A DNA stretch of 64,000 bases. Source: Streptantibioticus cattleyicolor NRRL 8057 = DSM 46488 (GTDB lineage Bacteria; Actinomycetota; Actinomycetes; Streptomycetales; Streptomycetaceae). The position numbers and the translations under genes were made by a program. The stretch covers positions 3,038,001-3,102,000 of the forward strand of contig NC_017586.1 of the NCBI RefSeq assembly GCF_000240165.1, read 5' to 3'. This document shows, one piece after another, positions 1 through 64,000 of this stretch. Under the pieces are notes generated by a model that ran no database searches, was not told where the DNA came from, and was given only the letters and a program-made list of their open reading frames with translations. Every line of letters begins with the position of its first letter. Within the stretch, counting starts at the first letter, position 1.

Positions 1-1
1 G

Positions 2-106
2 AGCCTCGTGCACGAGGCCATGAACGCGGCCCCCACCGCGCCGGTTGTCCACAGGGCGTGGACAAACCCCGCCGATGTCGAAGCCGCCTACGGAGGTGAC
101 CTCTGA
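2..106 (+). CDS. C-terminal end of an upstream protein (partial)
   Basis: An open frame enters from the left edge and stops at TGA 104-106, giving the last 34 residues of a protein that starts outside the window. The fragment has no recognisable motif. It matters because its stop overlaps the next gene by four bases (CTGA, 103-106), so the two are probably translationally coupled and in one operon with the mobilization genes. Family unknown. Confidence 0.5.
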   Translation, partial: SLVHEAMNAAPTAPVVHRAWTNPADVEAAYGGDL

Positions 107-804
107 CCGCCACCCTCACCCGCGAGCCCCACCGGGTCGGCCCGCTCGCCGACCGGCTCAACGGCATCCTTGCCAGCCGCGGCATCGACCTCGCCACCGC
201 CGCCGTCGAGGACGGGCACGCCGAGCCCGTCACCGCGCTGGAACTCGCCGACGCCAGGATCCCCGCCCGCTACCGCCGTGCCCTGGCCGACCACCCGAAG
301 GTCACCGCCTGGGCCGACGAGATCGCCCGCGCCGGACGCCCCGGCCCCGGCGGGCCGGGCATCGCCGAAGGCCCGTCGCTGCTGATCGCCGGCCCCACGG
401 GCACGGGCAAGACGTACCAGGCGTACGGCGCCATCCGCACCCTGCTCGCCCGAGGGGTCCGTCTGCGCTGGGAAGCGACCACCACCGCCGACTTCCACGC
501 ACGCCTGCGCCCACGCGCCGGTCACGACGCCGAACGTGACCTACAGACTCTGGCGCGCTGCCCGCTGCTGTTCCTGGACGACCTCGGCGCGGCCAAGACC
601 AGCGAATGGACCGAGGAGCTGACCTACCGGCTCATCAACCACCGGTACGAGCACATGCTCCCAACCCTCATCACCACCAACCTTCCGATGGAGCAGCTGC
701 GCGTCACCCTCGGTGACCGTGTCGCCTCCCGCCTCGCCGAGATGACGGAGCGCGTCATCCTCGACGGCCCCGACCGACGACGCCGCACAGCGCCCGCCGC
801 CTGA
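103..804 (+). CDS. DnaC/IstB-like AAA+ ATP-binding protein
   Basis: This is a 233-residue ATPase. It has a Walker A GPTGTGKT at about residues 97-104, a Walker B LLFLDDLG at about 155-162, a sensor-1-like TTNLP, and an SRL arginine motif near the end, the pattern of DnaC/IstB helicase-loader-type ATPases. The preferred start is CTG at 103, because GGAGG at 92-96 lies six bases upstream and an in-frame TGA at 97-99 rules out anything earlier in this frame. The neighbours suggest a role in plasmid-like replication or mobilization of the element. The ATPase call is firm; the exact role is inferred. Confidence 0.8.
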   Translation: MTATLTREPHRVGPLADRLNGILASRGIDLATAAVEDGHAEPVTALELADARIPARYRRALADHPKVTAWADEIARAGRPGPGGPGIAEGPSLLIAGPTGTGKTYQAYGAIRTLLARGVRLRWEATTTADFHARLRPRAGHDAERDLQTLARCPLLFLDDLGAAKTSEWTEELTYRLINHRYEHMLPTLITTNLPMEQLRVTLGDRVASRLAEMTERVILDGPDRRRRTAPAA

Positions 805-894
805 CTGGCCGCCTCAGCGCCCTCTCCTGGCCGGTCCCGCCGCATCACCTGCGCTCACACCAGCCCTGCCCGCGCCAGCCGCTCGCGTAGGCGC

Positions 895-2331
895 TTGCAG
901 CGCTCCGTCGATTCGCCCTACGCCCTTCGCCCTCAATCCTCGACGCCTTGGAGCCCCCTCCTGCCTCCTCTCAGCCCCGTCCCCCTCGCCATACGGATCA
1001 GCGGCACGCCGCTCCTCCCCGACTGGGCCACCTCCCCGGTGATGACCGTGGCGTTCCTCATCCCGCCCGTGGTGCTCGGCCTGCTCGCCGGGTGGCTGAT
1101 CCGCCAGCAGCGCCGCCGACGGCATCACACCAACCGCTGGCGTGGAACCGCCGCGGTCCCGGTCGCGGCCGTGGCCGCGCTCGGCTGCACCGCCTACAGC
1201 GCGGACACCAGCTGGCGGTTCGCCGCCGACTACCTCGACATGGGCAGTACCGCCGAGCGCGTCGCGATGTTCGCCGCCGCCGAGCTGGCCCTGTTCGCCA
1301 CCGCCCTGATGGCCCGGCAGAACCTCAACGGCCCGAAGCAGGCCCCCGGGCTGCCCGGCACCCTCACCTGGGTCATCACCGCAGTCCAGGTTCTGCCCGC
1401 CTACGCCGAGTCCGGGCCGGTCGGTGGCACCGTGCGAGCCTTCGTCGGCCCCGTCATGGCCGCGATGCTGTGGCACCTGGCCATGGGCATCGAGCTGCGC
1501 CACCGCGCCCCCGACGCCGCCTCACGCGGCCTGGCCGCCGTCCTCGTCCGCCAGGCCCGCGAACGCCTGCTGGCTCGACTCGGCATCGCCGACCAGGACG
1601 CCGATGCCGCCCGCCTCATCCGCGAGCGCGCGCTGAGCGAAGCCGTCGCCCTAATCCTGCGCGCCGAGTCGATGACCGACCGCCAGCGCGGCAAGCGGCG
1701 GCAACGACGCCTGACGGAACGCCTGCACGAGGCCCTGGAGCGGGCCGACGTCGACGGCGACCCGCTCCAGGACGAGATGCTGCTGCGCAAGCTCGCCACC
1801 CGTAAGCAGGCTGTCGGCCTCGCCTCCATCACGCTGCCGCCGCGCTGGCAGATTCCGGCCTCCAACCCCGCCCGTGGATCCGGGCACAGCCGCCCAGGCG
1901 CCGCCCGCCCGGCACCACTGCCGCGGGCAGAGGAGGACGTTGCCCGCACGCACCCGTCAGACCCGGGCGACGACGAGGTCCCTCCGCCTGCCCACCCGCA
2001 GCCTGCCCGCCCGGGGCCCGGGCTGCCCGCACGGGCAGAAACCGAAGACAGCCGGGCGCTCACGGGCAACAGCTCGGGCAGCCCTTCGGGCAGGCGCGAG
2101 CGGAAGGCGGCTGCCCGGAAGAAGCGCGACACCGGCAAAGCCCGTGCCTCTGACGAGGTCATCCTCAAGCACACCCGCCGCATCTACGAGGAGACGGGCA
2201 GCGTCGGCCGCGACCGGGTCGAGGCCGCCCTGCGCGGCGCCGACTACACCGTCTCCAGCGACGACGTCGGACGAGTCGTCCGCGAGTTCAAGGCCCAGCT
2301 CAAAGCCGCCGCCGGCACTCCGCCCCGCTGA
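895..2331 (+). CDS. Membrane protein with C-terminal basic/HTH-like region (Spd/DUF2637-like)
   Basis: Up to 478 residues. The first half has about four hydrophobic segments (roughly residues 48-68, 84-100, 122-142 and 160-200). A long proline- and charge-rich linker follows, then a basic C-terminal domain (about 400-478) resembling a small winged-helix fold. The layout resembles the DUF2637/Spd-type membrane proteins of Streptomyces conjugative elements, which are linked to plasmid spread between hyphae. The TTG start at 895 is weak; ATG 1042, just before the first membrane segment, is a credible alternative. It lies between the ATPase and MobC in the same direction. The transfer role is inferred from context. 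Confidence 0.6.
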   Translation: MQRSVDSPYALRPQSSTPWSPLLPPLSPVPLAIRISGTPLLPDWATSPVMTVAFLIPPVVLGLLAGWLIRQQRRRRHHTNRWRGTAAVPVAAVAALGCTAYSADTSWRFAADYLDMGSTAERVAMFAAAELALFATALMARQNLNGPKQAPGLPGTLTWVITAVQVLPAYAESGPVGGTVRAFVGPVMAAMLWHLAMGIELRHRAPDAASRGLAAVLVRQARERLLARLGIADQDADAARLIRERALSEAVALILRAESMTDRQRGKRRQRRLTERLHEALERADVDGDPLQDEMLLRKLATRKQAVGLASITLPPRWQIPASNPARGSGHSRPGAARPAPLPRAEEDVARTHPSDPGDDEVPPPAHPQPARPGPGLPARAETEDSRALTGNSSGSPSGRRERKAAARKKRDTGKARASDEVILKHTRRIYEETGSVGRDRVEAALRGADYTVSSDDVGRVVREFKAQLKAAAGTPPR

Positions 2332-2379
2332 CCCCCGCAGCACCGGCATTCCCAACCAGACCGCGACCCGAAGGGCCTC

Positions 2380-3000
2380 ATGCACACCCCACACCACGAA
2401 GACCCCACCACCCACGAGGAATCCCAGCCGATCACCCCTGCCACGGGCACAGCAAGTTGTACCGGGAGCAATGCTCCCGAGTCTCCCGCCCCGGGGGTGG
2501 CGGGAGCGGCCCGGCGCCAGGGGGCACCAGGCCGACAGGCAGCGGCCGAGGGCGGACCGCAGCCAGAAGGGAATCGGCAGGCCGAGGGCCTCTCGCGTGT
2601 GCGCCAGCGCCCTCGCCAGCCCAAGCCGCTCAAGCGCCTGCACCAGCCCAGCTGCCGCATGAACGACGCCGAGTACAAGCGTTTCACCGACGCAGCCGCC
2701 CAGTGCCAGATGACCAACGCCGCCTTCCTCGCCTACGCCGTCGACAAGGCCGCCCGCGACCTGAACCGCACCGCCGCCGAGATCGCCACCGAACGAGAGG
2801 TCATCGGCGAGCTGTTCGCCGCCCGGCGGCACCTCGGCTGGATACACGGCCTGTTCAACCAGGTCGCCAAGGCCCTCAACTCCGGCGCCGACGCACCCCA
2901 CCTGGACTCCGCGGTCAAGGCCGTGCAGAGCGCGGCCCGCCGTATGGAGGACGCCGCCGATGCCCTGCTCGCCCACCGTGACGGCGGTGCCGCCGCGTGA
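2380..3000 (+). CDS. MobC-like relaxosome accessory protein
   Basis: 206 residues. The N-terminal ~90 residues are low-complexity and probably disordered. The C-terminal half carries a MobC signature: a short DNA-binding segment beginning RMNDAEYKRF, then a helical region with a GLFNQVAKALN motif matching the conserved NQ/LN block of PF05713. MobC proteins help the relaxase melt and nick oriT. The stop TGA at 2998-3000 overlaps the GTG start of the relaxase by four bases, the classic mobC-mobA arrangement. Family call is good; the N-terminal boundary is uncertain. Confidence 0.8.
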   Translation: MHTPHHEDPTTHEESQPITPATGTASCTGSNAPESPAPGVAGAARRQGAPGRQAAAEGGPQPEGNRQAEGLSRVRQRPRQPKPLKRLHQPSCRMNDAEYKRFTDAAAQCQMTNAAFLAYAVDKAARDLNRTAAEIATEREVIGELFAARRHLGWIHGLFNQVAKALNSGADAPHLDSAVKAVQSAARRMEDAADALLAHRDGGAAA

Positions 3001-4733
3001 TCCCCAGCATCCACAAGCGCGGCACCAAGACGATCGGCCTGATCCGCTACCTGTACAGCCCCGGCACCCACGAGGAGCACACCGACCCCCACCTGGTGGC
3101 CGCCTTCGACCCGCTCACCCCCGACCCCGGCCGCGACCCGAAAGCCACCTACGAGCAGCTTCAGCGGCTGCTCGACCAGCCCGTCAACGCCCTGCCCGTC
3201 GGCCGGCGCCCGAAGAAGCACGTGTGGCACCTGTCCGTGCGGGCCAGCCCGGAGGATCCGATCCTGTCGGACGAGGACTGGGCGGCCATCGCCCGCCGCA
3301 TGCTCGCCGCCACCGGCATCGCCCCCGACGGCGACGAAGCCGCGTGCCGGTGGGCAGCGGTCCGGCACGCCGACGACCACATCCACATCATCGCCACCCT
3401 GGTCCGCGACGACGGCCGTCGGCCCCGCCTGCACAACGAGGCCCGCCGCGCCCAGGCCGAAGCCCGCCGCATCGAAGCCGACTACGGCCTGCGCCGCGTC
3501 GCGCCTGGAGACGGCACCGCGGCCAAGCGCCCCACCAGCGCCGAACGCCGCAAAGCCGAACGCCAAGACCGGGAGCGCACGGCGCGCGAGGAACTGCGGG
3601 AGACCGTACGGCGCGCCGTGGCCGGCGCCGCCAGCGAGGAGGAGTTCTTCGATCGCCTGGCCGCCGCCGGTCTGCTGATCCGTAAGCGCATCGCGCCCTC
3701 CGGTGACCTGCTCGGCTACAAGGTCGCCCTCCCCGACGACCGCAACGGTCAGAAGGAGCCGGTGTTCTACGCGGGCTCCACGCTCGCCCCCGACCTGTCC
3801 CTGCCCCGCGTCCGCGAACGCTGGACGCTTCCCGCACAGGCCGCTTCGGCGGACGACTCACGGTCAGAGCAGCCCGCCCTGCCGGAAGTGACAGGTCCCG
3901 CGTTCGCGCGGCGCCGGGCCACCGCCGCCACCTGGCAGGCCCTCCTGGTCATCGACCACGGCGATGACGGCGCGGCAGCGGCCCAGATCGCCGCGGCGGG
4001 TGAGGTGCTGGACGCGCTCGCCAAGACCTCCGCCGCCCACACCCGCGCTGAACTCCGCGAGGCGGCCTTCGTGTTCGAGCGGGCCAGCCGCTCGCACATC
4101 AAGGCCGTACGCGGGCACGACCGCGCCCTGCGCCAGGCCGCCCGCGACCTCGTCCACAGCGGACCCGCCCTCGGCCGCGGCGAGGACGGCGCCACCACCG
4201 CCATGCTCATCGACATGGCCTTCTTCCTCACCATCGCCGCGGCGAACTGGCACGCGAAGAAGCAGCACAGCCAGCAGGCCGAGGCTGCCCAGCAAGCCGC
4301 CGAACACCTGCGCGCGGCCTACCAGGCCGCCGCAGCCCACCCCATGGCCATCCTCCACCAGCACGGCCAACACCTGGCCCTACGAGTTCGGCAGCGGCAC
4401 GCCGACCTTCTCCACCAGGTGCTGCCGGAGCTGGCCACCCGGGTCCAAGCCGAACCCGGCTGGCCCGCCCTGGCCGCCACCCTCGAAGAAGCCCGCAAAG
4501 CCGGCCACGACCCAGCCGCCCTCCTTGCCGAGGCCACCCGGCGACGCGAACTCGACACCGCCGACTCCATCAGCGACGTCCTCGTATGGCGCCTGCGCCG
4601 CAGCGCCCACCTGCCCGCCCTCCCCGAAAACCCTCACGACACCCCCGCCCGAGGTAGCCAGCACACCCACTCTCCGGCGCCCACCACGCAACCGGCCACC
4701 AGCGCAGCGAACAACTCCCACCGTCGGCGCTGA
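2997..4733 (+). CDS. Relaxase/mobilization nuclease (MobA/VirD2-like)
   Basis: 578 residues. The N-terminal ~190 residues form a relaxase domain with the metal-binding three-histidine motif VRHADDHIHII at about 121-131, expected in MOBP/VirD2-like nickases. The rest is long, helical and Ala/Arg/Glu-rich, with no recognisable helicase or primase motif. The enzyme should nick oriT and stay covalently attached to the transferred strand. GTG 2997 overlaps the mobC stop (GTGA). No TraG/VirD4 coupling protein or type IV secretion gene is visible, so the element looks mobilizable rather than self-transferable, unless those genes lie to the left. Confidence 0.85.
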   Translation: MIPSIHKRGTKTIGLIRYLYSPGTHEEHTDPHLVAAFDPLTPDPGRDPKATYEQLQRLLDQPVNALPVGRRPKKHVWHLSVRASPEDPILSDEDWAAIARRMLAATGIAPDGDEAACRWAAVRHADDHIHIIATLVRDDGRRPRLHNEARRAQAEARRIEADYGLRRVAPGDGTAAKRPTSAERRKAERQDRERTAREELRETVRRAVAGAASEEEFFDRLAAAGLLIRKRIAPSGDLLGYKVALPDDRNGQKEPVFYAGSTLAPDLSLPRVRERWTLPAQAASADDSRSEQPALPEVTGPAFARRRATAATWQALLVIDHGDDGAAAAQIAAAGEVLDALAKTSAAHTRAELREAAFVFERASRSHIKAVRGHDRALRQAARDLVHSGPALGRGEDGATTAMLIDMAFFLTIAAANWHAKKQHSQQAEAAQQAAEHLRAAYQAAAAHPMAILHQHGQHLALRVRQRHADLLHQVLPELATRVQAEPGWPALAATLEEARKAGHDPAALLAEATRRRELDTADSISDVLVWRLRRSAHLPALPENPHDTPARGSQHTHSPAPTTQPATSAANNSHRRR

Positions 4734-4794
4734 CCGGAGAAACGGGCGCAACATAGCCGACGATCGGCGGTTGGCCAACCGCTCGTTTCTCCGG
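4734..4794 (+). repeat. Nested inverted repeats after the relaxase (terminator or oriT candidate)
   Basis: The outer arms CCGGAGAAACG (4734-4744) and CGTTTCTCCGG (4784-4794) are a perfect 11-bp inverted repeat. Inside is a perfect 16-bp palindrome, GCGGTTGGCCAACCGC (4767-4782). It lies directly behind the relaxase stop. It could end the mob transcript or be the folded part of oriT, which often lies next to mob genes. No T-tract follows, which weakens a simple intrinsic-terminator reading. Confidence 0.5.
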
Positions 4795-4848
4795 ACGATT
4801 AATGCCCTACCCCCACCCGACTCCGGTAAGGAGCTGAGGAGCACCCGT

Positions 4849-5229
4849 ATGCCCAAGACCCAAGCCCGACCCAATGTCGTCCGTCTGCTCTGCGACGCGG
4901 ACTACGAGCTCCGACGTGAAACCCGCACGTGGGTCCACCGCGACGGACGACCGTTCAGCAAGGAGGAACAGGCCCTCGTCTCCAGTGCCACCCGCGCCGA
5001 ATTCGAAGAGATACAGGAACAGTTCACGCGGTACCGGGAGTACCGACGCATGGTGGACGATGCGCCGGAGGCTCTGCGGCGCTTCCTCGCCCCGTTCATG
5101 GCACAGCTCACCGAGAAGGACCTCGGCAACGCCCACGAGCTGATGAACGAGGACGAACGAACCGAGTTCGACCGGCTGCTCAAACTCACCATGGCACCGT
5201 TCCGTTCCTTCGCCCCGTACGCCTTCTGA
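4849..5229 (+). CDS. Small hypothetical protein of the mobilization region
   Basis: 126 residues, starting at ATG 4849 with AAGGAG about 14 bases and GAGGAG about 8 bases upstream. The protein is charged, largely helical and soluble, with many Glu/Arg pairs and no membrane segment or catalytic motif I recognise. It is separated from the relaxase by the inverted repeat at 4734-4794, so it may have its own promoter. The frame is open far upstream, but that part overlaps the relaxase and is not real. Function unknown. Confidence 0.6.
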   Translation: MPKTQARPNVVRLLCDADYELRRETRTWVHRDGRPFSKEEQALVSSATRAEFEEIQEQFTRYREYRRMVDDAPEALRRFLAPFMAQLTEKDLGNAHELMNEDERTEFDRLLKLTMAPFRSFAPYAF

Positions 5230-5433
5230 CCGGGGCCCGCGTCCATGCATGACCGACGTGGCGATGACCGGCTCCCAGGACAGAGCCGGGATCTCGCACA
5301 CAGGCGTGGGCGTTCCAAGCGGTAGCCGATTCAGCGCGCCGCGTTGAACGAAGCTCCGGGTGCAGGAACGGTCTGCTCCCAGCAGCCGCGGTCCGCGACG
5401 CCACGGAGACGCCGGCCAAGGCAGAGCAGCAAG

Positions 5434-5466
5434 AAGCCGGGCGTCCCTGCAGGGGACGCCCGGCTT
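5434..5466. terminator. Bidirectional hairpin between convergent genes
   Basis: A perfect 14-bp stem (5434-5447 with 5453-5466) with a 5-nt loop, starting and ending in AA/TT. It sits between the converging small gene (ends 5229) and the DUF317 gene (ends 5484) and is well placed to stop transcription from both sides. Confidence 0.8.
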
Positions 5467-5483
5467 CGATGCGTTGGACGCCC

Positions 5484-6305
5484 TCAGCCGGCCGGAGCGC
5501 GCAGGAGCCGGTCGCGTGTACTTTCGGGCAGCACCCGGCGCAGGACCGGTGCGCTGGAGCTGAGGGAGTCGGCGAACGCGGCGACGAGGTCGTGCGGCAC
5601 GCTGGCGCTGAACGACGCGGCCCACAGGTAGCCCGCGCCGAGTACCGGCTCGGCCCACGCCTGCCACCCGGCCAGGGCCGCCTCGTCCGCCTCAGCCACC
5701 AGCGCCAGTGGGTCGCCATCCTGGATGAGGGGCGGCACCTCGCCGAGGCGGATGTGGGAGGCGAACGTCGGATCCACCGCGCCCGACCCGGGCTGGTCGC
5801 CGTCACGCAGCCAACCGTGCGCCGTAACGGCGTCGAGGACCAGCTCGGGGCCACCGCACGGCAGGGCGGGCTGATCGCGGGCGTCGAGCGCGGCCAGGAA
5901 GCCGGCGAGGATCTCCCCCGGGACCTCGGGGGTGAAGTAGGCCGACCACTGAGCGAGCGGGCTGCTCGGGTCCGTACGAGCGGACACTTGCCAGGCGATC
6001 GGCAGGTTCCCCAGGTGGAACGGCTCGTCCGGCAGGACCCACTGCGCCCACCGCAGGGAGTCGGGGCTGAAGTGCAGGACGGTGCTGCGCAGGACCTGGC
6101 GGTCCCCCGGCGCCTCGTCCGGCTCCTGGCGTCCGCGGACGATCGTCAGGCTCGTCCAGCCCAGGCCGGCGAGCGTGTCGGCGACGGCGTCGTAGAGGCG
6201 TCCGTCGTCACCGGCCAGGTGCCGGGGACCGACCCAGTACGCGGACGGGACGCTGGCCGGAGCGGGTGGATCGATCGGGAAGTCGGGATGCAGGTACGCC
6301 TCCAA
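5484..6305 (-). CDS. DUF317-family protein
   Basis: About 273 residues, acidic and soluble. It appears to hold two copies of a DUF317-like unit, each with a W-x(n)-F/Y-T/S-x-x-V/P-x-E/D-x-x-A/V-x-F pattern (for example AYFTPEVPGEILAGFLAAL near residue 125 and SFSASVPHDLVAAFADSL near residue 235). DUF317 proteins are almost confined to Streptomyces and relatives, are common in mobile islands, and have no known activity. The TTG start at 6305 lacks a clear ribosome site, and an in-frame stop lies farther upstream, so the true start may be internal. Confidence 0.7.
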   Translation of the reverse strand: MEAYLHPDFPIDPPAPASVPSAYWVGPRHLAGDDGRLYDAVADTLAGLGWTSLTIVRGRQEPDEAPGDRQVLRSTVLHFSPDSLRWAQWVLPDEPFHLGNLPIAWQVSARTDPSSPLAQWSAYFTPEVPGEILAGFLAALDARDQPALPCGGPELVLDAVTAHGWLRDGDQPGSGAVDPTFASHIRLGEVPPLIQDGDPLALVAEADEAALAGWQAWAEPVLGAGYLWAASFSASVPHDLVAAFADSLSSSAPVLRRVLPESTRDRLLRAPAG

Positions 6306-6477
6306 GAAGTTGGGGGGCTTGATGCCGCCAGCGGTGCGTAAAGCTGGATGGAGGTGCCGGGCCGCCCGGCGGCGACTTCGGGTGGCAGATAGCCGGGCTA
6401 CCTCGTCTCGCCTTCACCATGTAGACGACGGGTTCCTGCAGGGGCGCCGACTCGAATCGAGCCTCTGCGTGTGGGTG

Positions 6478-6831
6478 TCACACGCGCTGGGAGGTCTCCA
6501 GCACGCGAGCGACTGCGGCGGCGACGACGTCGGCCGGCGTCTCGGTGTCGAAGGACATCTGGTAACCGCGCACCTTGGCCGTACCGGTGACGGCAATCTT
6601 CCACCCCTCGCCGTCGGTGCCAGGACGGCCGGACGGAAACCATCCGAGATAGAAGGATCCATCCTTCGAGTTGACATGCACGTCCGCGCGGTCGTCCACG
6701 ACTAGGACGAAGTCGTCGGCGGAGAACTGATCCATCACGAGCGTGGCCTGGCCCGGGCCGAGCAGCCACTCACGCAGCCGCAGGGCCTCGACGCTGGTGG
6801 AGAATCCGGGACCCGGGGACCCCGCTGTCAC
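6478..6831 (-). CDS. Small hypothetical protein, possibly DUF317-related
   Basis: 117 residues from GTG 6831, with GAGAGG nine bases upstream; TTG 6837 is also possible but too close to that site. The protein is soluble. Its C-terminal half ends in a helix (TPADVVAAAVARVLE) like the end of a DUF317 unit, so it may be a single-repeat relative of the downstream gene, which runs in the same direction after a gap of about 170 bp. No function can be assigned. Confidence 0.55.
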   Translation of the reverse strand: MTAGSPGPGFSTSVEALRLREWLLGPGQATLVMDQFSADDFVLVVDDRADVHVNSKDGSFYLGWFPSGRPGTDGEGWKIAVTGTAKVRGYQMSFDTETPADVVAAAVARVLETSQRV

Positions 6832-7023
6832 GGGCAATCACCTCTCTGACCTGGTGTTTTACGAGAAGGTCGTCCAGGTTCACATGCCGCTGCGGCGTTG
6901 GCCAGTCATTCATGGATCTTTGCTGTCTGCCCCCGGCGAACTAAAGACGCAGAGGACGACACAGCGCGGTCCGACCTCGGAAAACGGGGTGCGCGCGGTG
7001 GGGCCAGCGCTGATAGTTGCCGC

Positions 7024-7728
7024 ATGGATGCGATCGAGGCCGCACGCACCGTCGTAGACGAACAGCACCCCGAAGCGCGCGCCGCGTTCCTGGGCGGCAG
7101 CGTCGTGACGGGTCGCCGCACGGCCACGTCGGACCTCGACATCGTCGTCCTACTCCACGGACCCCCAGCCCCCTACCGTGCGAGCCTGCAGTACGCCAGC
7201 TGGCCGGTGGAGATGTTCGTGCACACCGAAGCGACGTGGCACGCCTACGTCGAACGGGAACTACGCAAGCGCCGGTCACCGCTGCTGTGGATGTGTGCCG
7301 ACGGATTGCTGCTCTTCGACACCGACGGACTCGGAGCACGCCTGGCCGCACAGGCCCGGAAGCTGACCGCCGCCGGACCACCCCCGGTGCCGGCGGAAGA
7401 GATCGACGACCGCCGCTACGCGATCACCGACCTCCTGGACGACCTCGCGGGAAGCAACGACCAGAGCGAGCGCCTGTTCATCGCGACCGAACTGGTCCGA
7501 CGCACCGGTGAGCTGGCACTGGCCGTTGGCCGTTCGTGGGGTGGCGGTGGGAAGTGGCTGGCACGCCGTCTTGAGACGACCGCGCCAGGACTCAGCACAC
7601 GCCTCCACCACGGCCAACAGGAGGCACTGGGCGGGAGAGTCGAGACCCTCGTGGCCGCGGTGGACGAGGTGCTCGGGCAGGCCGGCGGCCGGTTGTGGGC
7701 TGGCTACAAGCGCGTCGGGACGCCCTGA
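7024..7728 (+). CDS. Nucleotidyltransferase-fold protein (pol-beta superfamily)
   Basis: 234 residues from ATG 7024. A minimal nucleotidyltransferase core is clear: GGSVVTGRRTATSDLDIVVL at about residues 22-41, i.e. the GS motif followed by D-x-D metal ligands. A helical C-terminal domain follows. The domain is used by aminoglycoside adenylyltransferases and MNT-type antitoxins. No HEPN toxin partner is adjacent (the next gene is a convergent flavoenzyme), so a stand-alone modifying enzyme is more likely than a toxin-antitoxin pair. Substrate unknown. Confidence 0.7.
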   Translation: MDAIEAARTVVDEQHPEARAAFLGGSVVTGRRTATSDLDIVVLLHGPPAPYRASLQYASWPVEMFVHTEATWHAYVERELRKRRSPLLWMCADGLLLFDTDGLGARLAAQARKLTAAGPPPVPAEEIDDRRYAITDLLDDLAGSNDQSERLFIATELVRRTGELALAVGRSWGGGGKWLARRLETTAPGLSTRLHHGQQEALGGRVETLVAAVDEVLGQAGGRLWAGYKRVGTP

Positions 7729-7776
7729 GCGATCCCGCGCTGCGGACGTCGCAACATCTGTTCTTCCACGTGCAGA

Positions 7777-8730
7777 TCACTTGACGGAGAACAACGCCCG
7801 AGCCTCCTCGGCGCACCCCCACGACAGCGTGACGCCAGCACCTCCGTGCCCGTAGTTGTGCACGACCGCAGTGCCGTCCTCCCCCACCTCTTCCTCCACA
7901 CGGACCGTGGCGCGGGTCGGTCGAGCGCCGACCCTGTGTTCCAGGACGCGGGCTTGGGCGAGGCGGGGCTCGACCTCGGAACAGCGGGCGAGGATGCCGG
8001 CAGCCGCCTTGTCGTCGGGGGCCAGATCGCCCTCGCCGTCCATCGCCGTGCCGCCCAGGACGACGGTGTCGCCGTGGGGGTAGAAGCACAGGAGGTCCGG
8101 GGAGAGGCCGGTGTCCTCGGAGAAGAACTCGGTCAGCCCGGGGTTGGTGACGACGACGTGCTGACCGCGGACGGGCCGGAGGTCAGGGTCCGGAACCAGG
8201 TCGCGCGCGCCAAGGCCCGCGCAGTTCATGATCGCCGAAGCGGGACCGGCCTCCGAGAGCGAGGTCAGCCGTCGCCGCTCGACCACACCCCCGGCATCGC
8301 GGAGTCGGCGCAGGAGGTAGTCGAGGTAGGTGGGCATGTCGATCAGTGGCACGGTGAACCGGTAGCCCGCTGTGAACCCGGCCGGGAGTTCGGCCCGCTC
8401 GCACGGTCGGAAACCTGGCAAGGTTGTGGCCCAGTCCGGCGCGGCCTCGGCCGTGCGGGACGCTTCGATGCCACTGGTGAGCCGGACGCCCGTCGCCGGG
8501 TCCTGGGCCAGCTCCCGGAAGATCTCCAAGGACCGTTGTCCCCACTGGTCGACCTTGTCCTTCGGCTCGACCAGGTAAGGCCCCCACATCGCCCCGGCCG
8601 CCAGCGACGTGACCCCCGGCACCTGCTCGGCGATCACGTGCACCGAAGCCCCGGCCTCGGCGAGAACGACGGCCGTGGTGAGCCCAGCCACCCCAGCCCC
8701 GACAACGACAACGCGCTCCCCTGCGGTCAT
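7777..8730 (-). CDS. FAD-dependent oxidoreductase, D-amino-acid-oxidase (DAO) family
   Basis: 317 residues from ATG 8730. The Rossmann FAD motif VVVGAGVAGLTTAVVLAEAG sits at residues 8-27. Also present are a substrate-domain region (YRFTVPLIDMPTYLDYLLRR), a central NCAGLGA FAD contact, and a C-terminal HNYGHGGAGVTLSWGCA typical of DAO-family enzymes. The length fits D-amino acid oxidase. The ORF is open upstream to 9105, but that part overlaps the regulator. It starts about ten bases after the regulator's stop, so the pair is probably co-transcribed. Substrate is inferred only as a D-amino acid or similar amine. Confidence 0.82.
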   Translation of the reverse strand: MTAGERVVVVGAGVAGLTTAVVLAEAGASVHVIAEQVPGVTSLAAGAMWGPYLVEPKDKVDQWGQRSLEIFRELAQDPATGVRLTSGIEASRTAEAAPDWATTLPGFRPCERAELPAGFTAGYRFTVPLIDMPTYLDYLLRRLRDAGGVVERRRLTSLSEAGPASAIMNCAGLGARDLVPDPDLRPVRGQHVVVTNPGLTEFFSEDTGLSPDLLCFYPHGDTVVLGGTAMDGEGDLAPDDKAAAGILARCSEVEPRLAQARVLEHRVGARPTRATVRVEEEVGEDGTAVVHNYGHGGAGVTLSWGCAEEARALFSVK

Positions 8731-8740
8731 GAACCTGACC

Positions 8741-10186
8741 CTAACGGCCGGGTTGCGTCGATGGGGCGTGTTGGGCGAGGGCGTTCTCCAGGGCTGGCAG
8801 GAAGCCGCGCACGTGAGGGTTGCGCTGTCGGCGGCGGAGGTCGGCGGCAAGTTGGTGGAGCAGCGCCGCGCTGCGAGGCGAGCGGACGGCATCGAGGCGG
8901 TCGGCGGCGATCTGGCCGATCTCGCAGGCTGCCTCCAGGTCTCCGTGCGCGCTGTGGCCCAGGGCCAGCCAGGCTCCCTCGAACATGGCTCGGCGCTGGC
9001 TTGGGTCGCCGCGCGGGACGTCGTACGCCCCGGATCTGAGCATCTCGGTCCCCTGGGCGAGTAAGCGGCGGCTCTTCTTTCCGCTCTCCGCCTTCTGCTG
9101 TGCACGACCCATCTGGATGAGGCCGTAACCGGCCTGGCAGTCCAGGTGGTTGTCGGTGAGGAAGTACATCCAGCGGGGCTCTTCTTGGCGGCCGTCCCGG
9201 CTTGCGATCAGTTCGCGGGCAGAGCCGCGAGTGTGGGCGAAGTCGTTGTCGCGGCCGGCGGCGGCGTACGCGTAGGCGAGCCGGGACAGGACGGACGCCC
9301 GGACGGCCAGCGGGGCGGCGTCGCTCGCACGGCGGGCGGCCTCTCCGAGGGCGATGGCGTCCGCTGGGTGTCCTCGACTCGCCGCCTGGAAGGAGAGGTC
9401 GCCCAGGATGTGGGCGCACAGGGGAAGATCATTGACCTGATGGGCGGCCCGGAGCGCCGTGACGAAGTAGCGCTGCGCCAGTCCGTGGTCGGCCGCGTCG
9501 AAGGCCATCCAGCCGGCCAGCTGGCCGATCTCCGCGAGCGCGCGGATCAGACGGCTCGCGACAGCCGGAGAGTGGCCGCCTTCGCGGATCAGCAGCCCGA
9601 CAGCCCGGAACTGTGCTCCGACGTAGGGCAGATGACGTGCCCCTCCGTGCTCGTCATCGAGCAACTGGAGCATGGGAAGGTGCTGCTCGACCTGGTCTAC
9701 GAGCGGATCGGTGCCGAGCGACGACGTCATTCGAGGCGTGTACTGACCGCGTCCCGCGGTGCCGTCGAGGTACTGGGCGACGATCGCGAGGAGTCCCGCG
9801 CCCGAGATCGCGAGGAACCGGCGACGGTCGACGAGCCCTCCCATCACCCAGTCCTCCACGATCGCCTCCATGCCCTGCGCGGTCCAAGGCCGCGCGAGAT
9901 CCGTGTCCGCAGGGACCAGCGCTGACGAGTCGCCCACACGGCCCTGCCACAGTTCGGCCACCGAGACATTCCTACCCAGCTCCTGGGAGAGCACGTAGGC
10001 GGCCATCACCGGCAATGGTGAACGAGGCAGGGACCCGGCGTCCCGCCAGTGGTACGGCGCCGACTCGGCCACCGTCCCCGCGCCGAACACTCGGTTGAGC
10101 TTGCGAGCGAGCGCCTTCGGGCTCCACCCGAGTTCGTCGAGGCACCCCGCCAGTACGACGTTGGGCTCGCCTGTCTGCGGTGCCAC
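8741..10186 (-). CDS. Streptomyces HTH/TPR-like regulatory protein
   Basis: 481 residues. GTG 10186 is preferred over TTG 10192 because GGTGG lies about six bases upstream. The N-terminus has a helix-turn-helix-like segment (about residues 12-60), then a hydrophobic stretch near 140-155 (FLAISGAGLLAIVAQYL), then a long all-helical region resembling tetratricopeptide repeats. This architecture is common in Streptomyces regulators next to secondary-metabolite genes. It shares a ~200-bp divergent promoter region with the ATP-binding gene at 10390, and may control both the flavoenzyme and the operon to the right (inference). Confidence 0.7.
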   Translation of the reverse strand: MAPQTGEPNVVLAGCLDELGWSPKALARKLNRVFGAGTVAESAPYHWRDAGSLPRSPLPVMAAYVLSQELGRNVSVAELWQGRVGDSSALVPADTDLARPWTAQGMEAIVEDWVMGGLVDRRRFLAISGAGLLAIVAQYLDGTAGRGQYTPRMTSSLGTDPLVDQVEQHLPMLQLLDDEHGGARHLPYVGAQFRAVGLLIREGGHSPAVASRLIRALAEIGQLAGWMAFDAADHGLAQRYFVTALRAAHQVNDLPLCAHILGDLSFQAASRGHPADAIALGEAARRASDAAPLAVRASVLSRLAYAYAAAGRDNDFAHTRGSARELIASRDGRQEEPRWMYFLTDNHLDCQAGYGLIQMGRAQQKAESGKKSRRLLAQGTEMLRSGAYDVPRGDPSQRRAMFEGAWLALGHSAHGDLEAACEIGQIAADRLDAVRSPRSAALLHQLAADLRRRQRNPHVRGFLPALENALAQHAPSTQPGR

Positions 10187-10389
10187 GTGCAACCACCCTT
10201 CGCTCCAGTGGTTCGTCCATCACTTCGCGGGCCCCATGGTGATGCCCCTGGACGGACGATTCACCACCGTCGCATGGAAGTTGACCGAGTTGACCCACTG
10301 ATCGGGTCCTGTCTGACCTTCCCTCTCCTGTGTTCTTGGATCCCGGCGGAGGCGCCCGTCTTCCGAGCCGACGGAGAAAGAGGTGGGCC

Positions 10390-10914
10390 TTGAGACAGCA
10401 CACGAGCACCTCCCCAGGCCGACCGGGCGGTGTGCTGGACCGTGACGCCGGACGACCAACCTCCGCCCCCGGACAAGGGCTTGCCGCTGATGACGGCACG
10501 ACCTCCCTGATCACGGATCTGCCGTACGGACCGGAAGCGGCCGAGGTCGCCCGGGGCGCCGTGACGCTGGCGCTGCGTGGCACTGAGGAGGACGTACTTG
10601 CCGATGCCCGCCTGATCGGGTCGGAGCTCGCGACGAACGCCTTCGTCTCGGGCAGTCCTCCGTTGGTTCTGTGCGTCGACCGCAGGAGTCTGGCCAGTGG
10701 CGGCCTGGAGATCGAGATCACCGTCACCGACGGCGGCTGTTCCCGCCCGGCACCCGCTTCTCCTACCGCTCCTGACGAGCAGGCCGAATCAGGACGGGGA
10801 CTGGTCATCGTCCATGCCTTGGCCGATGCCTGGTCGCTGACGACTGGCACCAGCGGCTCTCGTGCCTGGTGCCGAATCACCCACAGGCCGTGCTCTTCGT
10901 CCGCCGGCGCCTGA
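10390..10914 (+). CDS. Anti-sigma-factor-like ATP-binding protein (RsbW/HATPase family)
   Basis: About 174 residues from TTG 10390, with AAAGAGG upstream. The core has an N-box SELATNAFVSG (about residues 79-89), a degenerate G1 box VTDGGC and a G2-like ESGRGLVIVHALADAW, the small HATPase fold of RsbW-type anti-sigma kinases very common in Streptomyces. Its stop overlaps ATG 10914 by one base, but a stronger start for the next gene lies 45 bases farther on. It may regulate the downstream operon through a sigma or anti-anti-sigma partner, which is not visible here. Confidence 0.75.
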   Translation: MRQHTSTSPGRPGGVLDRDAGRPTSAPGQGLAADDGTTSLITDLPYGPEAAEVARGAVTLALRGTEEDVLADARLIGSELATNAFVSGSPPLVLCVDRRSLASGGLEIEITVTDGGCSRPAPASPTAPDEQAESGRGLVIVHALADAWSLTTGTSGSRAWCRITHRPCSSSAGA

Positions 10915-10958
10915 TGTCCACGCCTGCCCAAACCCGTCCTCCAAGGAGGCACCACACA

Positions 10959-12269
10959 GTGCGCATCGACCATGCGACTTCCCCACCCTCACTCACGGCT
11001 GTGCCGGAGGCCGCTCGCCAGCCCAGGGTCGTCGTCGCTCTCCACGAGGGCTTCTACGGCGCAGAGTCGGGCACCGGCTTCAGCAACCGCGCTTTCCTCA
11101 CGGCACTGGCCCGGCTCCTGCCGGCAGGCCGCCTCTCAGTGATCACCCCGCACGTGCCCGAGGCCGCGGGAGCGCACGATCAGCGGTGGGCCGGCGAGGT
11201 GCGGCAGATGCTGCGGCAGGCCGCAGCCGAGGTCATCACGATCCCGAAGGTCAACGCGCCGCCGGACTCGGTCCGCGGCTCGGTTCAGCTGTGCGACCTG
11301 GCGGGCGAGGCGGCCATACGCATCGCCGCGCGGGCGAGCCGGTGCCTCCTCGTCGGCCTCGACATCCCGTTCCTCGGGCTCGCGCCCTACACGTCGCCGA
11401 CCACGGACCTGCTGCTCGTGCCCCGCTCCACGACCGCGCTGACGCGGCCCAAGGACGTCTCCCGCGTCCGCTGGGAGCGGGACGCCCTGCGGGCGGCGAC
11501 ACTCCGAGGTGCGCGCGTCGGGGCTATCTCCTCCCACATGCGAGGCCACCTCGTCGTCAACTACGCCGTCCCTCGGTCGAGCATCGTGAGCATCCCGAAC
11601 GGACTGATCCGTGAGGAGATGGTCAGGCCGACCACGGCTCTGCCGCTGCCTTTCAAGGCCCGCGCCGGATTCCTTCTCGCCATGGGCCGCGCAGTCCCGA
11701 CGAAAGGCTTCGAAGATCTCCTGGAGGCGTTGCGCCTGCTGAAGGAACGCGGTGTCCCCGTTCCTCACCTGCTGCTGGCTGCCGTGACCTCGGAGGAACA
11801 CAAGCACCCCTCCTCGTACCAGCAGGACCTGGCTGTACACATCCGCGCGCACGATCTGGACGCGACTCTGATCCCTCGCTTCACCCCCGCGATCCGTGCC
11901 TGGCTGCACAGCCCGGCCCTACGCGCGGTCATCGTTCCCTCTCGCGAGGAGCCCTTCGGCCGGATACCCCTGGAGGCGTTCGCAGCCGGTGCTGGCCCGG
12001 TGGTCGCGACCACGGCCGGCGGCCTGGCCCAGACCGTCATCGACGGCGAGACCGGCTTCACGGCCGCACCGCAGGACCCCAGGTCCCTGGCATCCGCCCT
12101 GCACCGGGCCCTGACCGTCCTACCTCGAGAACGCGATCGGCTCCGGAGCGCCGGGGCGGCCCTGGTGCGCTCCCGCCACGACTACGAGGCCAGCGTCGGT
12201 TCCGTCATGGACCGCATCGCCCCTTGGGCGCTGGCGCGGTCAGCCACCGCGGAGGGCCGCGCGCGATGA
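10959..12269 (+). CDS. Glycosyltransferase, GT4-like (first gene of the candidate biosynthetic operon)
   Basis: 436 residues. GTG 10959 is chosen because a perfect AAGGAGG (10943-10949) lies nine bases upstream; ATG 10914 is an in-frame alternative. The C-terminal GT-B domain has MGRAVPTKGFEDLLEAL and the E-x7-E signature EEPFGRIPLE at about 329-338, followed by a GGLAQTV nucleotide-sugar loop. It should transfer a sugar from an NDP-sugar; the acceptor is unknown. ATGA at 12266-12269 couples it to the next gene. Confidence 0.85.
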   Translation: MRIDHATSPPSLTAVPEAARQPRVVVALHEGFYGAESGTGFSNRAFLTALARLLPAGRLSVITPHVPEAAGAHDQRWAGEVRQMLRQAAAEVITIPKVNAPPDSVRGSVQLCDLAGEAAIRIAARASRCLLVGLDIPFLGLAPYTSPTTDLLLVPRSTTALTRPKDVSRVRWERDALRAATLRGARVGAISSHMRGHLVVNYAVPRSSIVSIPNGLIREEMVRPTTALPLPFKARAGFLLAMGRAVPTKGFEDLLEALRLLKERGVPVPHLLLAAVTSEEHKHPSSYQQDLAVHIRAHDLDATLIPRFTPAIRAWLHSPALRAVIVPSREEPFGRIPLEAFAAGAGPVVATTAGGLAQTVIDGETGFTAAPQDPRSLASALHRALTVLPRERDRLRSAGAALVRSRHDYEASVGSVMDRIAPWALARSATAEGRAR

Positions 12270-13264
12270 ACCAGCCGGTGGTGCTGATCAGCCTGGAGTC
12301 CCCGCACTCCTTCTGGCGGCTGTCCTCCGAACACGAGCGTGCGCTGTCCGCCGCCTTCCCCGGCATCGAGTTCCGTAGGGCGACCGAGGAGGCCGTGCCG
12401 CACCAGCTGGCCGACGCACACGTCTACTTCGGGTGGCGATTCGCGCCCTCGTGGCTGTTCGCCGCGCCACATCTGAAGTGGATCGCTTCCCCGGCCGCCG
12501 GCACCGACCATCTGCCCGTCGCCGAGGCGCACTCCGTCGGGGTGGCCCTGACCCGCTCGTACGGCTTCCACGGCAGGCCCATGGCCGAGCACGCAATGGG
12601 CCTGGTCCTGGGTTTCTCCCGCGGGTTGTTCACCAGCCAGCGCGTCCAGCGGAACCGTGGCTGGTGGAAGGACGACCTGGCCGAGGAGTTCTTCGACCTG
12701 GCGGGGGCGACGATGACCATCGTCGGCTGCGGCAGCGTCGGACGCCACCTCGCCCAGGTCGCTCGGGTCTTCGGCATGAACGTCATCGGAGTGCGCCGGA
12801 CACCGCGTGCGGCTTCCGAAGGCGGGATCACGTGGGTCCACACGACGGCGGTGCACCAGGCGGTGTCCGTCGCCGACGTAGTGGTCAATCTGCTGCCCGC
12901 GACCCCGGCAACGGACCGCTACTTCGACCATGACCTCTTCTCGGCGTGCAAGCCCCGCTCTCTCTTCCTCAACCTCGGCCGCGCGGCAACCGTCGACCAG
13001 CCGGCCCTCCTGGCTTCCCTCGACACCGGCCACCTGCGCGGCGCGGCCCTGGACGTGTTCGATCCGAAACCGCTACCCGCCCGCCATCCGCTGCGGCTCC
13101 ACCCCCGGGTCGTACTCACCCCGAAAAGCTCGGTGTTCTGCCGCGCGTACATGGACGAGGCGGTGGCGTTCTTCGCCGACAACCTGCACCGCTACCTCTC
13201 GGGCCAGCCCCTCAACGGCCTGGCCGAGGCGCCCGCCACCCGCTCTCCGCTCGTAGGAGGCTGA
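12266..13264 (+). CDS. D-2-hydroxyacid dehydrogenase-like protein with altered active site
   Basis: 332 residues. The NAD-binding motif GCGSVG sits at about 154-159 and the arginine motif NLGRAATVD at about 234, as in the PGDH/D-2-hydroxyacid dehydrogenase family. The usual catalytic Glu in the DVFExE block reads DVFDPK here, and the usual catalytic His in the TPH block reads TPKSS, so two of the three catalytic positions appear replaced by lysine. The protein may bind NAD(H) without classical hydride-transfer chemistry, or catalyse a different reaction. It overlaps the glycosyltransferase stop by four bases. Confidence 0.78.
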   Translation: MNQPVVLISLESPHSFWRLSSEHERALSAAFPGIEFRRATEEAVPHQLADAHVYFGWRFAPSWLFAAPHLKWIASPAAGTDHLPVAEAHSVGVALTRSYGFHGRPMAEHAMGLVLGFSRGLFTSQRVQRNRGWWKDDLAEEFFDLAGATMTIVGCGSVGRHLAQVARVFGMNVIGVRRTPRAASEGGITWVHTTAVHQAVSVADVVVNLLPATPATDRYFDHDLFSACKPRSLFLNLGRAATVDQPALLASLDTGHLRGAALDVFDPKPLPARHPLRLHPRVVLTPKSSVFCRAYMDEAVAFFADNLHRYLSGQPLNGLAEAPATRSPLVGG

Positions 13265-13267
13265 CCA

Positions 13268-14377
13268 ATGCCCACCGCAGGCCACGACGACCTTGCCGCC
13301 GCCTTCGCCGCCGCAGGCCGCAACCACCCCTACCTGGCCTTCACCCTGAACTCGCTGTGCAACCTGGACTGCGTGTTCTGCAAGCCCCGGTGCATGCCGG
13401 ACTACGGGCACAAGGACCGACCCCTGACCGCCTCCGACTACGCGGCCATCGCCACCGAGGGCGGGGCCTGGAAGATCAGGAAGGCACACTGCTCCGGCGG
13501 TGAACCGACCCTCCGAGCCGACATCCTCGACGTCATCGCGGGCCTCGCCGACGGCCTCGGGCCCGACGCCGCGATCGGCATGACCAGCCACGGCAACCTG
13601 CGCCGGGGGCTGAGCGTCGAACAGCTCCACCACGCCGGCCTGACCTACCTCAACCTCAGCCTCCACAGCCTCGACCCGGCGCGTTCCGCCGCGATCATGG
13701 GCGGCGGCGACCCGCGCACCACCCGGAGCACCCTCGACGCCGCCCTCTCCCTCGGCCTGCGAGTGAAGATCAACTGCGTTCTTCAGCGCACCTACGTGGA
13801 CGACGCCTTCGCCGTGGCCGAACTCGCCCGCGACCTGCCCATCGCCGTCCGCCTGATCGAACTCCAGAACATCGGCCCCGCCCAGGCGCTCTTCGACACC
13901 GAGTTCATCACCGAGGCAGAGGTCCGCGACCGTCTCCACGAGTGGTTCGCGAACGCCGGTGAAGTCTCCCGGGACCAGCTGGGCGTCCGCAGCCCCGGGC
14001 AGTACCTCCGTCCCGACGGCTGGGCGGGGTCGATCGGCTTCATCTCCAACTCCAGCTGCGCCACCTGCTCCGACGCCAACCGGATCAAAATCACGCCCAC
14101 CGGAGTGGCGCGGCCCTGCATCCTGCACAACCGCGACATCCCCCTGAAGCCCCACCTCGCCGACGGCACCCTCGGCGACGCGTTCACCCACCTCTTCCAG
14201 GCCATGCTCGACCGCAACACCAACGACGCCTGGCAGGGCTTCCACTACGTCGACTACGACCTGCGCTGGGACCGGATGGAGCGCCCCGAAGGCACACCAG
14301 TCCTACCCCTGCTCCCCGTCCTCCCCACGGGAGCGGCCGGCCCCTCCTGCGCCCGCGCCTCCACCGGGGAGCGGTGA
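13268..14377 (+). CDS. MoaA-like radical SAM enzyme
   Basis: 369 residues. The radical SAM cluster motif C-x3-C-x2-C is at Cys31, Cys35 and Cys38 (CNLDCVFC), followed by the SAM-binding SGGEPTLR. A second cysteine set at Cys264, Cys267 and Cys284 (C-x2-C-x16-C) matches the place where MoaA binds an auxiliary 4Fe-4S cluster, with a spacer slightly longer than MoaA's C-x2-C-x13-C. Middle-domain segments (LNLSLHSLDPAR, VRLIELQNIG) also resemble MoaA. A nucleotide substrate is plausible by analogy with GTP 3',8-cyclase. No other molybdopterin gene is present, so this is not ordinary cofactor synthesis. Confidence 0.85.
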   Translation: MPTAGHDDLAAAFAAAGRNHPYLAFTLNSLCNLDCVFCKPRCMPDYGHKDRPLTASDYAAIATEGGAWKIRKAHCSGGEPTLRADILDVIAGLADGLGPDAAIGMTSHGNLRRGLSVEQLHHAGLTYLNLSLHSLDPARSAAIMGGGDPRTTRSTLDAALSLGLRVKINCVLQRTYVDDAFAVAELARDLPIAVRLIELQNIGPAQALFDTEFITEAEVRDRLHEWFANAGEVSRDQLGVRSPGQYLRPDGWAGSIGFISNSSCATCSDANRIKITPTGVARPCILHNRDIPLKPHLADGTLGDAFTHLFQAMLDRNTNDAWQGFHYVDYDLRWDRMERPEGTPVLPLLPVLPTGAAGPSCARASTGER

Positions 14378-15495
14378 TGGTCGTGGTCGACGCGCCGCCT
14401 CTCTACCAGGGACTCGGCGCTCTGTACGAAGGCGAGCTGGACGCTCACGGCGTCGGGGCCGTGATGCTCACCCACAAGTGGCAGCCGGCCGATCTGCTGG
14501 CTCCGCACTCCGACATCGACGTACGCGTTCTCCTGCGCCAGGCACCTGTGGACTGGGAAGAGTGGAATCACCGCCTGGCCGCCGCACACGCCGCCGCAGT
14601 CGGCCGGCAGGTCTCCCATCGACGTCTCCTGGAGCACCCGCCCGGCTTCGCGTTCACCGTGATCGAGGCGGACGGGCGGCTCGTGTCCGCGCCGGAACTC
14701 GCGACCTGGTCACTGATCAGCGGCAGCGCGCGGGACTTCCAGCGGTGGAAGTCCCGGGCCCAGATGGCGCCCTGGTGCGCGGTGGACGAGCGGTTCTATC
14801 GGGGGATCCTCCAGGCTCGGATGGCCGGCCGATACCAGCTGGCTGCGGACAGCACGGACAACGTGGTCGAGGACGTCGCCGCTTACCGGCGCCACTGCGT
14901 GGCGTGGCACTACCTCGCTCCGTGCTGGTTCGCCGCCGCGGCACTGGCGACCCGTACCCGCTGCCCCGGAAAGACGGCGGCCCTCACCCAGTGGCGGCCG
15001 GAGGGACTGGACGGATACGCCGAGCTGTTCCTCCGGCACTCGGAGCACCATGCCGATGTCCGACCACGGAGTCCGCGCCACCTGCTCCGCGCGGCCCATG
15101 TAGCTCTGGAGGCGGCCATGCGCCGCGTTCCTGACGGGGACCGCCCAGACGGCCAGGGGCATGAGCACGCTCGTACTGACTGGGTGATGACGGCCGGCAT
15201 GCTCCGTGTACGTGTCGCCCGCTGGCTGTACTACCTCGATCCGCCGCCCGGCGTGGCGACCGAGTACCTGATCCAGCGGGAGGCGAAGGAACTCCGCTCC
15301 GCCGCCCAGACCTTGACCGCGCTGGCGGCAGAAAAGACCACACCGGCCCAGCAGCTGGCCGCCCGAATGGCGGCGTTGATCCCGACCGGACCGACCACCG
15401 CCGACACGCTGCGCGTGACCCTCGCGCGCTGGCACCGGGAGAAGACCACCGTCCAGGACTTCCTCAGTCTCACGCCCGATGACGTCCACCTCTGA
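14377..15495 (+). CDS. Nucleotidyltransferase-like protein of the biosynthetic operon
   Basis: 372 residues from ATG 14377 (TGATG overlap with the radical SAM stop; GTG 14374 is an alternative). Near the N-terminus, PHSDIDVRVLL (about residues 46-56) has the D-x-D of a pol-beta nucleotidyltransferase, but the usual G-S motif before it is poorly kept. The rest is helical with several Trp/His-rich stretches. It could add a nucleotidyl group or be a degenerate binding protein. Only the N-terminal similarity is visible, so function is uncertain. Confidence 0.6.
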   Translation: MVVVDAPPLYQGLGALYEGELDAHGVGAVMLTHKWQPADLLAPHSDIDVRVLLRQAPVDWEEWNHRLAAAHAAAVGRQVSHRRLLEHPPGFAFTVIEADGRLVSAPELATWSLISGSARDFQRWKSRAQMAPWCAVDERFYRGILQARMAGRYQLAADSTDNVVEDVAAYRRHCVAWHYLAPCWFAAAALATRTRCPGKTAALTQWRPEGLDGYAELFLRHSEHHADVRPRSPRHLLRAAHVALEAAMRRVPDGDRPDGQGHEHARTDWVMTAGMLRVRVARWLYYLDPPPGVATEYLIQREAKELRSAAQTLTALAAEKTTPAQQLAARMAALIPTGPTTADTLRVTLARWHREKTTVQDFLSLTPDDVHL

Positions 15496-15512
15496 CCCAA
15501 GGAGTCTCGCCA

Positions 15513-16304
15513 ATGACCGCGCGTGCGCCAGTGCCCCGCACCCTCAAAACCGCGAAGGTCAAGATCACCACGAAGTGCAACCGGCACTGCGACTTCTGCA
15601 TCTTCGCCGACGGCGCCCAGGGCGAGAACATGTCCCTGTCGCTGTTCTCCACCATCCTGACCCGGCTGGAGACCATCCCCTTCCAGCAGCTGCACATCAA
15701 CGGCGGCGAACCCACCGTGCACCGGGACTTCCCGGCGCTCAGCGACGCCGCCCGCACGCGGTTGCCGGACAAGGTCATGGTCCTGGGCACGAACGCCATA
15801 ACCCTGGCCCGCAACCAGCCGATCATGGAGGCGACCCTCCGCTCATACGACCAGATCCTCATCGGCTGCGACGACGAACACGGGAACTACGACGAGGTGC
15901 ACGCCGTCGTGCCCCGCCTCCGCGAAGCCGGCAAGACCGTGGTCGTCAACAGTGTCCTGGAAGGCATCAGTTCCACCCGGCTCACGCAGCTCGGGGCGCT
16001 GTGTGAGCAGTACGGCGCCATTCATGTCACCAACCACGTGCACCACGTCGACGTGGGCCAGCCGGCGAACGAGCTGCGCGGCCTCTGCGACCGCTACCTC
16101 GACCAGCACCTGATGATCGAGATGGACGGGTCCTGCTACCGCTGCTTCAACGCCATGGCGAAGGACGACAGCGAGTTCAGCATCTGGGACGAGGACTTCG
16201 CGGCCAAGGTGTTCGCGCCGCGCGCGCACCACTTCCGGTTCTGCCTGCGCTGCCACGAGTACACCGACTCCGGCGCCGCACTCGTCCCCGCCCTCACCGT
16301 CTGA
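15513..16304 (+). CDS. Second radical SAM enzyme (short)
   Basis: 263 residues. The cluster motif CNRHCDFC places Cys22, Cys26 and Cys29; INGGEPTVHRD follows as the SAM-binding region. Near the C-terminus are CYRC (about 207-210) and CLRC (about 246-249), a set of four cysteines able to hold an auxiliary Fe-S cluster like a reduced SPASM/twitch domain. It has a good AAGGAG about eight bases upstream. It is a different subfamily from the MoaA-like enzyme. With no precursor peptide gene in the operon, a small-molecule substrate is more likely than a RiPP. Confidence 0.82.
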   Translation: MTARAPVPRTLKTAKVKITTKCNRHCDFCIFADGAQGENMSLSLFSTILTRLETIPFQQLHINGGEPTVHRDFPALSDAARTRLPDKVMVLGTNAITLARNQPIMEATLRSYDQILIGCDDEHGNYDEVHAVVPRLREAGKTVVVNSVLEGISSTRLTQLGALCEQYGAIHVTNHVHHVDVGQPANELRGLCDRYLDQHLMIEMDGSCYRCFNAMAKDDSEFSIWDEDFAAKVFAPRAHHFRFCLRCHEYTDSGAALVPALTV

Positions 16305-16321
16305 CCGGGAGGTACACCACC

Positions 16322-18037
16322 ATGCCCGCAGTCCTCGGACTGAACTTCCACCACGACACGGCCGCCGCGTTAGTCGTCGACGGCCGCATCTACGCCGCCG
16401 AGGAGGAGCGCTGGAGCGGCGTCAAGCACAACCACCCCACCCGCAAGGGCACGCTCACCGCCCCGACCCGCGCACTCCAGTGGTGCCTGGAGGCCGCCGG
16501 CATCGAACCGGAGGACGTGGACGCCGTCTGGGCGGCCTCCATGCGTCCCAACCCCGCGGCCGGCTGGTGGCTGGCCGAGGAGCGGGAGGAACTCGCCGCC
16601 CTCCTGCCCGCCCCTCTCGGCGAACACTTCCGCCTCCTCTCCCACCACACGGCCCATGTGCTCTCCGGCTACCTGCTCTCCGGGCACGAGCACGCCGCGG
16701 GCCTCGTCATCGACGCCGGCGGCTCCTCACTGGGCTCCGACTTCGGCCCGGGCCGGGAGCGCATCACGGGGTACGACCTGTGGCCCGATCGCATCGACCG
16801 CCTCCACCAGGGCATGCCGGCCGTCGTGCCGGGCCCGGTCGGGCCCCGGCGCGTCCACTCCTCCCTCGGGCACTTTTACCGGAACCTCGCCCGGCGGGTG
16901 ATCCCGCCCGGCGATGAGCCCGAGGGCAGCATGATGGCGCTCGCGGCCTTCGGCGATCCCCAGCGCTACGGAACACACATCCGCGAACTGGTCCGGCTCG
17001 GCGACGAGGGCGAGGTCCGCATCGACCACCCGTGGGGTTCCGCGGACGGCAGCACGCCGCTGCTGCTCGATGGCCGGGCCTGGACCGTCGACAACGTCGC
17101 GGAACAGCCGGAGCACAAGCGTGCCGACCTGGCCGCCGCCGTCCAAGAGGTCTTCGCCGGATCGGTCGTCCACATCGCCCGCCACCTGCAACGACTCACT
17201 CGGGCCTCAGCGTTGGTGTTCTCGGGCGGATGCGCCCTGAACTCCCACCTCAACGGCCAGCTGGCTGCCGACAGCGGCTTCGACACCCTCTTCGTCGCGC
17301 CCGCCCCGCACGATGCTGGCACAGCCGTGGGCGCCGCGCTCTACGGCTGGCACTACCAGCTCGGGCAGGAGCGCGTTCCGGTGCCGACCGACGCGGCCTG
17401 GGGCCCCGATCCGGGCGCGCTGCCGACGACGCCGAGGCCGTCCGGCTACCACGCCTTGCCCCACCTCGGGCTCGGACTGGCACCCACAGTGGCGGCACTG
17501 CTGGCCGAGCACCGCATCGTCGGCTGGGTGCAGGGACAGCTCGAATTCGGGCCGCGTGCCCTCGGTCATCGCTCGATCCTCGCCCACCCCGGTCACGCCG
17601 CCACGAGGGACCGACTCAACACGATCAAGAAGCGAGCCGCGTACCGCCCGTTCGCGCCGGCCGTCCTCGCCGAGCACGCCACGGAATGGTTCATGTCGGC
17701 GGGCGACCCCTTCATGAACCGTGTCGCCACCGTACGACGGTGCCGAGCCGACCGCGTCGCGGCGGTCACCCACCACGACGGCACCGCCCGCGTCCAGTCC
17801 GTCGCCGCCGACCACCAGGGCCTGCGCGCTCTCCTTGAGCAGTTCCGCGACCTCACCGGGCTGCCGCTGCTGCTGAACACATCCTTCAACCGCAAAGGCA
17901 CCCCGATCCTGCGGACCGCTGAGCAAGCCCTGGGGGCGGCGGTGGAGCTGCGCCTCGACGCCCTCGCCGTCGGGGACACCCTGCTGCTCGCCGACCACGT
18001 CCCCGATCCCCGTGCCTCGTCCCTTCGTACGAGGTGA
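16322..18037 (+). CDS. O-carbamoyltransferase (NodU/CmcH/TobZ family)
   Basis: 571 residues, normal for the family. Motifs include HHDTAAALVVDG at the N-terminus, HHTAHVLSGYLLSG near 104, SGGCALNSHLNGQL near 300 and QGQLEFGPRALGHRSIL near 405 (Kae1-like ATPase part), then PFAPAVL and NTSFNRKG in the C-terminal domain. These enzymes carbamoylate a hydroxyl using carbamoyl phosphate and ATP, usually on sugars of natural products. Codon 17 is TTA (16370-16372), so expression should depend on the bldA leucyl-tRNA. GTGA at its end overlaps an alternative start of the next gene. Confidence 0.92.
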   Translation: MPAVLGLNFHHDTAAALVVDGRIYAAEEERWSGVKHNHPTRKGTLTAPTRALQWCLEAAGIEPEDVDAVWAASMRPNPAAGWWLAEEREELAALLPAPLGEHFRLLSHHTAHVLSGYLLSGHEHAAGLVIDAGGSSLGSDFGPGRERITGYDLWPDRIDRLHQGMPAVVPGPVGPRRVHSSLGHFYRNLARRVIPPGDEPEGSMMALAAFGDPQRYGTHIRELVRLGDEGEVRIDHPWGSADGSTPLLLDGRAWTVDNVAEQPEHKRADLAAAVQEVFAGSVVHIARHLQRLTRASALVFSGGCALNSHLNGQLAADSGFDTLFVAPAPHDAGTAVGAALYGWHYQLGQERVPVPTDAAWGPDPGALPTTPRPSGYHALPHLGLGLAPTVAALLAEHRIVGWVQGQLEFGPRALGHRSILAHPGHAATRDRLNTIKKRAAYRPFAPAVLAEHATEWFMSAGDPFMNRVATVRRCRADRVAAVTHHDGTARVQSVAADHQGLRALLEQFRDLTGLPLLLNTSFNRKGTPILRTAEQALGAAVELRLDALAVGDTLLLADHVPDPRASSLRTR

Positions 18038-18042
18038 GGCGG

Positions 18043-18657
18043 ATGGACCCCATCGATCTCGACCACGTCCTGACCGTGCTCGGTGCCGCCGCGTGGAGCC
18101 CGGACGAGCAGTCCCGCGCCCGCGTGGCCGCTGGCCTCGCGCTCACTGTCTACGACGGCCACACCCGCGACCAGGGCACCCCATACCTGGAGCACCCTCT
18201 GGCCGTCGTCAGGCTCCTGCGAACGGAGATCGGCGTCCGGCGCCCCGAGACCCTCATCCTCGCCCTCCTCCATGACGCCTTGGAGGTGGCCCCTGAGTCG
18301 GAGGCACTACTCGTCCATCACCTCGGCGGCCCGTTCACCGCCCGCCTGCGTGCCATGACGGCCGACCACCGCCTCGAACAGCGCCCCAAGTCCGACGGCG
18401 ACGAGACCCGCTGGCGCACCAAGCAAGCCGCGCTCCCGCCCGAGGACCTCCTCGTCCGGCTCGCCGACCGCCTGCACAACCTGCGCGACCTCGCCGCGTC
18501 CCCGAACCTCGACCGGTGCCGACGGTTCCTCCAGACCCTGGGCGATTTCCACCTCCCCCTCGCCGACGCCGCCCGCGACCTCGACCCCCATCTGGAGACC
18601 ATGCACGCGCGCCTGCACGCCGAGTACGTCCACCACATACAGGAGGTACGTCCGTGA
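18043..18657 (+). CDS. HD-domain hydrolase, SpoT/MESH1-like
   Basis: 204 residues from ATG 18043, with GAGGTGA five bases upstream; GTG 18034 overlaps the previous stop. The metal site of RelA/SpoT hydrolases is visible: an EHPLAVVRLL histidine near 50, LLHDALE with His77-Asp78, and RLADRLHNLRDL near 138-149. There is no (p)ppGpp synthetase or TGS domain. Relatives remove pyrophosphate or phosphate from nucleotides. In this operon it may process a nucleotide intermediate made by the MoaA-like enzyme, or lower ppGpp (both inferences). Confidence 0.8.
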   Translation: MDPIDLDHVLTVLGAAAWSPDEQSRARVAAGLALTVYDGHTRDQGTPYLEHPLAVVRLLRTEIGVRRPETLILALLHDALEVAPESEALLVHHLGGPFTARLRAMTADHRLEQRPKSDGDETRWRTKQAALPPEDLLVRLADRLHNLRDLAASPNLDRCRRFLQTLGDFHLPLADAARDLDPHLETMHARLHAEYVHHIQEVRP

Positions 18658-19640
18658 AACGGGTCGTCTACTCGATGGAGCCGGTCGGCCGGACCGGCGG
18701 CCGGGTCTACCTGCGGATGCTCCACGAGGTGACGGCCGACGACGTGGAATGGCGCACCGTCCCGGACCACAAGCGGACCTACCGGGTCCGCCGCTGGCGC
18801 AAGCTCCGCCACCTCGCCCGCCTGGCCCCTTCCATACGGGCGCTGCACGGCACCACCGGCACCTTCGTGTGGGACGACCTCAGCCTGCTGTTGTTCACGC
18901 CCGAGATGCGCGCCCGCACGGTGTTCCTCCTGCACCACTACGAGCCGCTCCAACATGACTCCGCCCCCATCGAGGCCATGCTCTGGGAGCGGCTGTTCCG
19001 CGTTCTGCCGCAGTGCGCCGCCGTCGTGTGCGTCGCCCCGTACTGGGCCGACCAGCTCCGCGCCCGCGGCGTCCGCAACGTACGGGTGATCTACAACGCC
19101 TTCGACATGGCCGAAGTAGAGCAGGCACGCGGTTACGACCGGGCCGAGTGCCGCGCCGAGTTCGGCCTGCCGCCCGACGTGATCGGCGTCTACGCAGGCA
19201 AGGCCGTCCACTGGAAGGGGACCGAGGAGGTCTCGGCAGCCCTGGCCGGCGTTCCCGGGCTGCGGGTGATCACCAGCGGCAGCAACACCATCGGCCTCGA
19301 CAGCGCGCACTACGACGTCGAGCGCGAGCGGTACCTGCGTCTGCTGCGCGCCTGTGACGTCGGCGTCTTCCTCCCACGGATGCGGGAGGGCTGGAGCCGC
19401 TGCGCCGCCGAGGCTTTACTCCTCGGCCTGCCCTGCCTCATCCGCCCGGTGGCCGGCCTAGGCGACCTCGCCGCGCTGGCTCGCCAGCCGGCCCCGGACC
19501 TCCGCCGCCTCCCGGCACAGGTCCGGCAGCGCGCGGCGACACGCCACACCGAGGCCAAGGCCGCGTACGAGGCCCTGGCCCGGTTCGACCTGAACTACTT
19601 CGGCGACGCCTGGGGCAACCTCCTGGCGCAGGTCACCTGA
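18654..19640 (+). CDS. Second glycosyltransferase (GT-B fold), last gene of the operon
   Basis: 328 residues. GTG 18654 overlaps the HD-gene stop (GTGA) and has AGGAGG seven bases upstream. The C-terminal half has GKAVHWKGTEEV and an REGWSRCAAEALLLGLP donor-binding block (an E-x7-E-like pattern); the N-terminal half is shorter than in typical GT4 enzymes. A TTA codon (19416-19418) adds a second bldA-dependent gene. It ends about eight bases before the convergent gltX-like stop, with no hairpin between, so transcription from both sides may collide. Confidence 0.8.
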   Translation: MKRVVYSMEPVGRTGGRVYLRMLHEVTADDVEWRTVPDHKRTYRVRRWRKLRHLARLAPSIRALHGTTGTFVWDDLSLLLFTPEMRARTVFLLHHYEPLQHDSAPIEAMLWERLFRVLPQCAAVVCVAPYWADQLRARGVRNVRVIYNAFDMAEVEQARGYDRAECRAEFGLPPDVIGVYAGKAVHWKGTEEVSAALAGVPGLRVITSGSNTIGLDSAHYDVERERYLRLLRACDVGVFLPRMREGWSRCAAEALLLGLPCLIRPVAGLGDLAALARQPAPDLRRLPAQVRQRAATRHTEAKAAYEALARFDLNYFGDAWGNLLAQVT

Positions 19641-19647
19641 CCAGCGG

Positions 19648-21069
19648 CTAAGCCTGCGCGGCCAGCTTCTTGCTGGCGGCGTCCAGACGGGCCAGCACGC
19701 GGTCCCGGCCGAGCAACTCCATGGACTCGAACAGCGGGAGTCCGATCGTCCGGCCGGTGACCGCGACCCGGATGGGTGCCTGGGCCTTGCCCAGCTTCAG
19801 CCCGTGCTTCTCCCCGACGGCGAGCAGGACGGCCTTCAGGTCGTCCGCCTTCCAGTCCGCGACGTCGGCCAGCTCGGCGCGGGCGTCCGACAGGATGTCG
19901 CCGGCGCCCGCCTTCATCGCCTTGTTCCACGACGCCTCGTCCTCGACCGGCTCGTCGAGGAAAAGGAAGTCCACATAGCTGGTGATCTCGGAAAGCAGCG
20001 CCAGCCGGGTCTGGGCCAGGGAAGCCGCCGCCTCGAAGACGTCCTTGTCGAACGCCTCCGGCCGCCACGGCGCGTACGGGGCGACGAGCCACGGCGCGCA
20101 GGCGGCGGCGAACTGCTCCGGTGACAGGGCGCGGATGTACTCGCCGTTGAACGCCGTCAGCTTCTTCACGTCGAAGAAGGCCGGCGCGGTGTTGACGTCC
20201 TCGATCCGGAAGAGCTGTTCCAGCTCCTCGTACGGCCTGATCTCCCGGTCGTCACCCGGGCCCCAGCCGAGCAGCATGAGGTAGTTCACCATCGCCTCGG
20301 GCAGGAAACCCTCGGCGAGGTAGTCCTCCAGCGCCACCTTGTCCCGGCGCTTGGACAGCTTCTGCCGCTTCTCGTTCACGATCACCGGCAGATGCGCCCA
20401 CACGGGCGGCTTGGCACCGAGCGCCTCCCACAGCAGCTGCTGCTTCGGCGTGTTCGACAGGTGCTCCTCGCCCCGGATGACCTGCGTGATTCCCTCATCC
20501 AGGTCATCCACGACGTTGGCGATCAGAAAGACCGGGGACCCGTCGCCACGGGCGATCACGAAGTCCTCGATCGCGCTGTTCGGGAACGCCGGCTCCCCGC
20601 GGACCAGGTCGACCACGACGGTCTCCCCCTCGTCCGGCGTCCGGAACCGCAGCGCCCGCCCCTCCTCGAAGGCCAGCCCCCGGTCCCGGCAGAACCCGTC
20701 GTACCCGAGGTGCTCCGAGCCCGTGCGCTCCTTCAGCTGCTCCCGGGTGCAGTCGCAGTAGTACGCCCGGCCGGCCGCGAAGAGCTGCTGAGCCGCTTCC
20801 CGGTGCCGGTCGGCGTTGTGCGACTGGAAGTACGGCCCCTCGAAGGCCGAGTCCTCGCCATGGATGCCGATCGCCGCGAGCGCGCTGATGATGCCCTCGG
20901 TCCACTCCGGCTTGTTCCGGGCCGCGTCGGTGTCCTCGATCCGCAGGACGAACCTGCCGCCGGACTGTCGCGCCACCGCCCAGTTGTAGAGAGCGGACCG
21001 TGCACCACCGACATGGAACATGCCGGTCGGGGACGGGGCGAAACGAACGCGAACCGGGGCAGTAGACAT
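19648..21069 (-). CDS. gltX: Glutamyl-tRNA synthetase, probably an extra copy
   Basis: 473 residues from ATG 21069. The class I signatures are clear: [10 protein letters not shown] (the HIGH motif) at residues 13-22 and KLSKR (KMSKS) near 247. It charges tRNA-Glu with glutamate. The C-terminal half ([26 protein letters not shown]) looks like ordinary Streptomyces GltX, while the N-terminal catalytic half looks divergent compared with what I remember of the housekeeping enzyme, which suggests a second copy. Lying between a biosynthetic operon and an atypical AspRS, it may protect against a product acting on glutamate charging. The longer open frame to 22833 is not coding. Confidence 0.88.
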
Positions 21070-21322
21070 GCGCTCCAGGGTACCGACGCCGGACCTACGC
21101 CTCGGACCACTCGCCCTACCTCCGCACCGACGTTTTTCGGCCGACCCGTACTCCCCCTCGCCTGTCCCCTTCCACTGCAGGTGCGTGCCCCTGCCTCGGC
21201 TGACCGCTCGCCACAGCTCCAGCCGACCTCGACGGCAGCCACCCGGACACGCTCCACGCTCGCACGGATATGCGACGCGACGCCGGATACAAAGCCCCGC
21301 GACGCTGCCCTCGCATTCTCGA

Positions 21323-21352
21323 TTGCGGACGCGATCGCGCCGTTCGTATCCT
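21323..21352 (+). promoter_or_regulatory. Candidate promoter of the aspS T-box leader
   Basis: TTGCGG (21323-21328) and TATCCT (21347-21352), separated by 18 bases, resemble a housekeeping promoter. Transcription would start near 21359, just before the first helix of the T-box leader, which supports both calls. Confidence 0.5.
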
Positions 21353-21359
21353 TCCGGGC

Positions 21360-21630
21360 AACGCGTTGACGGAGACGAGTAGCCAGGGACCACGCGAGCA
21401 GAGAGAGCCGCCGGCATCTGGGAAGGCGGTCTCGCGCCCCGAGGCGAAGACCCTCCCGAGCGCGGGGAGGAACGGCCCCCTCTTATGGCCCAATGCCCCG
21501 CCGGCCGGCCCCCGTCACCGGGCCAGAACGAGGCCGCCACTTGGTGGCGGTGAAAGTGCGGTGGTACCGCGAGTTGCCCTTCTCGCCCGCACTCCCAAGG
21601 GATCATGACGATGTCCTTCGGAGGACCGCA
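21360..21630 (+). promoter_or_regulatory. T-box riboswitch leader of the aspS-like gene
   Basis: The T-box core AAAGTGCGGTGGTACCGCG lies at 21553-21571. It folds as a canonical antiterminator: helix GUGCGG (21556-21561)/CCGCAC (21587-21592), a 7-nt bulge UGGUACC (21562-21568), then helix GCGAG (21569-21573)/CUCGC (21582-21586). Upstream, about 21366-21460 resembles Stem I, with an AGTA motif, an AGAGAG distal bulge and CGCGAG/CTCGCG pairing. GAAGACC at 21446-21452 offers a specifier codon GAC (Asp) at 21449-21451. Downstream, the ribosome site GGAGG (21620-21624) is inside a hairpin (21613-21626), and ACCGCA (21625-21630) can also pair with UGCGGU of the T-box. No T-tract terminator is present, so control is probably translational. 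Confidence 0.8.
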
Positions 21631-22941
21631 ATGATCCAAAGCCGCGTACACGTCTCCGACCTGCGAGAACACGTCGGTCGTACCGTCACCGTCTTCGGCT
21701 GGGTGAACACCCTGCGCCTGCAGAGCAAGATGCAATTCGTCGTCGTACGCGACGGAACCGGCATGGTGCAGGTGACCCACGAGCGTGACAACGGGCCGCT
21801 GGAGGCCCGGCTCCAAGCTCTCACTCCCGAATCCGCCGTCAAGATCACCGGACGGGTCGTGGACGCCGCCCAGGTCAAGCTCGGCGGCCTGGAGATCGTT
21901 CCGGAGGCCGTCGAGGTCCTGAACCCGGCCGCCACCCCGCTGCCGATCGACGAGCAGACGGGGATCGAGCACCGGCTGGACTGGCGTTTCCTGGACGTGC
22001 GCCGCCGTCCCGCCGCCCAGCTGATTTTCGCCGTGCAGACCACCCTGGAACAGGGGATGCGCGAGTACGCCTACGCGCAGGGCGCCACGGAGATGCACAC
22101 CCCCAAGCTCATGGGCACCGCCTCGGAGTCCGGAGCGGAGGTCTTCGAACTCGGCTACTTCGGCCGCAGCGCCTACCTGGCCCAGTCGCCCCAGTTCTAC
22201 AAACAGATGGCGATCTCGGCCGGCATCGAGAAGGTCTTCGAGATCGGCCCCGTCTTCCGCGCCGAGCCGTCGTTCACCTCCCGGCACGCCACCGAGTTCA
22301 CCGGCGTCGACGTCGAGCTGGCCTGGATCGACGGCGTCGAGGACGTCATGGCGTTCGAGGAGCAGATGCTCACCCACGCCATCGCCAAGGTCGCCGACGC
22401 CCACGGCGAGGCCGTCCGCGAGCGGTTCGGTGTGGAGATCACGGTCCCCACGACGCCCTTCCCCCGCATCACCATGGCCGAGGCGCACGAGATCCTGCGC
22501 AAGGGCGGCTGGCACCAGGAGGGGATCAAGGAGGACCTGGACCCGGAGGGTGAGCGGAGTATCAGCGCCCAAATCCGGCAGGCCGCCGGCCACGAGTTCG
22601 TGTTCGTCACGCACTACCCGGTGGGCATCCGGCCCTTCTACCACATGCGGCCGGCCGACGACCCAAGCGTGACCCTGAGTTTCGACCTGCTCTGGAAAGG
22701 GCTGGAGATCACCACCGGCGCCCAGCGCGAGCACCGCTACGACGTGTTGCTGAAGCAGGCCGCCGAGAAGGGCATGAGCCCGGAGCCGATGCAGGACTAC
22801 CTGAACGCGTTCCGGTACGGGTGCCCGCCGCACGGCGGCCTGGGCATGGGCCTCGGACGCGTACTGATGGTCATGCTCGGCCTGGAGTCGATCCGCGAGG
22901 TCACCTTCCTCTTCCGCGGACCGAACCGGCTCACCCCATAG
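21631..22941 (+). CDS. aspS: Archaeal-type aspartyl-tRNA synthetase (AspRS2-like)
   Basis: 436 residues from ATG 21631, six bases after GGAGG. It has an N-terminal OB-fold anticodon domain ([20 protein letters not shown]), class II motif 2 [15 protein letters not shown] near 209 and motif 3 [14 protein letters not shown] near 403. The length and the lack of the GAD insertion domain mark it as archaeal/non-discriminating-type rather than the ~590-residue bacterial enzyme, so it is probably not the main AspRS. It would charge tRNA-Asp and perhaps tRNA-Asn. The T-box leader suggests it is raised when charged tRNA runs low, as expected for an inducible resistant synthetase. Confidence 0.88.
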
Positions 22942-23008
22942 CCGACAGCTGCACTCTGACCACCTGCGATGTTCCGCCCAGTGCCTCGTCTGCTGAAAGC
23001 ATGGACGG

Positions 23009-23632
23009 GTGAGTGTTCATGAACTGGGGCGCTGGGTGCCGGCTCGCCCGGAAGACCTGGCCGCGATGTTCGCCGAAGCCGACTTCCCGTGGTGGATCGC
23101 CGGCGGGTACGCGATCGAACTCGCCGTCGGTCGCGAGCTACGCCCGCACGGCGATCTCGACGTCTTGGTCCTCCGCCGCGACCAAGCGCTCGTGCGAGAC
23201 CTGCTGAACGACTGGGATATGCACGTTGCGGACCCGCCTGGCGCGGGGCACCTGCGTCCCTGGCGTCCGGGAGAGACACTTGAGGCGCCCCTCCACGACA
23301 TCTGGTGCAGACGCACACGTGAGGCACCCTGGTCAGTGCAACTCATGCTGGACGAGGCCGAGGGCGCGCAGTGGGTCTCGCGGCGCAACCCAGCGGTCCG
23401 ACTTCCGCTCGGCCGAGTGGGGCGGAGGAGTCCAACCGGAATCCCATACCTTGCGCCCGAGGTGCAGCTCTTCTACAAGACGAAGGCCACACGGGCCAAG
23501 GACGAGACTGACTTCGAAGCGGTATTGCCGCTTCTGGACGAGTCGCAACGTGTCTGGCTAGCGGATTCGATCGCGGCGACCGCCCCAGACCATCCCTGGC
23601 GGAAACGTCTTTTGTCCGCGGCCCGAACCTGA
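23009..23632 (+). CDS. Nucleotidyltransferase-domain protein (aminoglycoside adenylyltransferase-like)
   Basis: 207 residues from GTG 23009. [20 protein letters not shown] at residues 31-50 gives the G-G/S motif followed by D-x-D, typical of the AadB/LinB-like nucleotidyltransferase group; the rest of the domain ([32 protein letters not shown]) also fits this group, where the late K and D residues are conserved. These proteins adenylylate aminoglycosides or lincosamides, but many genomic homologues have no known substrate. Resistance is possible, not shown. Confidence 0.75.
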
Positions 23633-23702
23633 GAGGCCAGCCGTCTTGAGCCGATGCCTCGACTGCCTGAGCCGGGCTCGCTCCGCTGCTACGGTCGCCG
23701 GT

Positions 23703-24560
23703 ATGGCGCTCTCGGGTCCCGCAACACAGCCAGTTGATCTACGGGTGGAGCCGGTCGACGAGGTTCTTGATCGGGTTGAGCGGTGTCTCCAGGGGTCCCT
23801 GCTCCCGGATTCGGTGATCCGCAAGCGTCGGACCGTCGGGGCTCGGACAGACCGTGATACGTGGGTCCGGGTGGAGCGGCGCGTACTCGCCAAGATCCCA
23901 GAACAGGGGTGGAACGGCACAGAGTGTGCCGCACGTCTCGAAGGCGTCGCCCAGCCCGAATGGCACGGATGTATGGTCTGGCGAGCGGGAGACAGCTCGG
24001 CGATGTGGCGGGCGGACGAGACCGAGCTCCTGCCGAGCCCTCCTGTCGGCACCGCTGTGCTGAGCGAGGCTCCGAAGCTTCCGAACGAGTGGTGGAGGGG
24101 GTTGAACGCCACATTGGACGCGCTGGCGTCGCAGCCCACGAGGCGGATCGCCACGCCGGACACCGCCACTATCACCCAGGAGCTCGTCACTGAGTCCATC
24201 CGCAGTGTTTTCCCTGGGGACTTCGACACGACCGTCGAGCGGTGGGTGTCAGCTCACGCGGACCTGAACTGGGCCAATATCACCGCACCGGTGTTCAGTC
24301 TCTTCGACTGGGAGGACTGGGGCAGCGCGCCGCTGGGGCTGGACAGCGCGACATTGTGGGCGAGTTCCCTTGCGATCCCAGCCTTGGCTGATCGCGTGCG
24401 ACGGGAGCGCCGGCGCGACTTCGAGACTCGGGACGGCAAGCTGATGACGCTGTTCGTTTGCTCAAGGCTTCTTGGTCCGTACGCGCACCCTGAGGATCCC
24501 CGGCTTCGGCCAGCAGGACGCATGGCCAAGGAGGTCATCAAGCAGCTCCAGGCCGGGTGA
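23703..24560 (+). CDS. Aminoglycoside-phosphotransferase-like kinase fold protein
   Basis: 285 residues from ATG 23703 (ribosome site weak; TTG 23646 is an upstream alternative). HADLNWANI near residue 187 is the H-x-D-x4-N catalytic loop, and LFDWEDWG just after it supplies the metal-binding Asp, as in APH/choline-kinase folds. The N-terminal lobe is divergent. It follows the nucleotidyltransferase in the same direction after about 70 bp, so the two may act as a small resistance or modification pair. Substrate unknown. Confidence 0.7.
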   Translation: MALSGPATQPVDLRVEPVDEVLDRVERCLQGSLLPDSVIRKRRTVGARTDRDTWVRVERRVLAKIPEQGWNGTECAARLEGVAQPEWHGCMVWRAGDSSAMWRADETELLPSPPVGTAVLSEAPKLPNEWWRGLNATLDALASQPTRRIATPDTATITQELVTESIRSVFPGDFDTTVERWVSAHADLNWANITAPVFSLFDWEDWGSAPLGLDSATLWASSLAIPALADRVRRERRRDFETRDGKLMTLFVCSRLLGPYAHPEDPRLRPAGRMAKEVIKQLQAG

Positions 24561-24648
24561 TCGCGAGAGGTAGCTCTGCACGCCAAAGCCGGGGCATGTT
24601 CGACGGATGCTACTCAAGATCGAAAGCCGCCGATGCGGCAACAGCTAC

Positions 24649-25338
24649 CTACCTGCGAGGGGACTGCCGCTCCACCTGCCTCAGTATGCGGCTGGCCAAG
24701 TCCATGAAGTTCGTGATCGACGGCGCTTCCACGATCAACAACCGTCCGTGGCTGCTGCCGTCGTCGAAACCGCATCCTGTGTCGCGGACCAACGGTGTCA
24801 GCCAGTGGACGGTCGGGCGCTCCGCTGCGAAGTAGACAACCGGCCGCGGAGACCATGACTGATCGGACAGGTGGCTCCGGCAGCTTGCTGCAGTGAAGCA
24901 GCCAATCGATGTAAGGGCATACGAGAGGCCCGCCACGCCGAGTTCAAGGGAGCCGAGAAGTGGTTCGGCGGTATAGCCGTCCCCGACGAGTTCGACGATC
25001 TCACTCTCGGGATGCTCGGCGACAAAGCCTGCTGGCAGGCTGTCCGGGTCGTTTGACTCCAACGCGTTGGCGATTGCCTCGAAGTCAACGTGGGTCAGCG
25101 CGGCACGGTCGACCAGGTTGGAGAGGTGTTGCTCCTCCTTGACCATGGCGACGGCTTCCTCGTGGCTCACATCGCCGATGTCCCACACTCCCCGAAAGAA
25201 CCCGTATCCCTCTTCATCGATCTCGTCCTCAGGTGGCAGACCTAACGCCACATTGGCAGGAAGGCTGGGGTCAACCTCTATGTCCACGACCGGAATCACG
25301 GGCGGCTCCAAGTAGTTGTCAGCGACCTTCTGCCCCAC
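24649..25338 (-). CDS. Hypothetical protein
   Basis: 229 residues, acidic and soluble. A short GCFTAASCRSH segment near residue 145 has two cysteines and a histidine, and VYFAAERPTVHWLTPLV follows; I do not recognise the family. Codon use is plausible for a real gene and overlapping frames are poor. It is convergent with the kinase-like gene at 23703-24560 and faces away from the defence operon. It could be a cargo gene, an immunity protein or unrelated. Confidence 0.5.
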   Translation of the reverse strand: MGQKVADNYLEPPVIPVVDIEVDPSLPANVALGLPPEDEIDEEGYGFFRGVWDIGDVSHEEAVAMVKEEQHLSNLVDRAALTHVDFEAIANALESNDPDSLPAGFVAEHPESEIVELVGDGYTAEPLLGSLELGVAGLSYALTSIGCFTAASCRSHLSDQSWSPRPVVYFAAERPTVHWLTPLVRDTGCGFDDGSSHGRLLIVEAPSITNFMDLASRILRQVERQSPRR

Positions 25339-25794
25339 CGTAACCCTGCCCTTGGCCCATTCACATCAGTCGCTTGCACGCCTGGTTGCGCTGACGATTG
25401 CCATCGCCGCTCTCGTCTCGTTCCGGTCTGGCCCCATGGCACAGGTATCCGGCGGGCCGCCGAGGCGCGGGTCTAGAACACAGCCCGAACGCGCTCTGTA
25501 CTTCCGAGCGATGGCCGGGTCGCGCGAGTAGCTGAAGCGGACGCGCAGCCAGCCTCGGGGCGCCTGCACCATGTCGCTCGCAAGCTGCAAGCACAACGGC
25601 TGCTCCTGGCTGCGGACATACGGAGGTCCTGTTCCTCCGTGCCAGTACCATTAGCGGCGGGTGGGGGGAGCCCTGCGTGACCGGCCTGGCAGGCGTGTTC
25701 CAGTCGCGGTCTCTGTCCGCCTGGTGCCTCTGGCTCTCCGGGACAGCTGTGCACCGACCGAGGGTCCCGGGGAGAAGTGGGACTGGGACCACAC
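25339..25794. other. 456-bp divergent intergenic region upstream of the defence operon
   Basis: No supported gene. It separates the reverse hypothetical gene from the start of the MutL-like gene and should contain promoters for both. Several short open frames cross it but lack a ribosome site and codon bias. I see no clear hairpin or repeat. Confidence 0.5.
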
Positions 25795-27270
25795 ATGACG
25801 TACGACATCGCAGCTCCCGAGCCCGCCGGGATGGTCGCCTCGCTGAGCTCGCTGGGCTACTCGTTGCCGGCAGCGATTGCCGATCTCGTCGACAACAGCA
25901 TCTCCGCGAAGGCACAGAACATCGACGTCGAGTTCGCCTGGGCCGGAAGCGACTCCTGGATCGCGGTCGTGGACGATGGCGACGGCATGAGCCAGGAGGA
26001 ACTCGTCACGGCCATGACCGTGGCGGCGCGAGGACCGGCAACGCCTCGCTCGCCCACTGATCTGGGGCGGTTCGGGGTCGGTCTGAAGTCCGCGTCGTTC
26101 TCCCAGGCGCGACAGCTCACCGTGGCGACAGCCTGCGACGGCCAGTGGCACACGCGCACGTGGGACCTCGACGTGGTCGAGAAGTACGGCGAGTGGCGGT
26201 TGCTCCACGGGGCCGACGACGACACCGCCGCCATTCTCCAGAGAGTCCGGCCTTGCGGCGGCCATGGCACGGTGGTGCTGTGGCGTCGGCTCAACGGCTA
26301 TCACACCACCGCTGTCACCGAGGACGACGAGCGCACGCAGAAGCAGTTCTACGCCGAGGCGACACGCACCGAGGCGCATCTCGGCATGGTCTTCGCACGG
26401 TTCCTCGTGGGAACCCGGCGACGCGCTCTAAGGGTTTCAGGAACCGCCGTACAGCCCTGGGACCCCTTCATGACTGCTCATCCCTCGGTCCAGCGGCTGC
26501 CTGCCGAGGAACTTCCCCTGGGTAACGGATCGGTGAGGGTCGAAGCGTTCGTCCTCCCGAGCGCCCACCGCCTGACTCCTGATGAGTTCAGCCATGCGGC
26601 AGGACCGCAGGGATGGCTTGATCAACAGGGCTTCTACGTGTACCGGCGCAACCGTCTGATTCTTGCGGGGGACTGGTTGGGGCAGCGCGGGATGCGTCGC
26701 GAGGAGAAGTACAACCTCGCTCGCATCTCTGTCGACATCCCGGCTGGATCAGACGCCGAGTGGGGAGTAGACGTGCGAAAGTCCAGCGTCGTCCCGCCTG
26801 TCAGTCTACGACCCCACCTTCATCGCATCGCACGTCAGGCCCGCACGAGGGCCGCAGAGGTGCTGCGACACCGCGGCCAGGTCGCCGCACGTACACACGG
26901 CGATCCCCTGGTGTACGTCTGGAACGTACGTCGTGCCGACGGCCGGCTCACCTGCCGGATCAACCGCAGTCATCCACTGGTCCAGGCCACGCTGAGGCAG
27001 GGAGGCGCGAACCCCGCTGACGTCCGTGCTCTGATCCGTCTCCTGGAGGAGACGGTACCCGTCGCCACACTCCGTGTGATGCACGAGACCGACACCAGCG
27101 ACGATCCCGATCCCTTCGGCGGGGCGGGTCCCGCTGACGAGACTGCGACCGAGGTCGCACAGCGCATCTACGAGTCCCTTGTCTCAGGTGGCCGTTCGCC
27201 TGCTGCAGCGCGCGAACGGCTGCGCACCATGTCTCCCTTCGACCAGCTACAGGGGTTCTGGAGTACCTGA
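25795..27270 (+). CDS. MutL-like GHKL ATPase of an MZA-type defence operon
   Basis: 491 residues from ATG 25795 (GTG 25777 in frame). The N-terminal GHKL ATPase has the N-box IADLVDNSIS at about 27-36, G1 VVDDGDGMS at about 58-66 and G2 LGRFGVGLKSASF at about 90-102. It lacks MutL's C-terminal endonuclease motif; instead there is a YVYRRNRLILAG segment seen in MORC/MutL-like defence ATPases. The next genes are Z1, PD-(D/E)XK and AIPR, the published order of MZA (MutL, Z1, DUF, AIPR) anti-phage systems. It probably senses or clamps DNA in an ATP-dependent way. Confidence 0.85.
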   Translation: MTYDIAAPEPAGMVASLSSLGYSLPAAIADLVDNSISAKAQNIDVEFAWAGSDSWIAVVDDGDGMSQEELVTAMTVAARGPATPRSPTDLGRFGVGLKSASFSQARQLTVATACDGQWHTRTWDLDVVEKYGEWRLLHGADDDTAAILQRVRPCGGHGTVVLWRRLNGYHTTAVTEDDERTQKQFYAEATRTEAHLGMVFARFLVGTRRRALRVSGTAVQPWDPFMTAHPSVQRLPAEELPLGNGSVRVEAFVLPSAHRLTPDEFSHAAGPQGWLDQQGFYVYRRNRLILAGDWLGQRGMRREEKYNLARISVDIPAGSDAEWGVDVRKSSVVPPVSLRPHLHRIARQARTRAAEVLRHRGQVAARTHGDPLVYVWNVRRADGRLTCRINRSHPLVQATLRQGGANPADVRALIRLLEETVPVATLRVMHETDTSDDPDPFGGAGPADETATEVAQRIYESLVSGGRSPAAARERLRTMSPFDQLQGFWST

Positions 27271-27333
27271 GCCTGTTGTCGGTGGTCCCCCATACTCTGC
27301 TCCATACCGTCTCAGACCAGTTGGAGGTTCCCC

Positions 27334-30105
27334 GTGAGCTCCACCCCCGACGAACCCCTCGCAAAGGCGAAGCGGTTGGTACGCAGCTTCCTGCCACAGG
27401 ACCGGCAGCCCAGCCCCGACGAGGTGCAGATCGCGGTCAACGCGATCTTCGGCATGCTGGCCGCACAGGGGGAAACTCTGGACCGGGACCAGCTGGCCAA
27501 GGAGATCGAGGCCATGATCACGGTGTTCCAGGAGCGTTCCCTGGGACTCGTTGACCCCAAGGGGCACGAGCCCTGGCTCCCTGAGGCGAAGAACAACCGT
27601 TCCTGGGATTTCTGGGAGCGATACCGCTGGTTCCTCGAGGATGTCGAGGACCTGCCGCTTTCGGTCGTGCGACGGCTGGACCAGACCTCGGACGAGGTCT
27701 TGAGCCAACTGGAGGATCCGCGGCGGCCTGGCCCCTGGCGCCGCAAGGGGCTCGTGATCGGCCAAGTGCAGTCAGGCAAGACCGGACAGTACATCGGACT
27801 CGCTTCCAAGGCGGTTGACGCGGGCTACAAGCTCGTCGTTGTTCTCGCCGGCATCCACAACGACCTCCGGAGCCAGACGCAACTGCGCATAGACGAGGGC
27901 CTGCTGGGCTTCGACACCCAGCACCAGATGCGCTCCAACGAGAACGGGGACTCCCGCACCATCGGTGCCGGACTCATGCCGCTGCAGGGCAAGAAGCTCG
28001 ACATCGCGTCTCCGACGAACAGCTCCGAGAAGGGGGACTTCGGACGCCAGGCCGCAGCCACGATCAACTTCCCGCTCGGCAGCTTTCCTGTCGTGCTCGT
28101 CGTCAAGAAGCACTGGAAGATTCTCGAGTACCTGCGCAGGTGGGTGACCGACGTGCAGGGCACCGAGGGCGAGAACGGCCGCAAGATCGTGCGCGACGTT
28201 CCGCTCCTGGTCATCGACGACGAGGCCGACAACGCGTCGATCAACACGGTCCGCGATCCTGACGACGACCCCACCAGGACAAACAGGGCGATCCGAGACC
28301 TCATCAACAGTTTCGACAGGGCGGCGTACGTCGGGTACACGGCCACTCCGTTCGCCAACATCTACATCGACCCCGACGCAGACCACGACGAGGTGGGCGG
28401 GGATCTCTTCCCGGAGAGCTTCATCCGCAGCCTCCCCTCGCCCTCGAACTATCTCGGCCCGGAGCGCGTGTTCGGACTGCAGGTGGATGACGAGGATGAG
28501 GAGGACGTGCATCCGTTGCCGCTGGTGCGTCACGTGAACGACTCCGACAGCTGGTTGCCGAGCCGGCACAAGGCCGGCGACAGGCCCCGTGGGGATCTCC
28601 CTCGGTCTCTACGTGAGGCCGTTGCGTCGTTCGTGCTCTCGTGCGCGGCTCGCCGGGCCAGGGGCCAGGTAAGGGTGCACAACTCCATGTTGGTGCACGT
28701 GACCCGGTTCACGGCTGTGCAGAGCCTTGTCCGCGAACAGGTGGAGGACCACCTGCACTTCCTTGTGGACTCGCTCCGTGACCGGTACGGGAAAGGGCCG
28801 AAACTTCTTGCGGAGTTCCAGGAACTCTGGGAGCGCGACTTCGTTCCCACCACCGCGCACTTCCCGGCTGACGAGGCTGAACCGCTGACCTGGGAGCAGG
28901 TGTCGACGGAGCTTCTGGACGCGATCAGGAAGATCCAGGTCAAGGCGGTGAACGGCACTTCCCGGGACGCTCTCGACTACTACGACAACCGCAAGGACGG
29001 CCTCTCTGTCATCGCCATCGGCGGCCAGAAGCTGTCCCGGGGCCTCACGCTTTCAGGGCTCACGGTCAGTTACTACCTGCGCTGGGCCAACACGTACGAC
29101 ACGCTGCTCCAGATGGGCAGGTGGTTCGGGTACCGACCCGGGTACGAGGACCTGTGCAGGCTGTACACCACGCCTGCCGTCGAGGACGCCTACGTGGAGG
29201 TCACGGCTGCGACCGACGAACTACGCCGCGAGGTCGAGGAGATGGCCACGCTCGGTCTTACACCCCGGCAGTTCGGTCTGAAGGTCCGCTCGTCGTCGCT
29301 GGGGCTCATGGTCACTGCGGCGAACAAGATGAGGCAGAGTGAGAGGATCCTGCTCAGTTACTCCGGCGAGGGGCCGGAGACGGTGATCTTCAACCTTGCC
29401 GACCGAGCTGTGAAGCGTAACTTCAAGTCGCTCGAGGACCTGGTGCGGCACCTCGACGGCATCACGGAACCCGAAACAGCGGTCAGCGGCGGCACGGTGA
29501 TGTGGCGGGGGGTACCGCCGGAAGTGGTCTCCGAGTTCGTGGCCTCCTACGAGACCGACCGCATGGCCCAGAGGGTCCGTCCCCGACTCATCGCAAAGTA
29601 CATCGAACAGTGTGCCAAGGTGGGTGAGCTGGGCAACTGGACCGTCTGCCTGGTAGGCAAGTCGGCCGCCACTCACGTGGACGTCGCCGGGCACTCGGTC
29701 GGACCAGTTACGCGTGCCCCGCTCAACCCGGAGTTCAGAACAGAGGGGCGGTACACGATCCGTCGTGTCCTCAGCCCGCGCGACGAGGGCCTCGATCTCG
29801 ACGAAGCACAGCCTGAAGCGGCACGGGAGGCCGCTGGGAAAGCAGCGAAGCAGAAGGAGAAGACCTCGGTCCCGAAGCACCCGTCGGGTCCGTACCTCCG
29901 TCGTCAGCGACGTCCCGACCAAGCCCTGCTACTCATCTATCCCATCGAAGTACCAGGACCCGAGGACGACTCCCCGGAGCTGCCGCTGGTGGGCTTCCAG
30001 GTGAGCTTTCCCTACTCCCGTAACCAGTCGAAGACCGAGTACGTGGCGAACAGCATCTACCTGCAGGAGGACATCTACGCCCTCGACGAGGAGGACGACG
30101 CGTGA
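27334..30105 (+). CDS. Z1-domain helicase-like ATPase
   Basis: 923 residues from GTG 27334, with TTGGAGG six bases upstream. The P-loop GQVQSGKT lies at about 143-150 and the DE-box LLVIDDEADNAS at about 292-303. A later SRGLTLSGLTVSYYLR and GRWFGYRPGYEDLCRLY block forms the second RecA-like half of superfamily 2 enzymes. This is the full-length Z1 protein (PF10593 type). It should supply ATP-driven DNA or RNA translocation to the system. GTGA at 30102-30105 couples it to the nuclease-like gene. Confidence 0.9.
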   Translation: MSSTPDEPLAKAKRLVRSFLPQDRQPSPDEVQIAVNAIFGMLAAQGETLDRDQLAKEIEAMITVFQERSLGLVDPKGHEPWLPEAKNNRSWDFWERYRWFLEDVEDLPLSVVRRLDQTSDEVLSQLEDPRRPGPWRRKGLVIGQVQSGKTGQYIGLASKAVDAGYKLVVVLAGIHNDLRSQTQLRIDEGLLGFDTQHQMRSNENGDSRTIGAGLMPLQGKKLDIASPTNSSEKGDFGRQAAATINFPLGSFPVVLVVKKHWKILEYLRRWVTDVQGTEGENGRKIVRDVPLLVIDDEADNASINTVRDPDDDPTRTNRAIRDLINSFDRAAYVGYTATPFANIYIDPDADHDEVGGDLFPESFIRSLPSPSNYLGPERVFGLQVDDEDEEDVHPLPLVRHVNDSDSWLPSRHKAGDRPRGDLPRSLREAVASFVLSCAARRARGQVRVHNSMLVHVTRFTAVQSLVREQVEDHLHFLVDSLRDRYGKGPKLLAEFQELWERDFVPTTAHFPADEAEPLTWEQVSTELLDAIRKIQVKAVNGTSRDALDYYDNRKDGLSVIAIGGQKLSRGLTLSGLTVSYYLRWANTYDTLLQMGRWFGYRPGYEDLCRLYTTPAVEDAYVEVTAATDELRREVEEMATLGLTPRQFGLKVRSSSLGLMVTAANKMRQSERILLSYSGEGPETVIFNLADRAVKRNFKSLEDLVRHLDGITEPETAVSGGTVMWRGVPPEVVSEFVASYETDRMAQRVRPRLIAKYIEQCAKVGELGNWTVCLVGKSAATHVDVAGHSVGPVTRAPLNPEFRTEGRYTIRRVLSPRDEGLDLDEAQPEAAREAAGKAAKQKEKTSVPKHPSGPYLRRQRRPDQALLLIYPIEVPGPEDDSPELPLVGFQVSFPYSRNQSKTEYVANSIYLQEDIYALDEEDDA

Positions 30106-31112
30106 CGGTCACCGAGGAGGACTGGCACGAGCTTGAGCGCCCTCACGACTCGCCAGGACGCTCCAGCCGTCGGTTGCATCCGGACTCCCCGCTGGACGTG
30201 TTCCTCTCCGTCGCCCATCCGGGGGGACAGCGCATGCTGGTACTCAGGGCCGACGCCCGCTCGGCAGACCACATCGTGCGTTCGGTTGGGCGACTGCCCC
30301 GGGCGGCCGGCATCGAGATGCAGCTGAGTGCGGTGTCCCGTCTCGAGTACGAACTCCAGTTGGTCCTCACGGCGAACGACCTCCGGGAAGTGTTCAACCC
30401 ACTCGTGACCGACGTTGCCGACACCGCGCGTTCAGCGCCGGCCGCTGCCGACGCTCTGACAGCCGCCGTGAGCAGGTTCGAGCGCTGGCAGGATCTCCTG
30501 CGCACGGTTGGCACGGACGGGCTGGGAGCGGAGGCGCGGAGGGGACTCTACGGGGAACTTCTGGTGCTTGGTAACCACCTCCTGAGCACCCTGTCCGAGA
30601 TCGAGGCTGTGGAGTCCTGGACGGGACCGACAGGCGCCAACCAGGACTTCCAGCTCCCCGGAGTCGCGATCGAGGTCAAGGCAAGTGCCGCGAAACACCC
30701 CCGCAGCGTCCGCATAGCGAGTGAGCGACAGCTGGACGACACCGGTGTCCCGCACCTGCTGCTGTGCATGATGGTGCTCGACGAACGACGGGGTGGGTCC
30801 GGCGAGAGCCTGAACCGTCGTGTGGAGCGCGTCCGGGGGCACCTTGCCAGCGCTGCTGCCAGGGCCCGATTCGACGGCCTGCTGATCCAGGCAGGTTACC
30901 TGCCCGGGCATCACGATCTCTATGAAGAACCTCGATACACCGTTCGTGACCTGCGCTTCTGGCACGTTCGGGATGGCTTTCCCAGGCTTGTCGAGTCGGA
31001 CCTTCCCGAGGGCGTCAGCGACTGCACCTACCACGTGACCGTCTCGGGGTTGGACAGCTACCTGGCGTCAGTCGACGATGTGAGCATGTTGATCGGGGGA
31101 GCCCATGAGTGA
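30102..31112 (+). CDS. PD-(D/E)XK motif protein (DUF4420-like) of the MZA operon
   Basis: 336 residues. GLYGELLVL near 148 supplies the first acidic helix, and QDFQLPGVAIEVKAS near 181-195 supplies the D-x(n)-E-x-K core of a PD-(D/E)XK nuclease, matching PF14390-type proteins found next to Z1 genes. It is the likely DNA-cutting effector of the operon. It overlaps Z1 by four bases and AIPR by eight, so the three should be made in fixed proportion. Confidence 0.85.
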   Translation: MTVTEEDWHELERPHDSPGRSSRRLHPDSPLDVFLSVAHPGGQRMLVLRADARSADHIVRSVGRLPRAAGIEMQLSAVSRLEYELQLVLTANDLREVFNPLVTDVADTARSAPAAADALTAAVSRFERWQDLLRTVGTDGLGAEARRGLYGELLVLGNHLLSTLSEIEAVESWTGPTGANQDFQLPGVAIEVKASAAKHPRSVRIASERQLDDTGVPHLLLCMMVLDERRGGSGESLNRRVERVRGHLASAAARARFDGLLIQAGYLPGHHDLYEEPRYTVRDLRFWHVRDGFPRLVESDLPEGVSDCTYHVTVSGLDSYLASVDDVSMLIGGAHE

Positions 31113-33114
31113 GCAGGACCTGGCCGAGTACTCCCGGAGCCTCGTCGCTGACGTTCAGGCGACCGCGGACGCCGAGGGAACGACAACTCCGGAAGCGTTC
31201 ACACACAGGGTCCTGTTCGACCTGGAGAAGGCCGGCGTCGTCTCCAACACCTTCAGCGCGTACCACAAGGCCCACGGTCACGAGATCCATGCGTACGGCA
31301 TCGGAGAGGCGGGTGAGTCCTTGGACCTCTTCCTCACCGACTTCCACCTGGCCCCGCTGGAGACGAAACTCACCAAGGCCCAGACCGAAACCTCGTTCAA
31401 ACGGCTGTTGACCTTCGCACGTCGTTGCCAGGAGGGCCTGCAGCAACATATTGACGAGTCCTTCGACGTGTACGACATGTGCGAGGCGGTCGAGAAGGCC
31501 CTGACCGAGGTGCAGAGGATCAGGCTCTTCCTCCTCAGCAACCGCGTCGCCACGACCGTGGAGGTCCCGCCCACCCACTTCGACGGCCTCCCGGTCGTCC
31601 ACGAGGTGTGGGACCTGGCGCGGCTGCACCGTCACGAGACGTCGGGATCGCTCAGCGAGCCCATCGTGGTTCCCTTCACGCCTCCGCTGCCCTGCGTTTC
31701 CGCTCCGAGTTCGGAGCGGGACCATTCCGTCGTGCTCGCTGTGATACCCGGAGAGTTGCTGGCGGAGCTGTACGCGGAGCACGGGACACGGCTTCTCGAA
31801 CTCAATGTGCGTTCGTTCCTGCAGGCCCGTGGTTCCGTGAACCGAGGCATCCGGGAGACCCTGTTGCACGCGCCCGGCCGCTTCCTGGCCTACAACAACG
31901 GGATCACGGCAACGGCCTCCCAGGTCGACTTCGTGACAGGCCCGGACGGAGAGCCGACCCACATCTCCCGCGTACACGGCCTCCAGATCGTCAACGGCGG
32001 GCAGACCACGGCGTCACTCCACTATGCCCGGTCACGGGACAAGGCCGACTTGTCCCAGGTCCGGGTCCAGATGAAGTTGACGGAGGTCTCGCCCGAGCGT
32101 CTCACCGAGATTGTCCCCAAGATCTCGGAGTACTCGAACACGCAGAACCGGGTGACCCAGGTCGACTTCAGCTCGAACCACGAGTATCACGTGGCGATCC
32201 AGCGGATCACCCGTTCCCTCTGGGCTCCCGCAGCCGACGGCAGTGGTCAGGAGACCCACTGGTTCTACGAGCGGGCACGCGGCCAGTACACGGACGAGCT
32301 TGCCAAAGCCCGTACGCCTGCCCGGCAACGCCAGTTCAAGAGGATCAACCCGACGAAGAAGAGGTACACCAAGGCCGATCTGGCGAAGTTCGTCCACTCG
32401 TGGATCCAGCTGCCCCACCTGGTGAGTCGGGGTGCACAGAAGAACTTTGTCGAGTTCATGCTGCGTATCGACGAGGCGCCACCACGTGTCGACATCCAGT
32501 ACTGCCAGCGGGTGATCGCAATGGCGATCCTGTTCAAGGCCGTGGACCAGGTTGCCGCCGGCCATGGAGCGGGCAGTCACAAGAGCCTTGTGACGACGTA
32601 CACGATGGCGAGACTGTCCCTGGCCACCGAGCAGCGGATCGACCTTGACCGGATCTGGCGTGAGCAGGGAATCTCCGCCGCCCTGGAAGCCGCGGTGGAC
32701 GATCTGTGCCCCCGCGTCATGGAGGCGGTGACGAACCCGCTGGAGGGCAACCACGTGGGCGAGTGGGCCAAGAAAGTGGGGTGTTGGGACGCCGTTTCAC
32801 GAGTGCGCTGGACGGTCCCCGACGCCCTGGCGGCCGAACTCCTGGACCTGCCCCTGGACGAAGCAGCACTGGCCGGCGGCAGCCCGGACGCCGAGGGGGC
32901 GGTCGAGGAACTCCTGATTGTGCCAACCGGCGAGTGGTACGCGCTGGAGCGGTGGGCCAAGGAGACGCACAACCTCGAACCCTGGCAGAGGCAGCTGGCC
33001 CAGTCCGTCGGGAAACGGATGGAGAACGGCCAAGAGGTGCCCGAAACACAAGCACTCCAGGCCCTTCACGCGCGTAGCGAGGCTCTGCGCCTGGGGTTCA
33101 CTCCTGCTCAGTGA
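31105..33114 (+). CDS. AIPR-family protein (abortive infection phage resistance)
   Basis: 669 residues. FLAYNNGITATAS near 260-272 and QIVNGGQTTASLHYAR near 294-309 are the hallmark AIPR segments (PF10592). The N-terminal ~150 residues include a possible PD-(D/E)XK-like strand pattern (LDLFLTDFHLAPLETKLTKA). AIPR proteins occur in abortive-infection and restriction-linked loci. It completes the four-gene MZA set. The ATG at 31105 lies inside the previous gene. Confidence 0.88.
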   Translation: MSEQDLAEYSRSLVADVQATADAEGTTTPEAFTHRVLFDLEKAGVVSNTFSAYHKAHGHEIHAYGIGEAGESLDLFLTDFHLAPLETKLTKAQTETSFKRLLTFARRCQEGLQQHIDESFDVYDMCEAVEKALTEVQRIRLFLLSNRVATTVEVPPTHFDGLPVVHEVWDLARLHRHETSGSLSEPIVVPFTPPLPCVSAPSSERDHSVVLAVIPGELLAELYAEHGTRLLELNVRSFLQARGSVNRGIRETLLHAPGRFLAYNNGITATASQVDFVTGPDGEPTHISRVHGLQIVNGGQTTASLHYARSRDKADLSQVRVQMKLTEVSPERLTEIVPKISEYSNTQNRVTQVDFSSNHEYHVAIQRITRSLWAPAADGSGQETHWFYERARGQYTDELAKARTPARQRQFKRINPTKKRYTKADLAKFVHSWIQLPHLVSRGAQKNFVEFMLRIDEAPPRVDIQYCQRVIAMAILFKAVDQVAAGHGAGSHKSLVTTYTMARLSLATEQRIDLDRIWREQGISAALEAAVDDLCPRVMEAVTNPLEGNHVGEWAKKVGCWDAVSRVRWTVPDALAAELLDLPLDEAALAGGSPDAEGAVEELLIVPTGEWYALERWAKETHNLEPWQRQLAQSVGKRMENGQEVPETQALQALHARSEALRLGFTPAQ

Positions 33115-33142
33115 TGGGACCACGCAGGTCCTGAGTCCTCGG

Positions 33143-33331
33143 TCAGAGCATGCCCTTCTCGACCAGGTCCCTGACAGCGTCCTCGGCCCGCCTCAGGACA
33201 ATCCGTCCGTCACCGTCACTGAAGGCGACGAGATCGGAGCCCGGTGCGATGCCGGCCTCCGCCAGCAGGCCGAGCGGCAGCTCGATCCGACCCTGATCAT
33301 CGACATGGAGTTCGGCTGGTTCCCGGAGCAT
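33143..33331 (-). CDS. Small AbrB/SpoVT-like DNA-binding protein
   Basis: 62 residues from ATG 33331. The sequence fits an AbrB swapped-hairpin domain: V-D-x-Q-G-R-I-E-L-P near the start, then a GIAPGSDLVAF turn and DGRIVLRR. Such proteins act as transcription factors or antitoxins. It is reverse-strand, within the defence island, and its start is only 55 bp from the Vsr start on the other strand, so it may repress that shared promoter or its own. No toxin gene is adjacent. Confidence 0.7.
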   Translation of the reverse strand: MLREPAELHVDDQGRIELPLGLLAEAGIAPGSDLVAFSDGDGRIVLRRAEDAVRDLVEKGML

Positions 33332-33386
33332 GGGAAGAGTGTGGCACCCTCCGAGTCGAGGACGTCTACAGACTGGGAATGTGGTC

Positions 33387-33884
33387 ATGAATGGAGGAGG
33401 GCTAACGCCGGACCGTGGGTGGGTCGCCACTCCGGAGGGTGAGCACCTTCGCGGCCGGCGCGTGAGGGACACCAGGCCGGAGGTGGCCCTCAGGAAGGCG
33501 GTGCACCGGCTGGGCCTCAGGTTCCGCCTTCACCAGAGGGTGGCTCCCAGGTGCACGGCCGACTTCGTGCTTCCCAGATACCACGTGGCCGTCTTTGTTG
33601 ACGGCTGCTTCTGGCACGGCTGCCCGAAGCACGGCCCCAAGGTGTTCCGCGGACCGAACGCCGAGCGTTGGACGGACAAGATCGAGACCAACAGGGCCCG
33701 AGACAGACGCAACACGGAAGCAGCGGAGGCCGCCGGATGGACCGTGCTCCGGGTCTGGGAGTGCGAGGTCAAGGCCAGTCCAGCGGCGGCAGCACTCATG
33801 GTTGCCGAGCGGTGTTCGGCTCCTACTCGCGTGACTGGGCAGGAACAGGCTGCCGACCGTGCGTCCCACTCAGAGCATCCGTGA
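33387..33884 (+). CDS. vsr: Vsr-family DNA mismatch endonuclease
   Basis: 165 residues from ATG 33387. The Vsr fold is clear: MRDT-like RRVRDTRPEVALRKAVHRLG, the metal-binding D in TADFVLPRYHVAVFVDGCFWHGC near 65-87, and the W-x-V-x-R-V-W-E-C strand near the C-terminus (WTVLRVWECEV). Vsr nicks next to T:G mismatches arising from 5-methylcytosine deamination, or acts as a restriction nuclease with its methylase. Its 3' end overlaps the convergent methyltransferase gene by 62 bp. Confidence 0.88.
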   Translation: MNGGGLTPDRGWVATPEGEHLRGRRVRDTRPEVALRKAVHRLGLRFRLHQRVAPRCTADFVLPRYHVAVFVDGCFWHGCPKHGPKVFRGPNAERWTDKIETNRARDRRNTEAAEAAGWTVLRVWECEVKASPAAAALMVAERCSAPTRVTGQEQAADRASHSEHP

Positions 33885-35805
33885 CCAGGTCACCCGCAGC
33901 ACTTTCCCTGCCCGCGCAGTAACTACTGAGAGGACACTGATCACAGAGAGGATTCTTCGCGTTGCACAGGGTGCTTCCGATGAGTCGTAGCGCAGCCATG
34001 CGCAGGGGGGCCTTTTCTCCTGCACCGACGAGCTTCACCAAGTGCACCCGGCCGTCACTGAGCCGGTTGGTGCGGTCAGAGTCGCTGTCGTGCAGCCGGG
34101 CAGCGACGCGCAGCGCACTCTGTCCCACCCACAGAAGGTCGTCATCGATCAGCAGCCGGTAGAGCGCGCCCTCGGCTGGTTTCATCCCCAGGCGCTTGGG
34201 CAGCTCCTTCTGCTTCTCCTCGTCCTCGGACCAGACACTTGACTTGCCGGCCACGGCGGTCAGCCTGTCGAGGCGCGCCCGAACGGCTGCCGTGGGGGCT
34301 GATTCAAGGAGAGTGCGCAGAGCGGACTTGGTCAGAGTCGCGTGCTCCCGGATCGTCTCGAGCATCTCGTGCATCTGACCGGACTGCACCCGGGTTCCCG
34401 CCAACACCGCCACGACCGCCGCGTGCACTGACGACAGCTTGGGCAACTGGTACCAGTTCTCCCCGTTGCGCTGCCGTTCCGCCCAGGCAGTCAGGTCCTC
34501 GCGGGCCGTGCGCCAGCGGGGCTGGAGTCCGCCTTCCCCGGCCTGGCACCCCTCGACAGGCAACAGCACTTCCGCGGCGGCCTTACCCAGGAGGGGTGGC
34601 ACCGCGTTGCCGATCTGCCGGAAGGCGTCACTACGCGTCCCAGCGAACCTGAACCGGTCCGGGAAGGTCTGTACCCGTGCCGCCTCCCGAACGGTCAGGG
34701 TGCGGTTCTGGTCCGGATGGATGTACCAGTAGCCGTCCTTGGCGATGTGGGCGGTGATCGACCTGCTCAGGTCGTCCCAGTCAAGCTTCTTGTACTTGTC
34801 GGTGAAGTGCTCGGCGCTGTACCGCTGGAGCTCCGGGTCGATGTCCGAGTACAGGGTGTCGGAGTCCATGCTGTCGAAGATCACCCAGTCGTCCGGCCTG
34901 ACCCTCCGGGTCATGTGGTCGAAGACGACCTCACGCTTCGCGCGCTTGCGCATCTCCCTGGCAAAGTCGGACAGATCTTCGGAGGGGGTGCCGTAGGCCA
35001 TCTCACGCTCGCCGACACGCTCCGTGGGCACCACGGTGAGAGGAGGGAGGTCACCAATAGCATGGCGCAGGGTGGTGCGTTCGTCCTCGGCGACCTCCTG
35101 CTGCCACTCGAACCTCTCGATGTCGTTCCTGGCCAGAAGGATGAGCCGCTTCCGGTGCTGGGGTACTCCATAGCGCCATGCGTCGACAAGGCGTACCTGG
35201 GTTGCGTAGCCGAGCTCCTCGAGCTGCTGCTCGATCACGCGGACCACGAAGAAGTCGTCGCCGAGGCCCATGTCCGGGACGTTCTCCATGAGGACGGCGC
35301 GCGGCCTGATCCTCTTTATGACGTCCAGGTACGCGCTCCACAGCTCTTTACGGAGGTCGTGAGGGTCGCGGCCATGGTGCTCTACGAGGTGGCGGATCTT
35401 GCTCCGCCCGGCCCTGCTGAACGGCTGGCACGGCGGCCCCCCCGCCACCAGATCGATCTTCCCCTTCGCCGGCTCCAGCAGCTCCTCGAGCCTGTCACGC
35501 TCGGCTGGGTTCCCCAGGTCCATGTGCAGACTCATGCCGGGGAAGTTGGCCGCATGGGTCTCAAGGGCACGCTCGTCGAAGTCGACAGCGGCTGCAGTGG
35601 TCCAGCCAGCTCGCTGAAGCCCAAGACTCAGACCGCCTGCTCCGGAGAAGAGGTCCACGGCGAGGCGACGCCCCTTGCCGTACCCTTCGAGCCACTTTGC
35701 GAACCGCTCGGGCCTGCAGCTGTGCCGGTGCCGTGGGAGCTTGAGATAGTCGCTCCGTTCCAGGGGTACGCCATAGTGCGACTCCTGCACAGCACGCACC
35801 TCCAC
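33823..35805 (-). CDS. DNA cytosine-5 methyltransferase fused to an endonuclease-III-like Fe-S domain
   Basis: 660 residues from GTG 35805. The methyltransferase part has motif I DLFSGAGGLSLGL near 52, motif IV GGPPCQPFSRAG near 127, motif VI MENVPDMG near 174 and motif X QIGNAVPPLLG near 398. The C-terminal ~190 residues look like an HhH-GPD glycosylase and end in an EndoIII-type cluster motif C-x6-C-x2-C-x5-C (Cys614, 621, 624, 630). In EndoIII the catalytic Asp lies in VDTH; the aligned segment here reads WVGQSALRVA, so that Asp seems absent. The protein may modify DNA and scan for damage or mismatches. Confidence 0.88.
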   Translation of the reverse strand: MEVRAVQESHYGVPLERSDYLKLPRHRHSCRPERFAKWLEGYGKGRRLAVDLFSGAGGLSLGLQRAGWTTAAAVDFDERALETHAANFPGMSLHMDLGNPAERDRLEELLEPAKGKIDLVAGGPPCQPFSRAGRSKIRHLVEHHGRDPHDLRKELWSAYLDVIKRIRPRAVLMENVPDMGLGDDFFVVRVIEQQLEELGYATQVRLVDAWRYGVPQHRKRLILLARNDIERFEWQQEVAEDERTTLRHAIGDLPPLTVVPTERVGEREMAYGTPSEDLSDFAREMRKRAKREVVFDHMTRRVRPDDWVIFDSMDSDTLYSDIDPELQRYSAEHFTDKYKKLDWDDLSRSITAHIAKDGYWYIHPDQNRTLTVREAARVQTFPDRFRFAGTRSDAFRQIGNAVPPLLGKAAAEVLLPVEGCQAGEGGLQPRWRTAREDLTAWAERQRNGENWYQLPKLSSVHAAVVAVLAGTRVQSGQMHEMLETIREHATLTKSALRTLLESAPTAAVRARLDRLTAVAGKSSVWSEDEEKQKELPKRLGMKPAEGALYRLLIDDDLLWVGQSALRVAARLHDSDSDRTNRLSDGRVHLVKLVGAGEKAPLRMAALRLIGSTLCNAKNPLCDQCPLSSYCAGRESAAGDLVTDALSGTHGRQPVPAQSRE

Positions 35806-36210
35806 ACAGCGAGAACAACGAGCACCAGGAGATCACAGACGCGCTGGTGGAGGCAAGGATTCCACCACGCTGACCTCCGGAAATCCCGTGAGACCGATGC
35901 TGCGCTCTGCCGGGTACCGGCGCGAGTCCGCGCGGCCCCCCAGTCCTCGGCTTCGAACCGACGTTCTGGTGCGTTACCAGAGGCAATCGTAGAGGACAGC
36001 AGTGACAGCGTCGCTCCCGGGGCCCGGATTGGCCGGACAAGCTGGTCAACGATCCGGCGGGGCTGAAGACACGTTCGAGTCGGCCTGAACCTGTGCACGG
36101 TTTCAGCCACTTACGAGAGCCGCCCACCTAGCTCGCTGATGGGTAGTTAGTAGAATCTTGCCCGCCACACACTGCAGAACATGGCTGACAGTTGACGAGC
36201 GGGGGCATGG
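35806..36210. other. 405-bp divergent intergenic region with a weak promoter candidate
   Basis: It lies between the divergent methyltransferase and kinase genes. TAGAAT at 36151-36156 could be a -10 element reading right toward the kinase gene (GTG 36211), but a convincing -35 is missing. There is no supported gene or strong hairpin. Confidence 0.35.
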
Positions 36211-38451
36211 GTGGACTCCGAGAACGCGAAGGCGTATCTCCGGCCGCGGGCCAGGCTCATGAGCACGCTCGGCGAAGAACTGATCAGCAACGAACGCGTC
36301 GCCCTCACCGAGCTGGTGAAGAACGCCTACGACGCGGACGCCAGCCTCGTCCTGATCCGCTTCAACCCTCCCCTCGAAGAGGGTGAGGGCTCGATCGAGG
36401 TCTGGGACAACGGGCACGGCATGTCGCCGGCCACAGTGCGCGGCACGTGGATGGAAATCGCCACCCCGCACAGGCACCGGAACCCCCGCAGTGAGTCAGG
36501 TGGGCGTCGCGTGCTGGGCGCCAAGGGCATCGGCCGGTTCGCCTCGGCTCGACTTGGCCATACCGCCACAATCACGACTCGGCGGGTCGATGAGCAGGAG
36601 GTCACCCTTCGCATCGACTGGGGGGACTTCACGGATGGTGACGCGTACCTGGATGAGGTTCCGGTCTCCCTGTCCACGACCACTCCGAGCGTCTTCGTAG
36701 ACGGAGGCACAGCAGCGCAGACCTTTTCCGAGGTCCTCCGGGAATTTCAGTCAGCGCCCGCTACAGCCGTCGACACGGCGCATGGCACCGTGGTCCGACT
36801 CGAGAGGCTTCGCACGGCTTGGGGAACGAACGAGATCGAGGCCCTCAAGCGTTCCCTGTCCAGGCTCCTCCCCCCGCCGCCTCCCGCCGAGCTCTCTGTG
36901 CCGGACCAGCCTGAGTTCTCGATCTACATCGACACTCCGGAGGGGCCGCTCCGCCACCACAGCGGGTTCGTTTCTGCGAGTGAGACACTGGCCCATCCCC
37001 GCTATCGCCTCGTCGGCGCCGTGGATGCTGACGGAGACGCGAGCCTGGCCATTTACGCCGGCGACGAAGAACCGGTAGAGGTCGTCCAGGACAACCTCCG
37101 GAAGGACTCGAAGAGGCCCTCATGTGGCCCTCTGAAACTGGACTTCCGAGTCTGGGACCTTGAGTCGTCGGCCATCAAGCCGCTCCTGGCACTCGACACC
37201 AGCGCGAGGAACACCAACGACGTACGGGAACTCATCCGGAACAACAGCGGTGTGGCCCTGTACCGGGACGGGTTCCGTGTGCAGCCGTTCGGGGAACCCG
37301 GGTTCGACTGGCTTGGTTTCGACCAGCGACGCATCAACAACCCGACGCTGCGTCTCTCCAACCGGCAAGTGGCGGGATTCGTCTACATCTCGGCCGATGA
37401 CAACCCCGGCCTCATGGACCGCTCGCACCGCGAAGGACTGATCGACTCCCCGGAGTACGAGGAACTGAAGGCAGTCATACTCCAGGCGATTGCCAGGTTG
37501 GAGACGCAACGCTACCGGCTGCGTCGGGAACCCACTGCTCCGACGGACGCCCCGCTCCTTGCCGGGCCGTCCGAAGGCAGGGGCCACGGGCTCTTCCAGA
37601 ACTTCAACCTGGACCCGCTGCGACAGGTGGCTGCCGAGCGGCACCCAGACGACATCATCCTCAGCCGCGCCATCGAAGAGGCCACGGAGACGATCAACGA
37701 AGGCGTACGCAAGGTACAGGAGGTCATCGCCCAGTTTTCCCGCCTCGCGACGCTGGGAACCCTGGTCGATGTTGTCCTCCATGACGGACGTACCGCCCTT
37801 TCCCGCATCGGCGTGGGCCTTCGCCGCCTCGGCAAGATCACCACGAAGGTCGAGACACACGACGTGGAGTTGTCAGCTGCGCTGGGCAAGCTTCGCACGG
37901 ACTTCACCGCACAGGAGAGGGCTCTCGACCGGCTCTTCGCTCGCATCGAGCCACTCAGTGGACGGAAACGTGGACGGCCCCGCCGGCTCTCTCTGCACCA
38001 GAGCATTTCCGAAGCCGTTGACGTACTGGAGTCGGAGATCACCAAGCACGGTGTAGACGTGAAGATCGGCGGGGAGGACGTGATCGTCACTGCCGAGCCA
38101 GGTGACATCAGGACTCTCGTGGTCAACCTCGTGAGCAACGCCGTGTACTGGCTCTCCACCATGCCCAAGGGCACCCCACGCGAGATCCTGATCGAAACGG
38201 AGCGCAACCATGAGGGCGAACTGGACGTGGTTGACATCACGGTCAGTGACAACGGCCCTGGGGTGCGCGAGGAGATCAAGGATCTGATCTTCGAGACCTA
38301 CTTCAGCGACAAGCCTGATGGCGTCGGCCTCGGCCTCAGCATCGCAGGCAGCGTCGTGAAGGACTTCTACGACGGCGACCTGGGGCTGGTGAGCCCCGGC
38401 ACCCTCTCGGGTGCGAGTTTCCGGGCACGACTGCGAAGGAGAGTTGGGTGA
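36211..38451 (+). CDS. Hsp90/MORC-like ATPase fused to a histidine kinase
   Basis: 746 residues from GTG 36211, with two GHKL ATPase modules. The N-terminal one has LTELVKNAYDADAS (about 33-46), VWDNGHGMS (about 66-74) and VLGAKGIGRFASARLG (about 101-116), as in Hsp90/MORC-like proteins. The C-terminal one is a histidine kinase: LVDVVLHDGRTALSRIG with His524 as the likely phospho-acceptor, N-box VVNLVSNAVYWL near 635-646, G1 VSDNGPGV near 679 and G2 DGVGLGLSIAG near 702. No membrane segment is seen, so the input is cytoplasmic. It overlaps the receiver gene by four bases (GTGA). The fusion suggests a sensor using the MORC-like clamp as input. Confidence 0.85.
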   Translation: MDSENAKAYLRPRARLMSTLGEELISNERVALTELVKNAYDADASLVLIRFNPPLEEGEGSIEVWDNGHGMSPATVRGTWMEIATPHRHRNPRSESGGRRVLGAKGIGRFASARLGHTATITTRRVDEQEVTLRIDWGDFTDGDAYLDEVPVSLSTTTPSVFVDGGTAAQTFSEVLREFQSAPATAVDTAHGTVVRLERLRTAWGTNEIEALKRSLSRLLPPPPPAELSVPDQPEFSIYIDTPEGPLRHHSGFVSASETLAHPRYRLVGAVDADGDASLAIYAGDEEPVEVVQDNLRKDSKRPSCGPLKLDFRVWDLESSAIKPLLALDTSARNTNDVRELIRNNSGVALYRDGFRVQPFGEPGFDWLGFDQRRINNPTLRLSNRQVAGFVYISADDNPGLMDRSHREGLIDSPEYEELKAVILQAIARLETQRYRLRREPTAPTDAPLLAGPSEGRGHGLFQNFNLDPLRQVAAERHPDDIILSRAIEEATETINEGVRKVQEVIAQFSRLATLGTLVDVVLHDGRTALSRIGVGLRRLGKITTKVETHDVELSAALGKLRTDFTAQERALDRLFARIEPLSGRKRGRPRRLSLHQSISEAVDVLESEITKHGVDVKIGGEDVIVTAEPGDIRTLVVNLVSNAVYWLSTMPKGTPREILIETERNHEGELDVVDITVSDNGPGVREEIKDLIFETYFSDKPDGVGLGLSIAGSVVKDFYDGDLGLVSPGTLSGASFRARLRRRVG

Positions 38452-39683
38452 CGTCGACCGACGTTGCGTATCGGGTGCTCATAGTCGATGACGACGCCCA
38501 GATGATCGCGGACCTTCGCGAAGTGCTGTCCGAGGAGCTCACAGACCTCGGGGAGATCCACTTCGAGTCCGAGCAGGACTTCTCCACAGCCGAGCAGCGG
38601 TTGATCGACGAGGACTTCGACCTGGTCATCCTCGACGTCCGCGACGCCGCCGATGGCAGGCCCTCCGCCGCCATAGAAGGACGGGGACACGAACTGTACG
38701 ACGCCATCGCCGGCGCGCGGTGGCTGCCCGTGGTCTTCTTCACAGCTGTCCCTCAACAGGTGCGTGACCTGGAGAAGCCCCCACTCATTCGTGTGGTGAC
38801 CAAGAACGCCTGGGACGAGGTCGCTCCCGCAGTCCGGGACGGGTTGCTCTCGGGAGTGTCGGAGTTGAGACGCCGTATCTCCGGTCTCGTCGAACGCAAG
38901 GTCCGCGTTTTCCTGCGTGACGTCGTGGCCCCGCACTGGCACGAGATGGCGGGCGCTGATCCCCACGAGATCACCCCGATCATCGTCAACCGCCTCGCGG
39001 CCGAGCTCCGGGAGAACGGCCCCAGCGAACTGGGTTACGCCGGGGACGGCGAGGCGGTCGCCACTGCTGGTCAACCCTCCGCTGCGCGGGTCTACTTGAA
39101 GCCGTTCGTGACCCATCACCTCACCGCCACGGACCTCGTGGTCAGCCCCGAGGGCGATTGGTGGATCGTCCTCACCCCTGCTTGCGACCTGTATGAGGAC
39201 CACCCGGACGCCAACGTGGCGAGACCTCGTAAGGCCAAGGCACAGTACGTTCGCCTGGCCAAGGCTGACCGCATCTTCACCGAGGACGGCGAGGAGTCGG
39301 AGTCGCCAGCGATCGCCACATGGCTGGCCAGCTCGAAGAGCAACAGCCACAAGGACCAGGCCAAACAGGTCTTCGGGGACAAGCAGAACCGGTACCGCGC
39401 TCTTCCTGGCTACCTCGACATCCCCGACCTCCTGGTCGACTTCGAGAACGTGGTATCGGTCCCGCTCGCCGAGGCACGAACCTGGCGACGTGTCGCAACC
39501 CTCGACAGCCCGTTCTCGGAGGCGATGCTCATCGCCTACAGCCGCTCGGTGGGGCGTATCGGAACCCCGGACCTCAGCTTCGAGGACGTGAAAGTGCGGT
39601 TGGAACTCGAGAAGCCGAAGGCCAGGCACGTGCCGACGCAGGCTTCAACGCCATCAGCGAACGGCGAGATTGTGAAGGACTGA
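38448..39683 (+). CDS. Receiver-domain protein with large unknown C-terminal region
   Basis: 411 residues. The N-terminal ~130 residues form a response-regulator receiver: VDDDAQM (acidic residues 13-15), phospho-acceptor DLVILDVRD (Asp about 63), VVFFTAVP (Thr switch) and RVVTKNAW (Lys about 119). The remaining ~280 residues match no output domain I know and contain no helix-turn-helix. The segment WWIVLTPACDLYEDHPDANV may be a catalytic or binding site. It is the cognate partner of the fused kinase. The lack of a DNA-binding domain suggests an effector rather than a transcription factor (inference). Confidence 0.8.
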   Translation: MTSTDVAYRVLIVDDDAQMIADLREVLSEELTDLGEIHFESEQDFSTAEQRLIDEDFDLVILDVRDAADGRPSAAIEGRGHELYDAIAGARWLPVVFFTAVPQQVRDLEKPPLIRVVTKNAWDEVAPAVRDGLLSGVSELRRRISGLVERKVRVFLRDVVAPHWHEMAGADPHEITPIIVNRLAAELRENGPSELGYAGDGEAVATAGQPSAARVYLKPFVTHHLTATDLVVSPEGDWWIVLTPACDLYEDHPDANVARPRKAKAQYVRLAKADRIFTEDGEESESPAIATWLASSKSNSHKDQAKQVFGDKQNRYRALPGYLDIPDLLVDFENVVSVPLAEARTWRRVATLDSPFSEAMLIAYSRSVGRIGTPDLSFEDVKVRLELEKPKARHVPTQASTPSANGEIVKD

Positions 39684-39940
39684 GCTTCCAGGCATTCGGA
39701 CAGCGTGCGCGATCATCAGCGGAGGGCACGCCGGGCGCGGAAGCCTTGGCCCTCGTTGTGGTCGACACAGGGATGCCTTGGCATAGACCTACACGCCGCC
39801 GGTGGGCGCCACGCCCGGGGAGCCATCTGGGAGCCGACCCGCTCCCCGAACCCCTTCCAGGCCCCGCGACACCAACCGAGCCCACCCATCTGACCTGCGG
39901 AAACGCCATCGAGGCTGGCAGTCTCCCCAACCGAACCTCA
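39684..39940. other. Non-coding end of the integrated element
   Basis: No supported gene lies between the receiver gene and the tRNA fragment. This should be the right terminal sequence of the element next to its attachment site. Confidence 0.4.
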
Positions 39941-39982
39941 TTCGGGACGAAGAGGCCGTGGGTTCAAATCCCGCCACCCCGA
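39941..39982 (+). other. Attachment-site scar: 3' half of tRNA-Pro(CGG)
   Basis: TTCGGGA at 39941-39947 matches a Pro CGG anticodon loop. CGAAG, AGGCC, GTGGG, TTCAAAT, CCCGC and CACCCCG plus discriminator A follow, i.e. the 3' anticodon strand, variable loop, T-arm and 3' acceptor of an actinobacterial tRNA-Pro. The 5' half is missing: the bases upstream do not form the acceptor, D-arm or full anticodon stem. A tRNA 3' fragment followed by a terminator is the usual att repeat left by an integrating element; the intact tRNA and integrase should lie to the left of the window. Confidence 0.72.
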
Positions 39983-39998
39983 CTGGTGAAACACCGAG

Positions 39999-40047
39999 CT
40001 CAGGGGCTCGACCCACGAGAGTGGGTCGAGCCCCTGAGTCGTTTTTT
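39999..40047 (+). terminator. Strong intrinsic terminator, probably of the original tRNA-Pro gene
   Basis: A perfect 18-bp stem (39999-40016 with 40021-40038), GAGA loop, then TCGTTTTTT. It follows the tRNA fragment directly, as expected for the native tRNA-Pro terminator, and marks the start of chromosomal DNA. Confidence 0.88.
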
Positions 40048-40374
40048 GGTGGCCCTCACCGGACGGCTCCCCGTCTTCTCCGTTCCAGCGCATCGGCGAC
40101 CGCTCGGTATCAGGAGGCGGACGATGATGGCCGCCGGGGCGATCGAGGGCGTTTGGTCCGGGAGCGGTCCTGTTGCTCAGCGTAGGCATGGGAGTGGCGA
40201 CCGCGGAGTCGTGGACACCGGACCTTGCTTCCGGTCCGGTTCGACTTCCCACGCAAGGCCCTCCGACCGTGCCCACTTCACAGCAGATTGCGGATGCGGC
40301 CCAGCGCACTCGGGGGCGCATGGTGGAGCGCATAATGCATCAAGACAGGCCTTGCGCAAGTAAATCAGTGGCTA
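40048..40374. other. 327-bp region without a clear gene, left of the insertion sequence
   Basis: A forward frame from about TTG 40173 reads a short hydrophobic stretch (LLSVGMGVATAES) and a hydrophilic tail before running into the insertion sequence at 40375. It could be a truncated secreted protein, but no upstream start or ribosome site is convincing. Otherwise nothing is seen. Confidence 0.35.
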
Positions 40375-41611
40375 TTGCTGTGACCGTGTTGGTTCGCCGG
40401 GTTGGTGGTCGTGGCGGTTGGATGTGGGGTGACGTCCGATCCGATCGCTGGAGGCGCGGTGGCCGAGCCTGTCCGTGTGCGCAGACTGACCGACCAGGAG
40501 GGGCAGAGGCTGCAGCAGATCGTGCGCCGGGGCAGTACCAGCACGGTGCGTTACCGGCGGGCGATGATGCTGCTGGCGTCGGCCGGCGGGAACCGGGTGC
40601 CGGTGATCGCCCAACTGGTGCAGGCCGACGAGGACACCGTCCGGGACGTGATCCACCGGTTCAACGAGATCGGCCTGGCCTGTCTGGACCCTCAGTGGGC
40701 GGGAGGCCGTCCCCGCCAACTCAACCCTGAAGACGAGGATTTCGTCATTGCGACGGCCACCACCCGCCCGGTCAAGCTCGGCCAGCCCTTCACCCGCTGG
40801 TCGCTGCGCAAGCTCGTCGCCTACCTGCGCAAAGTGCACGGCCGGGTGATCCGCATTGGCCGCGAGGCGTTACGGTGCCTGCTCGCCCGGCGCGGCGTCA
40901 CCTTCCAGCGCACCAAGACCTGGAAGGAGTCCCCGGACCCCGAGCGCGACACCAAGCTCGACCGCATCGAGGAGGTCCTGGACCGCTTCCCGGACCGGGT
41001 CTTCGCCTTCGACGAGTTCGGGCCGCTCGGGATCCGGCCCACCGCGGGCTCGGGCTGGGCCGCACAAGGACATCCCGACCGGCTGCCGGCCACCTACCAC
41101 CGCACCCACGGAGTCCGGTATTTCCACGGCTGCTACTCGGTCGGTGACGACAGCTTGTGGGGCGTCAACCGCCGCAGGAAAGGCGCCGGGAACACGCTGG
41201 CCGCACTGAAGTCGATCCGCGCCGCCCGTCCGGACGGCGCCCCGATCTACGTGATCATGGACAATCTGTCCGCCCACAAGGGCGCCGACATCCGACGCTG
41301 GGCGAAGAAGCACAAGGTCGAGGTGTGCTTCACACCGACCTACGCCTCGTGGGCGAACCCGATCGAGGCCCACTTCGGGCCACTGCGGCAGTTCACCATC
41401 GCCAACTCGAACTACCCCAACCACACCGTGCAGACCCGGGCCCTGCACGCCTACCTACGGTGGCGCAACGCCAACGCCCGCCACCGCGACGTCCTGGCCG
41501 CCGAACGCAAGGAACGCGCCCGGATCCGCAGCGAGAAAGGCATCCGCTGGGGAGGACGCCCCCTCACCACCGCGGCCTGACCAACCCGGCGAACCAACGC
41601 GGTCACAGCAC
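40375..41611 (+). mobile_element. IS630-family insertion sequence
   Basis: Terminal inverted repeats of about 30 bp lie at 40377-40406 and 41580-41609, differing at one position in the aligned 30. They begin GCTGTGACCG on the left and end CGGTCACAGC on the right. A TA duplication flanks the element at 40373-40374 and 41612-41613, the expected target of IS630/Tc1 elements. One transposase fills the interior. With near-identical ends and an intact frame it looks recent and possibly still mobile. Confidence 0.85.
40459..41580 (+). CDS. IS630-family transposase
   Basis: About 373 residues from GTG 40459 (GGAGG at 40450-40454; the frame is open to 40402). An N-terminal helix-turn-helix (about 35-75) precedes the DDE catalytic domain: VFAFDEFGPLGI (first Asp), VIMDNLSAHKG (second Asp) and SWANPIEAHFGPLRQF (Glu), the typical IS630 triad. 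No frameshift is seen, so the enzyme should be functional. The stop codon touches the right inverted repeat. Confidence 0.9.
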   Translation: MAEPVRVRRLTDQEGQRLQQIVRRGSTSTVRYRRAMMLLASAGGNRVPVIAQLVQADEDTVRDVIHRFNEIGLACLDPQWAGGRPRQLNPEDEDFVIATATTRPVKLGQPFTRWSLRKLVAYLRKVHGRVIRIGREALRCLLARRGVTFQRTKTWKESPDPERDTKLDRIEEVLDRFPDRVFAFDEFGPLGIRPTAGSGWAAQGHPDRLPATYHRTHGVRYFHGCYSVGDDSLWGVNRRRKGAGNTLAALKSIRAARPDGAPIYVIMDNLSAHKGADIRRWAKKHKVEVCFTPTYASWANPIEAHFGPLRQFTIANSNYPNHTVQTRALHAYLRWRNANARHRDVLAAERKERARIRSEKGIRWGGRPLTTAA

Positions 41612-41627
41612 TATACGGTCCACGATC

Positions 41628-42026
41628 ATGTGGAAGAAGGTCCTGCCCTACTGGGGTCTGATCGCGTTAGTCCTAGCAGTAACCGGCTGGTTGACCTCTA
41701 ACTTCGGACCCAGCGGGATTGCGACCCTCTCCGCCCTCAGCCTGCTGTGGTTCCTCTTCCAGGCACCCAACCCCTGCGGTGCTCCGATTCGTGCGGCGGG
41801 CAAGTCCTGCCGCAACAACGCCAGAGGTGTTCTGCGCGGCTGCCACCTGCAGCAACATAAGTGGCAGCGTATGCGGACTTTCTTCGTCCACCCGCGGCTT
41901 CGAAGTTGCGCGGCGCAGCTTTTCGCCAATCCCGTGACGGGCCTGGCCAGCCTCGGAGGCATCGTCACACTGATCTCCACAGTGATCAACATCAGCCTCG
42001 CCCTGTCAGGAAAAGGGAGCTCGTGA
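41628..42026 (+). CDS. Small membrane protein upstream of the VWA/PP2C/kinase triad
   Basis: 132 residues from ATG 41628. There are hydrophobic segments at about 6-24 and 30-46 and another near 108-128; the middle is basic and cysteine-containing. It lies just right of the insertion sequence, so its own promoter may be disrupted or replaced. A TTA codon occurs near residue 12. It precedes the VWA gene after about 140 bp and may belong to that system. No known family. Confidence 0.5.
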   Translation: MWKKVLPYWGLIALVLAVTGWLTSNFGPSGIATLSALSLLWFLFQAPNPCGAPIRAAGKSCRNNARGVLRGCHLQQHKWQRMRTFFVHPRLRSCAAQLFANPVTGLASLGGIVTLISTVINISLALSGKGSS

Positions 42027-42169
42027 ACCCAGCCTCCTCGGCACAGGAACCCTTCTTCGCAGGTTCGGAGCGTGGTTCGGCGGGAGCCACCGGCCGTCTT
42101 CCGGCGCCTGTCGATCGTTCCTCGTCCGCACTGCCCATCGCCACGTCACGCAGTCTTCGGAGCTCTTCC

Positions 42170-43009
42170 ATGCCTTACACCGCAGAGATCAGTCGCGCCA
42201 ACCCCACGGCGATCGTCTTCCTGGTCGACCGATCGACCTCCATGAGCGACCCGATCGGTGACGGAAGCACTACCCAACGCAAGGCTGACGTCGTCGCTGA
42301 CGCCATCAACCGGCTGCTCACCGAGTTGGCCGTGAAGTGCGCCAAGGAAGAGGGAGTGCGGGACTACTTCCATGTGGCCGTGATCGGGTACGGCTCCACG
42401 GTCGGCTCTGCCTTCGTCGGTGAACTCGCGGGCCGCGACCTCGTGCCGCTCAGCCACGTCGCCGACTTCCCGGCCCGGATGGAGGAGCGGATCAAGAAGG
42501 TGCCGGACGGTGCCGGGGGACTCGCCGAAACCACGGTCAAGTTTCCGGTCTGGATGGATCCGGTGGCTCATGGCGGCACCCCCATGAACCGTGCCCTGCG
42601 CTACGCAGCGCAGCTGGTACGGGAGTGGGTGCAGCGCTACCCGGGTTGCTTCCCCCCCATCGTGCTCAACCTGACGGACGGCGAAGCCAACGACGGCGAC
42701 CCCATCGAGGGAGCTGCCGAGATCACCTCTCACGCCACCGCTGATGGTGCTGTCCTCCTCTTCAACCTGCACGTGTCCGACTCCGGAGGCGAGCCGACTG
42801 CCTTCCCCGACTCCGAGGCAGGGCTGCCGGACGCTTATGCGCGACAGCTCTTCGCCATGTCGAGCACGCTCCCCAGCCACATGCGCTCATACGCGGCATC
42901 GCAGGGGCACCCGGTCAGTGAGAACACCCGAGGGTTCGTTTACAACGCCGACATCACCTCGGTCGTGCAGTTCCTCGACATCGGCACTCGTGCCACCGAG
43001 TTGCGGTGA
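42170..43009 (+). CDS. VWA-domain protein (TerY-like)
   Basis: 279 residues from ATG 42170, GGAG seven bases upstream. The metal-ion-dependent adhesion site is intact: FLVDRSTSMS (D-x-S-x-S near 20-24), a Thr in GGTPMNRAL near 140 and NLTDGEANDGDP near 168. The protein is almost entirely one VWA domain, like TerY of tellurium-type stress systems. Together with the PP2C and kinase genes it forms the TerY-P triad proposed by Aravind and colleagues. GTGA at 43006-43009 couples it to the phosphatase. Confidence 0.85.
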   Translation: MPYTAEISRANPTAIVFLVDRSTSMSDPIGDGSTTQRKADVVADAINRLLTELAVKCAKEEGVRDYFHVAVIGYGSTVGSAFVGELAGRDLVPLSHVADFPARMEERIKKVPDGAGGLAETTVKFPVWMDPVAHGGTPMNRALRYAAQLVREWVQRYPGCFPPIVLNLTDGEANDGDPIEGAAEITSHATADGAVLLFNLHVSDSGGEPTAFPDSEAGLPDAYARQLFAMSSTLPSHMRSYAASQGHPVSENTRGFVYNADITSVVQFLDIGTRATELR

Positions 43010-43833
43010 GCCACAAGGGTCTCTACGTCACTCGGTTCGTGGTGCCCAAGGCCGGGGTCACCGTGGACGAGTGCGAGGACGCTCTGTGCGTCCTGCCGAA
43101 CGAGCCGTACGACGCCCTCATAGAGGGGGTGGTCGCGGCAACCGTCTGCGACGGGGCGACCGAGAGCCTGCTGTCCGGCGAGTGGGCGCGGATGCTGGCC
43201 GGCGAGGCGTCCCGCTCCGCCGTCCGGCCTGAGGGGCTGTTGGCCTCACCGGCACAATTCCAAGCCTTCGCTGCCGATGTCATGAAGCAATGGGCCGACT
43301 GGCTACGGGGGTACACCGACCGGCGAGCGCACCGCGGCCAGCCGTTGCAGTGGTACGAGGAGGCGAAGCTGAGCGCCGGAGCCCACGCTACGCTCCTGTC
43401 GGCCGCTTTCACCCCGGACCCGGATCGTGACCTGTGGAGATGGCAGGCCGCGGCACTGGGCGATTCCTGCCTGTTCCACATCCGCGACGGATGCGTTCTC
43501 ACAGCCCATCCGATCAGCTCCGCGGGTGATTTCGGGAACCGGCCGGAGCTCTTCTCCAGCAACAACCGGGATACCGAACTCCTCGCCACCAGGACACGCT
43601 TCCTCCACGGGACCTGTGTCAGCGGTGACATCGTGCTGCTGGCCACCGACGCGTTGGCCGCATGGTTTCTGTCCCAGCCTCGGCCGGGCGAGGCGGCCCA
43701 CGCGCTGACCCAGTACGCACGAAACCCGGGCCAAGGCGAGCAGTTCGAGGAATGGGTGCAAGCCCAACGGCACAGCGGTGCCTTGCGCAATGACGACGTG
43801 GCTCTGATCCACATCGACGCCCAAGGACGGTGA
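43006..43833 (+). CDS. PP2C-like protein phosphatase of the TerY-P triad
   Basis: 275 residues. The PP2C metal-binding pattern is visible: DECEDAL (about 18-24), TVCDGATES (about 46-54), AALGDSCLFHI (about 149-159), LLATDALAAWF (about 211-221) and NDDVALI near the C-terminus. It should reverse phosphorylation by the neighbouring kinase. It overlaps the VWA gene by four bases and ends six bases before the kinase start. Confidence 0.85.
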   Translation: MSHKGLYVTRFVVPKAGVTVDECEDALCVLPNEPYDALIEGVVAATVCDGATESLLSGEWARMLAGEASRSAVRPEGLLASPAQFQAFAADVMKQWADWLRGYTDRRAHRGQPLQWYEEAKLSAGAHATLLSAAFTPDPDRDLWRWQAAALGDSCLFHIRDGCVLTAHPISSAGDFGNRPELFSSNNRDTELLATRTRFLHGTCVSGDIVLLATDALAAWFLSQPRPGEAAHALTQYARNPGQGEQFEEWVQAQRHSGALRNDDVALIHIDAQGR

Positions 43834-43839
43834 CACCCG

Positions 43840-46044
43840 ATGCCCACGACCCCGTCCGGCGGCCCTAGGAGGTTTCCCACTGGATCCGAATACGCGACGG
43901 CCTTGCAGAACACCACCCTGTGCTTCCGCCATCCCGACCTGCGCGGTGCCGAGCCGGCACTCACCGGACTGGGTCTCCCCAAGGCGATCTCCGGCAACTT
44001 CGCCAGTGTTTTTTCCCTGGCCCTCCCCGGCGGCGGCGACCGCTACGCCGTCAAGTGCTTCACACGATACGTACCGGACCAGAACGAGCGTTACCAGGCG
44101 ATCAGCAAGCACCTGACCAGCCTTCCGTCAGCCCGTCTGTCACAGCCGTGGAACATGGGGTTCGACTACCTCGCCGACGAGATCCTGGTGAACGGTGAGC
44201 GCTATCCGATCCTCAAGATGGAGTGGGTCCAGGGCCAGGGCCTGGCTTCATGGCTCGATCACCATCACCGTGACAGCACACAGGTACGGAAGCTCGCGGA
44301 CCGCTTCACAGCGCTCATCGACGACCTGCACACCCACGGCATCGCCCACGGAGACCTTCAGCACGGGAACCTTCTCGTGGCACCGGACCTCACCCTCCGT
44401 CTCGTGGATTACGACGGCATGTACGTCCCGGCGTTAGCCGGACGGCACGGCACGGAGGACGGGCACCGCAACTATCAGTCACCATTGCGCGGTGGCAGGG
44501 ACTTCGGCCCGGACATGGACCTGTTCTCCGGCTGGGTCATTCACACCGCGCTCAAGGCCGTGGCAGCAGACCCTCGCCTTTGGGCCGATCTCCACGAGCC
44601 CTCCGGTGAGTACCTCCTGCTGTCCGAGGACGACTACAAGGCACCTGCGGCATCGCCTCGATTCGCGAGACTCCTCAACCACCCCGATCCCGACGTCGCG
44701 CAGTCGGCTCAGCAACTCGCCGACCTCGTCGACACGCCGATCAGCGCCATCCCCCGCTTGCGGACCCGTGCACAGAGCAGCGGCACCGGCCCGCAGCCGT
44801 CGGGTACTGGGCACGCGTCCGGTACACCCGGTACCGGCCTGCCCGATTGGCTGCGTGAACACGTGCTGGTGGCCGAATCTTCCGATGCCGCGCCCTCTCA
44901 TCCCGAGGGCCCAGGGTTCCGTCATCGGCGCCGGACGCGCGACCTACTGGCCCTACCGGTGTTGCTGGTCTCCCTTGCCGTACCGGTGCTCTTCGCTCTG
45001 GGGGTTCTCTCCATCGGCATCATCGCGACCGCCGCGTCGGCCACGGCGGGGCTGGTCTTCTTCGAGAACACGCGCCGTACCCGGCCGGAGCTCCGTGAAG
45101 TGCGACAGCAACTCAAGGCGCTCAAAGAACGGAAATGGGCAGCACAGAATCCAGCCGCCGCAGCCGCCCAGCTCGACAAAGAGATCGAATCCTTCGAGGA
45201 CTCCGAACGCGAACGCGCAGCAGACGCGGACCGTGAGAGCCAGCGGCTCACCCGCCAGCACCAGCAGCGCTTGGCGAAGATCGAAAGCGACAAACAGAAG
45301 CTGGAGAGAGACCTGCGTCTCCAGCTGACCCGTCTTGATGACGAACTCACCGCGGACATCGCCAGGCGTTTGGCACTCCACCAACAGCGTTACTTGGAAG
45401 GGCAGTTGCAGAACGCGCTCATCGAGGATGCCAAGATCCCAGGTATCGGGCAGGCCCTGAAGAGGGCTCTGGCCTCTGCTGGTATCCGAACTGCAGCGGA
45501 CTTCCACGGCGTCACGATCGTCAGCGCAGGAGGCAGGTACAGCAATCTCACCGCGTACATCGATCGGACCGGCGGCGGGAGGATCGATGTCAAGGGGATC
45601 GGACCGACCAAGGCCAGGGCTCTGGAGCAATGGCGAGAGCAACGGGTCGTCGCAGCCCGGTTCCGTTCCCCCACCAAACTGCCCGCCGATCAGCTCCAGG
45701 CGGCCAGAGCCGAATCCCGACAGCGCAAGACCGATCTTCAAGGCCGCCTCCGCGACATCGCCTCCCAGGCTGCGAGTGCGACGCAGAACGCCGAGCAGAA
45801 CCTGCAGCAAGCCCGGGGCCGCCTCCGTCAGGAGGCCGAGCGGGCTCGCGCCACGGCACGTGCCCGGCGCGAAGCGTTCGCCCGTCGATCGGTGCAGATC
45901 CGGCAGGCATCCGATGAGATCCCGGTGCTTGATGCCGCCCTCGCCGCGGGCGTTCAAAGGCGCCGCCAGCTGTCCGCCTTCTCCTACCTGCGCTTCCTCA
46001 CCACCGGTCGGCCGGGGTCCGGCGCTGCCCACGACGTGCCGTGA
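43840..46044 (+). CDS. Membrane protein kinase with coiled coil and HhH-like domain
   Basis: 734 residues. The N-terminal kinase domain has YAVKCF (ATP-binding Lys near 70), the catalytic loop HGDLQHGN near 169-176 and LVDYDG in place of DFG. Two adjacent membrane segments at about 370-408 are followed by a long charged coiled coil (about 420-530). A helix-hairpin-helix-like region IPGIGQALKRALASAGI near 530 and GIGPTKARALEQW near 586 precede a final Arg-rich helix. This is the kinase of a TerY-P triad; the HhH region hints at DNA or RNA contact. A TTA codon occurs near residue 199. Confidence 0.82.
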   Translation: MPTTPSGGPRRFPTGSEYATALQNTTLCFRHPDLRGAEPALTGLGLPKAISGNFASVFSLALPGGGDRYAVKCFTRYVPDQNERYQAISKHLTSLPSARLSQPWNMGFDYLADEILVNGERYPILKMEWVQGQGLASWLDHHHRDSTQVRKLADRFTALIDDLHTHGIAHGDLQHGNLLVAPDLTLRLVDYDGMYVPALAGRHGTEDGHRNYQSPLRGGRDFGPDMDLFSGWVIHTALKAVAADPRLWADLHEPSGEYLLLSEDDYKAPAASPRFARLLNHPDPDVAQSAQQLADLVDTPISAIPRLRTRAQSSGTGPQPSGTGHASGTPGTGLPDWLREHVLVAESSDAAPSHPEGPGFRHRRRTRDLLALPVLLVSLAVPVLFALGVLSIGIIATAASATAGLVFFENTRRTRPELREVRQQLKALKERKWAAQNPAAAAAQLDKEIESFEDSERERAADADRESQRLTRQHQQRLAKIESDKQKLERDLRLQLTRLDDELTADIARRLALHQQRYLEGQLQNALIEDAKIPGIGQALKRALASAGIRTAADFHGVTIVSAGGRYSNLTAYIDRTGGGRIDVKGIGPTKARALEQWREQRVVAARFRSPTKLPADQLQAARAESRQRKTDLQGRLRDIASQAASATQNAEQNLQQARGRLRQEAERARATARARREAFARRSVQIRQASDEIPVLDAALAAGVQRRRQLSAFSYLRFLTTGRPGSGAAHDVP

Positions 46045-46086
46045 AGGGCGGGGCCCGGTCTGCGGACTCCACGGCCGCTCGCGCCC

Positions 46087-47151
46087 CTACCGACGGACCT
46101 CGTACACCACATTCACCGGCGTCTCCGCCACCCTCCGCCAAGCGGTGAGGCCGGATTGGGCGGCGAGGTGGCGGAGGGTGGGTTCGCCGGGGTGGTTGCC
46201 GAGGGCTTGGGGGCCTTGTTGGGCGAGGGCGGCGGGGAGGCAGACGGCTACGGAGGTGGCGGTGACGACGCGGCCGACGGGGGTGGCGTTCTCGCGGGGG
46301 TCGGCGGAGGCGTTGGGCTCGACGATCAGGCAGGTGCCGTCGTCCGCGAGGGCCTGGGCGACGTGGCGCAGGGCGGCGCCGGGGTCGCCCATGTCGTGCA
46401 GGCAGTCGAAGAAGGTGATCAGGTCGTAGCCGGTGCCGGGGAAGTCGTGGGCGCCGGAGACCTGGTGGTCGACACGGTCGGCGAGGCCTTCCGCGGCGGC
46501 GATGGAGCGGGCGGCCTCGACCGAGGGGGCGTGGAAGTCGAAGCCGTGGAACCGGGACCTGGGGAAGGCCCGGGCCATCAGCGCCGTGGAGTAGCCGTAA
46601 CCGCAGCCGATGTCGGCCACCTCGGCGCCCGCCTCCAGCTTGCCGACGACGCCCTCCAGGGCCGGTAGCCAGCGGCTGACCAGGCAGTCGGCGTACCCGG
46701 GGCGGAAGAACTTGGCGGTGCCGGAGAAGAGGGCGCCGCTGTGTTCCGCCCAGGCCACGCCGTCGCCGGTGCGGAAGGCTTGCAGCAGGGCGTCCTCGGT
46801 GCCGTAGAGCGCTTGGAGCAGGGTGAAGAAGCCGGCCGCGTAGGTGGGCGCGTCGGGGTCGCCGAGCACCGCGGCGTGTTCGTCGGGGAGGCGGTAGGCG
46901 TCGTCGGCGGGGTCGTAGGTGACGTACCCGCCGGCCACCTGGGCGGCGAGCCATTCGCGTACGTACCGTTCCACCAGGCCGGTGCGATCGGCGAGGCGGG
47001 TGCTGGTCAGCGGGCCGGCGCCGGCCATGGCGCGGTAGAGCCCGAGGCGGTCGCCGAGCGAGGTGCACAGCCCGGCGACGGCGGCGCCGCCGTCGGTGAC
47101 GACCCGTTCCAGGAACTCCGCCACCCGGTCCTCGTCCGCAGCCGTCGCCAT
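46087..47151 (-). CDS. Class I SAM-dependent methyltransferase
   Basis: 354 residues from ATG 47151. An N-terminal winged-helix segment (about 35-85) precedes a Rossmann methyltransferase with VADIGCGYGYS near 180 (SAM-binding loop), FHGFDFHAPSV near 205 and LITFFDCLHDMGD near 248. The layout is that of small-molecule O- or C-methyltransferases or related transcription-linked enzymes found widely in actinobacteria. It is monocistronic. Substrate unknown. Confidence 0.8.
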   Translation of the reverse strand: MATAADEDRVAEFLERVVTDGGAAVAGLCTSLGDRLGLYRAMAGAGPLTSTRLADRTGLVERYVREWLAAQVAGGYVTYDPADDAYRLPDEHAAVLGDPDAPTYAAGFFTLLQALYGTEDALLQAFRTGDGVAWAEHSGALFSGTAKFFRPGYADCLVSRWLPALEGVVGKLEAGAEVADIGCGYGYSTALMARAFPRSRFHGFDFHAPSVEAARSIAAAEGLADRVDHQVSGAHDFPGTGYDLITFFDCLHDMGDPGAALRHVAQALADDGTCLIVEPNASADPRENATPVGRVVTATSVAVCLPAALAQQGPQALGNHPGEPTLRHLAAQSGLTAWRRVAETPVNVVYEVRR

Positions 47152-47288
47152 GGCCGGTCACCTCCTCGCCGCGCCGCCCGCACGCGAAATCCGGTCGACA
47201 TCTCCTTGTGCCAAGAATTCCACGCCACCGCCACATGCGCGCCATTACGCGACACAATGGCGGTAACGGCACAAGGGAGGTGTCCGTC

Positions 47289-47483
47289 ATGCGCAAGGTC
47301 ATCGACTGCCGGGACCACCCCAGCGCGATCAACTGCACGCTGACCATCGCCGGCGAGGAGGAGGAAGTCGTCCGGGCCGCCGTCCAGCACGCGGTGTCGG
47401 TGCACGGTCACGCCGACACCGCGGAACTGCGCGAACAGCTCCGCGCGGCACTGAAGAACGAGGCCACCCCGCAACACGCCTGA
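47289..47483 (+). CDS. DUF1059-family small protein
   Basis: 64 residues from ATG 47289, with GGGAGG eight bases upstream. It matches the DUF1059 pattern: V-I-D-C-R-D near the start, a second Cys, EEEVVRAAVQHAVSVHGH in the middle and ELREQLRAALK at the end. Function is unknown; the Cys/His content suggests metal binding. It is divergent from the methyltransferase. Confidence 0.75.
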   Translation: MRKVIDCRDHPSAINCTLTIAGEEEEVVRAAVQHAVSVHGHADTAELREQLRAALKNEATPQHA

Positions 47484-47505
47484 GTCCCGGCACGGGACGA
47501 GGCCC

Positions 47506-47997
47506 TCACCCCTGCGGGTTGAAGAAGGTGAACATCTTCTCCGGCTCGATCCGGGCCCACGGCAGGTCCCGCATCCACCGCCGCCACTTGTCGGCGCCGT
47601 ACGACTCCACCAGCAGCGCCTCCAGCGCCGGGTCGTCGGTGGGGCGGATCTCGCGGGCCTTGCCGTGCACGGTGATCTGGAGGCGTTCGCCCTCGACGAC
47701 GGTGGCGCTCACCGCGGGGCGGGCCCGCAGATGGCGGAAGCGGGCGGAGCCGGCGCCCGAGCCGAAGACGAAACGTCCCCGGTAGAAGACGGTGTCCACC
47801 GGGCCGACCCGGGGCTCCCCGTTGGCGGTCGCGGTGGCAAGCACCATCGTGCGCACCCCCTGGAGCGTCTGGACCACGGCTCCGGCGGGCAGCCGGCGTT
47901 CCTCGTCGAGCACCGACCGCAGATAGGCCCCGGCAGCGGCGTAACTGTCGTCCAGCAGCCGCTGGAGCGCGGACAGATCCTCGGCTGTCTCGTACAT
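47506..47997 (-). CDS. Pyridoxamine-5'-phosphate-oxidase-like flavin/F420-type protein
   Basis: 163 residues from ATG 47997. It has the split-barrel pattern of the PNPOx-like family: TMVLATATANGEPRVGPVDTVFYRGRFVFG (long beta hairpins), SARFRHLRARPAVSATV and ITVHGKAREI. Members use FMN, F420 or haem. The frame extends to 48186, but that part overlaps the divergent peptidase. Substrate cannot be told from sequence. Confidence 0.75.
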   Translation of the reverse strand: MYETAEDLSALQRLLDDSYAAAGAYLRSVLDEERRLPAGAVVQTLQGVRTMVLATATANGEPRVGPVDTVFYRGRFVFGSGAGSARFRHLRARPAVSATVVEGERLQITVHGKAREIRPTDDPALEALLVESYGADKWRRWMRDLPWARIEPEKMFTFFNPQG

Positions 47998-48061
47998 GCC
48001 ACCAGTCTCCACCGCCGACGGCGCCTTCGCCGTGCGTCCGGCCCGGGACGAGAATAGGGGG

Positions 48062-49849
48062 ATGAGTGATGTCACGGCTGCCATGCCGGAGTGGGAGAAG
48101 CGTTTCCGGGCACCACGGGTCGGGCTGCCGGAGTGGGCGCAGGACGCTCCGCAGCGCTGCCTGTTCGTCTCCAACGAGACGGGCACCTACGAGTTGTACG
48201 CCTGGGACCGCACGGCGGACGGCCGCCGCCAGGTCACCGACCGGCCCAACGGTACGACCGACGGGACGCTGACCCCGGACGGCGAGTGGATCTGGTGGTT
48301 CTCGGACACCGACGGCGACGAGTTCGGCGTGTGGATGCGCCAGCCGTTCGACGGCGGCGAGGACGAGCCGGCCGCACCGGGGCTCGCCCCCGCCTACTCC
48401 GCCGGGATCGCCCTCGGCCGGGACGGCACCGCGGTGATCGGCCGCTCGACGGACGAGGAGGGCACCACCGTCCACGTCCTGCGCCCCGGCGCCGAGCCGG
48501 TGGAGATCTACCGGCACGAGCAGTCCGCCGGGGTCGGCGGGCTCAGCGAGGACGGCACGCTGATCGTGATCGAGCACACCGAGCACGGTGACGCCATGCA
48601 CGCCGCGCTGCGGGTGGTCACGCTGGACGGCACCACGGTGGCCGAGCTGGACGACACCGAGGGCGGCACCCGCGAGCTGGGCCTGGAGTCGCTGGGCTTC
48701 GCCCCGGTACCGGGCGACCCGCGGCTGCTCGTGGCCCACCAGCGGCGCGGCCGGTGGGAGCCGGTGATCTGGGACACCGCCACCGGTGAGCTGAGCGAGC
48801 CGGCGATCGGCCTGCCCGGCGACGTGTCGGCCGACTGGTACCCGGACGGTTCCGCGCTGCTGATCGAACACGTCCACCAGGCGCGCGGCGAGCTGTGGCG
48901 GTACGACTTCGCCGACGCCTCGCTGACCCGGCTGGAGACGCCGGTGGGTTCGATCGGCGGGGCGACCGCGCGGCCGGACGGCACGGTGGAGTTCCTGTGG
49001 TCGTCGGCGGCCACCCCGCCGCAGGTGCGGTCCAGCTCCGGCGCCACCGTGCTGGACGTCCCCGGGTTCCGGGCGCCGGCCTCGGTGCCGGTGGAGGACG
49101 TCTGGGTGGAGGGGCCGGGCGGACGGGTGCACGCGCTCGTCCAGCGGCCGGAGGGCACCGGGCCGTTCCCGACCCTGTTCGACATCCACGGCGGCCCCGC
49201 CTGGCACGACAGCGACGCCTTCGCGGCGGCCCCGGCGGCCTGGATCGACCACGGTTTCGCGGTGGTGCGGGTCAACTACCGCGGTTCGACGGGGTACGGC
49301 CGGGAGTGGACGGACGCGCTCAAGCACCGGGTCGGGCTGATCGAGCTGGAGGACATCGCCGCGGTACGCGAGTGGGCGGTCTCCTCCGGGCTCGCCGACC
49401 CCGACAAGCTGGTGCTGGCCGGCGGCTCGTGGGGCGGCTACCTGACCCTGCTGGGCCTGGGCACCCAGCCCGAGGCGTGGGCGGTGGGGCTGGCCGCGGT
49501 GCCGGTCGCCGACTACCTGGCGGCCTACGAGGACGAGATGGAGGCGCTCAAGGCGCTGGACCGCACGCTGTTCGGCGGCTCCCCGCGGGAGGTTCCGGAG
49601 CGGTACGCCGCCTCGTCGCCGATCACCTACGCGGAGCAGGTGCGGGCGCCGGTCTTCATCTCGGCCGGGATGAACGACCCGCGCTGCCCGATCCGGCAGA
49701 TCGACAACTACGTCGGCCGCCTCGCCGAACTGGGCAAGGTGCACGAGGTCTACCGCTACGACGCCGGGCACGGCTCACTGGTGGTGGAGGAACGCATCAA
49801 GCAGCTGCGCCTCGAACTGGCCTACGCGCAACGCCACTTGGGGCTGTGA
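48062..49849 (+). CDS. S9-family prolyl oligopeptidase-like peptidase
   Basis: 595 residues from ATG 48062. The first ~350 residues form a beta-propeller with repeated DG/W blades. The alpha/beta-hydrolase domain carries the nucleophile in GGSWGGY (Ser about 456), the Asp in MNDPRCP (about 540) and the His in AGHGSL (about 572). No signal peptide, so it is cytoplasmic. It should cleave short peptides. Ordinary core gene. Confidence 0.88.
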   Translation: MSDVTAAMPEWEKRFRAPRVGLPEWAQDAPQRCLFVSNETGTYELYAWDRTADGRRQVTDRPNGTTDGTLTPDGEWIWWFSDTDGDEFGVWMRQPFDGGEDEPAAPGLAPAYSAGIALGRDGTAVIGRSTDEEGTTVHVLRPGAEPVEIYRHEQSAGVGGLSEDGTLIVIEHTEHGDAMHAALRVVTLDGTTVAELDDTEGGTRELGLESLGFAPVPGDPRLLVAHQRRGRWEPVIWDTATGELSEPAIGLPGDVSADWYPDGSALLIEHVHQARGELWRYDFADASLTRLETPVGSIGGATARPDGTVEFLWSSAATPPQVRSSSGATVLDVPGFRAPASVPVEDVWVEGPGGRVHALVQRPEGTGPFPTLFDIHGGPAWHDSDAFAAAPAAWIDHGFAVVRVNYRGSTGYGREWTDALKHRVGLIELEDIAAVREWAVSSGLADPDKLVLAGGSWGGYLTLLGLGTQPEAWAVGLAAVPVADYLAAYEDEMEALKALDRTLFGGSPREVPERYAASSPITYAEQVRAPVFISAGMNDPRCPIRQIDNYVGRLAELGKVHEVYRYDAGHGSLVVEERIKQLRLELAYAQRHLGL

Positions 49850-49889
49850 GCCATGTGGCCGGCGCCGTCCGCGTTCCGGGCGGCGCCGG

Positions 49890-50711
49890 TCACCGCGCCG
49901 GCTGCGCCTCGCCGGCCGGCTCCGCGTCGTCGCCGGGGACGAGGCCGAGCGCCAGGTCGCGCTGGGCCTCCAGCTCCCGGCGGACCAGCTTGAACCACAT
50001 GTAGACGACGAACGCGGCGAAGACGAACCACTCGCCGGTGTACCCCAGGTTCTGGAAGGCCCGTACGTCCAGCGTGCTGTTGACGCCCTGGGCGCTGGTC
50101 GGCGGCACCGGCTTGAGCGGGGCGGTGGTGGCGGAGAGGGTGACCCAGCCGTCGTAGAGCCGGTACGGCACCATGTTGACCAGCGACGCGGTGCTGATCA
50201 TGCCGAGCTGCCCGGCCGGCAGGCCGCCGGAGACCACCCCCGGGTCGCCGGGGTTCTCGGACGCCTGCAACGTGCCGGTCACCGTGACCCGCCCCGCGGG
50301 CGGAGCCGGTACGGCCCCGGGGTGCCCGGCGTCCCCGGGCAGCCATCCCCGCACCACGGCGACCGCCCCGCCCGAGGTACGCACCGGGGTCAGCACGTAG
50401 AACCCCTGCCGCCCGTCGAGCTGCCGGTCCGGTACGAGCAACTGGTGGCCCGCGTCGTACTCCCCGCTGACGGTCACCGGCCGGCCGACGGTCGCCTGGT
50501 TCACCGGCGTCCCCGTCCCCGGCAGCAGACTCCGCAGCGGCACCGGCGCCCGCGACCCGGCAGCCGGCTCCCGCTGCGCCGTGTGATGCGCCTCCACCCG
50601 CGCATCGAACCGGCCCAACTGCCACGTCCCCATGAACACGCAGAACGGAATCGCCAGCAACGCGAAGAGCGAGATCCCCAACCATCGCGGGGTCAGCAGG
50701 AACCGGTACAC
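49890..50711 (-). CDS. SURF1-family cytochrome oxidase biogenesis protein
   Basis: 273 residues. There is a membrane segment near residues 9-30 (LGISLFALLAIPFCVFMGTW, with the W-Q-x-x-R motif after it), a periplasmic domain with VTVSGEYD and VVRGWLP, and a second membrane segment near 228-245. This matches SURF1, which helps insert haem into the aa3-type oxidase. Start is ATG 50711. Confidence 0.88.
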   Translation of the reverse strand: MYRFLLTPRWLGISLFALLAIPFCVFMGTWQLGRFDARVEAHHTAQREPAAGSRAPVPLRSLLPGTGTPVNQATVGRPVTVSGEYDAGHQLLVPDRQLDGRQGFYVLTPVRTSGGAVAVVRGWLPGDAGHPGAVPAPPAGRVTVTGTLQASENPGDPGVVSGGLPAGQLGMISTASLVNMVPYRLYDGWVTLSATTAPLKPVPPTSAQGVNSTLDVRAFQNLGYTGEWFVFAAFVVYMWFKLVRRELEAQRDLALGLVPGDDAEPAGEAQPAR

Positions 50712-50714
50712 GCC

Positions 50715-51947
50715 TCAACGGTACGGGACCTGCCCGGCCCCGCCCCGGCGGGGCCGGGCGGTGGCGGCGAAGCCGCGGGCCGCCCTCGCGGGGGGCCGGG
50801 CCGCCGGGCGGCGCCGGAGTCGCCCGGCGGGCGGCATGACGCGTCGGGCTCGCGTGGCCACCGGCGGGGCCGGGCGGTGGGGGCGGGGCCGCCGGTGTTC
50901 CGGCGGGGCCGGGGGCGACGGCGGTGGCCCTGCCGGGGCGGGGCGCGGCGGGCTCGCGTGGCCACCGGCGGGGCCGGAGCGGCGGCGAGCCGATCGGGCG
51001 GGGCGCGCCGGACGGCGCGGTGCCCGCGCATGGCGCGGTGGGAGCGGTGAGCACCACGCGGTGCGGCGCACGTACCGGCGGAGCCGGGCCACGCGCCGCG
51101 CCACCCGACCGGGACGTGGCGAGCGGCACGATGCCGCAGACGGCGTCCGCACACCCAGCGCCGAGCCGGGACGCGGGGCGCCCCCCTACACCCACCGTCG
51201 AGCTGGACCATGCGGGGCGGTCGCCTACTCGGGCGCGGCGAGCAGCACGGATGCGGCAACCCCCGCACCCACCGGCGGGACCGGACCACGCGCCGCGACC
51301 ACCAGGCCGGGCTCGGCGAGCGGCAGCGCGCAACGGACGCTACGTGGTGCGGCCTGCCCGGCCGGGCCGAGCGGCACGATGCCGTAGGCCGTGCCCAACG
51401 GCACCGGACGGGCCCGGCCACGCGCCGGGGCCGCCACCGTACCGGCGGAGCCGAGCCGCGGCGCCGGGGCCGTCCGTCGGGCGCGGTGAGCGGCACGGTG
51501 CGGCGGCGTCGTGTGGCCACCGGCGAAGCAACTACGACGGGACCGCCGGGACGGAGCGCAGCGGCGGCACGGTGGCCGCACATCGGCGGGGGCCAGACCA
51601 CGCGCCCGGGGCCACCCGGCCGGGGCGCGGCGGGCGGGGCGGGAGCGCAGCGGGCGCACGGTGGCCGCACACCGGCGGAGCCGGGCACGGCGCCGGGAGC
51701 CGCCCAAGCGGGACGCGACCAGCACGACGCGGCGCGGCAAGCCCGCGCACCCACCGGCGAAGCCGGGACCACGGCGAGGGCCGCCGACGTACCGGCGAGC
51801 CGGGGCAGGGCGCGGTGGACGCGCATCAGACAGGGTCCGACCACGTACCGGGGCGTAGCGGGCGGTGCGGTGCCGACGCATCAGCGGGGCCGGACCACGC
51901 GCCCGGGGCCACGGGGGGCGTCGACGTGCGTATCGGGGCGGCGGTGG
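50715..51947. repeat. 1.2-kb degenerate GC-rich repeat tract without a gene
   Basis: Variants of a core like CACCGGCGGRGCCGG, often followed by RCCACGCGCC, recur at about 50860, 50964, 51074, 51194, 51271, 51403, 51441, 51519, 51582, 51671, 51753 and 51791. Spacings range from about 38 to 130 bases and are often near 38 or 78. Associated words such as GAGCGGCACG and GCGCGGTG also recur. Several frames stay open on both strands only because of the base composition; none has a convincing start or family. It separates SURF1 from the sigma-factor locus. Confidence 0.65.
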
Positions 51948-53015
51948 TCAGGGGGTGGGGAGTGGGGGGGTGCGGTAGAGGGTGCCGGCGCAGGGGGTGG
52001 GGAGGGTGGTGGTGGCGGCGGGCTGGGTGGAGCCGTCGGGGATGTGGGCGAGGGTGACGGCGGCGGTGGGGGCGGGTGGGGCGGTGGTGGTGCCGTCGGC
52101 GGGGGTGTCGGGGTGCTGGGCGGGGGTGTCGCCGGTGGTGGTGCCGGGCGTGTTGTGGTCGCCGGAGCCGCCGGAGGCGGGCGGGGGGCTGCTGGCGCAG
52201 TTGGAGGGCACCCATTCGAACTGCACCTGGTACGCCTTGCCGGGCGGCAGGATCAGGCTGTCCGGCGCGGTGGCCGGGTCGGGGAGATCGGTGGCCGGGT
52301 CGCCGGCGGTGTGGTCGACGACCTGGACCTTGGTGGGGTCGGCGGCGCCCTGCGCGGTGACCGTGATCTCGCCACCGCCACCGACCGTACAGCTCAGGTC
52401 GGAGACGTTGACCACCCGGAACGCCCCGCGGATCCGGCCGGCGCGGTCGGGTGAGCCGGTCTGCGCGGAGCCCTTGCCGAGCTGGGGGGCGGTGCAGGTG
52501 GGCGAGGTGGCCGCCATGGTGGCGGCGGGCGGCCGGCTCTTGCCGGGCTGTGCGTCCGGGGCGCCGGAGGAGGGGGCCGGGGAGGCCGGGGCGGAGCCGC
52601 CGGCGCTGGGCAGGACGCCGCCGGCCGGGCCCACCGGGCCGCCACCGGTCGCGCCCTGTTCGGCGGGGCCGGGGCCGCCGGGACCGGTGGTCCGCGCACG
52701 CGGGCCGGAGGCGGCGGCGGCCGTGGTCACCGGGGTGTCGTCGGCACCGGTGGCGTGCACCACGGCGGGCACCGCGGTGCCGATCAGCAGCACTCCGGCG
52801 GCGGCGCCCACCATGGCCTGCCGGCGCCGGGTACGCCGGGCGGGGACCGCCTGCCGGAGCCGTTCCAGGGCGTGCGGGGCCGGCTCGATGCCGTCGACGG
52901 CCTGGCGCAGCAGGTGGCGCAGGTCGAGGTCGTCCTCGGGGCGTTCGCCGGCCGGGCCGGGGTGGTGGTCTTCGTGGGCCATGCCGTGGGGTTGGTCGGG
53001 GCCGGGGCGGTTCAT
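51948..53015 (-). CDS. Membrane-anchored protein paired with the ECF sigma factor
   Basis: 355 residues. It has a short cytoplasmic N-terminus (about 1-65, with an LRHLLRQAVDGIEPAP helix), one membrane segment near 70-88 (MVGAAAGVLLIGTAVPAVV), then a Pro/Ala/Gly-rich linker and an extracellular domain with several cysteines and a DUF4232-like beta pattern (FRVVNVSDLSCTVGGGGEI). The four-base overlap with the sigma gene suggests an anti-sigma or regulatory partner. The function is inferred. Confidence 0.7.
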   Translation of the reverse strand: MNRPGPDQPHGMAHEDHHPGPAGERPEDDLDLRHLLRQAVDGIEPAPHALERLRQAVPARRTRRRQAMVGAAAGVLLIGTAVPAVVHATGADDTPVTTAAAASGPRARTTGPGGPGPAEQGATGGGPVGPAGGVLPSAGGSAPASPAPSSGAPDAQPGKSRPPAATMAATSPTCTAPQLGKGSAQTGSPDRAGRIRGAFRVVNVSDLSCTVGGGGEITVTAQGAADPTKVQVVDHTAGDPATDLPDPATAPDSLILPPGKAYQVQFEWVPSNCASSPPPASGGSGDHNTPGTTTGDTPAQHPDTPADGTTTAPPAPTAAVTLAHIPDGSTQPAATTTLPTPCAGTLYRTPPLPTP

Positions 53016-53695
53016 GCGGGGGTCTCCATGGCGACCCGCAACGCGGCTATGCCACGGGAACCGTACGCCTTGACGGAGCCGATCGATATCCCGAGGGTCT
53101 CGGCGACCTGGGCCTCGGTCATGTCGGCGAAGTAGCGCAGCACCAGCACCTCGCGCTGGCGGCGCTGGAGTCCGCGCATGGAGCGGATCAGCTGGTCGCG
53201 CTCCAGCTGCTCGTAGGCGCCCTCCTCGGCGCTGGCCATGTCCGGCATCGGCTTGGACAGCAGCTTCAGCCCCAGGATGCGGCGGCGCAGCGCGGACCGG
53301 GACAGGTTGACCACGGTCTGGCGCAGGTAGGCGAGGGTCTTCTCCGGTTCCCGGACCCGGCTGCGGGCGGAGTGCACCCGGATGAACGCCTCCTGGACCA
53401 CGTCCTCGCAGGAGGCTGTGTCGTCCAGCAGGAGCGCGGCGAGGCCCAGCAGCGACCGGTAGTGGGCCCGGTAGGTCTCGGTGAGGTGGTCGACCGTGGT
53501 GCCCGCGGCCATCGTGTCGTCAGTACCGCTCACGGCCGGGGATTCCGGGGCGAGCCGGGTGACCGGCCAGGGGGCGATCACCGGCAGACCGCCGGAGGGA
53601 GCGGTACGCGGACGCGCGGGGGCCGCCGTCGCACCGCCGAGGGCGCTGCCCAGGCCGCCCGCCAGGGCGGGTTGGACGCCGAATACCTCTGCCAC
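53012..53695 (-). CDS. ECF sigma factor (SigE family)
   Basis: Up to 227 residues from GTG 53695; ATG 53512 would remove a disordered N-terminus. Sigma region 2 is LLGLAALLLDDTASCEDVVQ and following; region 4 is the helix-turn-helix QRREVLVLRYFADMTEAQVA and SIGSVKAYGSRGIAAL. It belongs to the SigE-type ECF group common in actinobacteria and is translationally coupled to the membrane protein gene at 51948-53015, its probable regulator. Confidence 0.85.
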   Translation of the reverse strand: MAEVFGVQPALAGGLGSALGGATAAPARPRTAPSGGLPVIAPWPVTRLAPESPAVSGTDDTMAAGTTVDHLTETYRAHYRSLLGLAALLLDDTASCEDVVQEAFIRVHSARSRVREPEKTLAYLRQTVVNLSRSALRRRILGLKLLSKPMPDMASAEEGAYEQLERDQLIRSMRGLQRRQREVLVLRYFADMTEAQVAETLGISIGSVKAYGSRGIAALRVAMETPA

Positions 53696-53787
53696 GACTG
53701 TTGGACGCCCGTATCCCCGGCAGGGTTGTACGAGAAACCCATGTGAACCGACCCATCCCCGCTGCCCCGGCTTCCCCGGCCCAAAGA

Positions 53788-53828
53788 CGCTCCCCGCCCA
53801 ACTGCCGGTTGCGGTAAGGCGGGGAGCG
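53788..53828 (-). terminator. Hairpin downstream of asd
   Basis: A perfect 11-bp stem (53788-53798 with 53818-53828) about 65 bases beyond the asd stop on the reverse strand. On that strand TCTTT follows the stem. It probably ends the lysC-asd transcript. Confidence 0.55.
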
Positions 53829-53893
53829 AAATTGTCGGACGTGAGGCGGGCTCACATCAAGCGGTACAGACCAGCGACTTCGTCACACCTTCT

Positions 53894-54958
53894 TCACAAA
53901 AGCTCCGCCGCGACCAGCTCGGCGATCTGCGCCGTGTTGAGCGCCGCGCCCTTGCGCAGGTTGTCGCCGCACAGGAAGAGCTCCAGGGCGTACGGGTCGT
54001 CCAGCGCCCGGCGCACCCGGCCCACCCAGGTGGGGTCGGTGCCCACCACGTCGGCCGGGGTGGGGAACTCGCCCTCGGCCGGGTCGTCGCAGACCACGAC
54101 GCCGGGCGCGGCCCGCAGCAGGTCGTGGGCGGCGGTCACCGTCACCTCGTTCTCGAACCGCGCGTGCACGGTGAGCGAGTGCGCGGTGACCACCGGGACG
54201 CGTACGCAGGTGGCGTTGACCCGCAGGCCGGGCAGGCCGAGGATCTTGCGGGACTCGTTGCGGACCTTCAGCTCCTCCGAGGTCCACCCGTCGTCCTTGA
54301 GGGAGCCCGCCCACGGCACCACGTTGAGCGCCAGCGGGGCCGGGAAGGGCCCGAAGTCGCCGGCCGCGCGGCGCACGTCGCCGGGCTGGGTGCCCAGCGA
54401 CGGGTCCGCGGCGACCTTGGTGAGCTGGTCGCGCAGCGTGTCGACGCCGGGCCGGCCGGCGCCGGAGGCCGCCTGGTACGAGGAGACCACCAGCTCGGTC
54501 AGGCCGAACTCGGCGTGCAGCGCGCCGACCGCCACGATCATCGACAGCGTGGTGCAGTTGGGGTTGGCGATGATGCCGCGCGGACGGATGCGGGCCGCCG
54601 CCGCGTTGACCTCGGGGACCACCAGCGGCACGTCCGGGTCCATCCGGAACGCCGCCGAGTTGTCCACCACGACCGCGCCCTTGGCGGCGGCGATCGGCGC
54701 CCACCGCGCGGAGACCTCGTCGGGTACGTCGAACATGGCCACGTCGACGCCGTCGAAGGCGGCCTCGTCGAGCGCGACCACCTCGACCTCCTCGCCGCGC
54801 ACCACCAGCTTGCGGCCGGCCGAACGCGGCGAGGCGATCAGCCGGATCTCGCCCCAGACGTCCTGGCGGGAGGAGAGCAGGCCGAGCATGACGGCGCCGA
54901 CCGCACCGGTGGCGCCGACCACGGCCAGCGTCGGGCCGGTGCGGCCCGCCGGGGTCAT
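53894..54958 (-). CDS. asd: Aspartate-semialdehyde dehydrogenase
   Basis: 354 residues. NADP-binding [11 protein letters not shown] at about 14-24, active-site NPNCTT near 132 (catalytic Cys) and [12 protein letters not shown] near 160 mark the enzyme. It reduces aspartyl phosphate to aspartate semialdehyde, the branch point to lysine, threonine and methionine. It overlaps lysC by four bases and forms an operon with it. Confidence 0.95.
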
Positions 54959-56229
54959 CGTCCGGTCCCGCCGTAGACGACCGCCTCGTCGGTCTCGCTG
55001 TCCAGGCCGAAGGCGCTGTGCACGGCCTGCACGGCGGCCTTGACGTCGTCGGCACGGGTGACCACCGAGATGCGGATCTCGGAGGTCGAGATGAGCTCGA
55101 TGTTGACGCCGGAGTTGGAGAGCGCCTCGAAGAAGGCGGCGGTGACCCCGGGGTTGGTGCGCATACCGGCGCCGACCAGCGAGACCTTGCCAATCTGGTC
55201 GTCGTAGCGCAGCGAGTCGAAGCCGATCTGCCCCTTGGCCTTGGTCAGCGCCTCCATGGCCTTGTGACCGTCGGTCTTGGGCAGGGTGAAGGAGATGTCG
55301 GTCAGCCCGGTGGCCGCGGCCGAGACGTTCTGCACCACCATGTCGATGTTGATCTCGGCGTCGGCGATGGTGCGGAAGATCGTCGCGGCCTCGCCCGGCT
55401 TGTCCGGCACGCCGACGACCGTGATCTTGGCCTCGGAGGTGTCGTGGGCGACGCCCGAGATGATCGCCTGCTCCATGGCTTGCTCTTCTCCTTCAGCCTT
55501 GTTGCGCACCCACGTACCCACGTGTCCGGAGAACGAGGACCGGACGTGGATCGGGATGTTGTAGCGGCGGGCGTACTCGACGCAGCGCAGGTGCAGCACC
55601 TTGGAGCCGCTGGCCGCGAGTTCGAGCATGTCCTCGTAGGGGATCTCGTCGATCTTGCGGGCCTTCTTCACCACCCGCGGGTCGGCGGTGAAGACGCCGT
55701 CCACGTCGGTGTAGATCTCGCACACCTCGGCGTCGAGCGCGGCGGCGAGGGCCACCGCGGTGGTGTCCGAGCCGCCGCGGCCCAGCGTGGTGATGTCCTT
55801 GCTCTCCTGGGAGACCCCCTGGAAGCCGGCCACGATCGCGATGGCGTTGGCGTCGAGGGCGTCCCGGATCCGGCCCGGCGTGACGTCGATGATCCGCGCT
55901 TTGTTGTGGACCGAGTCGGTGATCACACCCGCCTGGCTACCGGTGAACGACAGCGCCTCGTGCCCGAGGTTTTTGATCGCCATCGCCAGCAGTGCCATGG
56001 AGATCCGCTCTCCGGCGGTCAGCAGCATGTCGAACTCGCGCCCGGCAGGGATCGGGGATACCTGCTCGGCGAGATCGATCAGCTCGTCCGTCGTGTCGCC
56101 CATCGCCGACACCACGACGACCACCTGGTGGCCGCTCTTCTTGGCATCGACGATTCGCTTGGCAACGCGCTTGATGCCCTCGGCATCCGCAACGGAGGAG
56201 CCGCCGTACTTCTGCACGACAAGGCCCAC
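54955..56229 (-). CDS. lysC: Aspartokinase, with a likely internal start for the beta subunit
   Basis: 424 residues from GTG 56229 (GAGGAG upstream). The kinase domain starts [12 protein letters not shown] and the C-terminal half has two ACT domains. An internal ATG at 55476 (reading [10 protein letters not shown]) has AAGGAG at 55488-55493 and matches the point where the separate beta subunit of actinobacterial aspartokinases begins, giving a second product of 173 residues (54955-55476). It makes aspartyl phosphate and is normally feedback-inhibited through the ACT domains. Confidence 0.95.
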
Positions 56230-56488
56230 GTGCGCTCCTCGCAACTGTGTCTTCTGGGGGCTGCCCCAGTCCCCCGGTACGGGGGTATGCGGTCGGCTCA
56301 GTCTAACGAGCGGGCCGGATCCGCCCGTTATGTATCACATGGTGAGACGTTCCGCTCACGCCATGACCGGTGGGGCACGACCGGTGGGCCAAGGCCCACC
56401 CGCTCAGCGGCGATGCCTGCCCGCTCGCCGCCCGCTCACACGGAACCGTGGCCCAGCTCACGTCGGCCCCCGGGTGCGGGGGCCCCGC

Positions 56489-57214
56489 TCAGCGCTGCCC
56501 GTCCGGGTCCGCCAGCCGCAACGGCACGGCCAGCTCGGCGCGCATCACCCGGCCGGCCTCCTCGGCGAGGCGCTCGTCACCGTCCTCGGACTGGCCGTCG
56601 GTGTCCAGCCCGTCCAGCTCCTCCAGCGGCGAGTCCAGCCGCACGTGGGCCACGAGCGACTGGAGCGCCCGCAGGCTGGCGCTGGCGGTCGGACCCCAGT
56701 TGGACAGGTAGGAGAACTGCCACCACCACAGCGCCTCGGAGACCCGGCCCTCCTTGTAGTGCGCCAGGCCGTGCGTGAGGTCGGTGACCACGTCCGCCAG
56801 GTCGTCGGAGATCCGGCAGGCCACCGGCACGCTGCGCGGCACGTACGGGTCGAAGACCTCCGAGTAGACGTCCACCGGCTCCAGCAGCGCCGCCAGCCGC
56901 TCGCGCAGCTCGTCGGCGTCGGGCTCGGGGCCCGCGTCCGGCTCGTAGCGCTCCTCGGGGACGATGTCCTCGTGGGCGCCGAGCCGGCCGCCGGCGAGCA
57001 TCAGCTGGGAGACCTCCAGCAGCAGGAAGGGCACCGCGCTCGCCGGCTCGTCACCCTTGGCCACTTCACGGACGGCCACGATGAAGCTCTCGATCTGGTC
57101 GGCGATCTGCACCGCGAAGTCGTCCGGTGCCTCCGAACGCCTCGGGACGCGGGGGACCGGGGGCGCGGCCGTCGCCGGGCGGCCGGGGTCGTTGCGCACC
57201 GCAGTGTCAGACAT
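56489..57214 (-). CDS. DUF5063-family protein
   Basis: 241 residues from ATG 57214. A soluble acidic helical protein with [22 protein letters not shown] near residue 163, seen next to recR in Streptomyces. It overlaps recR by eight bases. Function unknown; the fixed neighbourhood suggests a link to replication or recombination. Confidence 0.8.
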
Positions 57215-57806
57215 CGAGCAGTCGTCTCCCTTCGAAGGCACGCCCCAGCGTCACCTCGTCGGCGTACTCCAGGTCGCCGCCGACGGGGAGCCCGCTGGCC
57301 AGCCGCGTGACCTTCAGTCCCATGGGCTTGATCATCCGCGCCAGATAGGTGGCGGTGGCCTCGCCCTCCAGGTTGGGGTCGGTGGCCAGGATCAGCTCGG
57401 TCACCGTGCCGTCCGCGAGCCGGGCCAGCAGCTCCCGGATCCGCAGGTCGTCCGGGCCGACGCCCTCGATGGGGCTGATGGCGCCGCCCAGTACGTGGTA
57501 ACGGCCACGGAACTCACGGGTCCGCTCGATGGCGACGACGTCCTTGGGCTCCTCCACGACGCATATCACCGCGGGGTCGCGGCGCGGGTCCTGGCAGACC
57601 CGGCACCGTTCCTCCTGGGCGACGTTGCCGCACACCGCGCAGAACCGGACCTTCTCCTTGACCTCGGCGAGCGCGTGCGCCAGCCGGCGCACATCGGCCG
57701 GGTCGGCCTGAAGGACGTGGAAGGCGATCCGCTGCGCGCTCTTGGGCCCCACGCCGGGCAGCCTGCCCAGCTCGTCGATGAGGTCCTGGACCACGCCTTC
57801 GTACAC
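57207..57806 (-). CDS. recR: Recombination protein RecR
   Basis: 199 residues, standard length. It has an N-terminal HhH ([18 protein letters not shown]), a four-cysteine zinc finger ([16 protein letters not shown] near 56-71), a Toprim domain ([10 protein letters not shown]) and the C-terminal Walker-like region. It works with RecO and RecF in gap repair. Confidence 0.97.
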
Positions 57807-58023
57807 CGAACGCCTTCTTCCTTCGTGTCCCTACGGGTGCGGCACCGTGGTGGCCGCCCGCGCGGGGCGTCCTGCCCCGGGGTACGTACCGACCCCGTAC
57901 CTGCCTCATTCTTCTACGCCGACCCGCTCCTCGTCCGCCCGGAGACGATGTCCGCCGGGATTTCCCCGGCCGGACATCTCCGCGCCACCGCGGGTGGGGG
58001 CGCGTTTCCGCAGGTCGGACGGG

Positions 58024-58362
58024 TCAGAACGGGAGGCCGGGGATCTGGCCGCCGCCGAGGCCCTGGGCGAGCGGGCCGAGCTTGTCCTGCTGGACCGCCT
58101 GCGCGGAGGCGTTGGCGTCCCGCACCGCGGCCAGCACCAGGTCGGCCAGCGTCTCGGTGTCCTCCGGGTCGACCGCCTTGGGGTCGATGACCAGGCCGAC
58201 CAGCTCGCCGGCCCCGCTGACGGTGGCCTTCACCAGGCCGCCGCCCGCGCTCCCCTCGATCCGCGCCTCGGCCAGCTCGGCCTGGGCCGCGGCGAGGTCC
58301 TGCTGCATCTTCTGCGCCTGCTGCAGCAGTTGCTGCATGTTCGGCTGACCACCGGGCATCAC
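58024..58362 (-). CDS. YbaB/EbfC nucleoid-associated protein
   Basis: 112 residues. GTG 58362 is preferred over ATG 58359 because AGGAG lies seven bases upstream. A helical N-terminus with [19 protein letters not shown] and a beta core G-L-V-K-A-T-V-S-G mark the YbaB family. It binds DNA as a dimer and normally sits between dnaX and recR, as here. Confidence 0.92.
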
Positions 58363-58511
58363 TGGATCGCTCCTGCCGTGTACGACAACGTCTGCAACGC
58401 AACGTCCGAACGTGTGCGGTAAGGCGAGCCTACGTGCTCGGGGCCCGGTGCGCGCCACCCCCGGGCCGGTACGTGCGGGGTGCGGGTGCGGTGGTGGCCC
58501 CGGTGGTGCGC

Positions 58512-60734
58512 TCAGTCGTGGGTGATCTCCTCGATCACCGTGGCCCCCAGTTCGCGGACGAAGAGTTCGTGGCCGGAGAGCGCGGTGTCGTCGAGATCGG
58601 GGTCGTCCTCCTGCGGGATGTCGTCCTCGATGGAGACCGGCGGCGGCTCCTCGGCGGCCGGGCCGGACGGGGCCGGGGCGGGCGGGGCCGGGGGCGCGGC
58701 CGTCGGCGGGGCGGCGGGCCGGTCGGGGGCGGGACGGCGGGCGGGGGCGCCGCCGCCGAAGCCTCCGGGGCCGCCCGCTCCGCCGTAGCCGCCGCCCGGC
58801 GGACCCGCGGGGCCGGCGGCCGGGGAGCCCGCACCGCCCGAGGGGTCCACCACGGCCTCGATCTTCCACTCCACGTTGAGCAGGTCGCCGACGGCCTGGC
58901 GCAGCACCTCCTCGCTGCCGCCGTTCACGAAGCTGTCCCGGGCGCCGGGGTTGGCGAAGCCGACCTGGAGCGTGCTGCCGTCGAAGCCGACCACCTGGGC
59001 GTTCTGGCTGAGCAGGATCCACGTGAAACGGCGCCGGTTCTTGACCGCCTCCAGGATGTCCGGCCACATCTGCCGCACCCGGGAGGGGTCGCCGACCGGG
59101 GCCGCCGCCGAAGGGGCGGGGGCCGGGGCGGCGGGCGGCTGCGCGGGCTGCGCCGGGGGTACGGGGGCGCCGCCGCCGGCCGGGGCCGCGGTGGGCCAGG
59201 CTCCGGGCCGGCGTCCGGGTTCGGCGGCGGGCGACGGCGCGGCGGAGCCGGGTGCGGTGGCGGTGGGCCAGGCGCCGGGCGCCGGGGTCCGCGCGGGCTG
59301 GGCCGCCGGGGCGGTGGCGGTCGGCCAGGCGCCCGGGGCGGAGGCGGCGGGGGCCTGCTCCGGGGCGGCCGGGGGCTGGGGTGCCCGCGGTTCGGGGGCG
59401 GGCGTCGGCGCCGGGGCGGACGGGGCCGAGGCGGACGGGGCCGGGGGCGCGGGGGCCGGCTCGGGGGCGGGCTGGGGGCGCACGGCCGCGCGGGCCGCCG
59501 CCGCGCCCGGGGCGTGGCCCACCGGCTCGTACCCCACCGAAGGAGCCGGGCCGGCACCGGCCGCGAGGCCGCCGGCGAGCGCCTGGCGCTCCAGCCGGTC
59601 GAGCCGGGCCTGGACCGACTGTTCGTCCCCGTAGGCGGCGGGCAGCAGCACCCGGGCGCAGATCAGCTCCAGCTGGAGGCGGGGCGAGGTGGCGCCGCGC
59701 ATCTCGGTGAGCCCGGCGTTGACCACGTCGGCCGCGCGGCTCAGCTCGGCGGCGCCGAAGACCGCGGCCTGGGCCGTCATCCGTTCCACCACGTCGGCCG
59801 GGGCGTCGATCAGCCCCTTCTCGCCGGCGTCCGGGACCGCCGCGAGGATCACCAGGTCCCGCAGGCGTTCTAGCAGGTCGGCGACGAACCGGCGGGGGTC
59901 GTGGCCGCCCTCGATCACCCGGTCGACCACCCCGAAGGCGGCTGCGCCGTCACCCGCGGCGAAGGCGTCCACCACGTCGTCGAGGAGCGCGCCGTCGGTG
60001 TACCCGAGCAGCGCGGTGGCCATCGCGTACGTCACGCCGTCCGCGCCCGCGCCGGCCAGCAGCTGGTCCATGACCGACATCGAGTCACGCACCGAGCCGG
60101 CGCCGGCCCGGACGACCAGCGGCAGGACGCCCTCCTCCACCGGGATCGACTCGCGGCCGCAGACCTCCGCGAGGTAGTCGCGCAGCGTGCCGGGGGGGAC
60201 GAGCCGGAAGGGGTAGTGGTGGGTACGCGACCGGATGGTGCCGATGACCTTCTCGGGCTCGGTCGTGGCGAAGATGAACTTCAGGTGCTCGGGCGGCTCC
60301 TCGACCACCTTCAGCAGGGCGTTGAAGCCCTGCGGGGTGACCATGTGCGCCTCGTCGATGATGTAGATCTTGTAGCGGCTGGAGGCGGGACCGAAGAACG
60401 CCTTCTCCCGCAGGTCACGGGCGTCGTCCACACCGCCGTGGGAGGCCGCGTCGATCTCGATGACGTCGATGGAGCCGGGTCCGCCGCGCGCCAGGTCCTG
60501 GCAGGAACGGCACTCGCCGCACGGGGTCGGGGTGGGCCCCTGCTCGCAGTTGAGGCAGCGCGCGAGGATGCGGGCGCTGGTGGTCTTGCCGCAGCCGCGC
60601 GGGCCGCTGAACAGGTACGCGTGGTTGACCCGGTTGTTGCGCAGCGCCTGCTGCAACGGGTCGGTGACGTGCTCCTGCCCGATCACCTCGGCGAAGGTCT
60701 CGGGACGATAGCGGCGGTACAGAGCGAGGGACAC
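58512..60734 (-). CDS. dnaX: DNA polymerase III gamma/tau subunit
   Basis: 740 residues from GTG 60734 (protein begins [14 protein letters not shown]). Walker [10 protein letters not shown] near 45, a zinc finger [19 protein letters not shown] near 64-82 and the DEAH-type IIDEAHM near 125 mark the clamp-loader ATPase. A Pro/Ala-rich linker (about 430-600) precedes the tau-like C-terminus. It loads the sliding clamp and links polymerase to helicase. Confidence 0.96.
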
Positions 60735-61057
60735 GCTTACGACGATATCCGGGGACACCGACAACAGTGACCCGCCGCCCGCTCCCCACCGGTCCCCCCG
60801 AGGCTCGTGCACCCCTTCCACCCCAGGTCAGCGCGGTGCCCCGGTTCGTCACGCGCCTGCGCCGAACTCTCCCCGCGGACGCCGGGCCGCACGCCACGGA
60901 CCCGGCGCCGACGTGTACGCCGGGCGCCCCCTCGTAGGCGGAACGCGCGCTGGGCGCGCGCTCGGGCGGGGCGCCGGGGCCTGCGCCGGGGCGCCACCGG
61001 GAGCGCGCCGGGCGGGAGCCCCGGCGGCCATGGCACCGCCAGGCCGGAGCCGTCGGG
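60735..61057. other. 323-bp intergenic region upstream of dnaX
   Basis: No gene or RNA is supported. I looked for the signal-recognition-particle RNA sometimes found near dnaX in streptomycetes and did not find its conserved GGAA-tetraloop region. The GC-rich tract contains short inverted repeats but no clear promoter. Confidence 0.5.
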
Positions 61058-61648
61058 TCAGGGCTTTTTCCGTGCCGCCTTGGCGGCACGTTTCGCTTCC
61101 TGTTTGGTGGCGCGGACTTCGGCCAGGGATTCGGGGCCGGTGATGTCGGCGACGGAGCGGCGGGAGCCGGGTTCGCCGTAGGGGCCGGCGGCTTCGCGCC
61201 AGCCGTCGGGGGTGACGCCGAGTTGTTTGCCGAGGAGGGCGAGGAAGATCTGCGCCTTCTGCTTGCCGAAGCCGGGGAGGTCGACGAGGCGGGCGAGGAG
61301 TTCGTGGCCGGTGGCGGCGTCGCGCCAGACGGCGGCGGCGTCCCCGTCGTAGTGCTCGACGAGGTACCGGCACAGTTGCTGCACCCGTTTGGCCATCGAG
61401 CCGGGGTAGCGGTGGACCGCGGGCTTGGCCGACAGCAGGGCGGCGAACTCCTCGGGGTCGGCGGCGGCGATCTCGTGGGCGTCCAGGTCGTCGCCGCCCA
61501 TCCGCCGCGCGATGGTGTACGGGCCGGTGAACGCCCACTCCATCGGGATCTGCTGGTCGAGCAGCATGCCGACGAGCGCGGCCAGCGGGCTGCGGCCGAG
61601 CAGCGCGTCGGCCTCCGGTCGCTGCGCGAGTCGCAGTGTCGTCGCCAT
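61058..61648 (-). CDS. HhH-GPD-type DNA base-excision repair protein
   Basis: 196 residues from ATG 61648. The helix-hairpin-helix LVDLPGFGKQKAQIFLALLG near 118-137 and the LLDQQIPMEWAF segment near 30 match the small HhH-GPD proteins of actinobacteria. The C-terminus is a short Lys/Ala-rich tail rather than an Fe-S motif. The catalytic Asp is not obvious to me. It should recognise damaged bases. Confidence 0.8.
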   Translation of the reverse strand: MATTLRLAQRPEADALLGRSPLAALVGMLLDQQIPMEWAFTGPYTIARRMGGDDLDAHEIAAADPEEFAALLSAKPAVHRYPGSMAKRVQQLCRYLVEHYDGDAAAVWRDAATGHELLARLVDLPGFGKQKAQIFLALLGKQLGVTPDGWREAAGPYGEPGSRRSVADITGPESLAEVRATKQEAKRAAKAARKKP

Positions 61649-61735
61649 CGCCGCCGTCCCTTCCGTCCGCGTTCCCCCTCCGATCCTGCCAGCCGGCCCG
61701 CCGACGGCCACCGCACGGCGTCCTTACCGCGTACT

Positions 61736-61766
61736 TGACCCCTACGTAGCGTCAGCCTTGAGACTC
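61736..61766 (+). promoter_or_regulatory. Candidate MerR-type promoter and operator of the TipA-like gene
   Basis: A -35-like TTGACC (61736-61741) precedes the near-palindrome TGACCCCTACGTAGCGTCA (61737-61755, centred on TACGTA). MerR activators bind such dyads in promoters with long 19-20 bp spacers. The -10 hexamer is not clear, so this is a candidate only. Confidence 0.4.
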
Positions 61767-61793
61767 CGAGCGAGCGAGCGAGAGGTGACGGCG

Positions 61794-62585
61794 ATGGGCT
61801 ATTCGGTGGGGCAGGTGGCGGCGTTCACCGGGGTCACGGTGCGGACGCTGCACCATTACGACCGGACCGGGCTGCTGACCCCGGACGACCGCAGCCCGGC
61901 CGGGTACCGGCGGTACGACGACGGCGACCTCGCCCGGCTCCAGCAGATCCTGTTCTACCGCGAACTCGGGTTCCCGCTGGAGGAGATCGCCGAGATCATG
62001 AAGGATCCGCAGGCCAACGCGGTGCATCACCTGCGGGCCCGCCACCGGGCGCTGACCGAGCAGATCGCCCGGCTGCGGCGGCTGGTCGAGGTCGCCGAAC
62101 GCGCCATGGCGGTGGAGCGCACCGGGGTCCGGCTCTCCCCCGAGGAACGGTTCGAGGTCTTCGGCGAGGTCGGCTTCGACCTCACCTACGTCTCCGACGC
62201 CGAGGCCCGGTACGGCGACAGCGAGCGCTACCGGCAGGCGATGTCACGGGCCGCGGCGCACACCAAGGAGGACTGGCGGGAGCTGATGGCCGAAGCCGCC
62301 GACTGGCGGCAGCGGCTGCTGGCCGTCTTCGACTCCGGGGCGGCCGCCGACGGGCCCGCCGCCATGGAGCTGGCCGAGGAGCACCGCGGCCACATCAGCA
62401 GGTGGTTCACCTCCTGCCCGTATCCGATGCACCGCCGTCTCGCCGACGACTACGTCACCGATCCGCGCGCCTTCGCGCTGGTCGTTCCCGCCACCGAACA
62501 ACGTCCCGGCCTCGCCGCCTTCCTGCACACCGCGATCCACGCCAACGCGGCACGCGAACGGCCGGGCCGCGCCGACCCGAGTTGA
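61794..62585 (+). CDS. MerR-family regulator, TipA-like
   Basis: 263 residues from ATG 61794, with AGAGG eight bases upstream. The N-terminal MerR helix-turn-helix and wing (SVGQVAAFTGVTVRTLHHYD to about 70) is followed by a coiled coil and a C-terminal TipAS-like all-alpha domain (about 125-250) that in TipA binds thiopeptides. It may respond to a small drug-like ligand and control the adjacent glycosyltransferase, which starts nine bases after its stop. Confidence 0.88.
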   Translation: MGYSVGQVAAFTGVTVRTLHHYDRTGLLTPDDRSPAGYRRYDDGDLARLQQILFYRELGFPLEEIAEIMKDPQANAVHHLRARHRALTEQIARLRRLVEVAERAMAVERTGVRLSPEERFEVFGEVGFDLTYVSDAEARYGDSERYRQAMSRAAAHTKEDWRELMAEAADWRQRLLAVFDSGAAADGPAAMELAEEHRGHISRWFTSCPYPMHRRLADDYVTDPRAFALVVPATEQRPGLAAFLHTAIHANAARERPGRADPS

Positions 62586-62594
62586 GGAGTTCCC

Positions 62595-63818
62595 TTGCGT
62601 GTTCTGATCATGGCCGCCGGTTCCCGGGGGGACGTCGCCCCCTACACGGGGATCGGGGCCCGGCTGCGGGAGGCCGGCCACGAGGTGGCGCTGGCCACGC
62701 ACAGCGGCTTCGCGGAGATGGTGAAGGGGTGCGGGCTGGCCTTCCGCGACCTGCCCGGGGACCCGCGTACGCCGGACGACGCGGCGGACCGGGACGGCGG
62801 CGGGCGGCGGACCGGGATGCGCGGCGCCGGCGCGTTCGTCCGGAAGCTGGCCGAGGGGGTCGCCCAGGCCGCCGAACCCGGCGCCGACCTGCTCCTGCTG
62901 TCGGCCACCACGGAGCCGCTGGGGGCACACGTGGCCGAGGCGATGGACATCCCGTACCTGGGGACGCGTCTCCAACCCGCCACGCCCACCGGCGAGTTCG
63001 CTCCCCCGCTGGGCGGGGCGCGGTCACTGGGCCGCTGGGGCAACCGGGCCGCGGGGCGCCTGGCGCTGCGGGTGGTGGACCGGCTGTACGAGGACGCGGT
63101 GCGGGACCTGCGACGGCGGCTGGGGCTGCCCCCGTCGACCGCCCGGGCCGCCCGGCTGCGGCGGGAGGCGGCGGGCCGGCCGGTGCTGCACGGCTTCAGC
63201 CGGCTGCTGGTACCCCGCCCGGCCGACTGGCCGGACGGCCACGACGTGGTGGGCACCTGGTGGCCGTACGTCGCCCCCGATCACCAACTGCCCGCGCGGC
63301 TGCGGGAGTTCCTGGCGGCCGGGGAGCCGCCGGTCTTCGTGGGGTTCGGCAGCATGGGCGGCGGGGACGGGGAACGGCTGAGCGCCATCGCCGGCGAGGC
63401 GCTGCGGCGGGCCGGGGTGCGCGGGGTGGTGCAGGCCGGCTGGGCGGGGCTGGAGGTGGCCGGGGACGAGGTGATCACCATCGGCGACGTACCGCACAGC
63501 CTGCTCTTCCCGCACCTGGCCGCGGTGGTCCAGCACTGCGGCGCCGGCACCACGGCCGCCGCGCTCCGCGCCGGGGTCCCGGTGGTGCCGGTGCCGGTCA
63601 CCGCCGACCAGCCGTTCTGGGCGCACCGCGCGGGGGCCGTGGGCGCCGCCACCGCCCCGTTGCCGGCCGCCGGGCTCACCGGCGACCGGCTCGGCGCGGC
63701 GATCCGCGAGGCGGTGACCGTGGCGTCGTACCGCCGCCGGGCCGAAGCCGTGGCCGAGGGCATGGCGGCGGAGGACGGCGCGGGGCGCGTGGTGGAGGCG
63801 GTCGCGCGTTTCACGTGA
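62595..63818 (+). CDS. GT1-family glycosyltransferase (macrolide/sterol-type)
   Basis: 407 residues from TTG 62595 (GAGGAG five bases upstream). N-terminal MRVLIMAAGSRGDVAPY and a C-terminal donor site HCGAGTTAAALRAGVP with PVTADQPFWAHR near 335-350 mark a GT-B enzyme of the UGT/MGT type. With a TipA-like regulator upstream, drug inactivation by glycosylation is plausible. Its stop codon lies inside the first parS site. Confidence 0.9.
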   Translation: MRVLIMAAGSRGDVAPYTGIGARLREAGHEVALATHSGFAEMVKGCGLAFRDLPGDPRTPDDAADRDGGGRRTGMRGAGAFVRKLAEGVAQAAEPGADLLLLSATTEPLGAHVAEAMDIPYLGTRLQPATPTGEFAPPLGGARSLGRWGNRAAGRLALRVVDRLYEDAVRDLRRRLGLPPSTARAARLRREAAGRPVLHGFSRLLVPRPADWPDGHDVVGTWWPYVAPDHQLPARLREFLAAGEPPVFVGFGSMGGGDGERLSAIAGEALRRAGVRGVVQAGWAGLEVAGDEVITIGDVPHSLLFPHLAAVVQHCGAGTTAAALRAGVPVVPVPVTADQPFWAHRAGAVGAATAPLPAAGLTGDRLGAAIREAVTVASYRRRAEAVAEGMAAEDGAGRVVEAVARFT

Positions 63819-63822
63819 AACA
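63807..63822. promoter_or_regulatory. parS site 1 (ParB-binding palindrome)
   Basis: CGTTTCACGTGAAACA matches the consensus TGTTTCACGTGAAACA at 15 of 16 positions. It overlaps the last codons and stop of the glycosyltransferase gene. ParB bound here would help segregate the origin region. Confidence 0.9.
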
Positions 63823-63882
63823 TGGCCCCGCCCCAGACGCGGCCCTGCCCAGGACGCGGCCCCGCCCCATCCCGGCACCGCG

Positions 63883-63898
63883 TGTTTCACGTGAAACA
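63883..63898. promoter_or_regulatory. parS site 2 (perfect consensus)
   Basis: TGTTTCACGTGAAACA is identical to the bacterial parS consensus. It lies 61 bases beyond the first site, in the intergenic region at the right edge of the window. Two sites this close support a location in the origin-proximal chromosomal region. Confidence 0.95.
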
Positions 63899-64000
63899 CT
63901 CCTGGCCGAATCAATCGGTATTACGGTATGACTAATCCGGACATCCGGATACCCCACCGCGCCCACGGGTAGCTTGAGCGGTGCCGTGCCGCCGCGTGAA

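Follow-up and report, generated by a model that had tools for sequence, protein, structure and literature searches.

Methylation of cytosine at C5 is mutagenic because 5-methylcytosine deaminates to thymine, and bacteria counter this by means of Vsr or, in some lineages, of a T:G glycosylase. The gene of Mig.MthI, the T/G-mismatch glycosylase of Methanobacterium thermoautotrophicum, is said to adjoin a C5 methylase gene on a plasmid, as Horst and Fritz reportedly described in 1996. According to PMC2714593, Mig.MthI works against 5-methylcytosine deamination. Cytosine methylases also occur in the type II relatives of Mza, which a section of PMC9523054 describes as combining Z1, a DUF, a cytosine methylase and AIPR. 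A literature search that reached few subscription journals returned no description of a C5 methylase joined to an inactive MutY/Mig domain; such a protein is predicted in the window, by which we mean the whole 64,000-nucleotide stretch of Streptantibioticus cattleyicolor DNA analysed here.

The methylase and its C-terminal domain

The gene at positions 33823..35805 (minus strand, GTG start) encodes a protein of 660 residues. Its catalytic domain (34561..35673, minus strand; residues 45-415) matched Pfam DNA_methylase over residues 50-413 (E=8e-58) and contains the motifs PPCQ (C126), ENV (174-176), QHRKR (216-220) and GNAVPP (399-404), with residues 126, 174-176, 216-220 and 399-404 invariant in all 23 rows of the family alignment (A3). 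The product is a C5-cytosine DNA methyltransferase, since PCQ, ENV, QxRxR and GNAVPP are all found in one catalytic domain. The predicted full-length structure (pLDDT 74.9, pTM 0.76) retrieved C5 methylases only among the 50 matches listed, DNMT1 being the first, a result that concerns the methylase part alone. In PHROGs, the whole protein matched methylase families and two families of unknown function, and a search with the C-terminal domain alone gave no match.

The C-terminal domain, supported by hmmsearch and fold matches, spans residues 427-636 (33898..34527, minus strand). Its Fe-S cluster loop (33916..33966, minus strand; residues 614-630) contains C614, C621, C624 and C630 in the spacing C-x6-C-x2-C-x5-C. 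Pfam EndIII_4Fe-2S matched residues 616-630 with E=0.0014, scoring 19.3 bits with the whole protein, against a cut-off of 20.5, and 20.9 bits, just above it, with the last 241 residues alone. All four cysteines are present in each of 71 distinct fused domains, although their spacing is off by one in some. The ligands are therefore in place, and the domain is predicted to bind a 4Fe-4S cluster.

The segment that takes the place of the catalytic V-D-x-N/H (34117..34128, minus strand; residues 560-563) reads V560-G561-Q562-S563. MAFFT and two profile-profile alignments all paired it with the V-D-x-N/H of MutY, EndoIII and Mig-type enzymes, with G561 in the Asp column. Neither Asp nor Glu occupies this column in any of the 71 fused domains (G in 46, N in 7, S in 7, T in 5, A in 2, R in 2, V in 1 and K in 1); all 10 standalone domains have Asp here, as do all 24 ordinary glycosylase frames (loci L074-L097) that served as a control. 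In the viral copies, both standalone domains have the Asp and both fused ones are without it. Control frames and viral copies were chosen by similarity alone, with no requirement for Asp, and the four MutY/EndoIII reference rows of the alignment were chosen with patterns containing it. The count of 71 leaves out 15 identical domains, L134 (motif unmatched), L149 (frame ends early) and the repeats L145, L146, L150 and L151; nor does it include L157 and L158, which are viral repeats. Since 71 of 71 domains have the four cysteines and none has Asp or Glu, this combination is not due to chance. The preliminary description had read the Fe-S cysteines as kept, the catalytic Asp as missing and VGQS as the equivalent of VDTH, and all three observations hold.

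The absence of the Asp is not explained by an assembly or reading error, because near-identical copies (L033 and L034) carry the same residues and the whole family is without it; the 71 distinct domains likewise rule out an accident of the window lineage. An active fused intermediate, that is, a fused domain with the Asp, was found neither in the best 80 of 197 viral loci, nor among 394 genomes of the class, nor among 396 genomes of the phylum, eight of whose loci were read as frames.

The losses are not limited to the Asp. The column of the catalytic Lys/Ser/Tyr is A, S or G in 67 of the 71 fused domains, with Ser, as in MutY, in nine; one domain still has the second hairpin Gly, and 10 have the pocket Glu. 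In the window protein, A544 and K542 stand where an active glycosylase has its Lys/Ser/Tyr partner and its hairpin Gly. At the Lys/Ser/Tyr column, Tyr is found in all 10 aligned standalone domains, of which nine accompany a methylase, and the same residue is given for Mig.MthI (Y126) in PMC2714593. A second conserved segment, LRVAAR ... NRLSDGR (34048..34113, minus strand; residues 565-586), includes R566, which is common to intact glycosylases (71 of 71 fused domains and 10 of 10 standalones), and N580, G585 and R586, each present in 69 of 71 fused domains and not conserved in the standalones. To judge from these residues, there is good support for the earlier proposal that the fused domain does not act as a glycosylase.

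Probable origin of the domain

The two-half domain is homologous over its whole length to the HhH-GPD superfamily (MutY/Mig/EndoIII), and the alignments indicate that it most likely descends from the MutY/Mig branch of these glycosylases. Against solved structures, and with artefacts set aside, the window-type profile matched MutY 5kn8 best in hmmsearch (E=9e-5 over 6-206 of 210), and profile A5, made from four diverged fused members, placed Mig.MthI 1kea first (E=2e-14) and MutY next (1.9e-11). NCBIfam mutY matched residues 588-635 with E=8e-5, far below its cut-off, and Pfam HhH-GPD gave no match to the window protein. MutY again came first when the predicted domain was compared by fold: VIA-align gave a Z of 10.2 for 1muy over 198 residues (rmsd 6.9), whereas Mig 1kea reached 8.2 and EndoIII 2abk 7.6. 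For an all-helical domain, a Z of about 10 with an rmsd of 6-7 is only moderate. In the profile-profile comparison of the window-type profile, a single EndoIII scored slightly better (E=1.3e-7) than three MutY (6.1e-7) and the standalone domains (6.6e-7), so that the assignment to Mig/MutY depends on the diverged members. As closest relative, EndoIII was judged less likely from the solved-structure searches, which rank MutY or Mig.MthI ahead of it, and from the VIA-align Z values, although the profile-profile score points the other way. The label "EndoIII-like" used in the preliminary description can be refined: Mig and MutY are nearer among solved structures, and more has been lost than the Asp alone.

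TAL-effector repeats, the top matches of the window-type profile (E down to 6e-12), were discarded as a repeat artefact: in the alignments shown, each single repeat scored less than 9 bits, only the helical N-terminal half was matched, and they were absent with profile A5. A tree of 24 sequences brings the fused methylases together as a single group (1 change; supported in 91% of bootstrap trees).

The gene cluster

On the plus strand, the window encodes a MutL/MORC-like GHKL ATPase resembling MzaB (25777..27270; Pfam HATPase_c_3, E=1e-29; NCBIfam MzaB, E=7e-130, below the cut-off), an MzaC-like Z1-domain protein (27334..30105; Pfam Z1, E=9e-83; PADLOC MzaC, E=2e-188), an MzaD-like DUF4420 protein of the PD-(D/E)XK type (30102..31112; Pfam, E=1.5e-97; PADLOC MzaD, E=1.3e-20) and an MzaE-like AIPR protein (31105..33114; Pfam AIPR, E=1.4e-97; PADLOC MzaE, E=7e-89). 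All four miss the NCBIfam equivalog cut-offs (MzaB 434 of 850 bits, MzaC 732 of 1500, MzaD 148 of 420 and MzaE 396 of 1050), which makes the cluster a relative of Mza and not an Mza equivalog. Of the 34 fused loci (L033-L066), 33 carry the full set of MzaB, C, D and E homologues; the remaining one (L038) ends early.

A Vsr-family endonuclease gene (33330..33884, plus strand; Pfam Vsr, E=8e-17, 61.3 bits against a cut-off of 27) lies opposite the methylase gene, as had been noted before; the two are convergent and overlap by 62 nt at the end of the methylase gene. The start of the Vsr gene is in turn overlapped by a small AbrB/MazE-like ORF (33143..33472, minus strand; MazE_antitoxin, E=6e-4, below the cut-off), a possible regulator with a similar sequence in 29 of the 34 fused loci. 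Two accessory proteins are encoded on the plus strand, one with two GHKL ATPase regions assigned by Pfam (N-terminal HATPase_c_3 and C-terminal of the histidine-kinase type; 36211..38451) and one resembling response regulators (38448..39683; Pfam Response_reg, E=0.0016, below the cut-off); genes like each of them are found in 10 of the 34 loci. With its GHKL ATPase, Z1, DUF4420 and AIPR proteins, methylase and Vsr, the cluster is Mza-like, and an anti-phage function is predicted for it.

Possible roles of the apparently dead domain

We consider it probable, with moderate confidence, that a fused, dead T:G glycosylase of Mig/MutY descent is kept as a non-catalytic docking module in the methylase of this Mza-like cluster. 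The methylase would presumably be the self-marking C5 methyltransferase of an anti-phage system built on GHKL, Z1, DUF4420 and AIPR proteins, with a C-terminal third that goes back to a Mig/MutY-type DNA glycosylase for T:G mismatches. Separate glycosylases of this kind near C5 methylases presumably remove the thymine from deaminated 5-methylcytosine; in the present lineage, the glycosylase would have been fused to the methylase, apparently once, and be now catalytically dead, having retained the 4Fe-4S ligands together with a new conserved surface, LRVAAR...NRL-S/T-D/E-GR. Such a module would most likely be free of chemistry and serve as a DNA- and/or protein-docking element, which would help to position the methylase on DNA or couple it to the GHKL-ATPase machinery, and T:G repair could be done by Vsr instead.

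At 11 plasmid or viral loci (nine plasmids and two viral loci), an intact glycosylase of the Mig-like kind is encoded as a separate gene near another C5 methylase; the Asp is kept in all 11, and Vsr occurs in none of these 11 records. The nine plasmid matches besides Halomicrobium were picked by identity and label, non-randomly, from 40 of 80 records. By comparison, a Vsr homologue lies within the fetched flank of 30 of the 34 fused loci, a contrast confounded by the fact that the fused loci are mostly actinobacterial chromosomes and the intact glycosylases come from viral contigs or from plasmids, including archaeal and thermophile ones. The four fused loci without a nearby Vsr (L056-L058 and L064) keep the domain and have Vsr elsewhere in their genomes, and neither the cyanobacterial fused plasmid record L119 nor the viral fragment L067 contains Vsr.

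It is possible, though rather unlikely, that the domain belongs inherently to the methylase, which would need it to fold, to dimerise, to act processively or to choose its target, and that it has no tie to repair or to the defence partners. The methylase subfamily occurs at 22 places in the 394 class genomes, with the Fe-S loop downstream in 21 and a frame that ends early in the remaining one, and the domain persists in differing gene contexts, both of which are what this explanation expects. However, the C5-methylase matches listed in plasmids, phages and viral contigs mostly end near query residue 410-430, and methylases paired with separate glycosylases are as short as 319-405 residues; such a C-terminal extension is therefore not generally needed. 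Two viral contigs carry the window-type domain, one of them (L066) with flanking Mza genes. Neither a plasmid nor a phage origin of this domain was retained: there was no plasmid match at E 1e-3, and no phage record covers 80% of the whole protein.

We regard as unlikely a reader role, in which the domain would go on recognising T:G mismatches or damage, leave them uncut and pass them to the adjacent Vsr nickase and the MutL-like GHKL ATPase. In its favour are the origin of the domain in the T/G-mismatch glycosylase branch, the MutL-like ATPase in the operon and the closeness of Vsr to the methylase at most fused loci; in the order sample, Vsr was present in 28 of 28 genomes with a strong fused match as compared to 211 of 363 others, a figure that is partly trivial because Vsr sits in the operon of most carriers. 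Nevertheless, the loss of the hairpin Gly, of the Tyr of the catalytic column and, mostly, of the pocket Glu means that the pocket and hairpin needed by a reader are eroded, the domain is kept at the four loci without a nearby Vsr and in the L119 record, which has none, and L133 apparently retains only its C-terminal half, with the Fe-S loop. A narrower form, slightly more doubtful still, would make the dead T:G glycosylase a sensor of the methylase's own by-product, which binds deaminated 5-methylcytosine and delivers it to Vsr and the MutL-like ATPase. If this were true, the cluster would be a modification system that repairs itself, a base-excision enzyme having turned into a recruiter of mismatch repair. 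The link to 5-methylcytosine deamination drawn in the preliminary description has found indirect support, namely the intact relatives near C5 methylases, Mig.MthI as the nearest structure for the diverged members and the frequency of Vsr at the fused loci.

A role of the 4Fe-4S cluster in redox sensing or charge transfer, by which methylation or restriction would be switched under oxidative or nitrosative stress, appears improbable: the four cysteines are among the most strictly kept features and survive even in the worn-down L133, but their conservation fits a purely structural cluster equally well, and the Pfam scan of operon proteins revealed no redox partner. Residual glycosylase activity through another residue, such as D556 of the IDDD segment, which the preliminary description had considered for the catalytic position, is very improbable, because D556, although D or E in 69 of 71 fused domains, aligns five residues ahead of the catalytic column, has no conserved acidic counterpart in the 10 standalones (one D, one E), and would act with the Lys/Ser/Tyr partner and hairpin Gly also lost.

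Both answers to 5-methylcytosine deamination meet in one cluster, the glycosylase fused and apparently dead, the Vsr beside the methylase. The loci form a natural series, from a separate intact glycosylase, through a fused dead domain with Vsr, to a nearly vanished domain with the Fe-S loop only, which offers a way to test what a non-catalytic Fe-S repair fold is used for. Mza-like methylases also gain a domain unnamed in the libraries searched.

Comparison with known systems

For the paraMORC/MORC restriction-modification neighbourhoods, Iyer, Abhiman and Aravind (2008; PMC2292703) name a GHKL ATPase, a distinct SFII helicase and an RE-fold nuclease, together with a cytosine methylase, Vsr and AIPR, as in the window cluster. 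The main text of their paper has no occurrence of "glycosylase", "helix-hairpin-helix" or "cysteine", and the dead glycosylase domain goes unmentioned in the passages covered. With Mza (MzaABCDE), the window cluster shares the homologues of MzaB-E, to which it adds the methylase and Vsr. MutY (5kn8, 1muy) differs from the fused domain, which is without the catalytic Asp/Glu and attached to a methylase; full-length MutY has a C-terminal 8-oxoG domain, which falls outside the match. Finally, Mig.MthI (1kea) and the fused domain have in common the HhH-GPD fold with an Fe-S loop, but Mig.MthI is a free enzyme with Glu42, Tyr126 and the catalytic Asp, whereas the fused domain has lost the Asp and the Tyr, and mostly the Glu, and is linked to the methylase.

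Results

The window gene at 33823-35805 (reverse strand) encodes a cytosine-5 methyltransferase of 660 residues (Pfam E = 8e-58, residues 50-413) that carries a C-terminal Fe-S loop. The cysteine spacing of this loop, as given in the preliminary description, and the VGQS segment reported there at the place of the catalytic glycosylase motif both proved exact. The observation is confirmed and was widened to a family by aligning 85 distinct domains (71 fused to methylases, 10 standalone relatives and four ordinary MutY/EndoIII). All four cysteines are present in the 71 fused domains. At the catalytic Asp column none of the 71 has Asp or Glu (G 46, N 7, S 7, T 5, A 2, R 2, V 1, K 1); Asp is found there in 10/10 standalones, in the four reference rows, although these were chosen by an Asp-containing pattern, and in 24/24 ordinary glycosylase frames picked as a control without any Asp requirement. 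The Asp of the IDDD segment, named in the preliminary description as a possible refutation, is D556, which aligns five residues before the catalytic column; its own column holds an acidic residue in 69 of the 71 fused domains. The Lys/Ser/Tyr partner column contains, in the fused domains, A 54, S 9, G 4 and four residues that occur once each, D among them, and Tyr in 10/10 standalones. Of the 71 fused domains, one retains the second hairpin Gly and 10 retain the pocket Glu. The active site drifts freely, while the Fe-S ligands stay fixed, as does a new segment, LRVAAR...NRL-S/T-D/E-GR.

Of 391 genomes of the order, 28 match the C-terminal 241 residues strongly (E no higher than 1e-12), and 17 more do so weakly, mostly over the Fe-S loop. 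Scanning of genome contigs gave 33 loci, in Streptomyces (the source of the closest named loci to the window, whose genome is 8.1 Mb), Kitasatospora, Nocardiopsis, Micromonospora, Nocardia and Actinacidiphila, and viral contigs gave two; remoter fused forms occur in other groups of the phylum and on a Synechococcus elongatus plasmid. A diverged member used as query found 22 places in 17/394 genomes of the class, the window's own included. The Fe-S loop lies downstream in 21 of them (20 by pattern, plus locus L141), and in the remaining one (L149) the frame stops early. Five actinobacterial genomes (G865, at G865:C1:894270-898826, G1007, G1028, G1042 and G1056; loci L136-L140 and L152-L156) have two such methylase genes each, of different subfamilies, both with a dead domain, on opposite strands and about 0.7-1.4 kb apart; perhaps each methylase serves one strand of an asymmetric site.

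With regard to ancestry, the window-type profile matched MutY 5kn8 over the full domain length (E = 9e-5) and Mig.MthI at E = 0.0025, while a profile of four diverged fused members gave Mig.MthI (1kea) as best (2e-14), followed by MutY (1.9e-11) and EndoIII (best 3.8e-10). In profile-profile comparisons, whose sets differ in depth, the diverged set scored 3e-19 with standalones, 4e-15 with three MutY and 2e-6 with one EndoIII; the corresponding values for the window-type set were 7e-7, 6e-7 and 1.3e-7, so that EndoIII is marginally best there. When the domain structure predicted by AlphaFold (mean pLDDT 80.5, pTM 0.59) was compared by Foldseek, MutY came first (E from 9.5e-4, TM 0.47), and VIA-align gave Z of 10.6 with human MutY and 10.2 with the E. 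coli enzyme (rmsd 6-7). A Z of about 10 is only moderate for a helical domain, and the sequence evidence for ancestry is stronger.

Intact glycosylases also occur near C5 methylases. A Halomicrobium protein adjoining a C5 methylase retrieved 80 plasmid records; nine further ones, from 40 listed, were examined, chosen by identity and for not being labelled plain mutY (Gloeothece being an exception). Eight of the nine, as well as Halomicrobium, have a C5 methylase within 5 kb, mostly next door; none was seen near the glycosylase in the Gloeothece stretch. Such a pairing is also seen at two viral loci, L188 and L197 (the latter with a copy, L198), and the Asp is kept in 11/11 methylase-paired glycosylases. 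These Mig-like HhH-GPD genes (L118, 11070-11705; L120, 4977-5675; L121-L125, L127, L128, L188 and L197) belong to archaeal, Thermus, Caldicellulosiruptor and alphaproteobacterial plasmids and to viral contigs. Those that were aligned have Tyr at the partner column; most plasmid-borne ones are annotated 'hypothetical protein', and the Thermus gene (L120) is absent from the part of the gene table displayed. When 24 methylases were placed in a tree, the 13 fused ones grouped together in 91% of bootstrap trees, and the 11 paired ones are diverse, with long branches. This pattern fits fusion having occurred once, and intact glycosylases having been paired repeatedly with methylases that are unrelated.

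Around the methylase lie, on the forward strand, genes for a MutL/MORC-like GHKL ATPase (25777-27270), a Z1 protein (27334-30105; PADLOC: MzaC), a DUF4420 protein (30102-31112; MzaD), an AIPR protein (31105-33114; MzaE) and Vsr (33330-33884). A small AbrB/MazE-like ORF (33143-33472, reverse strand), with similar sequence in 29/34 loci, overlaps the Vsr start and is possibly the operon regulator. On the other side of the methylase, two genes form an optional cassette, present in 10/34 loci: the product of one (36211-38451) has two GHKL regions, an ATPase at the N-terminus and a histidine-kinase type at the C-terminus, and that of the other (38448-39683) is response-regulator-like. The same cassette, with Vsr, adjoins the worn-down methylase of locus L133 (5985-7649), whose domain seems to be without its hairpin half but still has the Fe-S half with the four Cys; no Z1 match was found there within 17.5 kb.

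Discussion

Glycosylase chemistry has apparently been lost from the fused domain, so the domain would have to serve by binding or structure. Mig.MthI is described in PMC2714593 as working on T/G arising from 5mC deamination; this, together with the sequence, fold and gene-context comparisons, makes a T:G glycosylase the best-supported ancestor. We favour a docking role, with either DNA or the defence system's partner proteins as the target, since the domain persists across differing contexts, with or without a nearby Vsr: Z1/DUF4420/AIPR, Z1/DUF4420 without an AIPR match, and DUF6339 with a protein that is GHKL-like by eye, without a Pfam hit. The last context is seen in a cyanobacterial plasmid cluster (L119, 256-5820), where the fused methylase is accompanied by the GHKL-like protein, DUF6339 and an unknown protein; a related set on the Halomicrobium plasmid (L118) has an unfused methylase and an intact glycosylase.

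The preliminary description had proposed that the domain may read damage or mismatches and guide methylation or Vsr, instead of being an active glycosylase. This interpretation is partly supported: loss of catalysis is well backed by sequence, and the mismatch reader is given a lower probability than docking. Vsr is found in 28/28 carrier genomes as compared to 211/363 others (order sample; Fisher p = 5e-7, relatedness uncorrected), a figure to be read considering that in most carriers Vsr belongs to the operon itself. It lies inside the fetched flank in 30/34 fused loci; in the other four (L056, L057, L058 and L064) it is elsewhere in the genome, as also in G382 and G012. No Vsr match at E 0.001 was found in the records behind the 11 paired glycosylases or in the Gloeothece record. 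An either-or relation between Vsr and intact glycosylase is suggestive but confounded by taxonomy and by plasmid versus chromosome.

All four core Mza-type proteins of the window fall below the NCBIfam equivalog cut-offs, which makes the cluster a relative of Mza. Iyer et al. had already reported the neighbourhood (2008; PMC2292703), and its type II form appears in PMC9523054. The domain architecture is clear, unnamed in the libraries searched and testable in its consequences, and it sits inside this already described defence neighbourhood.
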